Positions 1 to 32,941 of a DNA stretch of 32,941 nucleotides are shown here, piece after piece (positions within the stretch are counted from its first letter, which is position 1; every line of letters begins with the position of its first letter). The notes beneath the pieces were generated by a model. The model had not been told where the DNA came from and did not search any database. It was given only the letters and a program-made list of their open reading frames with translations. The translations under genes and the position numbers were made by a program. This DNA is from Thermodesulfovibrio aggregans (GTDB lineage Bacteria; Nitrospirota; Thermodesulfovibrionia; Thermodesulfovibrionales; Thermodesulfovibrionaceae): contig NZ_BCNO01000001.1 in NCBI RefSeq assembly GCF_001514535.1, positions 867,449 to 900,389 of the forward strand. The letters are read 5' to 3'.

Positions 1-96
1 ATTGAGGAACTTGACAGAGTAAGAGCGATAAAGATAAGGACGGAAAAAACAGAGGTTTATGCAAGGACAGCTGCAGAGAGAGTAATCAGATATTGA
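1..96 (+). CDS. transposase C-terminal fragment, IS1634-type (partial)
   Basis: The first base starts an open frame of 31 codons that runs to TGA at 94-96 and ends in TAAERVIRY. The same C-terminus is encoded by the minus-strand transposase remnant at 10326-10757. That copy carries upstream residues typical of IS1634/IS4-like DDE transposases (LDLRPVYHWTERRIKGH). The catalytic core would lie outside the window, so activity cannot be judged from this piece. Confidence 0.85.
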   Translation: MEELDRVRAIKIRTEKTEVYARTAAERVIRY

Positions 97-202
97 GAGC
101 CTTAGGAGTAAAAATCCCGCCAGTAATCCTCAGAGAAATTGTAGTGGAGTAAACAGGACAGGTGCGCCCTAACATATTGAAAATAAAGAATTTTAAATTT
201 TT

Positions 203-220
203 AACTGTCAAAGTCGGGAA
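203..220 (+). repeat. terminal inverted repeat of the left IS copy
   Basis: AACTGTCAAAGTCGGGAA. The same 18-mer recurs as AACTGTCAAAGTCAGGAA at 11041-11058 (one mismatch) and, as an exact reverse complement, at 10202-10219. It marks the end of this IS copy. Confidence 0.85.
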
Positions 221-415
221 GAAGTAGGAAATATTGCCAAGTTTATAGCTTCATTGAATCCTTCAATTCCTTGTCGTTTGCTCGGTTTTTATCCAAATTT
301 TTATATGGATGATTTTCCTTTTACTCCAAAGAAATTAGCTCACGATTGTTATGAAACTGCTTTGAATGCAGGATTAAAAAATGTCTCTATAGGAAATGTC
401 CATTTATTAAAATAA
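221..415 (+). pseudogene. radical-SAM (PFL-activase-like) protein, 3' fragment truncated by IS
   Basis: Right after the IS end, an open frame of 64 codons runs to TAA at 413-415. It reads EVGNIAKFIASLNPSIPC, then LLGFYPNFYMDDFPFTP, and ends GLKNVSIGNVHLLK. This resembles the C-terminus of radical-SAM proteins related to pyruvate formate-lyase activating enzymes, in particular the AmmeMemoRadiSam group, which end with a similar 'GNVHLL'. The radical-SAM cysteine motif would be in the N-terminal part, which is missing here. The likely history is that the IS inserted into the gene, leaving the 5' half, if it survives, left of the window. The family assignment is from memory of the C-terminal pattern and is moderately secure. 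Confidence 0.65.
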
Positions 416-416
416 A

Positions 417-437
417 GGGAGGCATATGATGCCTCCC
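417..437 (-). terminator. glnA terminator hairpin
   Basis: GGGAGGCAT and ATGCCTCCC form a perfect 9-bp stem with a 3-nt loop. On the minus strand it lies 5 nt past the glnA stop and is followed by a T-rich run (TTTATTTTAA). It may also stop plus-strand readthrough from the radical-SAM fragment. Confidence 0.75.
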
Positions 438-442
438 CAAAA

Positions 443-1777
443 TTAAAGAATTGGCAAATATCTTTCAATTTCATAAGGAAAGATTCTTATACGATAATCA
501 TCCCACTCCTTTTTCTTGCTCTCAATAAGATTTGTAAAGATATGGTCTCCCAGAGTTTCTCTAAGTAAATCGCTTTTTTCAGCATACTCAATGGCTTCAA
601 TTAAACTGCCTGGTAAGTTATCTATTCCGAGTGCTTTTCTTTCTTCTGGATCAAGGTGATAAACATCCTTTTCAATTGGCTCAGGTAGCTTATATTTCTT
701 TTCTACTCCTGTTAATCCAGCATTTAACATACATGCAAAGGCTAAATAGGGATTACATGAAGGGTCTGGACTGCGCAACTCAATTCTTGTTGCCTTTTCT
801 TTCCCTGGCTTGTAAAGGGGAACTCTTATCAATGCAGACCTATTCCTTCTTGCCCAGCAGATATATACAGGAGCTTCATATCCGGGAACTAATCTTTTAT
901 AGGAATTTACCCATTGATTTAAAACGAGAGTAATTTCCTTTATGTGAGTTAGAAGTCCTGCTATATAGCTTTTTGCAATATCGGAAAGGTAGTATTTGTC
1001 TTTTGGATCAAAAAATGCGTTTTTATCTCCCTTAAAGAGTGACTGATGAGTATGCATACCACTTCCATTTTCACCAAATAGTGGTTTTGGCATAAATGTA
1101 GCATAAACACCATGCTGTTTTGCAATCTCCTTTACTACGACCCTATAAGTCATAACAATATCAGCCATTTGAAGTGCCTCGGCATACCTTAAGTCTATTT
1201 CGTGCTGTGAAGGTGCAACTTCGTGGTGTGAATATTCTACCTTAATTCCCATTTGCTCAAGAGCTAAAATAGTGTCTCTACGAAGGTCCTCTGCAGCATC
1301 AAGTGGATAGTCAAAATAACCACCTTCATCAAGAATTTCTGTTCCTTTATCTGTTTTGAAATAGAAAAACTCAAGTTCTGGACCAAGATAAAATGTATAA
1401 CCTTTTTTCGAAGCTTTTTCAAGATTTGTTTTGAGAATATATCGGGGGTCTCCTTTATATGGTGTCCCGTCTGGTTCGTAAATATCACAGAACATTCTTG
1501 CTACAGGGCTTTCTTTCGGTCTCCACGGTAGAATGGCAAAAGTTGTTGGATCAGGTCTTGCAATCATGTCTGATTCATCAATTCGGGCAAAGCCATGTAT
1601 TGATGAACCATCAAAACCCATACCCTCTGAGAAAGCAACCTCAAGCTCTTCTACTGGAATAGCAAAACTTTTAAGTTGTCCAAGAATATCAGTAAACCAG
1701 AGCCTAATAAATTTAATGTTCATCTCCTTGACCAGTTTCATTACATCTTTTTCATCTCTTGGCTTTGAGTAAGTCAT
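443..1777 (-). CDS. glnA: type I glutamine synthetase (GSI-alpha type)
   Basis: Cytoplasmic enzyme that makes glutamine from glutamate, ammonia and ATP. It is about 444 aa, the usual length of short GSI-alpha enzymes. Visible motifs are GMGFDGSSIHGF in the N-terminal domain, GPELEFF and NGSGMHTHQSLF for metal and substrate binding, and RNRSALIRVP plus TRIELRSPDPSCNPYLAF in the C-terminal half. The adenylylation motif NLYDLP of GSI-beta enzymes is absent, so control by GlnE is unlikely. An arginine sits in the HGFARIDESDM segment, where GSI-alpha enzymes place the residue involved in feedback inhibition by glutamine. I chose ATG at 1777 because AAGGAGGA lies just upstream. The longer frame opens at a TTG at 1813 with no ribosome site and falls inside a leader hairpin. 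It is divergent from the glutamate synthase operon and shares an operator-like motif with it. Confidence 0.96.
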   Translation of the reverse strand: MTYSKPRDEKDVMKLVKEMNIKFIRLWFTDILGQLKSFAIPVEELEVAFSEGMGFDGSSIHGFARIDESDMIARPDPTTFAILPWRPKESPVARMFCDIYEPDGTPYKGDPRYILKTNLEKASKKGYTFYLGPELEFFYFKTDKGTEILDEGGYFDYPLDAAEDLRRDTILALEQMGIKVEYSHHEVAPSQHEIDLRYAEALQMADIVMTYRVVVKEIAKQHGVYATFMPKPLFGENGSGMHTHQSLFKGDKNAFFDPKDKYYLSDIAKSYIAGLLTHIKEITLVLNQWVNSYKRLVPGYEAPVYICWARRNRSALIRVPLYKPGKEKATRIELRSPDPSCNPYLAFACMLNAGLTGVEKKYKLPEPIEKDVYHLDPEERKALGIDNLPGSLIEAIEYAEKSDLLRETLGDHIFTNLIESKKKEWDDYRIRIFPYEIERYLPIL

Positions 1778-1806
1778 AAGATCCTCCTTAGTTTTTAATT
1801 TTATAT

Positions 1807-1819
1807 GAGGCAAAGCCTC
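1807..1819 (-). other. small hairpin in glnA leader
   Basis: GAGGC and GCCTC pair around a 3-nt loop in the 5' untranslated region of glnA, about 15 nt upstream of the Shine-Dalgarno. No T-tract follows, so it is not a classical terminator. Its function is unknown. Confidence 0.35.
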
Positions 1820-1900
1820 TTTTTTAGAATCAAATGTTATATATACTTTAACATTTAACCAACAGACTTTAAAAATTTATCAATAATTATTTCATTTAAC

Positions 1901-1914
1901 GGCAAACGGTTGCC
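1901..1914 (-). promoter_or_regulatory. operator-like or leader hairpin motif of glnA
   Basis: In the transcription direction it reads GGCAACCGTTTGCC. GGCAA and TTGCC can pair around a 4-nt loop. It starts 10 nt after the -10 box (9-nt gap), about +4 of the transcript. The glt operon has GGTAACCTTTTGCC (12 of 14 identical) in the same orientation with the same 9-nt gap. It is either a repressor operator or a 5' RNA element, and the sequence alone does not decide. Confidence 0.6.
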
Positions 1915-1923
1915 ATCAAAATT

Positions 1924-1952
1924 ATCATATCAGTAAATATTTTTTTTGTCAA
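1924..1952 (-). promoter_or_regulatory. glnA promoter
   Basis: TTGACA (1947-1952) and TATGAT (1924-1929) on the minus strand are separated by 17 nt, a near-consensus sigma-70 promoter. The predicted start is near 1917, giving a leader of about 140 nt before the chosen glnA start. Confidence 0.8.
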
Positions 1953-2177
1953 GAGTTTTATTCCTATGCATTTCTTCATTGGACACTCTACTGGATTGTA
2001 AGATTTTAGAGATTTTTGATGAAGAATTCTTAACTATCGTAGTATTAATTAACTGAAACTATTTGACCCGAAGGATAAGTTTTACGAGTGTTGCAGAACA
2101 AGCTTAGAAATCTCCAAAAATAATTGGGAAGTGAAAAACAGCATAAATCTGTCAATCTGAAGAAATTAAAAAAAATA

Positions 2178-2207
2178 TTGACAAAAATGTCATTTCTTAG
2201 ATATTCT
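2178..2207 (+). promoter_or_regulatory. glutamate synthase operon promoter
   Basis: TTGACA (2178-2183) and TATTCT (2202-2207) have an 18-nt spacer, consistent with sigma-70. The predicted start is near 2214, giving a short leader of about 34 nt before the ATG at 2248. Confidence 0.75.
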
Positions 2208-2211
2208 AAAA

Positions 2212-2230
2212 CAAAAGGTAACCTTTTGCC
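2212..2230 (+). promoter_or_regulatory. palindromic operator-like site at the glt start
   Basis: CAAAAGGT-A-ACCTTTTG at 2212-2228 is a perfect 17-bp palindrome lying on the predicted transcription start. Overlapping it, GGTAACCTTTTGCC (2217-2230) matches the glnA motif at 12 of 14 positions with identical spacing to the -10 box. A regulator bound here would block initiation or early elongation. Confidence 0.6.
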
Positions 2231-2247
2231 TATGGAGATAAAAAAAT

Positions 2248-3357
2248 ATGTGTAGACTGGCAGCTATAACTTCATCAAAATATTTTTCGCCAATGGAAAA
2301 CATTCTTGCCCTTGAGACAATGAAAGAAGGGCACGATGGCTCTGGGCTTGGTCTTACACTTAAAGACCTTGGTGGTGAGTTTAAAGATTTGAAAGAATAT
2401 CCAATTCTTTCAGGAATATGCTCAAAAAAAGGTAGAGAGACTCTTGATGCCTATATGGATGAAATGGGCTTTAAGCTTCTTTACAGATGGAGGCCTAAAA
2501 TAAAGCCTGTTAAGGGAATTGTTGCAAGAGATTTTTATTTTGCCAGTGTTTATGACTATCCTGAGGAATGGAAAGACAAACCCTTTGAAGAAAAAGAACA
2601 GCTTCTTATGAATATAAGATTAACCCTGCGAAAAATGGGTGAAGCTGATGAATCTATCTTTGTTTTTTCTTTTTATCCTGATGTGATAACACTCAAAGAA
2701 GTGGGAGACCCTCTTGAGATTGCAGAATTTTTTGGACTTGATAAAGATATTCTCAAAGCTAAAATAATTTTTGCACAGGGCAGGCAGAACACCAACTATC
2801 AGATTTATCTTTATGCCTGCCATCCCTTTTTCCTTCAGGGATACTGCACAATGACAAATGGTGAAAACACAGCCTTTGTTCCTATAAGAGAGTTCCTGAT
2901 GAGCAGAGGGTTCCCGGGTTACATGGGATATAACTCTGACAGCGAGGTTTTTTGTCATATTCTTCATTATTGTATGAGACAGCTCAAATTTCCACTGACT
3001 TATTATAAAGATATAATCACTCCTTTAAAATGGGAAGAAATTGAGCAAAGACCTGACAGAGAAGCTCTTTCACTTTTAAAAATGTCCCTTCGTTCATTGT
3101 GTATTGATGGTCCTAACATGGTCATAGGGTTTATTCCTGATGGAACGTGCTTTATGGTTCAGGATGCTAAAAAACTCAGACCAGGTGTTGTTGGAGGAGT
3201 ACCGGGCAAATACGCATTAATGTCTGAACTTTGCGGATTAGATAAAGTTATTCCTGAAAGAGATGAATCAAAGGATATATATCCAATGAAGTATGATATG
3301 GTGATTGTATCACCTGGTGCAAAGGAGGTAAAAGTATGGAACCAGCTGCAGGCTTAA
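2248..3357 (+). CDS. glutamate synthase, class II glutamine amidotransferase subunit
   Basis: The 369-aa protein begins MCRLAAITSS, so Cys2 becomes the N-terminal nucleophile of an Ntn-type glutamine amidotransferase after methionine removal. It corresponds to the amidotransferase domain that heads bacterial GltB, here a separate protein as in archaeal-type split glutamate synthases. It would release ammonia from glutamine for the FMN subunit encoded next. Other visible family features are the HDGSGLGL segment near residue 30 and MTNGENTAF in the middle. The ATG follows GGAG at 8-nt spacing. The stop overlaps the start of the next gene by 22 nt, so the two are probably translationally coupled. 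GlxB of N-methylglutamate systems is a relative, but the FMN and GltD-type neighbours favour glutamate synthase. Confidence 0.88.
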   Translation: MCRLAAITSSKYFSPMENILALETMKEGHDGSGLGLTLKDLGGEFKDLKEYPILSGICSKKGRETLDAYMDEMGFKLLYRWRPKIKPVKGIVARDFYFASVYDYPEEWKDKPFEEKEQLLMNIRLTLRKMGEADESIFVFSFYPDVITLKEVGDPLEIAEFFGLDKDILKAKIIFAQGRQNTNYQIYLYACHPFFLQGYCTMTNGENTAFVPIREFLMSRGFPGYMGYNSDSEVFCHILHYCMRQLKFPLTYYKDIITPLKWEEIEQRPDREALSLLKMSLRSLCIDGPNMVIGFIPDGTCFMVQDAKKLRPGVVGGVPGKYALMSELCGLDKVIPERDESKDIYPMKYDMVIVSPGAKEVKVWNQLQA

Positions 3358-5003
3358 GGCTTGATTTTAACCATAAATTAACAATAAAAGAGTTTCCTTA
3401 CATAATTCGCTGGAGAGAAGACAGGTGTAAAAGATGCGGACAATGTACAGCTGTATGTCCTCAGGGAGCAATCAGACCGGCTGTTAAATATATGAGAGTT
3501 ATTGAATCAGGAGGAGATACTCCAAAGCCAAGGCCTGTAAGAAGAATTATTCATGTAATTGAACAGGTAAACGATATAGAGCATTACTGTACAGGCTGTG
3601 CCATCTGTGCCCTTGTTTGTCCCAACAATGCAATAGAGCCAGAGTATAATCCTCAGAATAAGTTTCTCTTTTATAAAAATCGTGGAGGAGAAGGATATAA
3701 AAGAGGCGGAAGGAGAAATGATCCAGGTGTGTCAACTCTTGACAGGCTTAAATTCACAAGAATCTCAATGCTTACAGACCCTGCTCTCGATGCTGGAAGA
3801 CACGAATTCAGGGTCCGCTCATACATTGGTAGAATTCTTCCTCCTGAGGAATTACCCCTTAAAGTTGAAAATGGCAGACTTGTTGTTGATAAATCTTCAG
3901 GAAAGTTTATTCCGCCTGTAAGGGAAATCTTTCCTATAATGATTGGAAGCATGTCCATTGGTGCACTTTCTCCAACAATGTGGGAAGGACTTGCTATGGG
4001 AGTTGCCTATCTAAATGAAGTTGAAGGAATTCCTGTTGTTATGTGTTCTGGAGAAGGAGGATTTCCACCAAGACTTCTTAAATCAAGATATGTAAAATAC
4101 TTTATTTTGCAAATTGCCTCAGGTTATTTTGGCTGGGACAGCATAATTCATACTTTACCGTATATGACTGAAGACCCGGCAGCAATAGAAATAAAATACG
4201 GTCAGGGTGCGAAACCAGGAGATGGTGGATTGTTGATGGCTCCAAAGGTTATAAAATTGATTGCAGAAATAAGAGGAGTTCCTCAATTTGTAGACCTTCC
4301 TTCACCACCAACTCATCAAACAAAGTACTCAATTGAAGAATCTGTTATGAAGATGATTCAGTCAATGTCAATGGCTTTTGGCTTCAGGGTACCGGTTTAT
4401 CCAAAAATTTCTGGGACCAGGACTGCAAAGGCTGTGCTTAACAATCTTGCAAGAAATCCCTATGCTGCAGCACTTTGCATAGATGGTGAAGACGGTGGCA
4501 CAGGTGCAGCATACAATGTTTCTCTTGACAAAATGGGACATCCAATTGCATCAAACATTAGAGAGTGCTATCTTGACCTTGTAAAACAGGGCAAACAGAA
4601 CGAACTTCCACTTATTGCTGCAGGAGGAATCGGCAAAAAGGGAAATCTTGCAGCAAATGCAGCAGCGCTCATTATGCTTGGTGCCTCAGCAGTTGCTGTT
4701 GGAAAATACATAATGCAGGCAACTGCTGACTGTCTTGGCGATGAATACAACCGTTGCAATATATGTAACACAGGAAAATGTCCAAGAGGAATCACAACTC
4801 AAGACCCTAAGCTTTACAGGCGTCTTGATCCTGATAAAGTTGCAGAGAGGCTGGTAGAAGTATTTAAAGCTGCTGATGTAGAGCTTCGTAAGATATTTGC
4901 ACCAATGGGAAGAAGCACAGAACTTCCAATTGGAATGTCTGATGGACTAAGTATAGATGATAAAGCAATGGCAGAGAGGTTGGAGATAAGCTATGCCTGC
5001 TAA
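3336..5003 (+). CDS. glutamate synthase, ferredoxin-like plus FMN-binding subunit (GltB2 type)
   Basis: The 555-aa protein carries the catalytic alpha/beta-barrel that reduces 2-iminoglutarate, formed from 2-oxoglutarate and ammonia, to glutamate. The N-terminus holds two [4Fe-4S] motifs: Cys31/34/37/41 in CKRCGQCTAVCP and, near residue 85, CTGCAICALVCP. The FMN/substrate core follows, with GEGGFPPRLLKS, AKPGDGGLLMAPKV, SPPTHQTKYS and DGEDGGTGAA. The late cysteines in CNICNTGKCPRGITTQ match the [3Fe-4S] site of GltB. It lacks both the amidotransferase and GXGXG domains, which the flanking genes supply. The ATG at 3336 lies inside the previous gene and is preceded by AAGGAGG. The stop overlaps the next start by 11 nt. 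The ferredoxin-like part suggests that electrons arrive through iron-sulfur clusters. Confidence 0.93.
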   Translation: MEPAAGLRLDFNHKLTIKEFPYIIRWREDRCKRCGQCTAVCPQGAIRPAVKYMRVIESGGDTPKPRPVRRIIHVIEQVNDIEHYCTGCAICALVCPNNAIEPEYNPQNKFLFYKNRGGEGYKRGGRRNDPGVSTLDRLKFTRISMLTDPALDAGRHEFRVRSYIGRILPPEELPLKVENGRLVVDKSSGKFIPPVREIFPIMIGSMSIGALSPTMWEGLAMGVAYLNEVEGIPVVMCSGEGGFPPRLLKSRYVKYFILQIASGYFGWDSIIHTLPYMTEDPAAIEIKYGQGAKPGDGGLLMAPKVIKLIAEIRGVPQFVDLPSPPTHQTKYSIEESVMKMIQSMSMAFGFRVPVYPKISGTRTAKAVLNNLARNPYAAALCIDGEDGGTGAAYNVSLDKMGHPIASNIRECYLDLVKQGKQNELPLIAAGGIGKKGNLAANAAALIMLGASAVAVGKYIMQATADCLGDEYNRCNICNTGKCPRGITTQDPKLYRRLDPDKVAERLVEVFKAADVELRKIFAPMGRSTELPIGMSDGLSIDDKAMAERLEISYAC

Positions 5004-7410
5004 GAAAACAACACAAAGAGAAATGCCAAAAATTGGCTTACATGAAACCCTTATACCATATGAAGAAGTGGTAAAATGGGTTGATGAAAAATCTGTAATT
5101 ATTCATGGAAATGTAAAAGGAAGAAGGATTCCTTCAAGAATTCTTGAGGAATACATTCAGGAAGCTGTCAGAGAAGGTGCAAGAAATTTACATGTCTATG
5201 CCGATGGTCAACATGGAATTGGTGGAAGAATATATCCAAGAGGTGAGACTGTAAAAGTTACAGTTGAAGGACCTGTTGGACAGAGATGTGGTTCAATGGG
5301 AATGTTCGGAACAGAGATAGTGGTAAAAAATGGTGTTTCCGATGATGTTGGATGGCTTAACTGTGGGGCAAAGATTACAGTTTTGGGAGATGCAACAAAT
5401 GGAGCATGGAATGCTGCTGCACAGGGAATTCTCTATGTTCAGGGAAGTGGCGGTGCAAGATGTGACACAATGACAAAACACAATCCAAGATTTGATCCCC
5501 CTCAGTCATGGTATTTCAGAGATGTGGGAGACTCTTTTGCTGAGTTTAAAGCTGGTGGGATCGCGGTTGTCTGCGGAGTAAATCCGCGAAATCCAAGAAC
5601 AGTGCTTGGATACAGACCGTGTGTTGGAATGGTTGGAGGAATTATCTATTTCCGTGGCAGAATTGAGGGTTACAGTGAAAGAGATGTAAAACTTCTGGAA
5701 CTCAGTGAACAGGACTGGCAGTGGTTATGTGAAAATCTTAAGCCATTTCTTACTGCCATTGACAGAATGGATTACTATGATGAACTCACAAAAGATATCG
5801 GGCAATGGCATAAACTTGTCCCATATACACCACAGGAAAGAAGAAGGAGAAGATGGTTTAAGATTAGCATGGAGGAATTCAGAAAAAACTACTGGGAAAA
5901 AGAAGTTGGACAGGGAGGAATTTTTGCAGAATACATTGACCACGAACCAACTGTTATACCATACATTGTAACTGGAAAATATCGTAGATTTAAGCCTGTT
6001 TGGGCAAATGAAAAATATGCACCACCCTGTGCATATAGCTGTCCAACAAATATACCAACGCATAAGAGAACAGCACTTATAAGACTTGGAAAAGTTAAAG
6101 AGGCATTAGAACTTGTTCTTGAGTACAGCCCTCTTCCTGCCACAGTTTGTGGGATGATTTGTCCAAATCTTTGTATGCAGGCATGCACTCGTGGAAGAAT
6201 TGATGCTCCTATTTCTGCAAAAGAGCTTGGTAAAGCTTCAGCTTTGCTTCCTCCTCCAAAGAAGGCAGAGCCAACAGGACACAAAGTTGCAGTAATTGGT
6301 GCAGGACCTGCTGGAATGTCTGTTGCATGGCAACTAAGCCTTAAAGGACATACTGTAACAGTATATGAAGCAACAGACAAAATTGGTGGGAAAATAGAGC
6401 TTTGTATCCCTGAGCACAGACTTGACAAAAGAATACTTCACATGGAAATAGAAAGATTTAAGGAAGTTGTTCAAGATATTCGTCTTAATACACGGGTTAC
6501 AAAAGAGCTTTTTGAAACAATACGTAAAGAAAACGAATTTGTTGTAATAGCGGTTGGAGCACACAAACCAAGAAAAATTCCTTTCCCTGGCTCAGAGCAT
6601 GCTATCTCAGCCTATGAATTTTTAAGGGCAATAAATGAAGGTAAAACCTTTGATCTTAAAGAAAAAAAAGTGGTAATAATTGGTGCTGGTAATGTTGGAA
6701 TGGATGCTGCGGTGGAAGCTTACCTGTGTGGAGCAGAAAAAGTAACTGCAGTTGATATTCAAAAACCAGCATCTTTCGGAGCAGAGCTTGAACGGGCACA
6801 ACAGAAGGGTGTTGAAATCCTCTGGCCAAAGTTTACTGAAAAGTATGTTCCCGAGGAAAAGAAAATATACTTCAAGGATGGAACAACTCTTGATGCAGAT
6901 TTTGTAATTATGGCAATAGGTGATATGCCTGACCTTGATTTTATTCAGCCACAGATTCATACTGAAAAGGGCTGGGTTGTTATAAATGAATTTTTCCAGA
7001 CTTCAGATCCAAAAGTTTACGCAATTGGTGATGTAACAGGCTTAGGACTTGTAACTCATGCAATTGGGCATGGAAGAATTCTTGCTCAATATCTACATGG
7101 AGAATTGATGCATGCACCTGTAACAAGGGATTTAAGGCAGAGAATACCCTATGAAAAAATCAAACTTGACTACTATGAAAGATGCCGTGCTACATCTTCC
7201 CTTGAGCAGGAGGCAGAAAGGTGTCTCAGTTGTGGCTCATGCAGGGATTGCCACATGTGTGAAATGACCTGTTACTGGGGTGCAATAAGCAGAGTGGAAA
7301 AACCTGATGGAAGATATGAGTATGTGGTTGATGACAATAAATGCATTGCCTGTGGCTTCTGTGTCGGAATATGTCCCTGCGGTGTGTGGGAGATGGTTGA
7401 GAATATTTAA
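4993..7410 (+). CDS. glutamate synthase, fused GXGXG domain, GltD oxidoreductase and ferredoxin
   Basis: The 805-aa fusion completes the split glutamate synthase. Residues about 20-270 form the GXGXG beta-helix domain normally at the C-terminus of GltB (glycine-rich GQHGIGGRIYPRGE, VLGDATNGAWNAAAQG). Residues about 350-410 carry GltD-type cysteines (CAYSCPTNIP, CGMICPNLCMQACTRGRID). From about 430 there is an FAD site (VAVIGAGPAGMS) and from about 558 a pyridine nucleotide site (VVIIGAGNVGMDAA), then YAIGDVTGLG closing the FAD domain. The tail, about 743 to the end, adds two clusters: CLSCGSCRDCHMCEMTC and CIACGFCVGICPCG. It would take electrons from NAD(P)H and pass them to the FMN subunit. 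A strong terminator follows. The start overlaps the upstream gene. Confidence 0.92.
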   Translation: MPAKKTTQREMPKIGLHETLIPYEEVVKWVDEKSVIIHGNVKGRRIPSRILEEYIQEAVREGARNLHVYADGQHGIGGRIYPRGETVKVTVEGPVGQRCGSMGMFGTEIVVKNGVSDDVGWLNCGAKITVLGDATNGAWNAAAQGILYVQGSGGARCDTMTKHNPRFDPPQSWYFRDVGDSFAEFKAGGIAVVCGVNPRNPRTVLGYRPCVGMVGGIIYFRGRIEGYSERDVKLLELSEQDWQWLCENLKPFLTAIDRMDYYDELTKDIGQWHKLVPYTPQERRRRRWFKISMEEFRKNYWEKEVGQGGIFAEYIDHEPTVIPYIVTGKYRRFKPVWANEKYAPPCAYSCPTNIPTHKRTALIRLGKVKEALELVLEYSPLPATVCGMICPNLCMQACTRGRIDAPISAKELGKASALLPPPKKAEPTGHKVAVIGAGPAGMSVAWQLSLKGHTVTVYEATDKIGGKIELCIPEHRLDKRILHMEIERFKEVVQDIRLNTRVTKELFETIRKENEFVVIAVGAHKPRKIPFPGSEHAISAYEFLRAINEGKTFDLKEKKVVIIGAGNVGMDAAVEAYLCGAEKVTAVDIQKPASFGAELERAQQKGVEILWPKFTEKYVPEEKKIYFKDGTTLDADFVIMAIGDMPDLDFIQPQIHTEKGWVVINEFFQTSDPKVYAIGDVTGLGLVTHAIGHGRILAQYLHGELMHAPVTRDLRQRIPYEKIKLDYYERCRATSSLEQEAERCLSCGSCRDCHMCEMTCYWGAISRVEKPDGRYEYVVDDNKCIACGFCVGICPCGVWEMVENI

Positions 7411-7429
7411 AATTTATAAATCAATTTCT

Positions 7430-7460
7430 GGCTACTAACTATCAGTTAGTAGCCTTTTTT
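7430..7460 (+). terminator. rho-independent terminator of the glt operon
   Basis: GGCTACTAACT and AGTTAGTAGCC form a perfect 11-bp stem with a 3-nt loop, followed directly by TTTTTT. It lies 20 nt past the last glt gene. Confidence 0.93.
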
Positions 7461-7570
7461 ATAAAATTGCTCAATCTAAAATGATTTCTGTTATCTTTTC
7501 TTTAGCTTTTACCACATTCCATTCAATCTTAGTATATAATTGATTATAATCTATCCATTGGGAGGAAAAA

Positions 7571-8260
7571 ATGAGGAAAACGGAAAGTTTTACAAGAAGG
7601 GAATTTATAAAAGCTGCCGGGATAGGTGCTGCATTGGTTTTTGCTGGTAAATGGGGAATTCATTCAATAGCATGGGCTGGTTCAGATAAAAGAACGCTCA
7701 GGATGATTCTTGTTGATTACAGTAAATGCACAGGATGCAGAACCTGTGAGGCTGTATGCTCTTCATGGAATAATCCCGTAACAATTAATGGTGAAAAAAT
7801 TCCAGGGCTTGGGAATCCAGTTTATTCAAACATAAAAGTTGTAAGTTTCAATCCAGATGTTGATGTCCCAAATGTGTGTGCCATGTGTCCTGATGCACCA
7901 TGTGTAAATTCATGTCCTGTTGAGCCAGACCCTAAAACAGGAATAAAAGCTCTTTACAGAGATAAAAAAACTTTGACAATAAAAAATGACCCTGCCCGTT
8001 GCATAGGCTGTGGAAACTGTGCCCGAGCCTGTGCTGAACAGAGAAAAGGTGTTATAGAGCTTGACTCAAAAACAGGCAAACCAAGAGGAATCTGTACTCT
8101 TTGTAATGGTGACCCCCAATGTGTAAAACACTGCCCCTTTGATGCTCTTTCCTATGTTGAGGTTAATGAAAAACAAAAATTTTATGGACTATCACCAGAA
8201 AAAATTGCCTCTATACTGGCAAAACATTGGTATGACACGGATTTAGGAGGTGTTAAATGA
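7571..8260 (+). CDS. Tat-signal four-cluster ferredoxin, AOR partner subunit
   Basis: The 229-aa protein begins with a twin-arginine signal. Arg9-Arg10 sit in TRREFIK, followed by a hydrophobic stretch and a likely cleavage site after AWA at about residue 36. The mature part has four cysteine groups typical of DmsB/HybA/AorA-like proteins: CTGCRTCEAVC (53-63), CAMCPDAPCVNSCP, CIGCGNCARAC and CTLCNGDPQCVKHCP. It should hold four [4Fe-4S] clusters and act as an electron wire for the AOR protein encoded next, whose start overlaps its stop by 4 nt. A GGGAGG ribosome site lies 6 nt before the ATG. An exported partner for an AOR-family enzyme would be unusual. Whether the signal is used for export or retained is not shown by the sequence. 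Confidence 0.9.
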   Translation: MRKTESFTRREFIKAAGIGAALVFAGKWGIHSIAWAGSDKRTLRMILVDYSKCTGCRTCEAVCSSWNNPVTINGEKIPGLGNPVYSNIKVVSFNPDVDVPNVCAMCPDAPCVNSCPVEPDPKTGIKALYRDKKTLTIKNDPARCIGCGNCARACAEQRKGVIELDSKTGKPRGICTLCNGDPQCVKHCPFDALSYVEVNEKQKFYGLSPEKIASILAKHWYDTDLGGVK

Positions 8261-10059
8261 AGATAAAAGGATATCACGGTAAAATACTGAAAATAGACCT
8301 TACAACAGGTAAAATTGAAAAAATAGCTCTCAAAGAGGAAGACCTTGTTAAATTTGTTGGTGGACGGGGTCTTGGGGTGAAACTACTCTGGGATAATCTA
8401 AAAAAACCAGGAGTTGATCCCCTTTCACCTGAAAATCCACTTATCTTTATGACAGGACCTTTTTCAGGCTTTTCAGTTCCTTCAGCCTCAAGAACATGTG
8501 TGGTTACAAAATCTCCAATAACATCACCTCTTCGCTCTCCCTATCCTCATGCATCTACAGTAACCTACTCAAATGTTGGAGGTTTCTTTGGTCCTGAGCT
8601 GAAAATGGCAGGCTATGATGGAATTATGATTACAGGAAAAGCAAATGAACTATGCTACATCGTCATAGAAGACGATAAGGTATATATTCGTGATGCAAAA
8701 AAATTTAAAGGTATGCGCACAGATGCTTTTGACAAGGCGTTCCTTAAAGAGCTTGGAGACAGAAGATTTAAAACTGTATATATCGGACCTGCAGGTGAAA
8801 ATCTCGTTCGTTATGCAAGCATACTTCATACATCTGCCCGTGCTGCAGGAAGAGGTGGAGTGGGATGTGTGATGGGCTCAAAAAACTTAAAAGCAATAGC
8901 AGTAAAAGGTAGCATACAGCCTGATGTTGCCAATCATAAAAAATTTATCGCTATGGTTGAGAAAGCCCGATTAGCTCTTAAAAACTCTCCAAATACAAAA
9001 AACTGGAGGGATTACGGAACCGCTGGATATATTGTAAAAAGTAGTGATCAGGGTACAGAGACTGTTCGTAACTTCCGAGAGGGAACTTTCCCTGAAGCAT
9101 ACAAAATTGGTGCAGAAACTGCAAGAAGAGATGTATGGGTAAGAAACATTGCCTGTATGTACTGTCCTCTGGCATGTAAAAAAAGTGGACGTACAAAGGG
9201 TAAATATGGTGGAATTGTCCATGATGGACCAGAGTATGAAACAGGTACAATGCTTGGTTCAAATCTTTTGATATCTGATATGGCTGGCTTACTTAAGATA
9301 ATCTACAATGTGGATGATCTCGGGCTTGATGCTATTTCAACTGGAGCAGTGATTGGCTTTCTCATGGAAGCCTATGAAAAAGGTATTATTGATCAGAAAT
9401 TCCTTGACGGAATTGATCTTAAATGGGGAAGTGTAGACGCAACTCTTGCCATTATAGAAAAAATCGCATACAGGGATGGAGTTGGAGACCTTGCATCAAA
9501 GGGAGTAAAAGTGCTCTCTCAAAAAATAGGACAGGGAAGCGAAAAGTTTGCCATTCATGTTAAAGGTCTTGAACTTGCTGCTCACAATATTCAGGCAAAT
9601 CCGCCAAGAGCTCTATGCTATGCCACAGCAAACAGGGGTGGATGCCATCTTAATGGAGACAGTGTAACCATGCAGAATTTCAGAGCAATGATTGACTCAA
9701 CAGGAGTTTGTTTTTTTGCTGCCATGGATAGTGTTTATGAGGAACCATTGATTTCCCTTCTAAGTGCAATCACAGGAATTGATTATGATAAGGCTGAATT
9801 TTTAAAAGCCGGTGAAAGAGTTTTTAATCTTGAAAAGATGTTCAATTATCGTGAAGGATTCCGTCGTGAAGATGACTGGCTACCTGATAGATTTTTTGAA
9901 GATGCCTTTACCATAGGACCTAAAAAAGGTGCTGTACTTGATAGAGATAAATTCCGTGAAATTCTCACTCAATATTACAAAGAAAGAGGCTGGGATGCGC
10001 AAACCACAAAGCCTGCAGAGGCAAAACTAAAAGAGCTTGGTCTGGATAAGATTACTTAA
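8257..10059 (+). CDS. aldehyde ferredoxin oxidoreductase family (tungsten) enzyme
   Basis: A 600-aa member of the AOR family, which binds a tungsto-bispterin cofactor and one [4Fe-4S] cluster and oxidises aldehydes to acids, or the reverse. The N-terminal domain shows GYHGKILKIDLTTGKI, VGGRGLGVKLLWD and FMTGPFSG, followed by the ARAAGRGGVGCVMGSKNLKA pterin-binding segment. The cluster cysteines are Cys300, Cys303 and Cys307 in CMYCPLAC and Cys485 in DSTGVCFFA, the same layout as Pyrococcus AOR. The length is close to the 600-aa norm. No signal peptide is present, unlike its ferredoxin partner. TTAGGAGG precedes the ATG, which overlaps the upstream stop. The exact aldehyde cannot be told, so I give no symbol. 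Benzoyl/aryl, acetaldehyde or glyceraldehyde-3-phosphate activities all occur in the wider family. Confidence 0.92.
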   Translation: MKIKGYHGKILKIDLTTGKIEKIALKEEDLVKFVGGRGLGVKLLWDNLKKPGVDPLSPENPLIFMTGPFSGFSVPSASRTCVVTKSPITSPLRSPYPHASTVTYSNVGGFFGPELKMAGYDGIMITGKANELCYIVIEDDKVYIRDAKKFKGMRTDAFDKAFLKELGDRRFKTVYIGPAGENLVRYASILHTSARAAGRGGVGCVMGSKNLKAIAVKGSIQPDVANHKKFIAMVEKARLALKNSPNTKNWRDYGTAGYIVKSSDQGTETVRNFREGTFPEAYKIGAETARRDVWVRNIACMYCPLACKKSGRTKGKYGGIVHDGPEYETGTMLGSNLLISDMAGLLKIIYNVDDLGLDAISTGAVIGFLMEAYEKGIIDQKFLDGIDLKWGSVDATLAIIEKIAYRDGVGDLASKGVKVLSQKIGQGSEKFAIHVKGLELAAHNIQANPPRALCYATANRGGCHLNGDSVTMQNFRAMIDSTGVCFFAAMDSVYEEPLISLLSAITGIDYDKAEFLKAGERVFNLEKMFNYREGFRREDDWLPDRFFEDAFTIGPKKGAVLDRDKFREILTQYYKERGWDAQTTKPAEAKLKELGLDKIT

Positions 10060-10085
10060 AACTGCCGATAGAGAATTTATTTGTA

Positions 10086-10119
10086 TAACCTCAGAAGCTT
10101 TTTTCGGTTTCTGAGGTTA
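10086..10119. terminator. candidate bidirectional terminator hairpin after the AOR gene
   Basis: TAACCTCAGAA (10086-10096) pairs with TTCTGAGGTTA (10109-10119) around a T-rich 12-nt loop. It lies between the AOR stop and the convergent orphan gene tail and covers that tail's stop codon. No T-tract follows on either strand, so termination is plausible but not certain. Confidence 0.5.
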
Positions 10120-10201
10120 CTTCTCAAAAAAGGTTTTGTAAAAATTCCTTGCGCGATGGGAGTATTCTGTGTTTATTTTTTCTGCTTCATTGAGGATTTT
10201 T
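10117..10201 (-). pseudogene. orphan gene tail truncated by the deleted IS copy
   Basis: On the minus strand an open frame leaves the IS end and reads ILNEAEKINTEYSHRARN, then FYKTFFEK and a stop at 10117-10119. About 27 residues remain. The composition looks like real protein and the stop sits in a terminator-like hairpin, so I take it for the 3' end of a gene cut off by the IS. I do not recognise the family. No matching 5' part is visible on the other side of the IS. Confidence 0.4.
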
Positions 10202-10325
10202 TTCCCGACTTTGACAGTTAAAAATTTAAAATCATTTATTTTCAATATGTTAGGGTGCACCTGTCCTGTTTACTCCACTACAACTTCTCTGAGGATTACT
10301 GGCGGGATTTTTACTCCTAAGGCTC

Positions 10326-10757
10326 TCAATATCTGATTACTCTCTCTGCAGCTGTCCTTGCATAAACCTCTGTTTTTTCCGTCCTTATCTTTATCGCTCT
10401 TACTCTGTCAAGTTCCTCAATCGCTTGCTCTGCCGTTATGTAAAGCCCTGCCTCTGTTAACTTCCTCTGTATTACTCTTAATACGTAAAAGCTTAAAAAA
10501 CATAGCATTATATGTCCCTTTATCCTTCTTTCTGTCCAGTGATACACGGGTCTCAGGTCAAGACTGCTTTTCATGCATCTGAATGATTCCTCTATCTTGT
10601 ATAGCATTTTGTATGCTCCAAGGACTTGCTCCTCTGTAAGATGGCTGTTGTTTGTTACATATCCAAAATATCCGTCCCATCGGGACTCCTGCTTTATTTT
10701 CTCTTTATCTATGGATACCTCTTTATGCTTTACTCTCAGGTATTTGCTGTAAGAGGG
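10326..10757 (-). pseudogene. transposase C-terminal part, IS1634-type
   Basis: A minus-strand open frame reads YSKYLRVKHKEVSIDKEKIK, ESRWDGYFGYVTNNSHL, EEQVLGAYKMLYKIEESFR and then LDLRPVYHWTERRIKGH, ending TAAERVIRY. This is the C-terminal third of a DDE transposase of the IS1634/IS4-like group, including the conserved Y-(2)-R-(3)-E-(6)-K-like region. It has no start of its own, because the frame joins the N-terminal fragment across a deletion and a frame change near 10760. The last 31 codons equal those at 1-96. Confidence 0.85.
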
Positions 10758-10759
10758 CT

Positions 10760-10885
10760 TTATAAGGCTTTTTTGACCTTGATTGAGTTTTCTCTTAAGC
10801 CAAGTTCATCCCTGTAGGAATGGACAAGCTGTAGATATGTTATTGGTTTGTGCTTTGAGCCACCTTTTACTCTTCGGATAAACAT
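10760..10885 (-). pseudogene. transposase N-terminal fragment, IS1634-type
   Basis: ATG at 10883-10885 opens a 41-codon frame reading MFIRRVKGGSKHKPITYLQL, then VHSYRDELGLRENSIKVKKA and a TAA at 10760-10762. The YLQLVHSYR segment is typical of the N-terminus of IS1634-like transposases. The frame then stops and the downstream part continues in another frame after loss of the catalytic core. Confidence 0.75.
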
Positions 10886-11058
10886 ATTTGTGCTTCTAAT
10901 TTAGATTACTACGATGGTAAAGTGCGATAAAGACAAATAATTTATGTTACTACAAAATGGAGAAAAATTATAAAGTTAAAAAATGAAAATGTAGAAAAAT
11001 CAAAGAGTTAGGTTTTGTGGAAGGGGTAATTTTGAGCTTAAACTGTCAAAGTCAGGAA

Positions 11059-11128
11059 AAAAGTTTAAAACTTTTTGAATCTTATATCAGTTCACTAAAA
11101 TAGCGAGAGAACCAAGAGGATGTTCATA
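11059..11128. other. short intergenic stretch next to the IS
   Basis: About 70 bp between the IS end and the stop of the kinase fusion gene. A 14-codon plus-strand frame ending at 11102 is too short to support. I see no terminator or promoter here. Confidence 0.4.
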
Positions 11129-12673
11129 CTATTTTCCGTAAACTCTTTTAATTAAAAATTCTATCAGATCAGTTTGTTCTGAAGTATCAAGTTTTATTAA
11201 TCTTTCCTCGGGAATTTCATCAGGTTGTTCAAACTTTTCCTTCTGGGCTAAATATATCTCCCAGCGAGCATCTGATATGTCCTCTGATTCCCGGCGTTTC
11301 ATAAATCTTTCCTTAACAATGCTGTCTTCTGCAGTGCACCATATAAAGTAAACATCTGCAAAGTTAAGCTCCTTAAGCACAGCCTCTCTAAAGACTCTTT
11401 CACGAAAAGTGGCATCTAAAATTACGTCCCTGCCTATCATGAGACTTTCCCTCGCAAGCTCTATCATTTTTTTGTAAGTCTTTTCTGTGAATTCTTTACT
11501 GTAAATTCCCTTTTCAAAGGGCTCATAGTGATGCTCTGTTGGTGCGATTCCTACAAGGCTTTTACGAACTATGTCAGAGGGAATCCATTCAGCAAGTGTA
11601 AATTCACTTACTTTTCTTGCAAGGGTTGACTTGCCTGTTCCAGAAAGTCCGAAGACAACAAAAATCTTTGGCTTACCCTTAGCATAAAGATAGGCAAGGT
11701 CAAAGTATTTTTGTGCCTCTTTCAAAGCCTCTTTCCTCTTTTCTTCAGATAAAGCAGTATCTTCAGATGTAAAGCATCCGATTTTTCCCCTCACATAGGC
11801 ACGATAGCATTTGTAAAAATTAAGAAGTTTCGGCAAATCCCTGTCACCTGATTTTTCGACATAGGTTTTAACAAAGTACTCTGAAAGCTCTCTGTAACCA
11901 TGAAAATCTAAATCCATGCTTAAAAAAGCTATATCAGAGGCAACATCGCCACATCTGAATCTTTCATTAAACTCAATGCAGTCAAAGATGTAAACTTTTT
12001 TCAGGTTATCAAAGCATATATTTGCAGAGTAAAGGTCTCCATGTCCTTCACGGATAAAGCCTTCTTTAATGCGAGTTTCAAACAATGTCCTGCTTTCTCT
12101 TATAAAAGCCCTTGTCCAGTTGACAATCTCATTGTATCTCCATTTATTCAGGGCTCTTCCAACAAAACGCTCTGTCTGACTAAAGTTTTCTTCAGTATTA
12201 AAGGAAATGGTATCAATACTACCATGCTCATCAACTCCTCTGCCGGTTTTAGCCTTTTTATAAAAAGGAACGAGTAAATCAACAATTAAATCAATGTGTT
12301 TTTCTGTTAATGCTCGCTCTTTCAGGATTTTTTGCATCATCCCATTTTCTGGAAGTCTATTCATCTTTACAGCATACTCAACGATGTTTTCGCTGTTTTC
12401 CAACTTATAACCCTCAGAAGTCTGAGATATTGGGACAACGCCAAGATAAATATCAGGACAGAGCCTTCTGTTAAGCTCAACTTCCTTTTCACAGTAAAGC
12501 TTTCTTAGTTCAAGGGTTGTAAAGTCAAGAAAGCCAAAGTTCACAGGCTTTTTAATTTTGTAAACAGTCTCATCAACGACAAAAACATAGGAAATATGGG
12601 TCTGTATTACTGTTAATTCTTTTGGTTTTATGGGAAAAGACTCTTTTTTAAGCTCCTTAGCCCAGTTTATCAT
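11129..12673 (-). CDS. fusion of an aminoglycoside-phosphotransferase-like kinase and a P-loop NTPase
   Basis: A 514-aa two-domain cytoplasmic protein. The N-terminal half (about 1-330) is an APH/choline-kinase fold: HGDLYSANICF (about residue 209) is the catalytic-loop Asp/Asn motif, and FDCIEFNERFRCGDVASD supplies the metal-binding Asp. The C-terminal part (about 335-514) starts with VFGLSGTGKSTLARK, a Walker A P-loop of gluconate-kinase/zeta-toxin type, followed by DVILDATFRERVFRE. The pairing is a known conserved 'bifunctional aminoglycoside phosphotransferase/ATP-binding protein' family of unproven substrate; resistance to aminoglycosides should not be assumed. An AGGAG site precedes the ATG. 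It lies 33 nt downstream of the phosphohexomutase gene and is probably co-transcribed, which hints at a sugar or sugar-phosphate substrate. Confidence 0.87.
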   Translation of the reverse strand: MINWAKELKKESFPIKPKELTVIQTHISYVFVVDETVYKIKKPVNFGFLDFTTLELRKLYCEKEVELNRRLCPDIYLGVVPISQTSEGYKLENSENIVEYAVKMNRLPENGMMQKILKERALTEKHIDLIVDLLVPFYKKAKTGRGVDEHGSIDTISFNTEENFSQTERFVGRALNKWRYNEIVNWTRAFIRESRTLFETRIKEGFIREGHGDLYSANICFDNLKKVYIFDCIEFNERFRCGDVASDIAFLSMDLDFHGYRELSEYFVKTYVEKSGDRDLPKLLNFYKCYRAYVRGKIGCFTSEDTALSEEKRKEALKEAQKYFDLAYLYAKGKPKIFVVFGLSGTGKSTLARKVSEFTLAEWIPSDIVRKSLVGIAPTEHHYEPFEKGIYSKEFTEKTYKKMIELARESLMIGRDVILDATFRERVFREAVLKELNFADVYFIWCTAEDSIVKERFMKRRESEDISDARWEIYLAQKEKFEQPDEIPEERLIKLDTSEQTDLIEFLIKRVYGK

Positions 12674-12706
12674 TCTTCTCCTATATAATGCATAAAGATA
12701 TTCTAC

Positions 12707-14338
12707 TTAAGATAACATACATTGAACACCTTCTATGCAGATTTTCTTTGCCAGTTTTGTAGCCTCTTCAATAAGATAGTCTTTCTCTTCCATGTTTTTT
12801 GTTTCCACATAAATACGAATTTTAGGTTCTGTGCCTGATGGCCTTATCATAATCCATGATAGATCATCAAATACAATTTTGATTCCGTCAATGTCTATGA
12901 TATTAAGAATCTTTTTCTTCAGTTTTCCTATTTCAAATGAATCTCCTGCTTTAAAGTAATCTTTCAATGCATAGACATGCTTTTTCACATGAGGACCAAA
13001 GTTTTCACGGGATATCTCAAAACCTGTTCTATCAGAATAATATCTTCCATAAATAGATTCAATTTCTTCAAGATAGTCACTAAGATTCTTGCCTAATGTA
13101 GCCATCATTTCAAGGGCAAGTAAACAACCAAAGAGTGCATCTTTTTCAAGAGTGTGATTTTGTGCTGATATTCCATCAGACTCTTCAAATGCAACAACTG
13201 CCTTTTCCTTTGCCTCAGGCAACAGATAGGGTCTAAAATGTTTGAATCCTACTTTTGTCTCAACTACCTCAACTCCTAATTCTTTTGCAATGGCATTCAC
13301 AAAATTGCTTGTTCCAACACTTTTTGCCACAATGCCTCTCAAACCTTTGTAACTGTAAAGATAATGAAATGCCATTGCACCAAAGTAATTCATAGGAATC
13401 TGTCTATTCATATCCGCAAAACGAACTCTGTCTGAGTCAGGATCAATTATGGCTGCAAATCCTAATGAGTCTCTCTTTAAATAGGATAAAGCAAGCCTTA
13501 AGTTTATCTCACTTGGTTCAGGAGAAAGACCTTCAAATAAAGGATCATTGTCTTTCCTTAAACATATAAAAGTTCCTGGCTTTAATGAAAGAATTCTTGC
13601 AAGTTTACCTCTACTTGTTCCATACATATGGTCAATTGCACAAATTGGCTTTTCAGTCTCTATGAAGTCTCTGATTTTTCCTAGATCAAGAAGTCCTCTT
13701 TTCTTAATGAAACCTATGTAGAGTTCTGTCAGATCTATTCTGTCAATCTTCTCTGGTTTTACACTCTTTACCTCTTTAGATGTTTTCATAATTTCATTTG
13801 CAAGTGTTTCAATCGGTTTCGTAAGCTCTTCTGGAGCTGGTCCTCCATCAGAAGGGTTTAATTTAAATCCTCCATAATTTGCTGGATTATGACTTGGTGT
13901 TAGATTAATTGAAGCTGCTGCACCAAGTTCAACAACTGCCGCTGAAAACTCAGGAGTTGAAGCTTCACCTGCATAGTAACATTTTATTCCTTCCGACTGA
14001 AGCAATCCTATTACTTCATAGGCAAAGTCTTTCCCAAGAATTCTCGTGTCATGTCCAACAATTACTCCTCTTTCTTTGAATTCATTAAAAGAGCTGACAC
14101 CTATAGCATTTAAAATTTTGCTATCCTCACTTTTTACTGCCTCAATAATTGCTTTTGCGAGCACTCTTACATTCTGCATTGTAAAGTCAGAGCCTATTTC
14201 TCCACGCCAGCCAGATGTTCCAAAATGAATTTCTGCGGGCTCAGTATTTTCCTTTGCAAGTTTTTCTATCTCTATCAGAAGGTGTCTCTTATTCCCAGGA
14301 TCTTTTAAAATTTCTCTCCATAGAAGGGATGCCTTCAT
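12707..14338 (-). CDS. phosphoglucomutase/phosphomannomutase family enzyme
   Basis: A 543-aa alpha-D-phosphohexomutase that interconverts hexose 1- and 6-phosphates. The four-domain layout shows through: GTSGWRGEIG near the N-terminus; LTPSHNPANYGG, with the phosphoserine at about residue 144; the metal loop DPDSDRVRF at about 298; an EESDGIS sugar-binding loop; and RPSGTEPKIRIYVE at about 497 for phosphate binding. I chose ATG at 14338 because AAGGAGGTG lies 6 nt upstream. The longer frame from 14374 would include that site within the coding region. Glucose versus mannose preference cannot be read from these motifs. It is first in a two-gene unit with the kinase fusion and divergent from the Lon-family gene. 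Confidence 0.92.
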   Translation of the reverse strand: MKASLLWREILKDPGNKRHLLIEIEKLAKENTEPAEIHFGTSGWRGEIGSDFTMQNVRVLAKAIIEAVKSEDSKILNAIGVSSFNEFKERGVIVGHDTRILGKDFAYEVIGLLQSEGIKCYYAGEASTPEFSAAVVELGAAASINLTPSHNPANYGGFKLNPSDGGPAPEELTKPIETLANEIMKTSKEVKSVKPEKIDRIDLTELYIGFIKKRGLLDLGKIRDFIETEKPICAIDHMYGTSRGKLARILSLKPGTFICLRKDNDPLFEGLSPEPSEINLRLALSYLKRDSLGFAAIIDPDSDRVRFADMNRQIPMNYFGAMAFHYLYSYKGLRGIVAKSVGTSNFVNAIAKELGVEVVETKVGFKHFRPYLLPEAKEKAVVAFEESDGISAQNHTLEKDALFGCLLALEMMATLGKNLSDYLEEIESIYGRYYSDRTGFEISRENFGPHVKKHVYALKDYFKAGDSFEIGKLKKKILNIIDIDGIKIVFDDLSWIMIRPSGTEPKIRIYVETKNMEEKDYLIEEATKLAKKICIEGVQCMLS

Positions 14339-14401
14339 AGAACACCTCCTTAGTTTTACTTCAATTATAAACATCTTTGCATGTCAAAGGCAAAATTTAA
14401 T

Positions 14402-14409
14402 GGTATAAT
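14402..14409 (+). promoter_or_regulatory. extended -10 promoter of the Lon-family gene
   Basis: TATAAT at 14404-14409 is preceded by TGG, giving the extended -10 pattern TGnTATAAT. No good -35 is visible at the normal distance, which fits an extended -10 promoter. It lies about 30 nt before the ATG at 14438. Confidence 0.55.
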
Positions 14410-14437
14410 ATGAAAAATATGGCGAAGGGGGACAGAA

Positions 14438-16849
14438 ATGGCAAAAAAACTACAGGCAGAAGAAGTCTATAAAAAATGTGATGACAAAATATTTGATTTT
14501 GAAACAACTGAAGAATTGCCACCACTTACAGGAACAATTGGACAGGACAGAGCCATCGCATCCTTAGAATTCGGTTTAAATTTACCTGCAAAGGGTTTTA
14601 ACATATATGCCCTTGGTGAACAGGGCACAGGAAAAATGCGGGCAATAAGAACACTTCTTTCTGAAAAAGCAAAACAGGAACCTGTGCCACCTGACTGGTG
14701 CTATGTATATAACTTTAAAAACCCTGATGCTCCAATTGCTATTAGTTTACCGGCTGGTAAGGCAGTAGAGTTTCAGAAAGACATGGAAAATCTTGTTAAC
14801 ACATTAAAAGTAGAAATTCCAAAGGCTTTTGAATCAAAAGAGTATGATAAACAAAGAAATAAAATTCTTGAAGATTTTCAGCAAAAGCAGAAGGAATGGT
14901 TTTCTGCGGTAGAAGAAGAAGCAAGAACAAAAGGCTTTGCAATTCGTAAAGCTCTTGCAGGGCTAATAATTGTTCCTATCAAGAGAGATGGAGAGCCTCT
15001 TACAGAAGAAGAGTTTCAGGCACTTGATCCCGATACAAGACAAAAAATTGATGAACTTGGCAAAATGCTTCAGGAAAAACTCGATGACGTAGTAAGAGCT
15101 GTTAAAGAAGCGGAAAAACTTGTAAAAGATATGCTCATAAGACTTGAACGTCAGATTGCACTTGATGTGATAGAGCAGCCAATTGAAGAGCTTAAGAAAA
15201 AATACTCTTTTAACGAAAAAATAGTACACTATCTTGAAGCTGTCAGGGAGGATATCCTAAATAATCTTCAGGATTTTAAAATTCAGGAAGAGGCTGTCCC
15301 ACCTATGCCTCCTTTCATGAAAATTCAGAGGGAAGTTTCTTTTTCCAAATACAGCGTGAATGTTCTTGTCGATAATTCTTCAACTCAGGGAGCTCCGGTT
15401 ATATATGAACCAAATCCTACATATCTCAACCTTTTTGGAAGAATTGAGTATAAAATTCAATATGGAATGGCAATTACTGATTTTACAATGATTAAACCTG
15501 GCTCTCTTCATAGGGCAAATGGAGGATATATTGTAATAGATGCTCTTTCACTCCTTAAAAATCTCTTTTCCTATGATGCATTAAAAAGAGCATTGAGAAG
15601 CAAAGAAATACGAATAGAAGATGTATGGGAACAATATAGACTTATAACCACAACCACTCTGAGACCAGAGCCAGTTCCATTGAATGTCAAGGTCATTTTA
15701 ACTGGAACACCATTTCTTTATTACATACTTTACAACTATGATGAAGAATACAGAGAGCTTTTTAAAGTCAAGGCAGATTTTGATATAAGAATGCCAAGAA
15801 CCGAAGAAAATATGAAAAAATATGCCCAGTTTATTGCACTCTGTCAAAAAGATGAAGGACTTCTTCCATTTCATAAATCGGCAGTTGCTAAAATTGTTGA
15901 ATATGGCTCTAGACTGGCAGAACATCAGGAAAAGCTTTCAACTCAATTCAGCAGCATTGCAGACCTCATAAGAGAATCCCATTTTTGGGCCAAAAAAGAT
16001 GGAAAAGATACAGTTTATGCTGAGCATGTAAATAAAGCCCTTGAACAGAAAATTTATAGATCAGCAAGTATAGAGGAAAAACTTAGAGAGTTAATTCTTG
16101 AGGATGTTTTGATTGTTGAAACATCTGGCAAAAAAGTTGGGCAGATTAACGGGCTTGCTGTTATTGACCTTGGTGATTATAGTTTCGGTAAACCCTCACG
16201 AATTACTGCAAGAACCTATCTTGGAAAGGCAGGAATTGTAAACATTGAAAGAGAAACAAAGATGTCTGGAAAGATTCATGAAAAGGCAGTTATGATTCTT
16301 TCAAGCTATCTATGGAGCAAATATGCAATTAAAAAACCAATAAGTCTGAGCGCATCTCTTACATTTGAACAGCTTTATGAGATGATAGAAGGTGACAGTG
16401 CTACCTGTGCTGAACTTTATGCACTTTTAAGTAGCATCGCTGAAATTCCTCTTAAACAAAACATTGCTGTTACAGGCTCTATGGATCAAAGAGGAGAGGT
16501 CCAGCCAGTCGGTGGAATAAATGAGAAAATTGAAGGATTTTTTGAACTTTGTAAAATCAGAGGACTTGATGGAACTCATGGAGTAATTATTCCAAGAAGA
16601 AATGTAAGACATCTTATGCTAAAGGAGGAAATTCAAAAAGCTATTAAAGAAGGTGCTTTCCATATCTATGCTATTGACTATGCAGAGGAAGGGCTTGAAA
16701 TTCTTACAGATATGCCAGCAGGTGAACTTAAACCGGATGGAACATATCCAGAAGGCACTATAAACTATCTTGTCATGAAAAAGCTTGAAGAGATGTCAGA
16801 GTTGTTTAAGAAAAAAGAAAAAGATGAAGAAAAGAAGAATGAAAAATAA
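14438..16849 (+). CDS. Lon-family ATP-dependent protease (S16), LonB/YcbZ-like
   Basis: An 803-aa protein of the COG1067 group. The C-terminal domain is a Lon S16 peptidase: Ser654 in EGDSATCAEL and Lys697 in NEKIEGF form the Ser-Lys dyad, 43 residues apart as in E. coli Lon. The N-terminal half is an AAA+ domain with a coiled, charged insertion at about 140-280. Its P-loop GEQGTGKM (60-67) ends in Met where Thr or Ser is usual, and the Walker B-like GGYIVIDALSLL has no DE pair. No transmembrane segment is evident, unlike archaeal LonB. The C-terminus is a lysine/glutamate-rich tail. A purine-rich ribosome site precedes the ATG. It converges with znuB with only 3 nt between stops. It probably degrades damaged proteins, but its substrates are unknown. 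Confidence 0.9.
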   Translation: MAKKLQAEEVYKKCDDKIFDFETTEELPPLTGTIGQDRAIASLEFGLNLPAKGFNIYALGEQGTGKMRAIRTLLSEKAKQEPVPPDWCYVYNFKNPDAPIAISLPAGKAVEFQKDMENLVNTLKVEIPKAFESKEYDKQRNKILEDFQQKQKEWFSAVEEEARTKGFAIRKALAGLIIVPIKRDGEPLTEEEFQALDPDTRQKIDELGKMLQEKLDDVVRAVKEAEKLVKDMLIRLERQIALDVIEQPIEELKKKYSFNEKIVHYLEAVREDILNNLQDFKIQEEAVPPMPPFMKIQREVSFSKYSVNVLVDNSSTQGAPVIYEPNPTYLNLFGRIEYKIQYGMAITDFTMIKPGSLHRANGGYIVIDALSLLKNLFSYDALKRALRSKEIRIEDVWEQYRLITTTTLRPEPVPLNVKVILTGTPFLYYILYNYDEEYRELFKVKADFDIRMPRTEENMKKYAQFIALCQKDEGLLPFHKSAVAKIVEYGSRLAEHQEKLSTQFSSIADLIRESHFWAKKDGKDTVYAEHVNKALEQKIYRSASIEEKLRELILEDVLIVETSGKKVGQINGLAVIDLGDYSFGKPSRITARTYLGKAGIVNIERETKMSGKIHEKAVMILSSYLWSKYAIKKPISLSASLTFEQLYEMIEGDSATCAELYALLSSIAEIPLKQNIAVTGSMDQRGEVQPVGGINEKIEGFFELCKIRGLDGTHGVIIPRRNVRHLMLKEEIQKAIKEGAFHIYAIDYAEEGLEILTDMPAGELKPDGTYPEGTINYLVMKKLEEMSELFKKKEKDEEKKNEK

Positions 16850-16852
16850 AAC

Positions 16853-17650
16853 TTATTTAAAGACTTTAAAAATTAAAGAAACTAAAAAGAAAAAAATCAA
16901 AACAGTTGAGATTGCTGCACCAAGAGGAATTCCTGAATAATAGGAGAGAAAAATTCCTGCGTAGGATGATAAAAGAGAAAAAATAACTGATAAAATTACG
17001 GTGTTTCTTAGGGTTTTACAGAATTGCATTGCAGTCAGTGGAGGGATAATCATAAGAGCACCAATTAATAGAGCTCCCATTGTTTTTATTGAGATAGAAA
17101 TTGAAAGAGCTACTGCAATGGCAAAGAGCATTTTAACAACAGTTGTATTAATTCCACAGGCATGAGCTATTTCTTCATCAATGCAAAGATTTAGCAATTT
17201 CTTATGATATTTAAATAAAAAACTCAAACAAACTAAAGCAGTGGCAATAATAAGGTAAACATCTTCATTTGTTACAGTAGAGAGACTTCCAAAAAGTATA
17301 CTCATTATTGAACCAGTATTTTCAGCAAAAGTTATAAAAACTACTGAAAGGGCAACACCGGCATAAAGAAAAAATGAGAGAGAACCTTCTGCTGGAAGCC
17401 TGTCTCTTGACCTGAGCTGTTCAACAGAAATAGCCACCATAATGCTTAAGAAGATAAGCAAAATAAGAGAATTTATTTTAAAAAAAATACTTAATGCAAT
17501 TGCTAAAAAACCAACATGAGCAAGAGTATCTGCAAAAAAGGCATATCTGCGCAATAGCAAAAAAACTCCAAAAATCGGAGCTAAAGGCGCTATAAAACTT
17601 ATAACTATAAAAGCCCTTTTTATTATGTTTAACTCAAAAATCTCAAACAT
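16853..17650 (-). CDS. znuB: metal ABC transporter permease (ZnuB/ABC-3 family)
   Basis: A 265-aa integral membrane protein with about seven or eight hydrophobic segments, of the ABC-3 family that imports zinc or manganese. Recognisable parts are an N-terminal PIFGVFLLLRRYAFFADTLA, a mid GSLSTVTNEDVYLI and HACGINTTVVKMLF followed by GALLIGALMIIPPLTA. It forms the channel for the ATPase and binding protein encoded upstream. Its ATG lies inside the end of the ATPase gene (8-nt overlap) with only a weak GAG nearby, so translation is probably coupled. It is the last gene of the heat-shock/metal-uptake unit and its stop faces that of the Lon-family gene at 3 nt. Confidence 0.88.
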   Translation of the reverse strand: MFEIFELNIIKRAFIVISFIAPLAPIFGVFLLLRRYAFFADTLAHVGFLAIALSIFFKINSLILLIFLSIMVAISVEQLRSRDRLPAEGSLSFFLYAGVALSVVFITFAENTGSIMSILFGSLSTVTNEDVYLIIATALVCLSFLFKYHKKLLNLCIDEEIAHACGINTTVVKMLFAIAVALSISISIKTMGALLIGALMIIPPLTAMQFCKTLRNTVILSVIFSLLSSYAGIFLSYYSGIPLGAAISTVLIFFFLVSLIFKVFK

Positions 17651-18362
17651 CTCTATGAAGAAAAACCGCCTGTTCAGGATATAACATCTTCATATATTCA
17701 TCTTTGAGAATTCTCTGAGGCTCACCAAGACATACAACTTTTCTATTCAAACACATAATACAGTTTACTTCATGAGCAAAAGTTGCTATATCATGAGTTA
17801 CTACAACTATTGTAATTCCAAAATTCTGATTAAGATCCTCAAGTATTTGAAAAACTTCATCCATTGAATAAGGGTCTATGTATGTAGTTGGCTCATCAAG
17901 TAGTAAAATTTTTGGTTGTAAGGCAATAGCTCTTGCAAGAAATGCCTTTTGTCGCTGACCACCAGAAAGTTCCCTCAGTGACTTCTTTTTTAAATGGGAA
18001 ATCTTGAAAACATCCAGAGCCCAATCAATATGATGCTTTTTAATTCTTTCATATCCGCTTTTAACAAGTTCTTCTACGGTAATTGGAAATTCATATATGG
18101 TCTGGGATATTCTTTGAGGAAGATATCCTATAGTCTGTGATTTTAAATAATCCTGCGGTCTCATTCCATAGATCAATACTTCACCTTTATGAGGTTTTAT
18201 TATACCCAGTATCAGTCTGAGCAAAGTCGTTTTCCCTGCTCCATTTGGTCCGATGATTCCAAGATAACATCTCTCAGGTATTTCAAGATTAATATCTTCA
18301 AGTACAAAAATGCTGTCAAATGAGTAATAAACATTTTTTAAAGTAATAGCACTTACTGGCAT
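17643..18362 (-). CDS. znuC: metal ABC transporter ATPase (ZnuC type)
   Basis: A 239-aa ABC ATPase on the inner face of the membrane. Walker A is GPNGAGKTTLLR (about 38-49), the Q-loop is GYLPQR, the signature is LSGGQRQKAFLARA, Walker B is ILLLDEPTTYID, and the switch histidine is in VVTHDIATFAHE. Sequence style and neighbours place it with zinc/manganese importers. It overlaps the binding-protein gene by 10 nt and the permease gene by 8 nt, a tight three-gene set. Zinc is favoured over manganese only by general resemblance and by the DnaJ neighbour. Confidence 0.9.
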   Translation of the reverse strand: MPVSAITLKNVYYSFDSIFVLEDINLEIPERCYLGIIGPNGAGKTTLLRLILGIIKPHKGEVLIYGMRPQDYLKSQTIGYLPQRISQTIYEFPITVEELVKSGYERIKKHHIDWALDVFKISHLKKKSLRELSGGQRQKAFLARAIALQPKILLLDEPTTYIDPYSMDEVFQILEDLNQNFGITIVVVTHDIATFAHEVNCIMCLNRKVVCLGEPQRILKDEYMKMLYPEQAVFLHRDV

Positions 18363-19270
18363 TTTAATGCAGTCTTTAAGGTTTTTAGATTTTCATGCAT
18401 TGTATGAAAGTAATCAATCTTATTTTGGGGCAATGAAGTATGAAGAGTGTTAAATTTTAATATTTTTGCTCCTGTTTCTTCTGATAAGGCTTTAGCAATT
18501 TTATCTCCTTCAGGCTCAGAAATAATATAGTCGATTGAGTTTTTCTTCATAACCTCTTTAAGTTGTTTTATTTTTTTTAAAGAAGGCTCCTGTTCTGGTT
18601 CATGGACAATAAAGTAAGAGTAAAATCCATATCTTGCCTGAAGATAATTTAAGAATTCATGAGTAATTATTACATCTTTCAAGGCACAGTTTGATAACTC
18701 CTTTTTATAAAGATTATCAAGTTCCTTTAACTTTGCCTCATATATTGAAAAATTTTTTTCATAAAGCTCTTTTCTTTCAGGTGCAATCTGCTCAACTGCA
18801 TTTTTTATAGCTTTTATCATTTCTGTAACCAATACCGGATCTAACCATATATGAGGGTCTATTTCATTTGATGAAGAGTATTTTCTAAATTGAATGCTAT
18901 CCTGAAGCCTGACCAACTTTACTCCTTTTTGAGTAAATTCGTTTCTTATTTTATCAAGCCATCGGTCAATATCTGTATCTCCAAGATAAACTATCATGTC
19001 TGCGTTTGAAAGTTTTTGAATATCCTTTAGGGAAGGCTCAAAATTATGAGGATCAACTCCCTGAGGCATTAAACTCTCAACCTGAGCCTCTGGAATTATC
19101 CACTTTGTAAACTCTTCAAGAGGATAAAGACTTGTATAAACTAATATAGACTTTGAAGTTTTCTCAGGCTTTCCTGAACATGACAGTAAAAAAACTGTCA
19201 CAGAGAAGATTAAAAAAAGGGAAATTATGAAGTTGAACCTTGAATCTTGAACGTTGAACTTTCTTTTCAT
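18353..19270 (-). CDS. znuA: metal-binding lipoprotein of ABC transporter (ZnuA type)
   Basis: A 305-aa cluster A-I substrate-binding protein. A hydrophobic signal ends in the lipobox LLSC (Cys at about residue 31), so it is probably anchored outside the inner membrane. Metal ligands are suggested by GVDPHNFEPS, DPHIWLDP, THEFLNYLQARYGF and SEPEGDKIAKAL. It lacks the His-rich loop often seen in zinc-specific ZnuA, so manganese is not excluded. Oddly, the n-region KFNVQDSRFNF is encoded by four copies of a 7-bp repeat (19233-19260). The ATG lies 8 nt after the dnaJ stop behind an AGAGG site, which ties metal uptake to the heat-shock operon. Confidence 0.88.
   Translation of the reverse strand: MKRKFNVQDSRFNFIISLFLIFSVTVFLLSCSGKPEKTSKSILVYTSLYPLEEFTKWIIPEAQVESLMPQGVDPHNFEPSLKDIQKLSNADMIVYLGDTDIDRWLDKIRNEFTQKGVKLVRLQDSIQFRKYSSSNEIDPHIWLDPVLVTEMIKAIKNAVEQIAPERKELYEKNFSIYEAKLKELDNLYKKELSNCALKDVIITHEFLNYLQARYGFYSYFIVHEPEQEPSLKKIKQLKEVMKKNSIDYIISEPEGDKIAKALSEETGAKILKFNTLHTSLPQNKIDYFHTMHENLKTLKTALKCQ
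19233..19260. repeat. heptamer tandem array TTGAAYN x4 (in znuA)
   Basis: Four successive 7-bp units: TTGAACC, TTGAATC, TTGAACG and TTGAACT. The array lies within the signal-peptide coding region of znuA. A second array of four such units occurs at 27101-27128. Confidence 0.8.
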
Positions 19271-19278
19271 GTATACCT

Positions 19279-20376
19279 CTACATTGAAAAAATGTCCTTT
19301 ATCTTTTCTTTCAAACCCTTTGAAGTCTTTTTAATCTCTTCTCCAGATACCTTTGCAAACTCTTCAAGAAGTTCTCTCTGACGTTCATTGAGTTTCTTAG
19401 GTACATCAATATAAACAGTTACAATCTGGTCTCCTTTATGTGTACCCCCTACTCTTGGGAGTCCTTTGCCTTTGAGTTTAAACACTCTGCCTGAAGGAGT
19501 TCCTGGGGGTATCTCTATCTTTGCTTTACCATCAATCGTTGGAACTTCAATCTCTCCACCAAAAACTGCTCTCACAAATGAAATCGGAACTGAGCAATAA
19601 AGATTTATTCCTTCTCTTCTGAAGAACTCATGGTCCTTAACATCTACATAAATATAAAGATCACCTCTTGGACCTCCGAATTCACCTAGTTCTCCCTCAC
19701 CTGTAACCTTTAATTTACTTCCTGATTCAACACCAGCTGGAATTTTAATTTTCAATTCCCTTTCTACCCTTACCTTACCTCTTCCAGAGCAATCAAAACA
19801 GGGATCTTTAATAATTTTTCCACTACCACCACATTTTGTACATGTTTTTGATACTGAGAAAAATCCCTGATTGTATCTGATATAGCCAGTGCCACCACAG
19901 GAGGAACATATAAGCGGTTCACTACCAGGTTTTATTCCGGAGCCACCACAGGTTTCGCATATTTCCCAGCGATAAAATCTGATATCTTTTTCAACTCCTT
20001 TAGCTACCTCTTCCAGCGTAATTGTAATATCATATCTTAAATCAGCACCCTTTTTGGGTCTATTTTTCGTGAATCCGAAACTCCCAAAAAATCCTTCAAA
20101 TATATCTTCAAATATGTCTGTAAAGGTTGTATAACTCTCATATCCAAATCCTGAAGATACTCCTTCTGCTGTGCCATATCTATCATAGTTTGCTCTCTTT
20201 ACAGGATCACTAAGACATGCGTAGGCTTCATTTATCTCTTTAAACTTTTCTTCAGCCTCTTTATTGCCTGGATTTAGATCGGGATGATACTGTCTTGCAA
20301 GGCGCCGGAACGCCTTTTTTATCTCTTCCTGAGAGGCGTCCCGGCTTACTCCAAGAATCTTGTAATAGTCTTTCAT
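19279..20376 (-). CDS. dnaJ: chaperone protein DnaJ
   Basis: A 365-aa Hsp40 co-chaperone that stimulates the DnaK ATPase and delivers substrates. The J domain (1-70) has the HPD motif in [10 protein letters not shown], followed by a short Gly/Phe region. The zinc domain has four CxxCxGxG repeats: [24 protein letters not shown] and CFDCSGRG, binding two zinc ions. The C-terminal beta domains include [16 protein letters not shown]. Its start overlaps the dnaK stop (ATGA), so translation is coupled. The znuA-like gene begins 8 nt after its stop. Confidence 0.96.
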
Positions 20377-22265
20377 TTATTATCTTTATCCTCTACCTCA
20401 GCTTCAATTACATCTTCCTCTTTTTTGCTCTCGGAAGAAGCACCTGCCTGTGAGGTCCCTGCTCTTTTGTAGAGCTCTTCAGCTATTCGGTGAGAAGTTC
20501 TAGCAAGCTCCTCTACCGCAGCCTTTATTTCATTTACATCATTACTTGTATCCTTGACCTTACGGCATTTTTCAATTGCATCCTGTATCCTCTTCTTTTC
20601 ATCTTCTGAAATTTTATCACCCATCTCTCTTAGTGTTTTTTCAACAGTGTATATCATGTTGTCAGCATCGTTTCTTGCCTCTGCAAGCTGTCTTTTACGC
20701 CTGTCTTCTTCTGCATGAGCTTCAGCTTCTCTAATCATTCTTTTAATTTCTTCCTCTGTTAGACCACTGGAAGCAGTAATCCTGATTGACTGTTCTTTTC
20801 CTGTAGCAAGATCTTTTGCAGAAACATGTAAAATTCCGTTAGCATCTATATCAAAAGTAACCTCTATCTGCGGAACTCCTCTTGGTGCAGGAGGAATTCC
20901 AACAAGTTCAAATACACCAAGAAGTTTATTGTCTGCAGCCATCTCTCTTTCACCTTGATATACCTTGATTGTAACAGCAGTCTGGTTATCAGTTGCGGTT
21001 GTAAATATTTGAGACTTTCTGGTTGGGATTGTTGTGTTACGCTCAATAATCTTTGTAAATACTCCACCAAGTGTTTCAATACCAAGAGACAGAGGAGTAA
21101 CATCAAGAAGAAGAACTTCTTTTACCTCTCCCTTTAGAATCGCTGCCTGAATTGCTGCACCAATAGCAACAACTTCATCGGGATTAACGCCTTTGTGAGG
21201 CTCTTTTCCAAAGAATTCCTGAACAACTTTTTGCACTTTAGGAGTTCTTGTCTGTCCCCCAACAAGAATTACTTCATCTATCTGTGTTGGTGAAAGTCCT
21301 GCATCTTGGAGAGCTTTTCTACATGGTTCAAGACTCTTTTCTATTAAATCATCAACGAGCTGTTCAAACTTGGCACGGCTCAGTTTCATAAGTAGATGCT
21401 TTGGACCTGATGCATCGGCTGTTATAAATGGAAGATTTATCTCTGTTTCCATTGCAGAACTAAGCTCAATCTTTGCTCTTTCTGCAGCTTCTTTAAGTCT
21501 CTGAAGAGCCATTCTGTCTTTACGTAAATCAATCCCTTCCTGTTTTTTGAACTCTTCTATAAGCCAGTCCATAATTCTTATATCAAAGTCATCGCCACCG
21601 AGATAGGTATCTCCATTGGTAGCTCTAACTTCAATTACACCTTCTCCGATTTCAAGAATGGAGATATCAAAAGTACCACCACCAAGATCGTAAACTGCAA
21701 TCTTTTCTTCTTTTTTCTTTTCCAGTCCATATGCCAAAGCTGCAGCAGTTGGCTCGTTGATAATTCTTAAAACATTCAATCCTGCAATTCTACCTGCATC
21801 CTTTGTTGCCTGACGCTGACTATCATCAAAATATGCAGGAACTGTAATTACTGCTTCTGTAACAGGCTCACCAAGATAGTCCTCTGCAGCTTGTTTGAGT
21901 TTCTGAAGAATCATAGCTGATATCTCAGGTGGAGAGTATCTTTTACCCATTATTTCCACATGAGCATCTCCATTTGGAGCTTCTACAATTTTATAGGGAA
22001 GTCTCTTTTTTGCCTCCTGTACTTCGGGAGAGTTATATTTTCTACCCATCAATCTTTTTATGGAAAAAATTGTATTTTCAGGATTGGTTATTGCCTGTCT
22101 TTTTGCAACCTGTCCAACCAATCTTTCTCCCTTATCAGTAAAAGCTACCACAGAAGGTGTTGTTCTCTGTCCTTCCTGATTTGGTATTACAACCGGTTCA
22201 CCACCTATTACAACGGCAACAACAGAGTTTGTTGTTCCAAGGTCTATTCCTATTGCTTTTCCCAT
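20373..22265 (-). CDS. dnaK: chaperone protein DnaK (Hsp70)
   Basis: A 630-aa ATP-dependent chaperone of full length. The ATPase domain begins [18 protein letters not shown] and carries [32 protein letters not shown] and [13 protein letters not shown]. The linker/substrate domain shows [20 protein letters not shown]. The lid and a charged C-terminus, [15 protein letters not shown], close the protein; the final EEVD of eukaryotic Hsp70s is absent, as expected. AAGGAGG precedes the ATG. It lies between grpE (3-nt gap) and dnaJ (4-nt overlap) in a CIRCE-controlled operon. Confidence 0.98.
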
Positions 22266-22268
22266 TGT

Positions 22269-22898
22269 TTAATCCTCCTTTTTAGTTGTGTCTTGAGCAC
22301 CCGAAGGGTGCATGCCCTCCTCTGAAGGCTTTACTTTACGAGAAACAGCTACCAAAGGTTCTCTTAGTAGCTTATTTTTATACATATATCCTTTCCTTAA
22401 CTCCTCTACAACTATGTTATCATCAACATCTGTTGTTTCCACTGTAGAGACTGCGTGATGCAACTCTGGATTAAAGACCTGTCCAACAGTTTCCATTTGC
22501 TTTAATCCGTATTTTTCTAATATTCGCAGAAATTCCTTAAGAGCATTTTCAACTCCTTTCTTTAAACTTTCAAGCCATTGAGAATTCAATCCATCTGATG
22601 CATGTTTTATGGCTAATTCAAAATTATCTATAACTGGAAGCAAATCTTTAATAAGCTTTTCATTGGCATAGTTTATTAATTCGTCTCTTTCCTTTTGAAC
22701 CATTTTTTTATAATTCTCAAACTCAGCATATAGTCTCAAATACTTGTTTTTTTGTTGATCTAATTCATTTTGAAGATTTTCAATGATATCCCTTGGTTTG
22801 TCTTCAATTGCTGCACCTTCATAGGAAATCTCTTCAGATTTTTTACTTTCTTGTATTTCATCTTTATCACTCATCTCATCTTTTCTTACTTCTTCCAT
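22269..22898 (-). CDS. grpE: nucleotide exchange factor GrpE
   Basis: A 209-aa protein that releases ADP from DnaK. A charged N-terminal tail leads into a long coiled coil (ENLQNELDQQKNKYLRLYAE), with FENYKKMVQKERDEL typical of the family. The C-terminal beta head holds GVENALKEFLRILEKYG, NPELHHAVST and a LRKGYMYKNKLLREPLV-like segment. AGGAGG sits upstream of the ATG. Near its 3' end the codons for MHPSGA form a GC-rich palindrome (22297-22311), unusual in this AT-rich setting and similar to hairpins before hisC. Confidence 0.96.
   Translation of the reverse strand: MEEVRKDEMSDKDEIQESKKSEEISYEGAAIEDKPRDIIENLQNELDQQKNKYLRLYAEFENYKKMVQKERDELINYANEKLIKDLLPVIDNFELAIKHASDGLNSQWLESLKKGVENALKEFLRILEKYGLKQMETVGQVFNPELHHAVSTVETTDVDDNIVVEELRKGYMYKNKLLREPLVAVSRKVKPSEEGMHPSGAQDTTKKED
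22297..22311. repeat. GC-rich hairpin within the end of grpE
   Basis: GCACCC and GGGTGC form a perfect 6-bp stem with a 3-nt loop. It lies in coding sequence about 30 nt before the grpE stop. Part of it resembles ACCCGTAAGGGTGC before hisC (27150-27163). Confidence 0.5.
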
Positions 22899-22909
22899 TT
22901 CTCCACCTC

Positions 22910-23956
22910 CTAATCTGAAAGCGTTCTTGTTAATGACCTTGCAAAGGCATTAACTAACATGATTGCTCTTTGATAATTCATTCTTTTAGGACCAACCAGA
23001 GCAATAACACCGAGTGATTTATCCTTTTCTTTATATGGTGAAGCGACTATACTAAAATTTCTTAGTTCTTCCAATGGATTCTCCTCTCCTATAATAATCT
23101 TTACTTCCTCTTGTTCTGAGATATTTTCAAAGAGTTTTAACAGAATATGTTTATTCTGAATTGTCTTCGCAACTTCTCTAAGTCTTTCAATATCAGAAAA
23201 ATCAGGCAAATGCATTATCTGATAGAATCCTGATACATAAACATCTTCTATTGAAAAATATAGAGCTTCCTGACACATCCTTAAAATCTTCGTAATCAGT
23301 TTATCCCAGAAAAGCTTTTCTTTTTTTATCCTGACAATGAGGTCTTCTCTTATTTCATCTATGGTTTTTCCCTGATAGTTTCTATTCACAAAATCAGCCA
23401 GGCTATTAAGTTCATTCTGGGTTATTTCTGGATAAGCTTTTATGATTTTATTTTTTACAATACCTTTATCATTAACAACAACTGCTATAACAAGATCATC
23501 TTTAAATTTAATGAAATCTACTCTATGCAATGCGGTTTTTTCTGTAGCTGGCAAAACAGCTAAACCTAAATAATGGGTAGCCTGAGATAAACTTTGAGTT
23601 GCTTCCGAAAAAAGTAAATTCATATTGTTTCTTAGTTTTTTCAACTTTTTTGTTAAGCTTTCTATGAATTTTTTAATTTCGTTAGAGTGAGCAGTCAGAG
23701 CTTCCTCAACTATATAGTCCACATAAAATCTATATGCTCTGTCTGTAGGGACTCTTCCTGCTGAAGTGTGTGGCTGAAAAAGAAAGCCAGCATCTTCCAA
23801 GTCTGACATTATATTTCTTATAGTTGCAGAACAAACATCAAATCCATATTTTTTCATAATATAGCGCGAACCAACAGGTTCTGGTTTTTCAATATAACTC
23901 TCTACAACCGCATACAATACCTTTTTAGTTCTCTCATCAAACATAAATTTTTCCAT
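22910..23956 (-). CDS. hrcA: heat-inducible transcription repressor HrcA
   Basis: A repressor of about 348 aa that binds CIRCE. The N-terminal winged helix shows DERTKKVLYAVVESYIEK, PVGSRYIMKKYGFDVC and SATIRNIMSDLEDAGFL, followed by QPHTSAGRVPTDRAYRFYVD. The C-terminal end NYQRAIMLVNAFARSLTRTL fits the family. A longer frame opens at ATG 23971, but that codon lies in the CIRCE spacer with no ribosome site. I favour ATG at 23956, whose GGAG lies inside CIRCE. A third candidate, at 23944 (MFDERTKK), matches the usual family start. It is the first gene of the operon and represses itself. Confidence 0.94.
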   Translation of the reverse strand: MEKFMFDERTKKVLYAVVESYIEKPEPVGSRYIMKKYGFDVCSATIRNIMSDLEDAGFLFQPHTSAGRVPTDRAYRFYVDYIVEEALTAHSNEIKKFIESLTKKLKKLRNNMNLLFSEATQSLSQATHYLGLAVLPATEKTALHRVDFIKFKDDLVIAVVVNDKGIVKNKIIKAYPEITQNELNSLADFVNRNYQGKTIDEIREDLIVRIKKEKLFWDKLITKILRMCQEALYFSIEDVYVSGFYQIMHLPDFSDIERLREVAKTIQNKHILLKLFENISEQEEVKIIIGEENPLEELRNFSIVASPYKEKDKSLGVIALVGPKRMNYQRAIMLVNAFARSLTRTLSD

Positions 23957-23957
23957 T

Positions 23958-23984
23958 TTAGCACTCTCCATGTTTAAGTGCTAA
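23958..23984. promoter_or_regulatory. CIRCE operator
   Basis: TTAGCACTC, a 9-nt spacer and AAGTGCTAA match the CIRCE consensus (TTAGCACTC-N9-GAGTGCTAA) with one mismatch. It lies immediately downstream of the hrcA promoter and overlaps the translation start region of hrcA. It is the HrcA binding site controlling hrcA-grpE-dnaK-dnaJ and, by read-through, probably znuABC. Confidence 0.95.
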
Positions 23985-23993
23985 CATTTAAAA

Positions 23994-24021
23994 ATTATCA
24001 TGAAACTCTTAAAAAAGTCAA
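23994..24021 (-). promoter_or_regulatory. hrcA operon promoter
   Basis: TTGACT (24016-24021) and GATAAT (23994-23999) on the minus strand have a 16-nt spacer. Transcription would start at about the edge of CIRCE, the usual arrangement. The promoter begins just past the speE stop. Confidence 0.75.
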
Positions 24022-24027
24022 ATACTT

Positions 24028-24864
24028 TTACCAGTCAAGCTGTTTATTTAAAAGTTTTTTATAAATATCGCGGGGCAGAAAACAACTTTTGTGTAACTCT
24101 TCTGTATAGAGCTTTGTAGAAACTTTCACAGGTTTTCTTATCTCACGGGGGTCTAAAGATTTTGAACCAACAGAAAAACTCCACCAGTTTCCTGCATAGG
24201 TAGCAATAGAGGCAGTATAAAGGTCAACAATAGGAAAAATAAGTTTCATAGAGTTTTGGACTTCGTATACGAGCTCTTTGTGAAAGATAAGGGACTCTGA
24301 TAGTGTTACAAACATTCCATTTTTTGTTAAAGCATCTCTTACTGATTTAAAAAACTCAACTGTAAAAAGACTTTTGGCAAAACCTATTATATCAGTAGAG
24401 TCAACAATTATGACATCAAGAGTTTCATTCATTTCTTTTATAAACTCTGCGCCATCCATACATCTGATCTCTACTCTTGGATCATCTATAGAGCAGGAAA
24501 CAGAGGGAAAGAATTTTTTTGATGTATTTATTACTTCTTCATCAATTTCTATGAAATAAAGTTTTTCTACACAGTCATGCTTAAGAACCTCTCTTACTGC
24601 ACCACCATCTCCACCTCCTATAACTGCAACTGTCTTTGCCTCTGGATGAGCATGCATAACAACATGTGTCAACATCTCGTGATATATGAACTCATCTCTT
24701 TCGGTAAGTTGAACGACACCATCAAGTACAAGAATTTTCCCAAAATAAGGATTTTCAAAAACCATTATTTCCTGGAACTTGCTTTTCCCTTTGTAAAGAA
24801 CCTTTTCCACATCATACACATACTGTATTGGAGCATAAGGGTCCTTCTCGAAAAATTTAATCAT
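24028..24864 (-). CDS. speE: spermidine synthase (polyamine aminopropyltransferase)
   Basis: A 278-aa enzyme that moves the aminopropyl group of decarboxylated S-adenosylmethionine to putrescine or a related diamine. Motifs are QYVYDVEKVLYKGKSKFQEI, LVLDGVVQLTERDEFIYHEM, the nucleotide site IGGGDGGAVREVLKH and the catalytic loop VDSTD. TAGGAGG precedes the ATG. It lies 9 nt downstream of the decarboxylase gene and is surely co-transcribed with it. The acceptor could also be cadaverine or agmatine, because the family is promiscuous in thermophiles. No S-adenosylmethionine decarboxylase gene lies in this window. Confidence 0.92.
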   Translation of the reverse strand: MIKFFEKDPYAPIQYVYDVEKVLYKGKSKFQEIMVFENPYFGKILVLDGVVQLTERDEFIYHEMLTHVVMHAHPEAKTVAVIGGGDGGAVREVLKHDCVEKLYFIEIDEEVINTSKKFFPSVSCSIDDPRVEIRCMDGAEFIKEMNETLDVIIVDSTDIIGFAKSLFTVEFFKSVRDALTKNGMFVTLSESLIFHKELVYEVQNSMKLIFPIVDLYTASIATYAGNWWSFSVGSKSLDPREIRKPVKVSTKLYTEELHKSCFLPRDIYKKLLNKQLDW

Positions 24865-24873
24865 GGTATCCTC

Positions 24874-25986
24874 CTAAATTAAAAATGTTTTTGGTATGGA
24901 AAATCCATTGAATTCTGAAGCATAGGATATTGTATATGCTCCAGCAGCAAGAATAAGTATAAGACTTCCCACATCTGGTTCAGGAAGCAAAACTTCCTTG
25001 TCTATGACATCAAAGCTATCACAGCTTGGACCTGCAATTGTCCAGTGCTTTTCCTCTCCTCTGCTTCCAACTATATACTGATATTTAATTCCTCCTATGC
25101 TTTCCATCAATCCATTAAAAACGCCAACATCTATATAAAGCCAATTCTCATTTCCCCTTTTAGCTTTACCAATAATTCTTGAGACAAAAACTCCTGCATC
25201 TCCAACAACCGCTCTTCCGGGTTCAATGAAAATGTCGGTATCAGGAAAATACTCTTCAAGAAGTGCATTAATCTTAGCTTCTATTGTCTCTATTGGAGGT
25301 ACTTTCTTTGTATATTCAATGGGATATCCGCCTCCAATATTAAGCATTTTTATCTCAATGCCTGCTTTTTTAGCAAGCTCTTTTACCTGTCTTGCTTTAT
25401 CTATTGCAGTGTGCCAGTTGTAAATATTGCTACATTGGGATCCTACATGAAAGGTTATACCTACAGGCTCAAGTCCTTTCTGTTTCGCATATATGAGTAA
25501 CTCTACAGCTTCTTCTATCTCAACTCCAAATTTTTTACTCAATGGCCATTCACTGCCTTCGTTTGGGACAGAAAGTCTTACATAAACTTTTTTATTCGGC
25601 GCATATCTTGCCATTTTTTCAACTTCTGCTTGAGAATCAAAGGCATAGTAGTCAATTCCATATTTTACTGCTTCTTTAAGAAACTTAAATGTCTTTATTG
25701 GATTGCTTGTTATTATTCTCTGAGGATTAACATTAAGTTGACTCAAAATTGCAAGCTCTCCTTCAGAAGCTATCTCAAAGCCTATGTTGAAGTTATTCAG
25801 ATATTTAATAACCTCTATGTCTGGATTGGCTTTTACTGCGTAGAAGACCTTTGAGTTTTTAATTCCTTTTCCAATTAGTGATATTTTCTCTTTTAAAGTT
25901 TCCCTATCAACAAGAAGATAAGGAGGTTCATCATCGTGAGAGGCTATCCAGTTTAATACTCTATCCATCAAATCCTGCTTTTCCAT
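24874..25986 (-). CDS. PLP-dependent ornithine/lysine decarboxylase (alanine-racemase fold)
   Basis: A 370-aa fold-III decarboxylase. Lys52 in FYAVKANPD should carry pyridoxal phosphate; GGGYP and EPGRAVVGDAG bind its phosphate; Cys322 in GPSCDSFD is the catalytic cysteine from the neighbouring subunit. The size and the GPSCDSFD form fit ornithine or lysine decarboxylases more than diaminopimelate decarboxylase. Placement directly before speE supports diamine supply for polyamine synthesis. The first ATG lacks a ribosome site. ATG at codon 7 (25968), behind CAGGA, is an alternative start. It is divergent from pheA across 48 bp. Confidence 0.87.
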   Translation of the reverse strand: MEKQDLMDRVLNWIASHDDEPPYLLVDRETLKEKISLIGKGIKNSKVFYAVKANPDIEVIKYLNNFNIGFEIASEGELAILSQLNVNPQRIITSNPIKTFKFLKEAVKYGIDYYAFDSQAEVEKMARYAPNKKVYVRLSVPNEGSEWPLSKKFGVEIEEAVELLIYAKQKGLEPVGITFHVGSQCSNIYNWHTAIDKARQVKELAKKAGIEIKMLNIGGGYPIEYTKKVPPIETIEAKINALLEEYFPDTDIFIEPGRAVVGDAGVFVSRIIGKAKRGNENWLYIDVGVFNGLMESIGGIKYQYIVGSRGEEKHWTIAGPSCDSFDVIDKEVLLPEPDVGSLILILAAGAYTISYASEFNGFSIPKTFLI

Positions 25987-26034
25987 GATTTTAAAATTTT
26001 ATCATATTCTGTATATTCTGTGATAGAATAAAAA
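25987..26034. promoter_or_regulatory. 48-bp divergent promoter region of the decarboxylase gene and pheA
   Basis: For pheA, a TAGAAT -10-like box at 26024-26029 ends only 5 nt before the ATG, and there is no Shine-Dalgarno, so the message may be leaderless. For the minus strand, TATGAT at 26001-26006 is a -10 candidate. Neither has a convincing -35. TATTCTG occurs twice in tandem (26006-26012 and 26014-26020 region). Confidence 0.4.
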
Positions 26035-27111
26035 ATGGTAGATGAAAAATTGAGGAAGTTAAGGGACACAATTGATAAAATTGATGTAGAAATTCTGAGA
26101 CTTTTAAATGAAAGAGCTAAAATTGCCATAGAAATAGCAGAAACCAAAAAGGCAAAAGGCCTTTCTTTTTATGATCCCGTTAGGGAAAAAAGTGTAATAG
26201 ATAAAATTATAAAACTAAATAAAGGTCCTTTCTCTGATGAGGTGATTAAAACTCTCTTTAGAGAGATTCTCTCAGCCACACTGGCACTTCAGGAATCACA
26301 AAAAATAGCCTATCTTGGTCCTGAAGGAACATTCACTCATCTTGCAGCGATAAAGTATTTTGGAAGCTTTGCACGGTTTGAACCAGGAGACAGCATTAAA
26401 AGCATATTTGAATCAGTTGAAAAGGGATTGTCAAAATTCGGCGTTGTTCCAATTGAAAACTCAAATGAGGGCACTGTTACATATACTCTTGATATGTTCA
26501 TGCAGTATGAAGTAAAAATATCAGGAGAGATAATAATCCCTATAACCCTTCACCTTCTTTCCCGTAGTGGGCAAAGAGAAAAAATAAAGAAAATTTACTC
26601 TCATCCTCATGCAAGAGCTCAATGCAGAGAGTGGCTAAACAAAAACATGCCTAATATTCCTGTTTATGATGTCGCATCAACAGCAGAGGCAGCAAGACAA
26701 GCCTGTATTGATGAAGAAATTGCAGCAATTGCAAGTGAGTTTGCCTCTCAGATTTATGGACTTAAGTTTGTTGCCAAACATATAGAAGACTATAAAAACA
26801 ACTATACAAGGTTTTTTGTTATCGGAAAAAGTTTTCCAGGTAAGACAGGCTCCGATAAAACCTCAATAATGTTTTCTCTTCAGGACAAGCCCGGTGCCCT
26901 TTACAATGCTTTAAAGCCCTTCAAAGATGCAAATATAAATCTTACAAAAATAGAGTCCCGTCCAGCAAAGATGCGTAAGTGGGAGTACATATTCTTTGTC
27001 GATTTTACAGGACATATAGAAGATGAAGAGGTAATAAAAACTCTTGAAAAAGTCAAAGATTACTGTATAGAGCTTGTTCATCTCGGCTCATATCCAATGT
27101 TTGAACATTGA
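26035..27111 (+). CDS. pheA: bifunctional chorismate mutase/prephenate dehydratase
   Basis: A 358-aa enzyme that converts chorismate to prephenate and then to phenylpyruvate. Residues 1-90 are an AroQ-type mutase (LRDTIDKIDVEILRLLNERA). Residues about 92-270 are the dehydratase (KIAYLGPEGTFTHLAA, PIENSNEGTV, and the catalytic Thr-Arg-Phe in YKNNYTRFFVIG). The ACT domain follows, with DKPGALYNAL and the phenylalanine-binding ESRP in LTKIESRPAK, so feedback inhibition is likely. The ATG has no ribosome site. The last codons and stop fall in a 7-bp repeat array (27101-27128). First gene of the aromatic operon. Confidence 0.95.
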   Translation: MVDEKLRKLRDTIDKIDVEILRLLNERAKIAIEIAETKKAKGLSFYDPVREKSVIDKIIKLNKGPFSDEVIKTLFREILSATLALQESQKIAYLGPEGTFTHLAAIKYFGSFARFEPGDSIKSIFESVEKGLSKFGVVPIENSNEGTVTYTLDMFMQYEVKISGEIIIPITLHLLSRSGQREKIKKIYSHPHARAQCREWLNKNMPNIPVYDVASTAEAARQACIDEEIAAIASEFASQIYGLKFVAKHIEDYKNNYTRFFVIGKSFPGKTGSDKTSIMFSLQDKPGALYNALKPFKDANINLTKIESRPAKMRKWEYIFFVDFTGHIEDEEVIKTLEKVKDYCIELVHLGSYPMFEH

Positions 27112-27128
27112 ACCTTGAACTTTGAATC
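27101..27128. repeat. heptamer tandem array TTGAAYN x4 (end of pheA)
   Basis: Four 7-bp units: TTGAACA, TTGAACC, TTGAACT and TTGAATC. The pheA stop codon lies inside the first two units. Same unit and same copy number as the array at 19233-19260. Confidence 0.8.
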
Positions 27129-27171
27129 GCCCATTAGGGCGGGTGAATTACCCGTAAGGGTGCGGAGGAGG
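27128..27171 (+). promoter_or_regulatory. hairpin-rich leader before hisC
   Basis: CGCCC-ATTA-GGGCG (27128-27141) is a 5-bp hairpin. GGGT/ACCC (about 27041+100 to 27153) and ACCC-GTAA-GGGT (27150-27161) are alternative, mutually exclusive pairings. The ribosome site GGAGGAGG (27164-27171) follows at once. This could be a translational control element or only a small GC-rich repeat. No known riboswitch was recognised. Confidence 0.4.
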
Positions 27172-27175
27172 CTTT

Positions 27176-28285
27176 ATGATTAAACCTTTGCCGTATGTGC
27201 AGAAAATTCAACCATACATTCCGGGAAAACCCATTAAAGAGGTCGAAAGAGAACTCGGGATAAAACAATGCATTAAACTTGCCTCCAATGAAAATCCTCT
27301 TGGTCCTTCACCAAAAGTAGTTGAAGCTATCAGAGAGTTTCTATCAAATCCTGTAGAGCTTGCAAGATATCCAGAGGGAAGTGGTTTCTACCTTAAAAAC
27401 GCTTTGTGTGAACTTTTTACTAAAAAAGGAGTAAAAATTACCCATGATGAGATTATTCTCGGAAATGGCTCAAATGAACTTATTGATATTGCAGTAAAAA
27501 CATACATAGGACCTGGCGATGAGGCAGTTATGGCAACACCCTCTTTTGTTGTTTATGCTATGAGTGTAACTGCACAGGGAGGTATTCCAAAAGAAATACC
27601 TCTTAAAGACTGGAGGCATGACCTTGATGCTATGCTTAATGAGATAACAGAAAGAACAAAAATTGTATTCATAGCCAATCCAAATAATCCAACAGGTACA
27701 ATGAACTATGCTGAAGAGTTTGATAGATTCATGAAAGCTCTTCCAGAAGACATACTTGTTGTTGTAGATGAAGCCTACTATGAATATGTTACAGAACCTG
27801 AATATCCTGACACTCTAAACTATTTTAAAGAAGGCAAAGATATAATGATTTTAAGAACCTTCTCAAAAGCCTACGGATTAGCATCTTTGAGAATTGGTTA
27901 TGGAATTGCAAAAAAAGAAATCATTACAGAGATGAATAGAATAAGGGAACCTTTCAATACAAACACCATAGCTCAGATTGCTGCTGAAGCTGCTTTGAAA
28001 GATGAAGAACATTTAAATAAAGTTCTGGCAATCAACGAAAAAGGCAAACAATATCTCTATTCTGAGCTTGATAAAATAAAAGAAATTCAGTATCTTCCCA
28101 CTCAAACAAACTTTATTTATATAATCCTGCCTGAAAGCATTTCATCTAAGGAAGTTTTTGACTATCTTCTCAGACAGGGAGTTATTGTTAGACCTGTGGG
28201 ACCTCATCAAATAAGAGTAACCATAGGTTTGCCAGAAGAAAATAAAGCTTTTATTGAAGCATTAAAAAAATTTTTAGGAGGTTGA
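27176..28285 (+). CDS. hisC: histidinol-phosphate/aromatic aminotransferase (HisC family)
   Basis: A 369-aa fold-I PLP aminotransferase. Motifs are KLASNENPLGPSPKVVEAI, LGNGSNELIDIA, FIANPNNPTGT, VVDEAYYEYV, and the PLP lysine in RTFSKAYGLASLRIGYG, with the tail arginine in IRVTIGLPEEN. The family makes histidinol phosphate but also transaminates phenylpyruvate, 4-hydroxyphenylpyruvate or prephenate. Its place between pheA and aroF/tyrA argues for an aromatic role, possibly with a dual histidine role. It has a strong ribosome site (GGAGGAGG) after a hairpin-rich gap. The stop is 3 nt before aroF. Confidence 0.88.
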   Translation: MIKPLPYVQKIQPYIPGKPIKEVERELGIKQCIKLASNENPLGPSPKVVEAIREFLSNPVELARYPEGSGFYLKNALCELFTKKGVKITHDEIILGNGSNELIDIAVKTYIGPGDEAVMATPSFVVYAMSVTAQGGIPKEIPLKDWRHDLDAMLNEITERTKIVFIANPNNPTGTMNYAEEFDRFMKALPEDILVVVDEAYYEYVTEPEYPDTLNYFKEGKDIMILRTFSKAYGLASLRIGYGIAKKEIITEMNRIREPFNTNTIAQIAAEAALKDEEHLNKVLAINEKGKQYLYSELDKIKEIQYLPTQTNFIYIILPESISSKEVFDYLLRQGVIVRPVGPHQIRVTIGLPEENKAFIEALKKFLGG

Positions 28286-28288
28286 AAT

Positions 28289-29314
28289 ATGGATATCATT
28301 GTATTAAGACCTGATGTAAGCGAAGAGCAGATTGAAAGAATTGTAAAAAAACTTGAAGCAAAGGGTCTAAAACCGCACGTCTCAAAGGGAACAGAGAGAA
28401 CAATAATTGGAGTAATTGGAGATACTTCAAAGGTAACAGAAGACGAGGAAAATGCTATAAGAGCAATACCAGGGGTTGAGGATGTTGTAAGAATTCTCAA
28501 GCCTTACAAACTGGCAAGCAGAGATTTCAAAAAGACTGACACAGTAATTCAAGTGGACGATTTACAGATTGGAGGTAAAAAGGTTCATGTTGCAGCTGGT
28601 CCCTGTGCTGTTGAGAACAGAGTTACACTGCTTGATATAGCTGAAAAAGTTAAGGCTTCTGGAGCTTCATTTTTAAGAGGTGGTGCATTTAAACCCCGCA
28701 CATCGCCCTATTCATTCCAGGGGCTTGGAATTGAAGGACTCAATTATCTCAAAGAAGCAAAAGAAAAAACAGGACTTCCAATAATAAGTGAGATAATGGA
28801 TCCAAGAGACATAGATGTAATGATTGATTATGTCGATATTCTTCAGATTGGTACAAGAAATATGCAGAATTTTAAACTTCTTATGGAAGTAGGTTCAGTT
28901 GACAAACCAGTGTTACTTAAAAGAGGAATGTCTGCAACAATAAAAGAACTTCTTATGGCTGCAGAGTATATTCTTTCAAGAGGAAATGAAAAAGTGATAC
29001 TCTGTGAGAGAGGAATCAGAACCTTTGAGACTGCTACAAGAAATACCCTTGACCTTAGCGCTGTTCCACTCCTTAAGTCACTCAGTCACTTACCAGTGGC
29101 AGTTGATCCAAGTCATGGGGTTGGAAAGCGCGACCTTGTTACACCAATGGCAGTTGCTGCAGTTGCAGCAGGTGCGGACATGCTATTGATTGAGGTTCAT
29201 ACAAATCCTGAAGAAGCTCTCTCTGATGGTGAGCAATCCCTTACCCCAGAGCAGTTTAAAGAGATGATGAAAAAAGTCAAGGCTGTAGCAGAAGCTGTTG
29301 GCAGGGAAGTTTAA
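28289..29314 (+). CDS. aroF: 3-deoxy-7-phosphoheptulonate (DAHP) synthase, Thermotoga type
   Basis: A 341-aa enzyme that condenses phosphoenolpyruvate and erythrose 4-phosphate, the first step of the shikimate pathway. Residues 1-70 form a ferredoxin-like regulatory domain ([20 protein letters not shown]), as in Thermotoga maritima DAHP synthase, where tyrosine or phenylalanine inhibit. The barrel follows, with [63 protein letters not shown] and [20 protein letters not shown] precedes the ATG. Its TAA shares one base with the tyrA ATG. Confidence 0.94.
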
Positions 29315-30165
29315 TGGAGGATGGATTTAATACCGTATCAATTATTGGAGTCGGATTAATCGGAGGCTCCTTAGCTTTAGCGTTAAAAGGAAGAAACTTA
29401 GTTAATAAAATCATCGGATTTGGAAGAAATAAGGAAAGACTAAAGAGAGCTTGTGAACTCGGCATAATAGATAGCTACACTGACTCACTTAAAGAGGTCT
29501 GTGAGGCAGAGCTTATTGTTATTGCAACACCTCTGGGAGTATTCGAGGAAATCACATCAGAAATGGCTCCTTATCTTAAAAAAGGCACAGTGGTTACAGA
29601 TGTAGGCAGTGTAAAGGAGGCAGTAGTCAATAAACTTGAGAAAATCATGCCACAGGGAGTTTACTTTGTTGGAACACATCCTATTGCTGGTTCGGACAGA
29701 GCAGGATTTGAGCATGCAAGAGAAGACCTTTTTGAGGGATCAAGAGTAATTATTACTCCTACAGAAAATACTAATAAATCGGCCGTTGAAAAAATAGCAA
29801 AACTATGGACTAAAACAGGTGCATCTGTTGAGTTCATGAGCCCAGCAGAACATGACAGAATTTATGCACTCGTAAGTCATCTTCCCCATTTAGTCTCATT
29901 TTGTCTTGTAAATACTGTTTCAGAGATGGATAAAAACTTCATAAAGTATTCAGGCTCTGGATTTAAAGACACAACAAGAATTGCCAGAAGCTCTTCAGAG
30001 GTCTGGGCGGATATTTTTATGATGAATGAGAAAAATATTTTGCATTGCCTTGAAATTTTTTTAAAAAAGATTGATGAGATAAAGAAGATGCTTTCTGAAA
30101 GAGAAATTGAAAAGATCAAAAAATTTATAGAAGAAGCAAATCAGTTGAGGCAAAAAATCGATTGA
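29314..30165 (+). CDS. tyrA: prephenate dehydrogenase
   Basis: A 283-aa NAD(P)-dependent enzyme of the tyrosine branch. The N-terminal Rossmann motif is IIGVGLIGGSLALAL. VTDVGSVKEAV and THPIAGSDRAGFEHA, with the catalytic His, identify TyrA, and SHLPHLVSF marks the helical dimer domain. There is no C-terminal ACT domain, so end-product control probably rests on PheA and AroF. Prephenate versus arogenate preference cannot be told. Translation is coupled to aroF by a 1-nt overlap. No terminator is visible after it. Confidence 0.92.
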   Translation: MEDGFNTVSIIGVGLIGGSLALALKGRNLVNKIIGFGRNKERLKRACELGIIDSYTDSLKEVCEAELIVIATPLGVFEEITSEMAPYLKKGTVVTDVGSVKEAVVNKLEKIMPQGVYFVGTHPIAGSDRAGFEHAREDLFEGSRVIITPTENTNKSAVEKIAKLWTKTGASVEFMSPAEHDRIYALVSHLPHLVSFCLVNTVSEMDKNFIKYSGSGFKDTTRIARSSSEVWADIFMMNEKNILHCLEIFLKKIDEIKKMLSEREIEKIKKFIEEANQLRQKID

Positions 30166-30215
30166 AAATAAAGTTACAACTGCCATATTATCAAGACTTT
30201 TTGTTAGTTTAGTGA

Positions 30216-31601
30216 TTGTGTGAAATAAGTATATCAGGATTAAACTACGTGTTTGAGGGAAGAGTTAAAAAAATTAATGATCGTGAAGATAAAAAGGATG
30301 GAAAATTTGTTCTTTACTGCATGGAAGTTTCTCAGAGAGAAGACTTCAATCATAGCTTAGAGTTTGCCATAGAAAAAGCCAATTCCCTAAGCAAGCCAGT
30401 CATAGTTGCCTTTTTCATAACTGATAAGTATAGATACTCAAATCAGAGATATTACAGATTTATGCTTGAGGGAATACTAAAAACAAAAGAGAAAGTAGAA
30501 AAAAGAGGAATAAAATTTATAATAAGAAAACAGAGTTTCATAGAAGGATGCCTGGATATTGGTAAAAACTCAGCCTGTATAGTTTTAGATAGAAACTATC
30601 TTAAAACTCAGAGAAACTGGCGAATAGAAGTGGCAAAAAAGTCAGATGTGGCAGTTTATGAAGTCGAAAGTGATGTTTTAGTGCCAATTGAGACTATAGC
30701 CACTCAACAGATTCCTTATGCTTATATCTACAGAAAAAAAATATATGAAATTTTAGAAAATTTTTTAAAACCTCTCGATAAAATTGAACCAAAGATTAAT
30801 TCCCTCGATCTCGATATTGAAGGGCTACAGTTAGATAATTTGGAAGAAATCCTAAACATGTTAAATATAGATAAAACAGTTTCAACTGTAGAAAAGTACT
30901 TTGTAGGTGGCAGTGATGAGGCTGAAAAGAGGTTGAAAATATTTATAGAAAGAAAACTACCCAAATACAGAGAGTTTAGATCTGATCCCACAAAAGATTA
31001 CACCTCAAACTTAAGCCCCTATCTGCATTTCGGACAGATATCTCCATTGAAAATAGCCTTAGAAGTTTTAAGGTTTTATGACAGAGAAGATGAAAATGTA
31101 AAATCATTTTTTGATGAACTGATAATTTGGAGAGAGCTTGCAAGAAATTTCTGCTGGTATAATCCTTTTTATAATCAATATGAGGGAATACCAGATTGGG
31201 CAAAAAAGACTTTACAGGAACACAAAAGAGATTATAGGGAGTATGAATACAATTTAGAAGACTTTGAGCAAGCAAAAACTCACGATCCTTACTGGAATGC
31301 AGCACAGAAGGAACTTCTTAAGACAGGGAAAATACATAACTACATGAGAATGTACTGGTGCAAAAAGATAATAGAGTGGACATCTGAGCCGAAAAACGCT
31401 TTTGATATTGCCTGCTATCTCAATGATAAGTATGGTTTAGACGGTAGAGATCCAAATGGATATCTTGGAATATCCTGGTGTTTCGGTAACTTTGATAGAC
31501 CCATGCAAGAAAGAAAAATTTTTGGCAAAATTCGTTATATGAGCGATAAAGGATTGGAGAGAAAGTTTAGTATCGCCGATTATGTAAAAAAATACCTTTA
31601 A
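30216..31601 (+). CDS. phrB: class II deoxyribodipyrimidine photolyase
   Basis: A flavoprotein that repairs UV-induced pyrimidine dimers in DNA using light. Class II traits include KPVIVAFFITDKY in the N-terminal antenna domain, FGQISPLKIALEV, DELIIWRELARNFCWYNP, THDPYWNAAQKELLKTGKIH, MRMYWCKKIIEW, and near the end YGLDGRDPNGYLG and ERKIFGKIRYM. It is about 461 aa if it starts at the TTG at 30216, which has no ribosome site. A GTG at 30249 with AGGA 9 nt upstream is an equally good start and loses only 11 residues. It lies 50 nt after tyrA, with no promoter obvious, and converges on the rubredoxin gene. Confidence 0.9.
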   Translation: MCEISISGLNYVFEGRVKKINDREDKKDGKFVLYCMEVSQREDFNHSLEFAIEKANSLSKPVIVAFFITDKYRYSNQRYYRFMLEGILKTKEKVEKRGIKFIIRKQSFIEGCLDIGKNSACIVLDRNYLKTQRNWRIEVAKKSDVAVYEVESDVLVPIETIATQQIPYAYIYRKKIYEILENFLKPLDKIEPKINSLDLDIEGLQLDNLEEILNMLNIDKTVSTVEKYFVGGSDEAEKRLKIFIERKLPKYREFRSDPTKDYTSNLSPYLHFGQISPLKIALEVLRFYDREDENVKSFFDELIIWRELARNFCWYNPFYNQYEGIPDWAKKTLQEHKRDYREYEYNLEDFEQAKTHDPYWNAAQKELLKTGKIHNYMRMYWCKKIIEWTSEPKNAFDIACYLNDKYGLDGRDPNGYLGISWCFGNFDRPMQERKIFGKIRYMSDKGLERKFSIADYVKKYL

Positions 31602-31607
31602 GAATTC

Positions 31608-31793
31608 TTAATAACCAAGCATTGGATTAAATATTTTTTTATTTGCTCCACAGAGAGGACAAACCCAGTCTTCAGGCAAATCTTCAAAGGGAACTCCAGG
31701 CGGGATTTTCCCCTTTTTGTCTCCTTTTTGAGTATCATAAATATATCCACATCTTCCACAGACATAAGGAATCATCTTCTTGTCATTGTCCAT
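31608..31793 (-). CDS. rubredoxin
   Basis: A 61-aa one-iron electron carrier. The four iron ligands are Cys12/Cys15 in [11 protein letters not shown] and Cys45/Cys48 in DWVCPLCGA, and the [13 protein letters not shown] loop is conserved. I chose ATG at 31793 because AGGAGAAG lies just upstream. The frame stays open to 31838 but the added residues are basic and unlike rubredoxins. It is divergent from the peroxiredoxin gene and may feed electrons to peroxide or superoxide reduction, a common use in anaerobes. Its stop lies 6 nt from that of the photolyase. Confidence 0.95.
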
Positions 31794-31854
31794 CTTTTCT
31801 TCTCCTCTTTTGTATTTTTTAAATAATAACATTAGCATCTTATAAAATTCAATA

Positions 31855-31891
31855 TTGACTTTTAATTAATTTTATATTATAATTTTTATAA
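31855..31891 (+). promoter_or_regulatory. peroxiredoxin promoter with PerR-like box
   Basis: TTGACT (31855-31860), a 17-nt spacer and TATAAT (31878-31883) make a near-perfect promoter. TTATAATTTTTATAA (31877-31891) overlaps the -10 and differs from the PerR consensus TTATAATnATTATAA at one position. The region is very AT-rich, so a chance match is possible. Confidence 0.6.
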
Positions 31892-31912
31892 AATATAATT
31901 GGAGGTGGAGAA

Positions 31913-32554
31913 ATGGAAATTAGGATGCCATTATTAGGAGAAAAAATTGAAAGCAGAAAAGTTAAAACAACGCACGGAATCATTAACTTCCCTGAAGATT
32001 ATAAGGGCAAGTGGGTTGTGTTATTCAGTCATCCCGCAGACTTTACACCAGTTTGTACTACAGAGTTTGTTGCATTTCAGAAAAGAGCTGAAGAATTCAA
32101 AAAGCTAAACTGTGAGTTAATTGGTCTCTCAATTGATCAGGTATTTTCTCATATCAAATGGGTTGAATGGATTAAGGAAAAGCTTGGTGTAGAGATAACA
32201 TTTCCAATCATTGCAGACGATATGGGAGAGGTAGCAAAATCATTTGGCATGATAAGTCCAGCTAAGGGGACAAACACTATAAGAGCTGTATTTATAATCG
32301 ATCCAAATAGTATATTAAGACTTGTTCTTTACTACCCTCAGGAGGTTGGAAGAAACATAGATGAAATTGTTAGAGTTGTAAAGGCTTTGCAAACATCTGA
32401 TGCAAATAAAGTTGCTATTCCTGCAGGCTGGCCCAACAATGAACTTATTGGAGATAAAGTTATCATTCCTCCTGCATCTGATGTTAAAACAGCTCAAGAA
32501 AGGACCAAACAATACGAATGCTACGATTGGTGGTTTTGCTATAAGAAGCTGTAA
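31913..32554 (+). CDS. peroxiredoxin (AhpC/TSA, archaeal Prx6-like)
   Basis: A 213-aa thiol peroxidase that reduces hydrogen peroxide and organic peroxides. The peroxidatic Cys48 is in [10 protein letters not shown], and the fold motifs FSHPADFTP and [13 protein letters not shown] are clear. Two more cysteines near the end (Cys203 and Cys209, [10 protein letters not shown]) match the C-terminal pair of archaeal Prx6-type enzymes such as that of Aeropyrum. GGAGGTGGAG precedes the ATG. It has its own strong promoter with a PerR-like site and is divergent from rubredoxin. An IS256-family element begins right after its stop. Confidence 0.94.
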
Positions 32555-32555
32555 A

Positions 32556-32941
32556 GGGTAATGTCAATAATTTTGTGTAAATTCATAAATAGGTGTATTC
32601 CTCCATTTTTCGTTTAAATGGCTTATCACTGCAAAAATTATTCTTTCAATACTTTCAACATTATTAAAACAACTCATAGTTCTCGTTCTTCGCCTTACTT
32701 CCCTAAATGCCCTCTCTATTATGTTTGTTGTTCTTAACTTCTTCCATAAACTCTTCGGAGTCTTGTAAAAAGCTGTCAATTGCTCCCAGTTCTTCCTTAT
32801 ACACTCTACTGCTTTAGGATAAAGTCTACCCCACTTGCTCTCCCATAACTGAAAGTTTCTCTTTGCCTCTCTTAAATTCTCTGCACTATATATTTTCTTA
32901 GCTTCAAAAAGACATTCCTTTTCATCTTTCTTTCTAAGATA
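32556..32941 (-). mobile_element. IS256-family insertion sequence, end (cut by window edge)
   Basis: Contains the C-terminal part of an IS256-type transposase. The element probably ends near 32556 (GGGTAATGTCAATAATTTTG on the plus strand), 2 nt after the peroxiredoxin stop. The other end lies outside the window, so the terminal repeat could not be confirmed. Confidence 0.75.
32564..32941 (-). CDS. IS256-family transposase, C-terminal part (partial)
   Basis: The minus-strand frame is open from the window edge to TGA at 32564-32566, about 125 residues. It shows NLREAKRNFQLWESKWG, YPKAVECIRKNWEQLTAFY, and the family's C-terminal signature RTTNIIERAFREVRRRTRTM. The DDE catalytic residues lie partly in the missing upstream portion. 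No stop or frameshift interrupts the visible part, so this copy may be intact. Confidence 0.9.
   Translation of the reverse strand, partial: YLRKKDEKECLFEAKKIYSAENLREAKRNFQLWESKWGRLYPKAVECIRKNWEQLTAFYKTPKSLWKKLRTTNIIERAFREVRRRTRTMSCFNNVESIERIIFAVISHLNEKWRNTPIYEFTQNY

Follow-up and report, generated by a model that had tools for sequence, protein, structure and literature searches.

The Tat system translocates folded proteins, and cofactor-bearing enzymes that have no signal of their own ride across the membrane on a tagged partner. In Escherichia coli PaoABC, a Tat-tagged Fe-S subunit carries a signal-less Mo subunit to the periplasm, as shown with a tatC mutant and subunit deletions (PMC4273604), and the enzyme oxidises aldehydes there. 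E. coli hydrogenase-2 (HybOC) is a two-subunit Tat hitchhiker that likewise combines a tagged Fe-S subunit with an untagged catalytic subunit. Tungsten-family oxidoreductases (WORs) were sorted into five classes in 2026, and a Tat-tagged small subunit (WorS) was stated for clade 41 (Class V) only (PMC13328260). In Class V, WorS has a Tat signal and/or a transmembrane domain, and at least one subunit is present beyond WorS and the catalytic subunit WorL; Cetobacterium somerae CsWOR41 showed no activity on 46 aldehydes, and that paper assigns the class no function (PMC13328260). Class II WORs, such as Pyrococcus furiosus ASOR/WOR5 and C. bescii GOR, are two-gene units with a four-[4Fe-4S] WorS and no further subunit; they are cytoplasmic and ferredoxin-linked and lack a Tat signal.

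Here we describe worSL, a gene pair of Thermodesulfovibrio aggregans that on balance probably encodes a periplasmic aldehyde oxidoreductase made of two subunits and belonging to the tungsten (AOR/WOR) family, with WorL exported as a hitchhiker on WorS. The pair resembles PaoABC and HybOC in its division between a tagged Fe-S subunit and an untagged catalytic one, whereas PaoABC belongs to the xanthine-oxidase family, with [2Fe-2S] and FAD subunits, and HybOC is an unrelated NiFe enzyme.

Gene pair and surroundings

The window, meaning the whole 32,941-nt stretch of DNA analysed, corresponds to positions 867449-900389 of its contig in the T. aggregans genome (~2.0 Mb). In window coordinates, the features discussed below are:

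7430-7454, plus strand: intrinsic terminator-like hairpin (11-bp stem, then TTTTTT) closing the upstream glutamate-synthase operon
7560-7565, plus strand: worS ribosome-binding site GGGAGG, read from the sequence
7571-8260, plus strand: worS, ORF of 229 aa with ATG start; small subunit of the four-[4Fe-4S] ferredoxin type with a Tat signal
7571-7678, plus strand: Tat signal (n-region, R9-R10-E-F-I-K, hydrophobic core, A34-W35-A36 cleavage site)
7727-8134, plus strand: four [4Fe-4S] binding sets (16 Cys, residues 53-188)
8177-8233, plus strand: WorS C-terminal tail FYGLSPEKIA..L...WY, typical of the window family and absent from cytoplasmic-type WorS
8257-10059, plus strand: worL, ORF of 600 aa; AOR-family catalytic subunit without an export signal
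9019-9021, plus strand: Thr255, aligned with PfAOR Thr243
9154-9177, plus strand: Cys300, Cys303 and Cys307, WorL [4Fe-4S] ligands, aligned with PfAOR Cys288/291/295
9238-9240, plus strand: Glu328, aligned with PfAOR Glu313; a metal-ligand Cys in clade 41
9583-9585, plus strand: His443, replacing PfAOR Tyr427 in the alignment
9646-9648, plus strand: His464, aligned with PfAOR His448
9709-9711, plus strand: Cys485, fourth WorL cluster ligand, aligned with PfAOR Cys494

The two genes overlap by 4 nt (ATGA). An earlier sequence-only reading had described an AOR gene without a signal overlapping a ferredoxin gene, and its coordinates proved exact when the ORFs were re-read. Upstream of worSL lies a glutamate-synthase-type operon (2248-7410), and because the terminator-like hairpin ends that operon, worSL is probably a separate transcription unit. 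An unnamed 93-aa ORF lies downstream, as do an AAA_33 kinase-like gene and a phosphohexomutase gene on the opposite strand. The rest of the window is housekeeping in character (grpE-dnaK-dnaJ, polyamine and aromatic amino acid synthesis, zinc uptake). A small rubredoxin-like ORF was also seen on the minus strand (31620-31790), between a photolyase-like gene and a 1-Cys peroxiredoxin. No cytochrome, membrane or quinone subunit adjoins worSL in the window, which bears out the earlier statement that no membrane quinone subunit is encoded next to the pair, and no third subunit gene lies beside worSL in the window or adjacent to it in relatives within the genus.

Subunit architecture and active site

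WorL is spanned from end to end by AFOR_N (E 1e-73, from residue 8) and AFOR_C (E 1e-116) domains. Since AFOR_N begins at residue 8, there is no space for an export signal, and the predicted model opens straight into the AOR fold. This AlphaFold model (mean pLDDT 90) is nearest to AOR, AmWOR1 and FOR, with benzoyl-CoA reductase BamB ranked below, and it superposes on 1aor with a TM-score of 0.92. The nearest solved folds, P. furiosus AOR (PfAOR, 1aor) and AmWOR1 (9mqx) of clade 87 (TM-score 0.92; 38% and 36% identity), share with WorL identical cluster ligands and most second-shell residues. They differ in having Tyr427 where WorL has His443, and in their settings, as PfAOR is a single-subunit cytoplasmic enzyme and AmWOR1 belongs to a cytoplasmic electron-bifurcating complex.

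All four [4Fe-4S] Cys ligands expected of the AOR/WOR family are present in WorL (residues 300, 303, 307 and 485). Three of the four second-shell residues of AOR are kept, namely the equivalents of Thr243, Glu313 and His448, and the fourth, Tyr427, is exchanged for His443. Across the window family, by which we mean this pair and its Tat-tagged relatives, the Tyr427 position is His or Trp, and in the AOR of C. formicoaceticum this Tyr is likewise replaced by His (PMC12096430). Glu313 and His448 take part in the proposed mechanism of aldehyde oxidation; in YdhV, a Cys at the Glu313 position is a metal ligand and the AOR second shell is missing (PMC12096430).

The N-terminus of WorS reads MRKTESFTRREFIKAAGIGAALVFAGKWGIHSIAWAG. 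Reading the ORF confirmed the full twin-arginine signal (RREFIK, hydrophobic core, AWA) that had been attributed to the ferredoxin from the DNA alone. Its domain matches were to 4Fe-4S domains only, and all 16 cluster Cys residues were invariant among 22 aligned WorS relatives from five phyla. The best sequence matches among solved structures were the small subunits of AOR and WOR5 (8c0z_C, 6x6u_B); the predicted WorS model was weak (pLDDT 65), too weak for a structure search. With 16 Cys for four [4Fe-4S] clusters encoded beside WorL, WorS agrees with the definition of Class II. It also has the Tat signal of Class V, although the further subunit of that class is not encoded beside worSL. The signal argues against a cytoplasmic ferredoxin as a Class II-type carrier, to judge from sequence.

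Conservation of the Tat-tagged pair

Named genomes were scanned with a five-orthologue alignment, which yielded 80 loci. Counting four loci added later, 37 loci from five phyla had a WorL 44-88% identical and readable upstream DNA, and a twin-arginine WorS was found directly 5' of WorL in every case, 36 with RR and one with RK (L051, whose near relative L227 has RR). The two genes often overlap or nearly so. Hosts include Thermodesulfovibrio, Geobacteraceae, Desulfobacterales and other Desulfobacterota, Aminicenantes/Acidobacteriota, Zixibacteria and Bacteroidales. A stricter count of RR or RK followed by a hydrophobic core gave 32 of 32 for the window family, 12 of 13 for clade 41 and none of 36 for other WorS; the 37 loci comprise these 32, L060 and four Acidobacteriota loci added later. 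One of the 36 distant, signal-less WorS comes from the T. aggregans genome itself, which holds two further WOR genes, one of them with this WorS. WorLs at ~37-40% identity in the same Acidobacteriota sample had no Tat-tagged WorS. The earlier reading had proposed a survey of AOR neighbours and had named loss of the motif in orthologous pairs as evidence against it; such loss was not seen in any of the readable loci, and a chance or nonfunctional motif was rejected on that ground. Pairwise identities of WorS and WorL were correlated (r = 0.96, 30 loci), a value to which shared ancestry contributes.

The cleavage region varies with the host, being AWA in Thermodesulfovibrio and Geobacteraceae, SAQ in Aminicenantes and Zixibacteria, and a lipobox (LAGC) in one Desulfobacterales member (L041), while the WorS alignment showed no cleavage site in Bacteroidales members. 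The T. aggregans genome encodes TatC (E 6e-72) and two TatA/E-type proteins. When Tat motifs were sought by DNA pattern across the whole genome, matches were fewer than in the control, and this search was dropped.

Gene context and proposed function

At Geobacteraceae-type loci, a zinc alcohol dehydrogenase, with the Ahr aldehyde reductase as its best match (below cut-off), lies directly 5' of worS (9/9), preceded in at least six of the nine by an aldo-keto reductase. A divergent AraC_N regulator is present in eight of these nine loci, and a flavodoxin lies 3' of worL in four. The one regulator compared was 36% identical over 253 residues to E. coli YqhC, which activates yqhD-dkgA in response to aldehydes (PMC6115493, PMC8262776). 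Taken with the active site, this aldehyde-response context points to a WOR that oxidises aldehydes outside the cytoplasm while the reductases act within it. The context was seen at Geobacteraceae-type loci only and is absent around worSL in Thermodesulfovibrio, so that we infer, by transfer from Geobacteraceae, a similar role there. Three proteins of the genome match PF13531, a tungstate/molybdate substrate-binding family that does not tell W from Mo.

Two further neighbours were observed outside the genus. In five Bacteroidales loci (L044, L045, L046, L047, L054), a hydrophobic protein of 113-125 aa, apparently with several membrane helices and matching no Pfam family, is encoded ~10 nt before worS, making it a possible membrane partner; the search for a linked membrane subunit found such a small protein in Bacteroidales only. 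After worL in L041 (7909-8859), a gene for a Tat-lipoprotein of the EFR1 flavodoxin/ferredoxin type may encode a redox partner at that locus.

One subunit of the pair, WorS, has a Tat signal and its partner WorL has none, and hitchhiker export of WorL is in our analysis the best reading of this arrangement. WorS would carry the export tag for both proteins, which probably places the working enzyme beyond the inner membrane. While still in the cytoplasm, WorL would fold around its bis-metallopterin cofactor and [4Fe-4S] cluster and dock, once folded, on the four-cluster WorS; the complex would then pass through the Tat translocase by means of the WorS signal, which in Thermodesulfovibrio would probably be cut after AWA. 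In the periplasm, WorL would convert aldehyde and water to the acid, and two electrons would leave the W/Mo centre by way of the WorL cluster and then the WorS clusters, ending on an acceptor whose gene lies elsewhere. If export is real, free ferredoxin and NAD are unlikely acceptors, and because soluble ferredoxin and NAD are unavailable in the periplasm, a c-type cytochrome or a membrane redox complex would be the probable one. The likely role would be to remove reactive aldehydes before they enter the cytoplasm, with recovery of their electrons.

Relation to clade 41 and alternative readings

That the pair is an ordinary Class V enzyme of the YdhV/CsWOR41 kind is very improbable, even though both have a WorL and a four-cluster, Tat-tagged WorS predicted to lie on the periplasmic side, the tag being found in all but one of the clade-41 WorS examined. 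A phylogeny of 77 WorL sequences, built by quick search with SH-aLRT support and no bootstrap, separated the window family from clade 41 (E. coli YdhV, C. somerae and Desulfobacterota members) as two well-supported groups, with clade 41 on a branch of 1.64 substitutions. An approximately unbiased (AU) test did not reject a tree uniting the two (p 0.21; p 0.23 with L157, L166 and L169 added), so the Tat tag may have arisen either once, in an origin common to both groups, or twice. Other features keep the proteins apart: WorL has ~600 aa, compared with ~700 aa in clade 41, and its score on the YdhV model was 227 bits, where the cut-off is 868. At the positions of PfAOR Thr243 and Glu313, the window family has Thr and Glu, whereas clade 41 has Ala or Ser and the metal-ligand Cys, and the Class V enzymes (E. 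coli YdhVY, CsWOR41LS) come with at least one further subunit for which no gene adjoins worSL. Membership of WorL in clade 41 was rejected on the tree built here, its length, its YdhV score and its active site.

Where the pair acts allows two other readings. One, unlikely in our estimate, leaves the Tat signal uncut, so that the exported pair remains attached to the cytoplasmic membrane on its outer side and hands electrons to a quinone-linked partner there. Bacteroidales members without a cleavage site, where membrane anchoring is possible, would suit it, as would the multi-helix protein encoded ~10 nt 5' of worS at five of their loci and the lipobox in L041; in Thermodesulfovibrio and Geobacteraceae, however, WorS has a good AxA site and the locus contains no gene for a membrane partner. 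The other, still less probable, has the signal unused or WorS exported alone, leaving WorL as a cytoplasmic ferredoxin-type enzyme like the Class II WORs. Characterised AORs with a WorS are indeed cytoplasmic (PMC13328260), and the other WorS-WorL pair of T. aggregans lacks a signal. Yet the signal is retained at every readable locus across five phyla, WorS exported alone would strip WorL of its partner, and in HybOC and PaoABC the tagged subunit stays unexported when its partner is missing (PMC4273604). Periplasmic export of the complete WorSL complex is the reading we prefer.

Several Tat-tagged or related WOR loci outside the window family were also observed. E. coli YdhY (L029), to which the WorS role in the Class V enzyme has been assigned, carries TRLEFL in place of a twin arginine, together with an LLGC lipobox; the clear Tat signal of the ydh operon sits on YdhX. 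In the Desulfobacterota clade-41 loci L174-L184, WorS has a C-terminal CxxCH haem-binding motif, which suggests a c-type haem on the small subunit and would fit a periplasmic location and a cytochrome-linked electron exit. A second, different Tat-tagged WorS-WorL pair was found near the L157 WOR (L185:3-2244), and L163 is another deep branch with a Tat-tagged WorS. With these last two, Tat-tagged WORs may have a wider spread than the window family and clade 41 alone.

Distribution and likely transfer

The window family occurs in 5 of 16 Thermodesulfovibrio genomes and was not found in any other Nitrospirota genus when 295 genomes of that phylum were searched. In 297-genome samples, at least ~2 genomes from Desulfobacterota and at least seven from the phylum of the Aminicenantes member carried it, counts that are lower bounds because the search scores few candidates per genome. 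The Thermodesulfovibrio sequences are sister to Geobacteraceae genes in the tree. This placement and the restriction to a single genus of Nitrospirota make horizontal transfer into Thermodesulfovibrio likely; as the base composition of worSL resembles that of the host, any such transfer would be old or ameliorated. In one incomplete genome (G007; L191, G007:C43, 1-2090), a worS remnant and worL are apparently split by ~1.9 kb with methyltransferase-like and other unrelated ORFs, which is either an insertion or a misassembly.

Significance

The earlier reading had called both an exported AOR and a membrane-anchored pair unusual. This applies only in part, as Tat-tagged Fe-S subunits with a signal-less partner are well known (HybOC, PaoABC; PMC4273604) and Tat-tagged WorS were described in 2026 (PMC13328260). 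As far as sequence can tell, what is new is a Tat-tagged WOR family outside clade 41 that combines an aldehyde-oxidase type active site with the lack of an adjacent further subunit. In the open-access literature, to which the search was limited, we found no Tat-tagged AOR described before from outside clade 41. A tentative proposal, somewhat short of probable, is that the family represents a second exported lineage of W/Mo oxidoreductases, independent of clade 41, in which a WorLS of the aldehyde-oxidase type and free of membrane subunits would act in the periplasm as an anaerobic counterpart of PaoABC and pass very low-potential electrons straight to periplasmic carriers.

The 2026 classification limits membrane-side (Class V) WORs to clade 41, and the Tat-tagged window family stands outside that limit. 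It offers a testable case, with culturable members in Geomonas and Geotalea, for what exported WORs oxidise and for how electrons at about -500 mV leave an AOR without ferredoxin.
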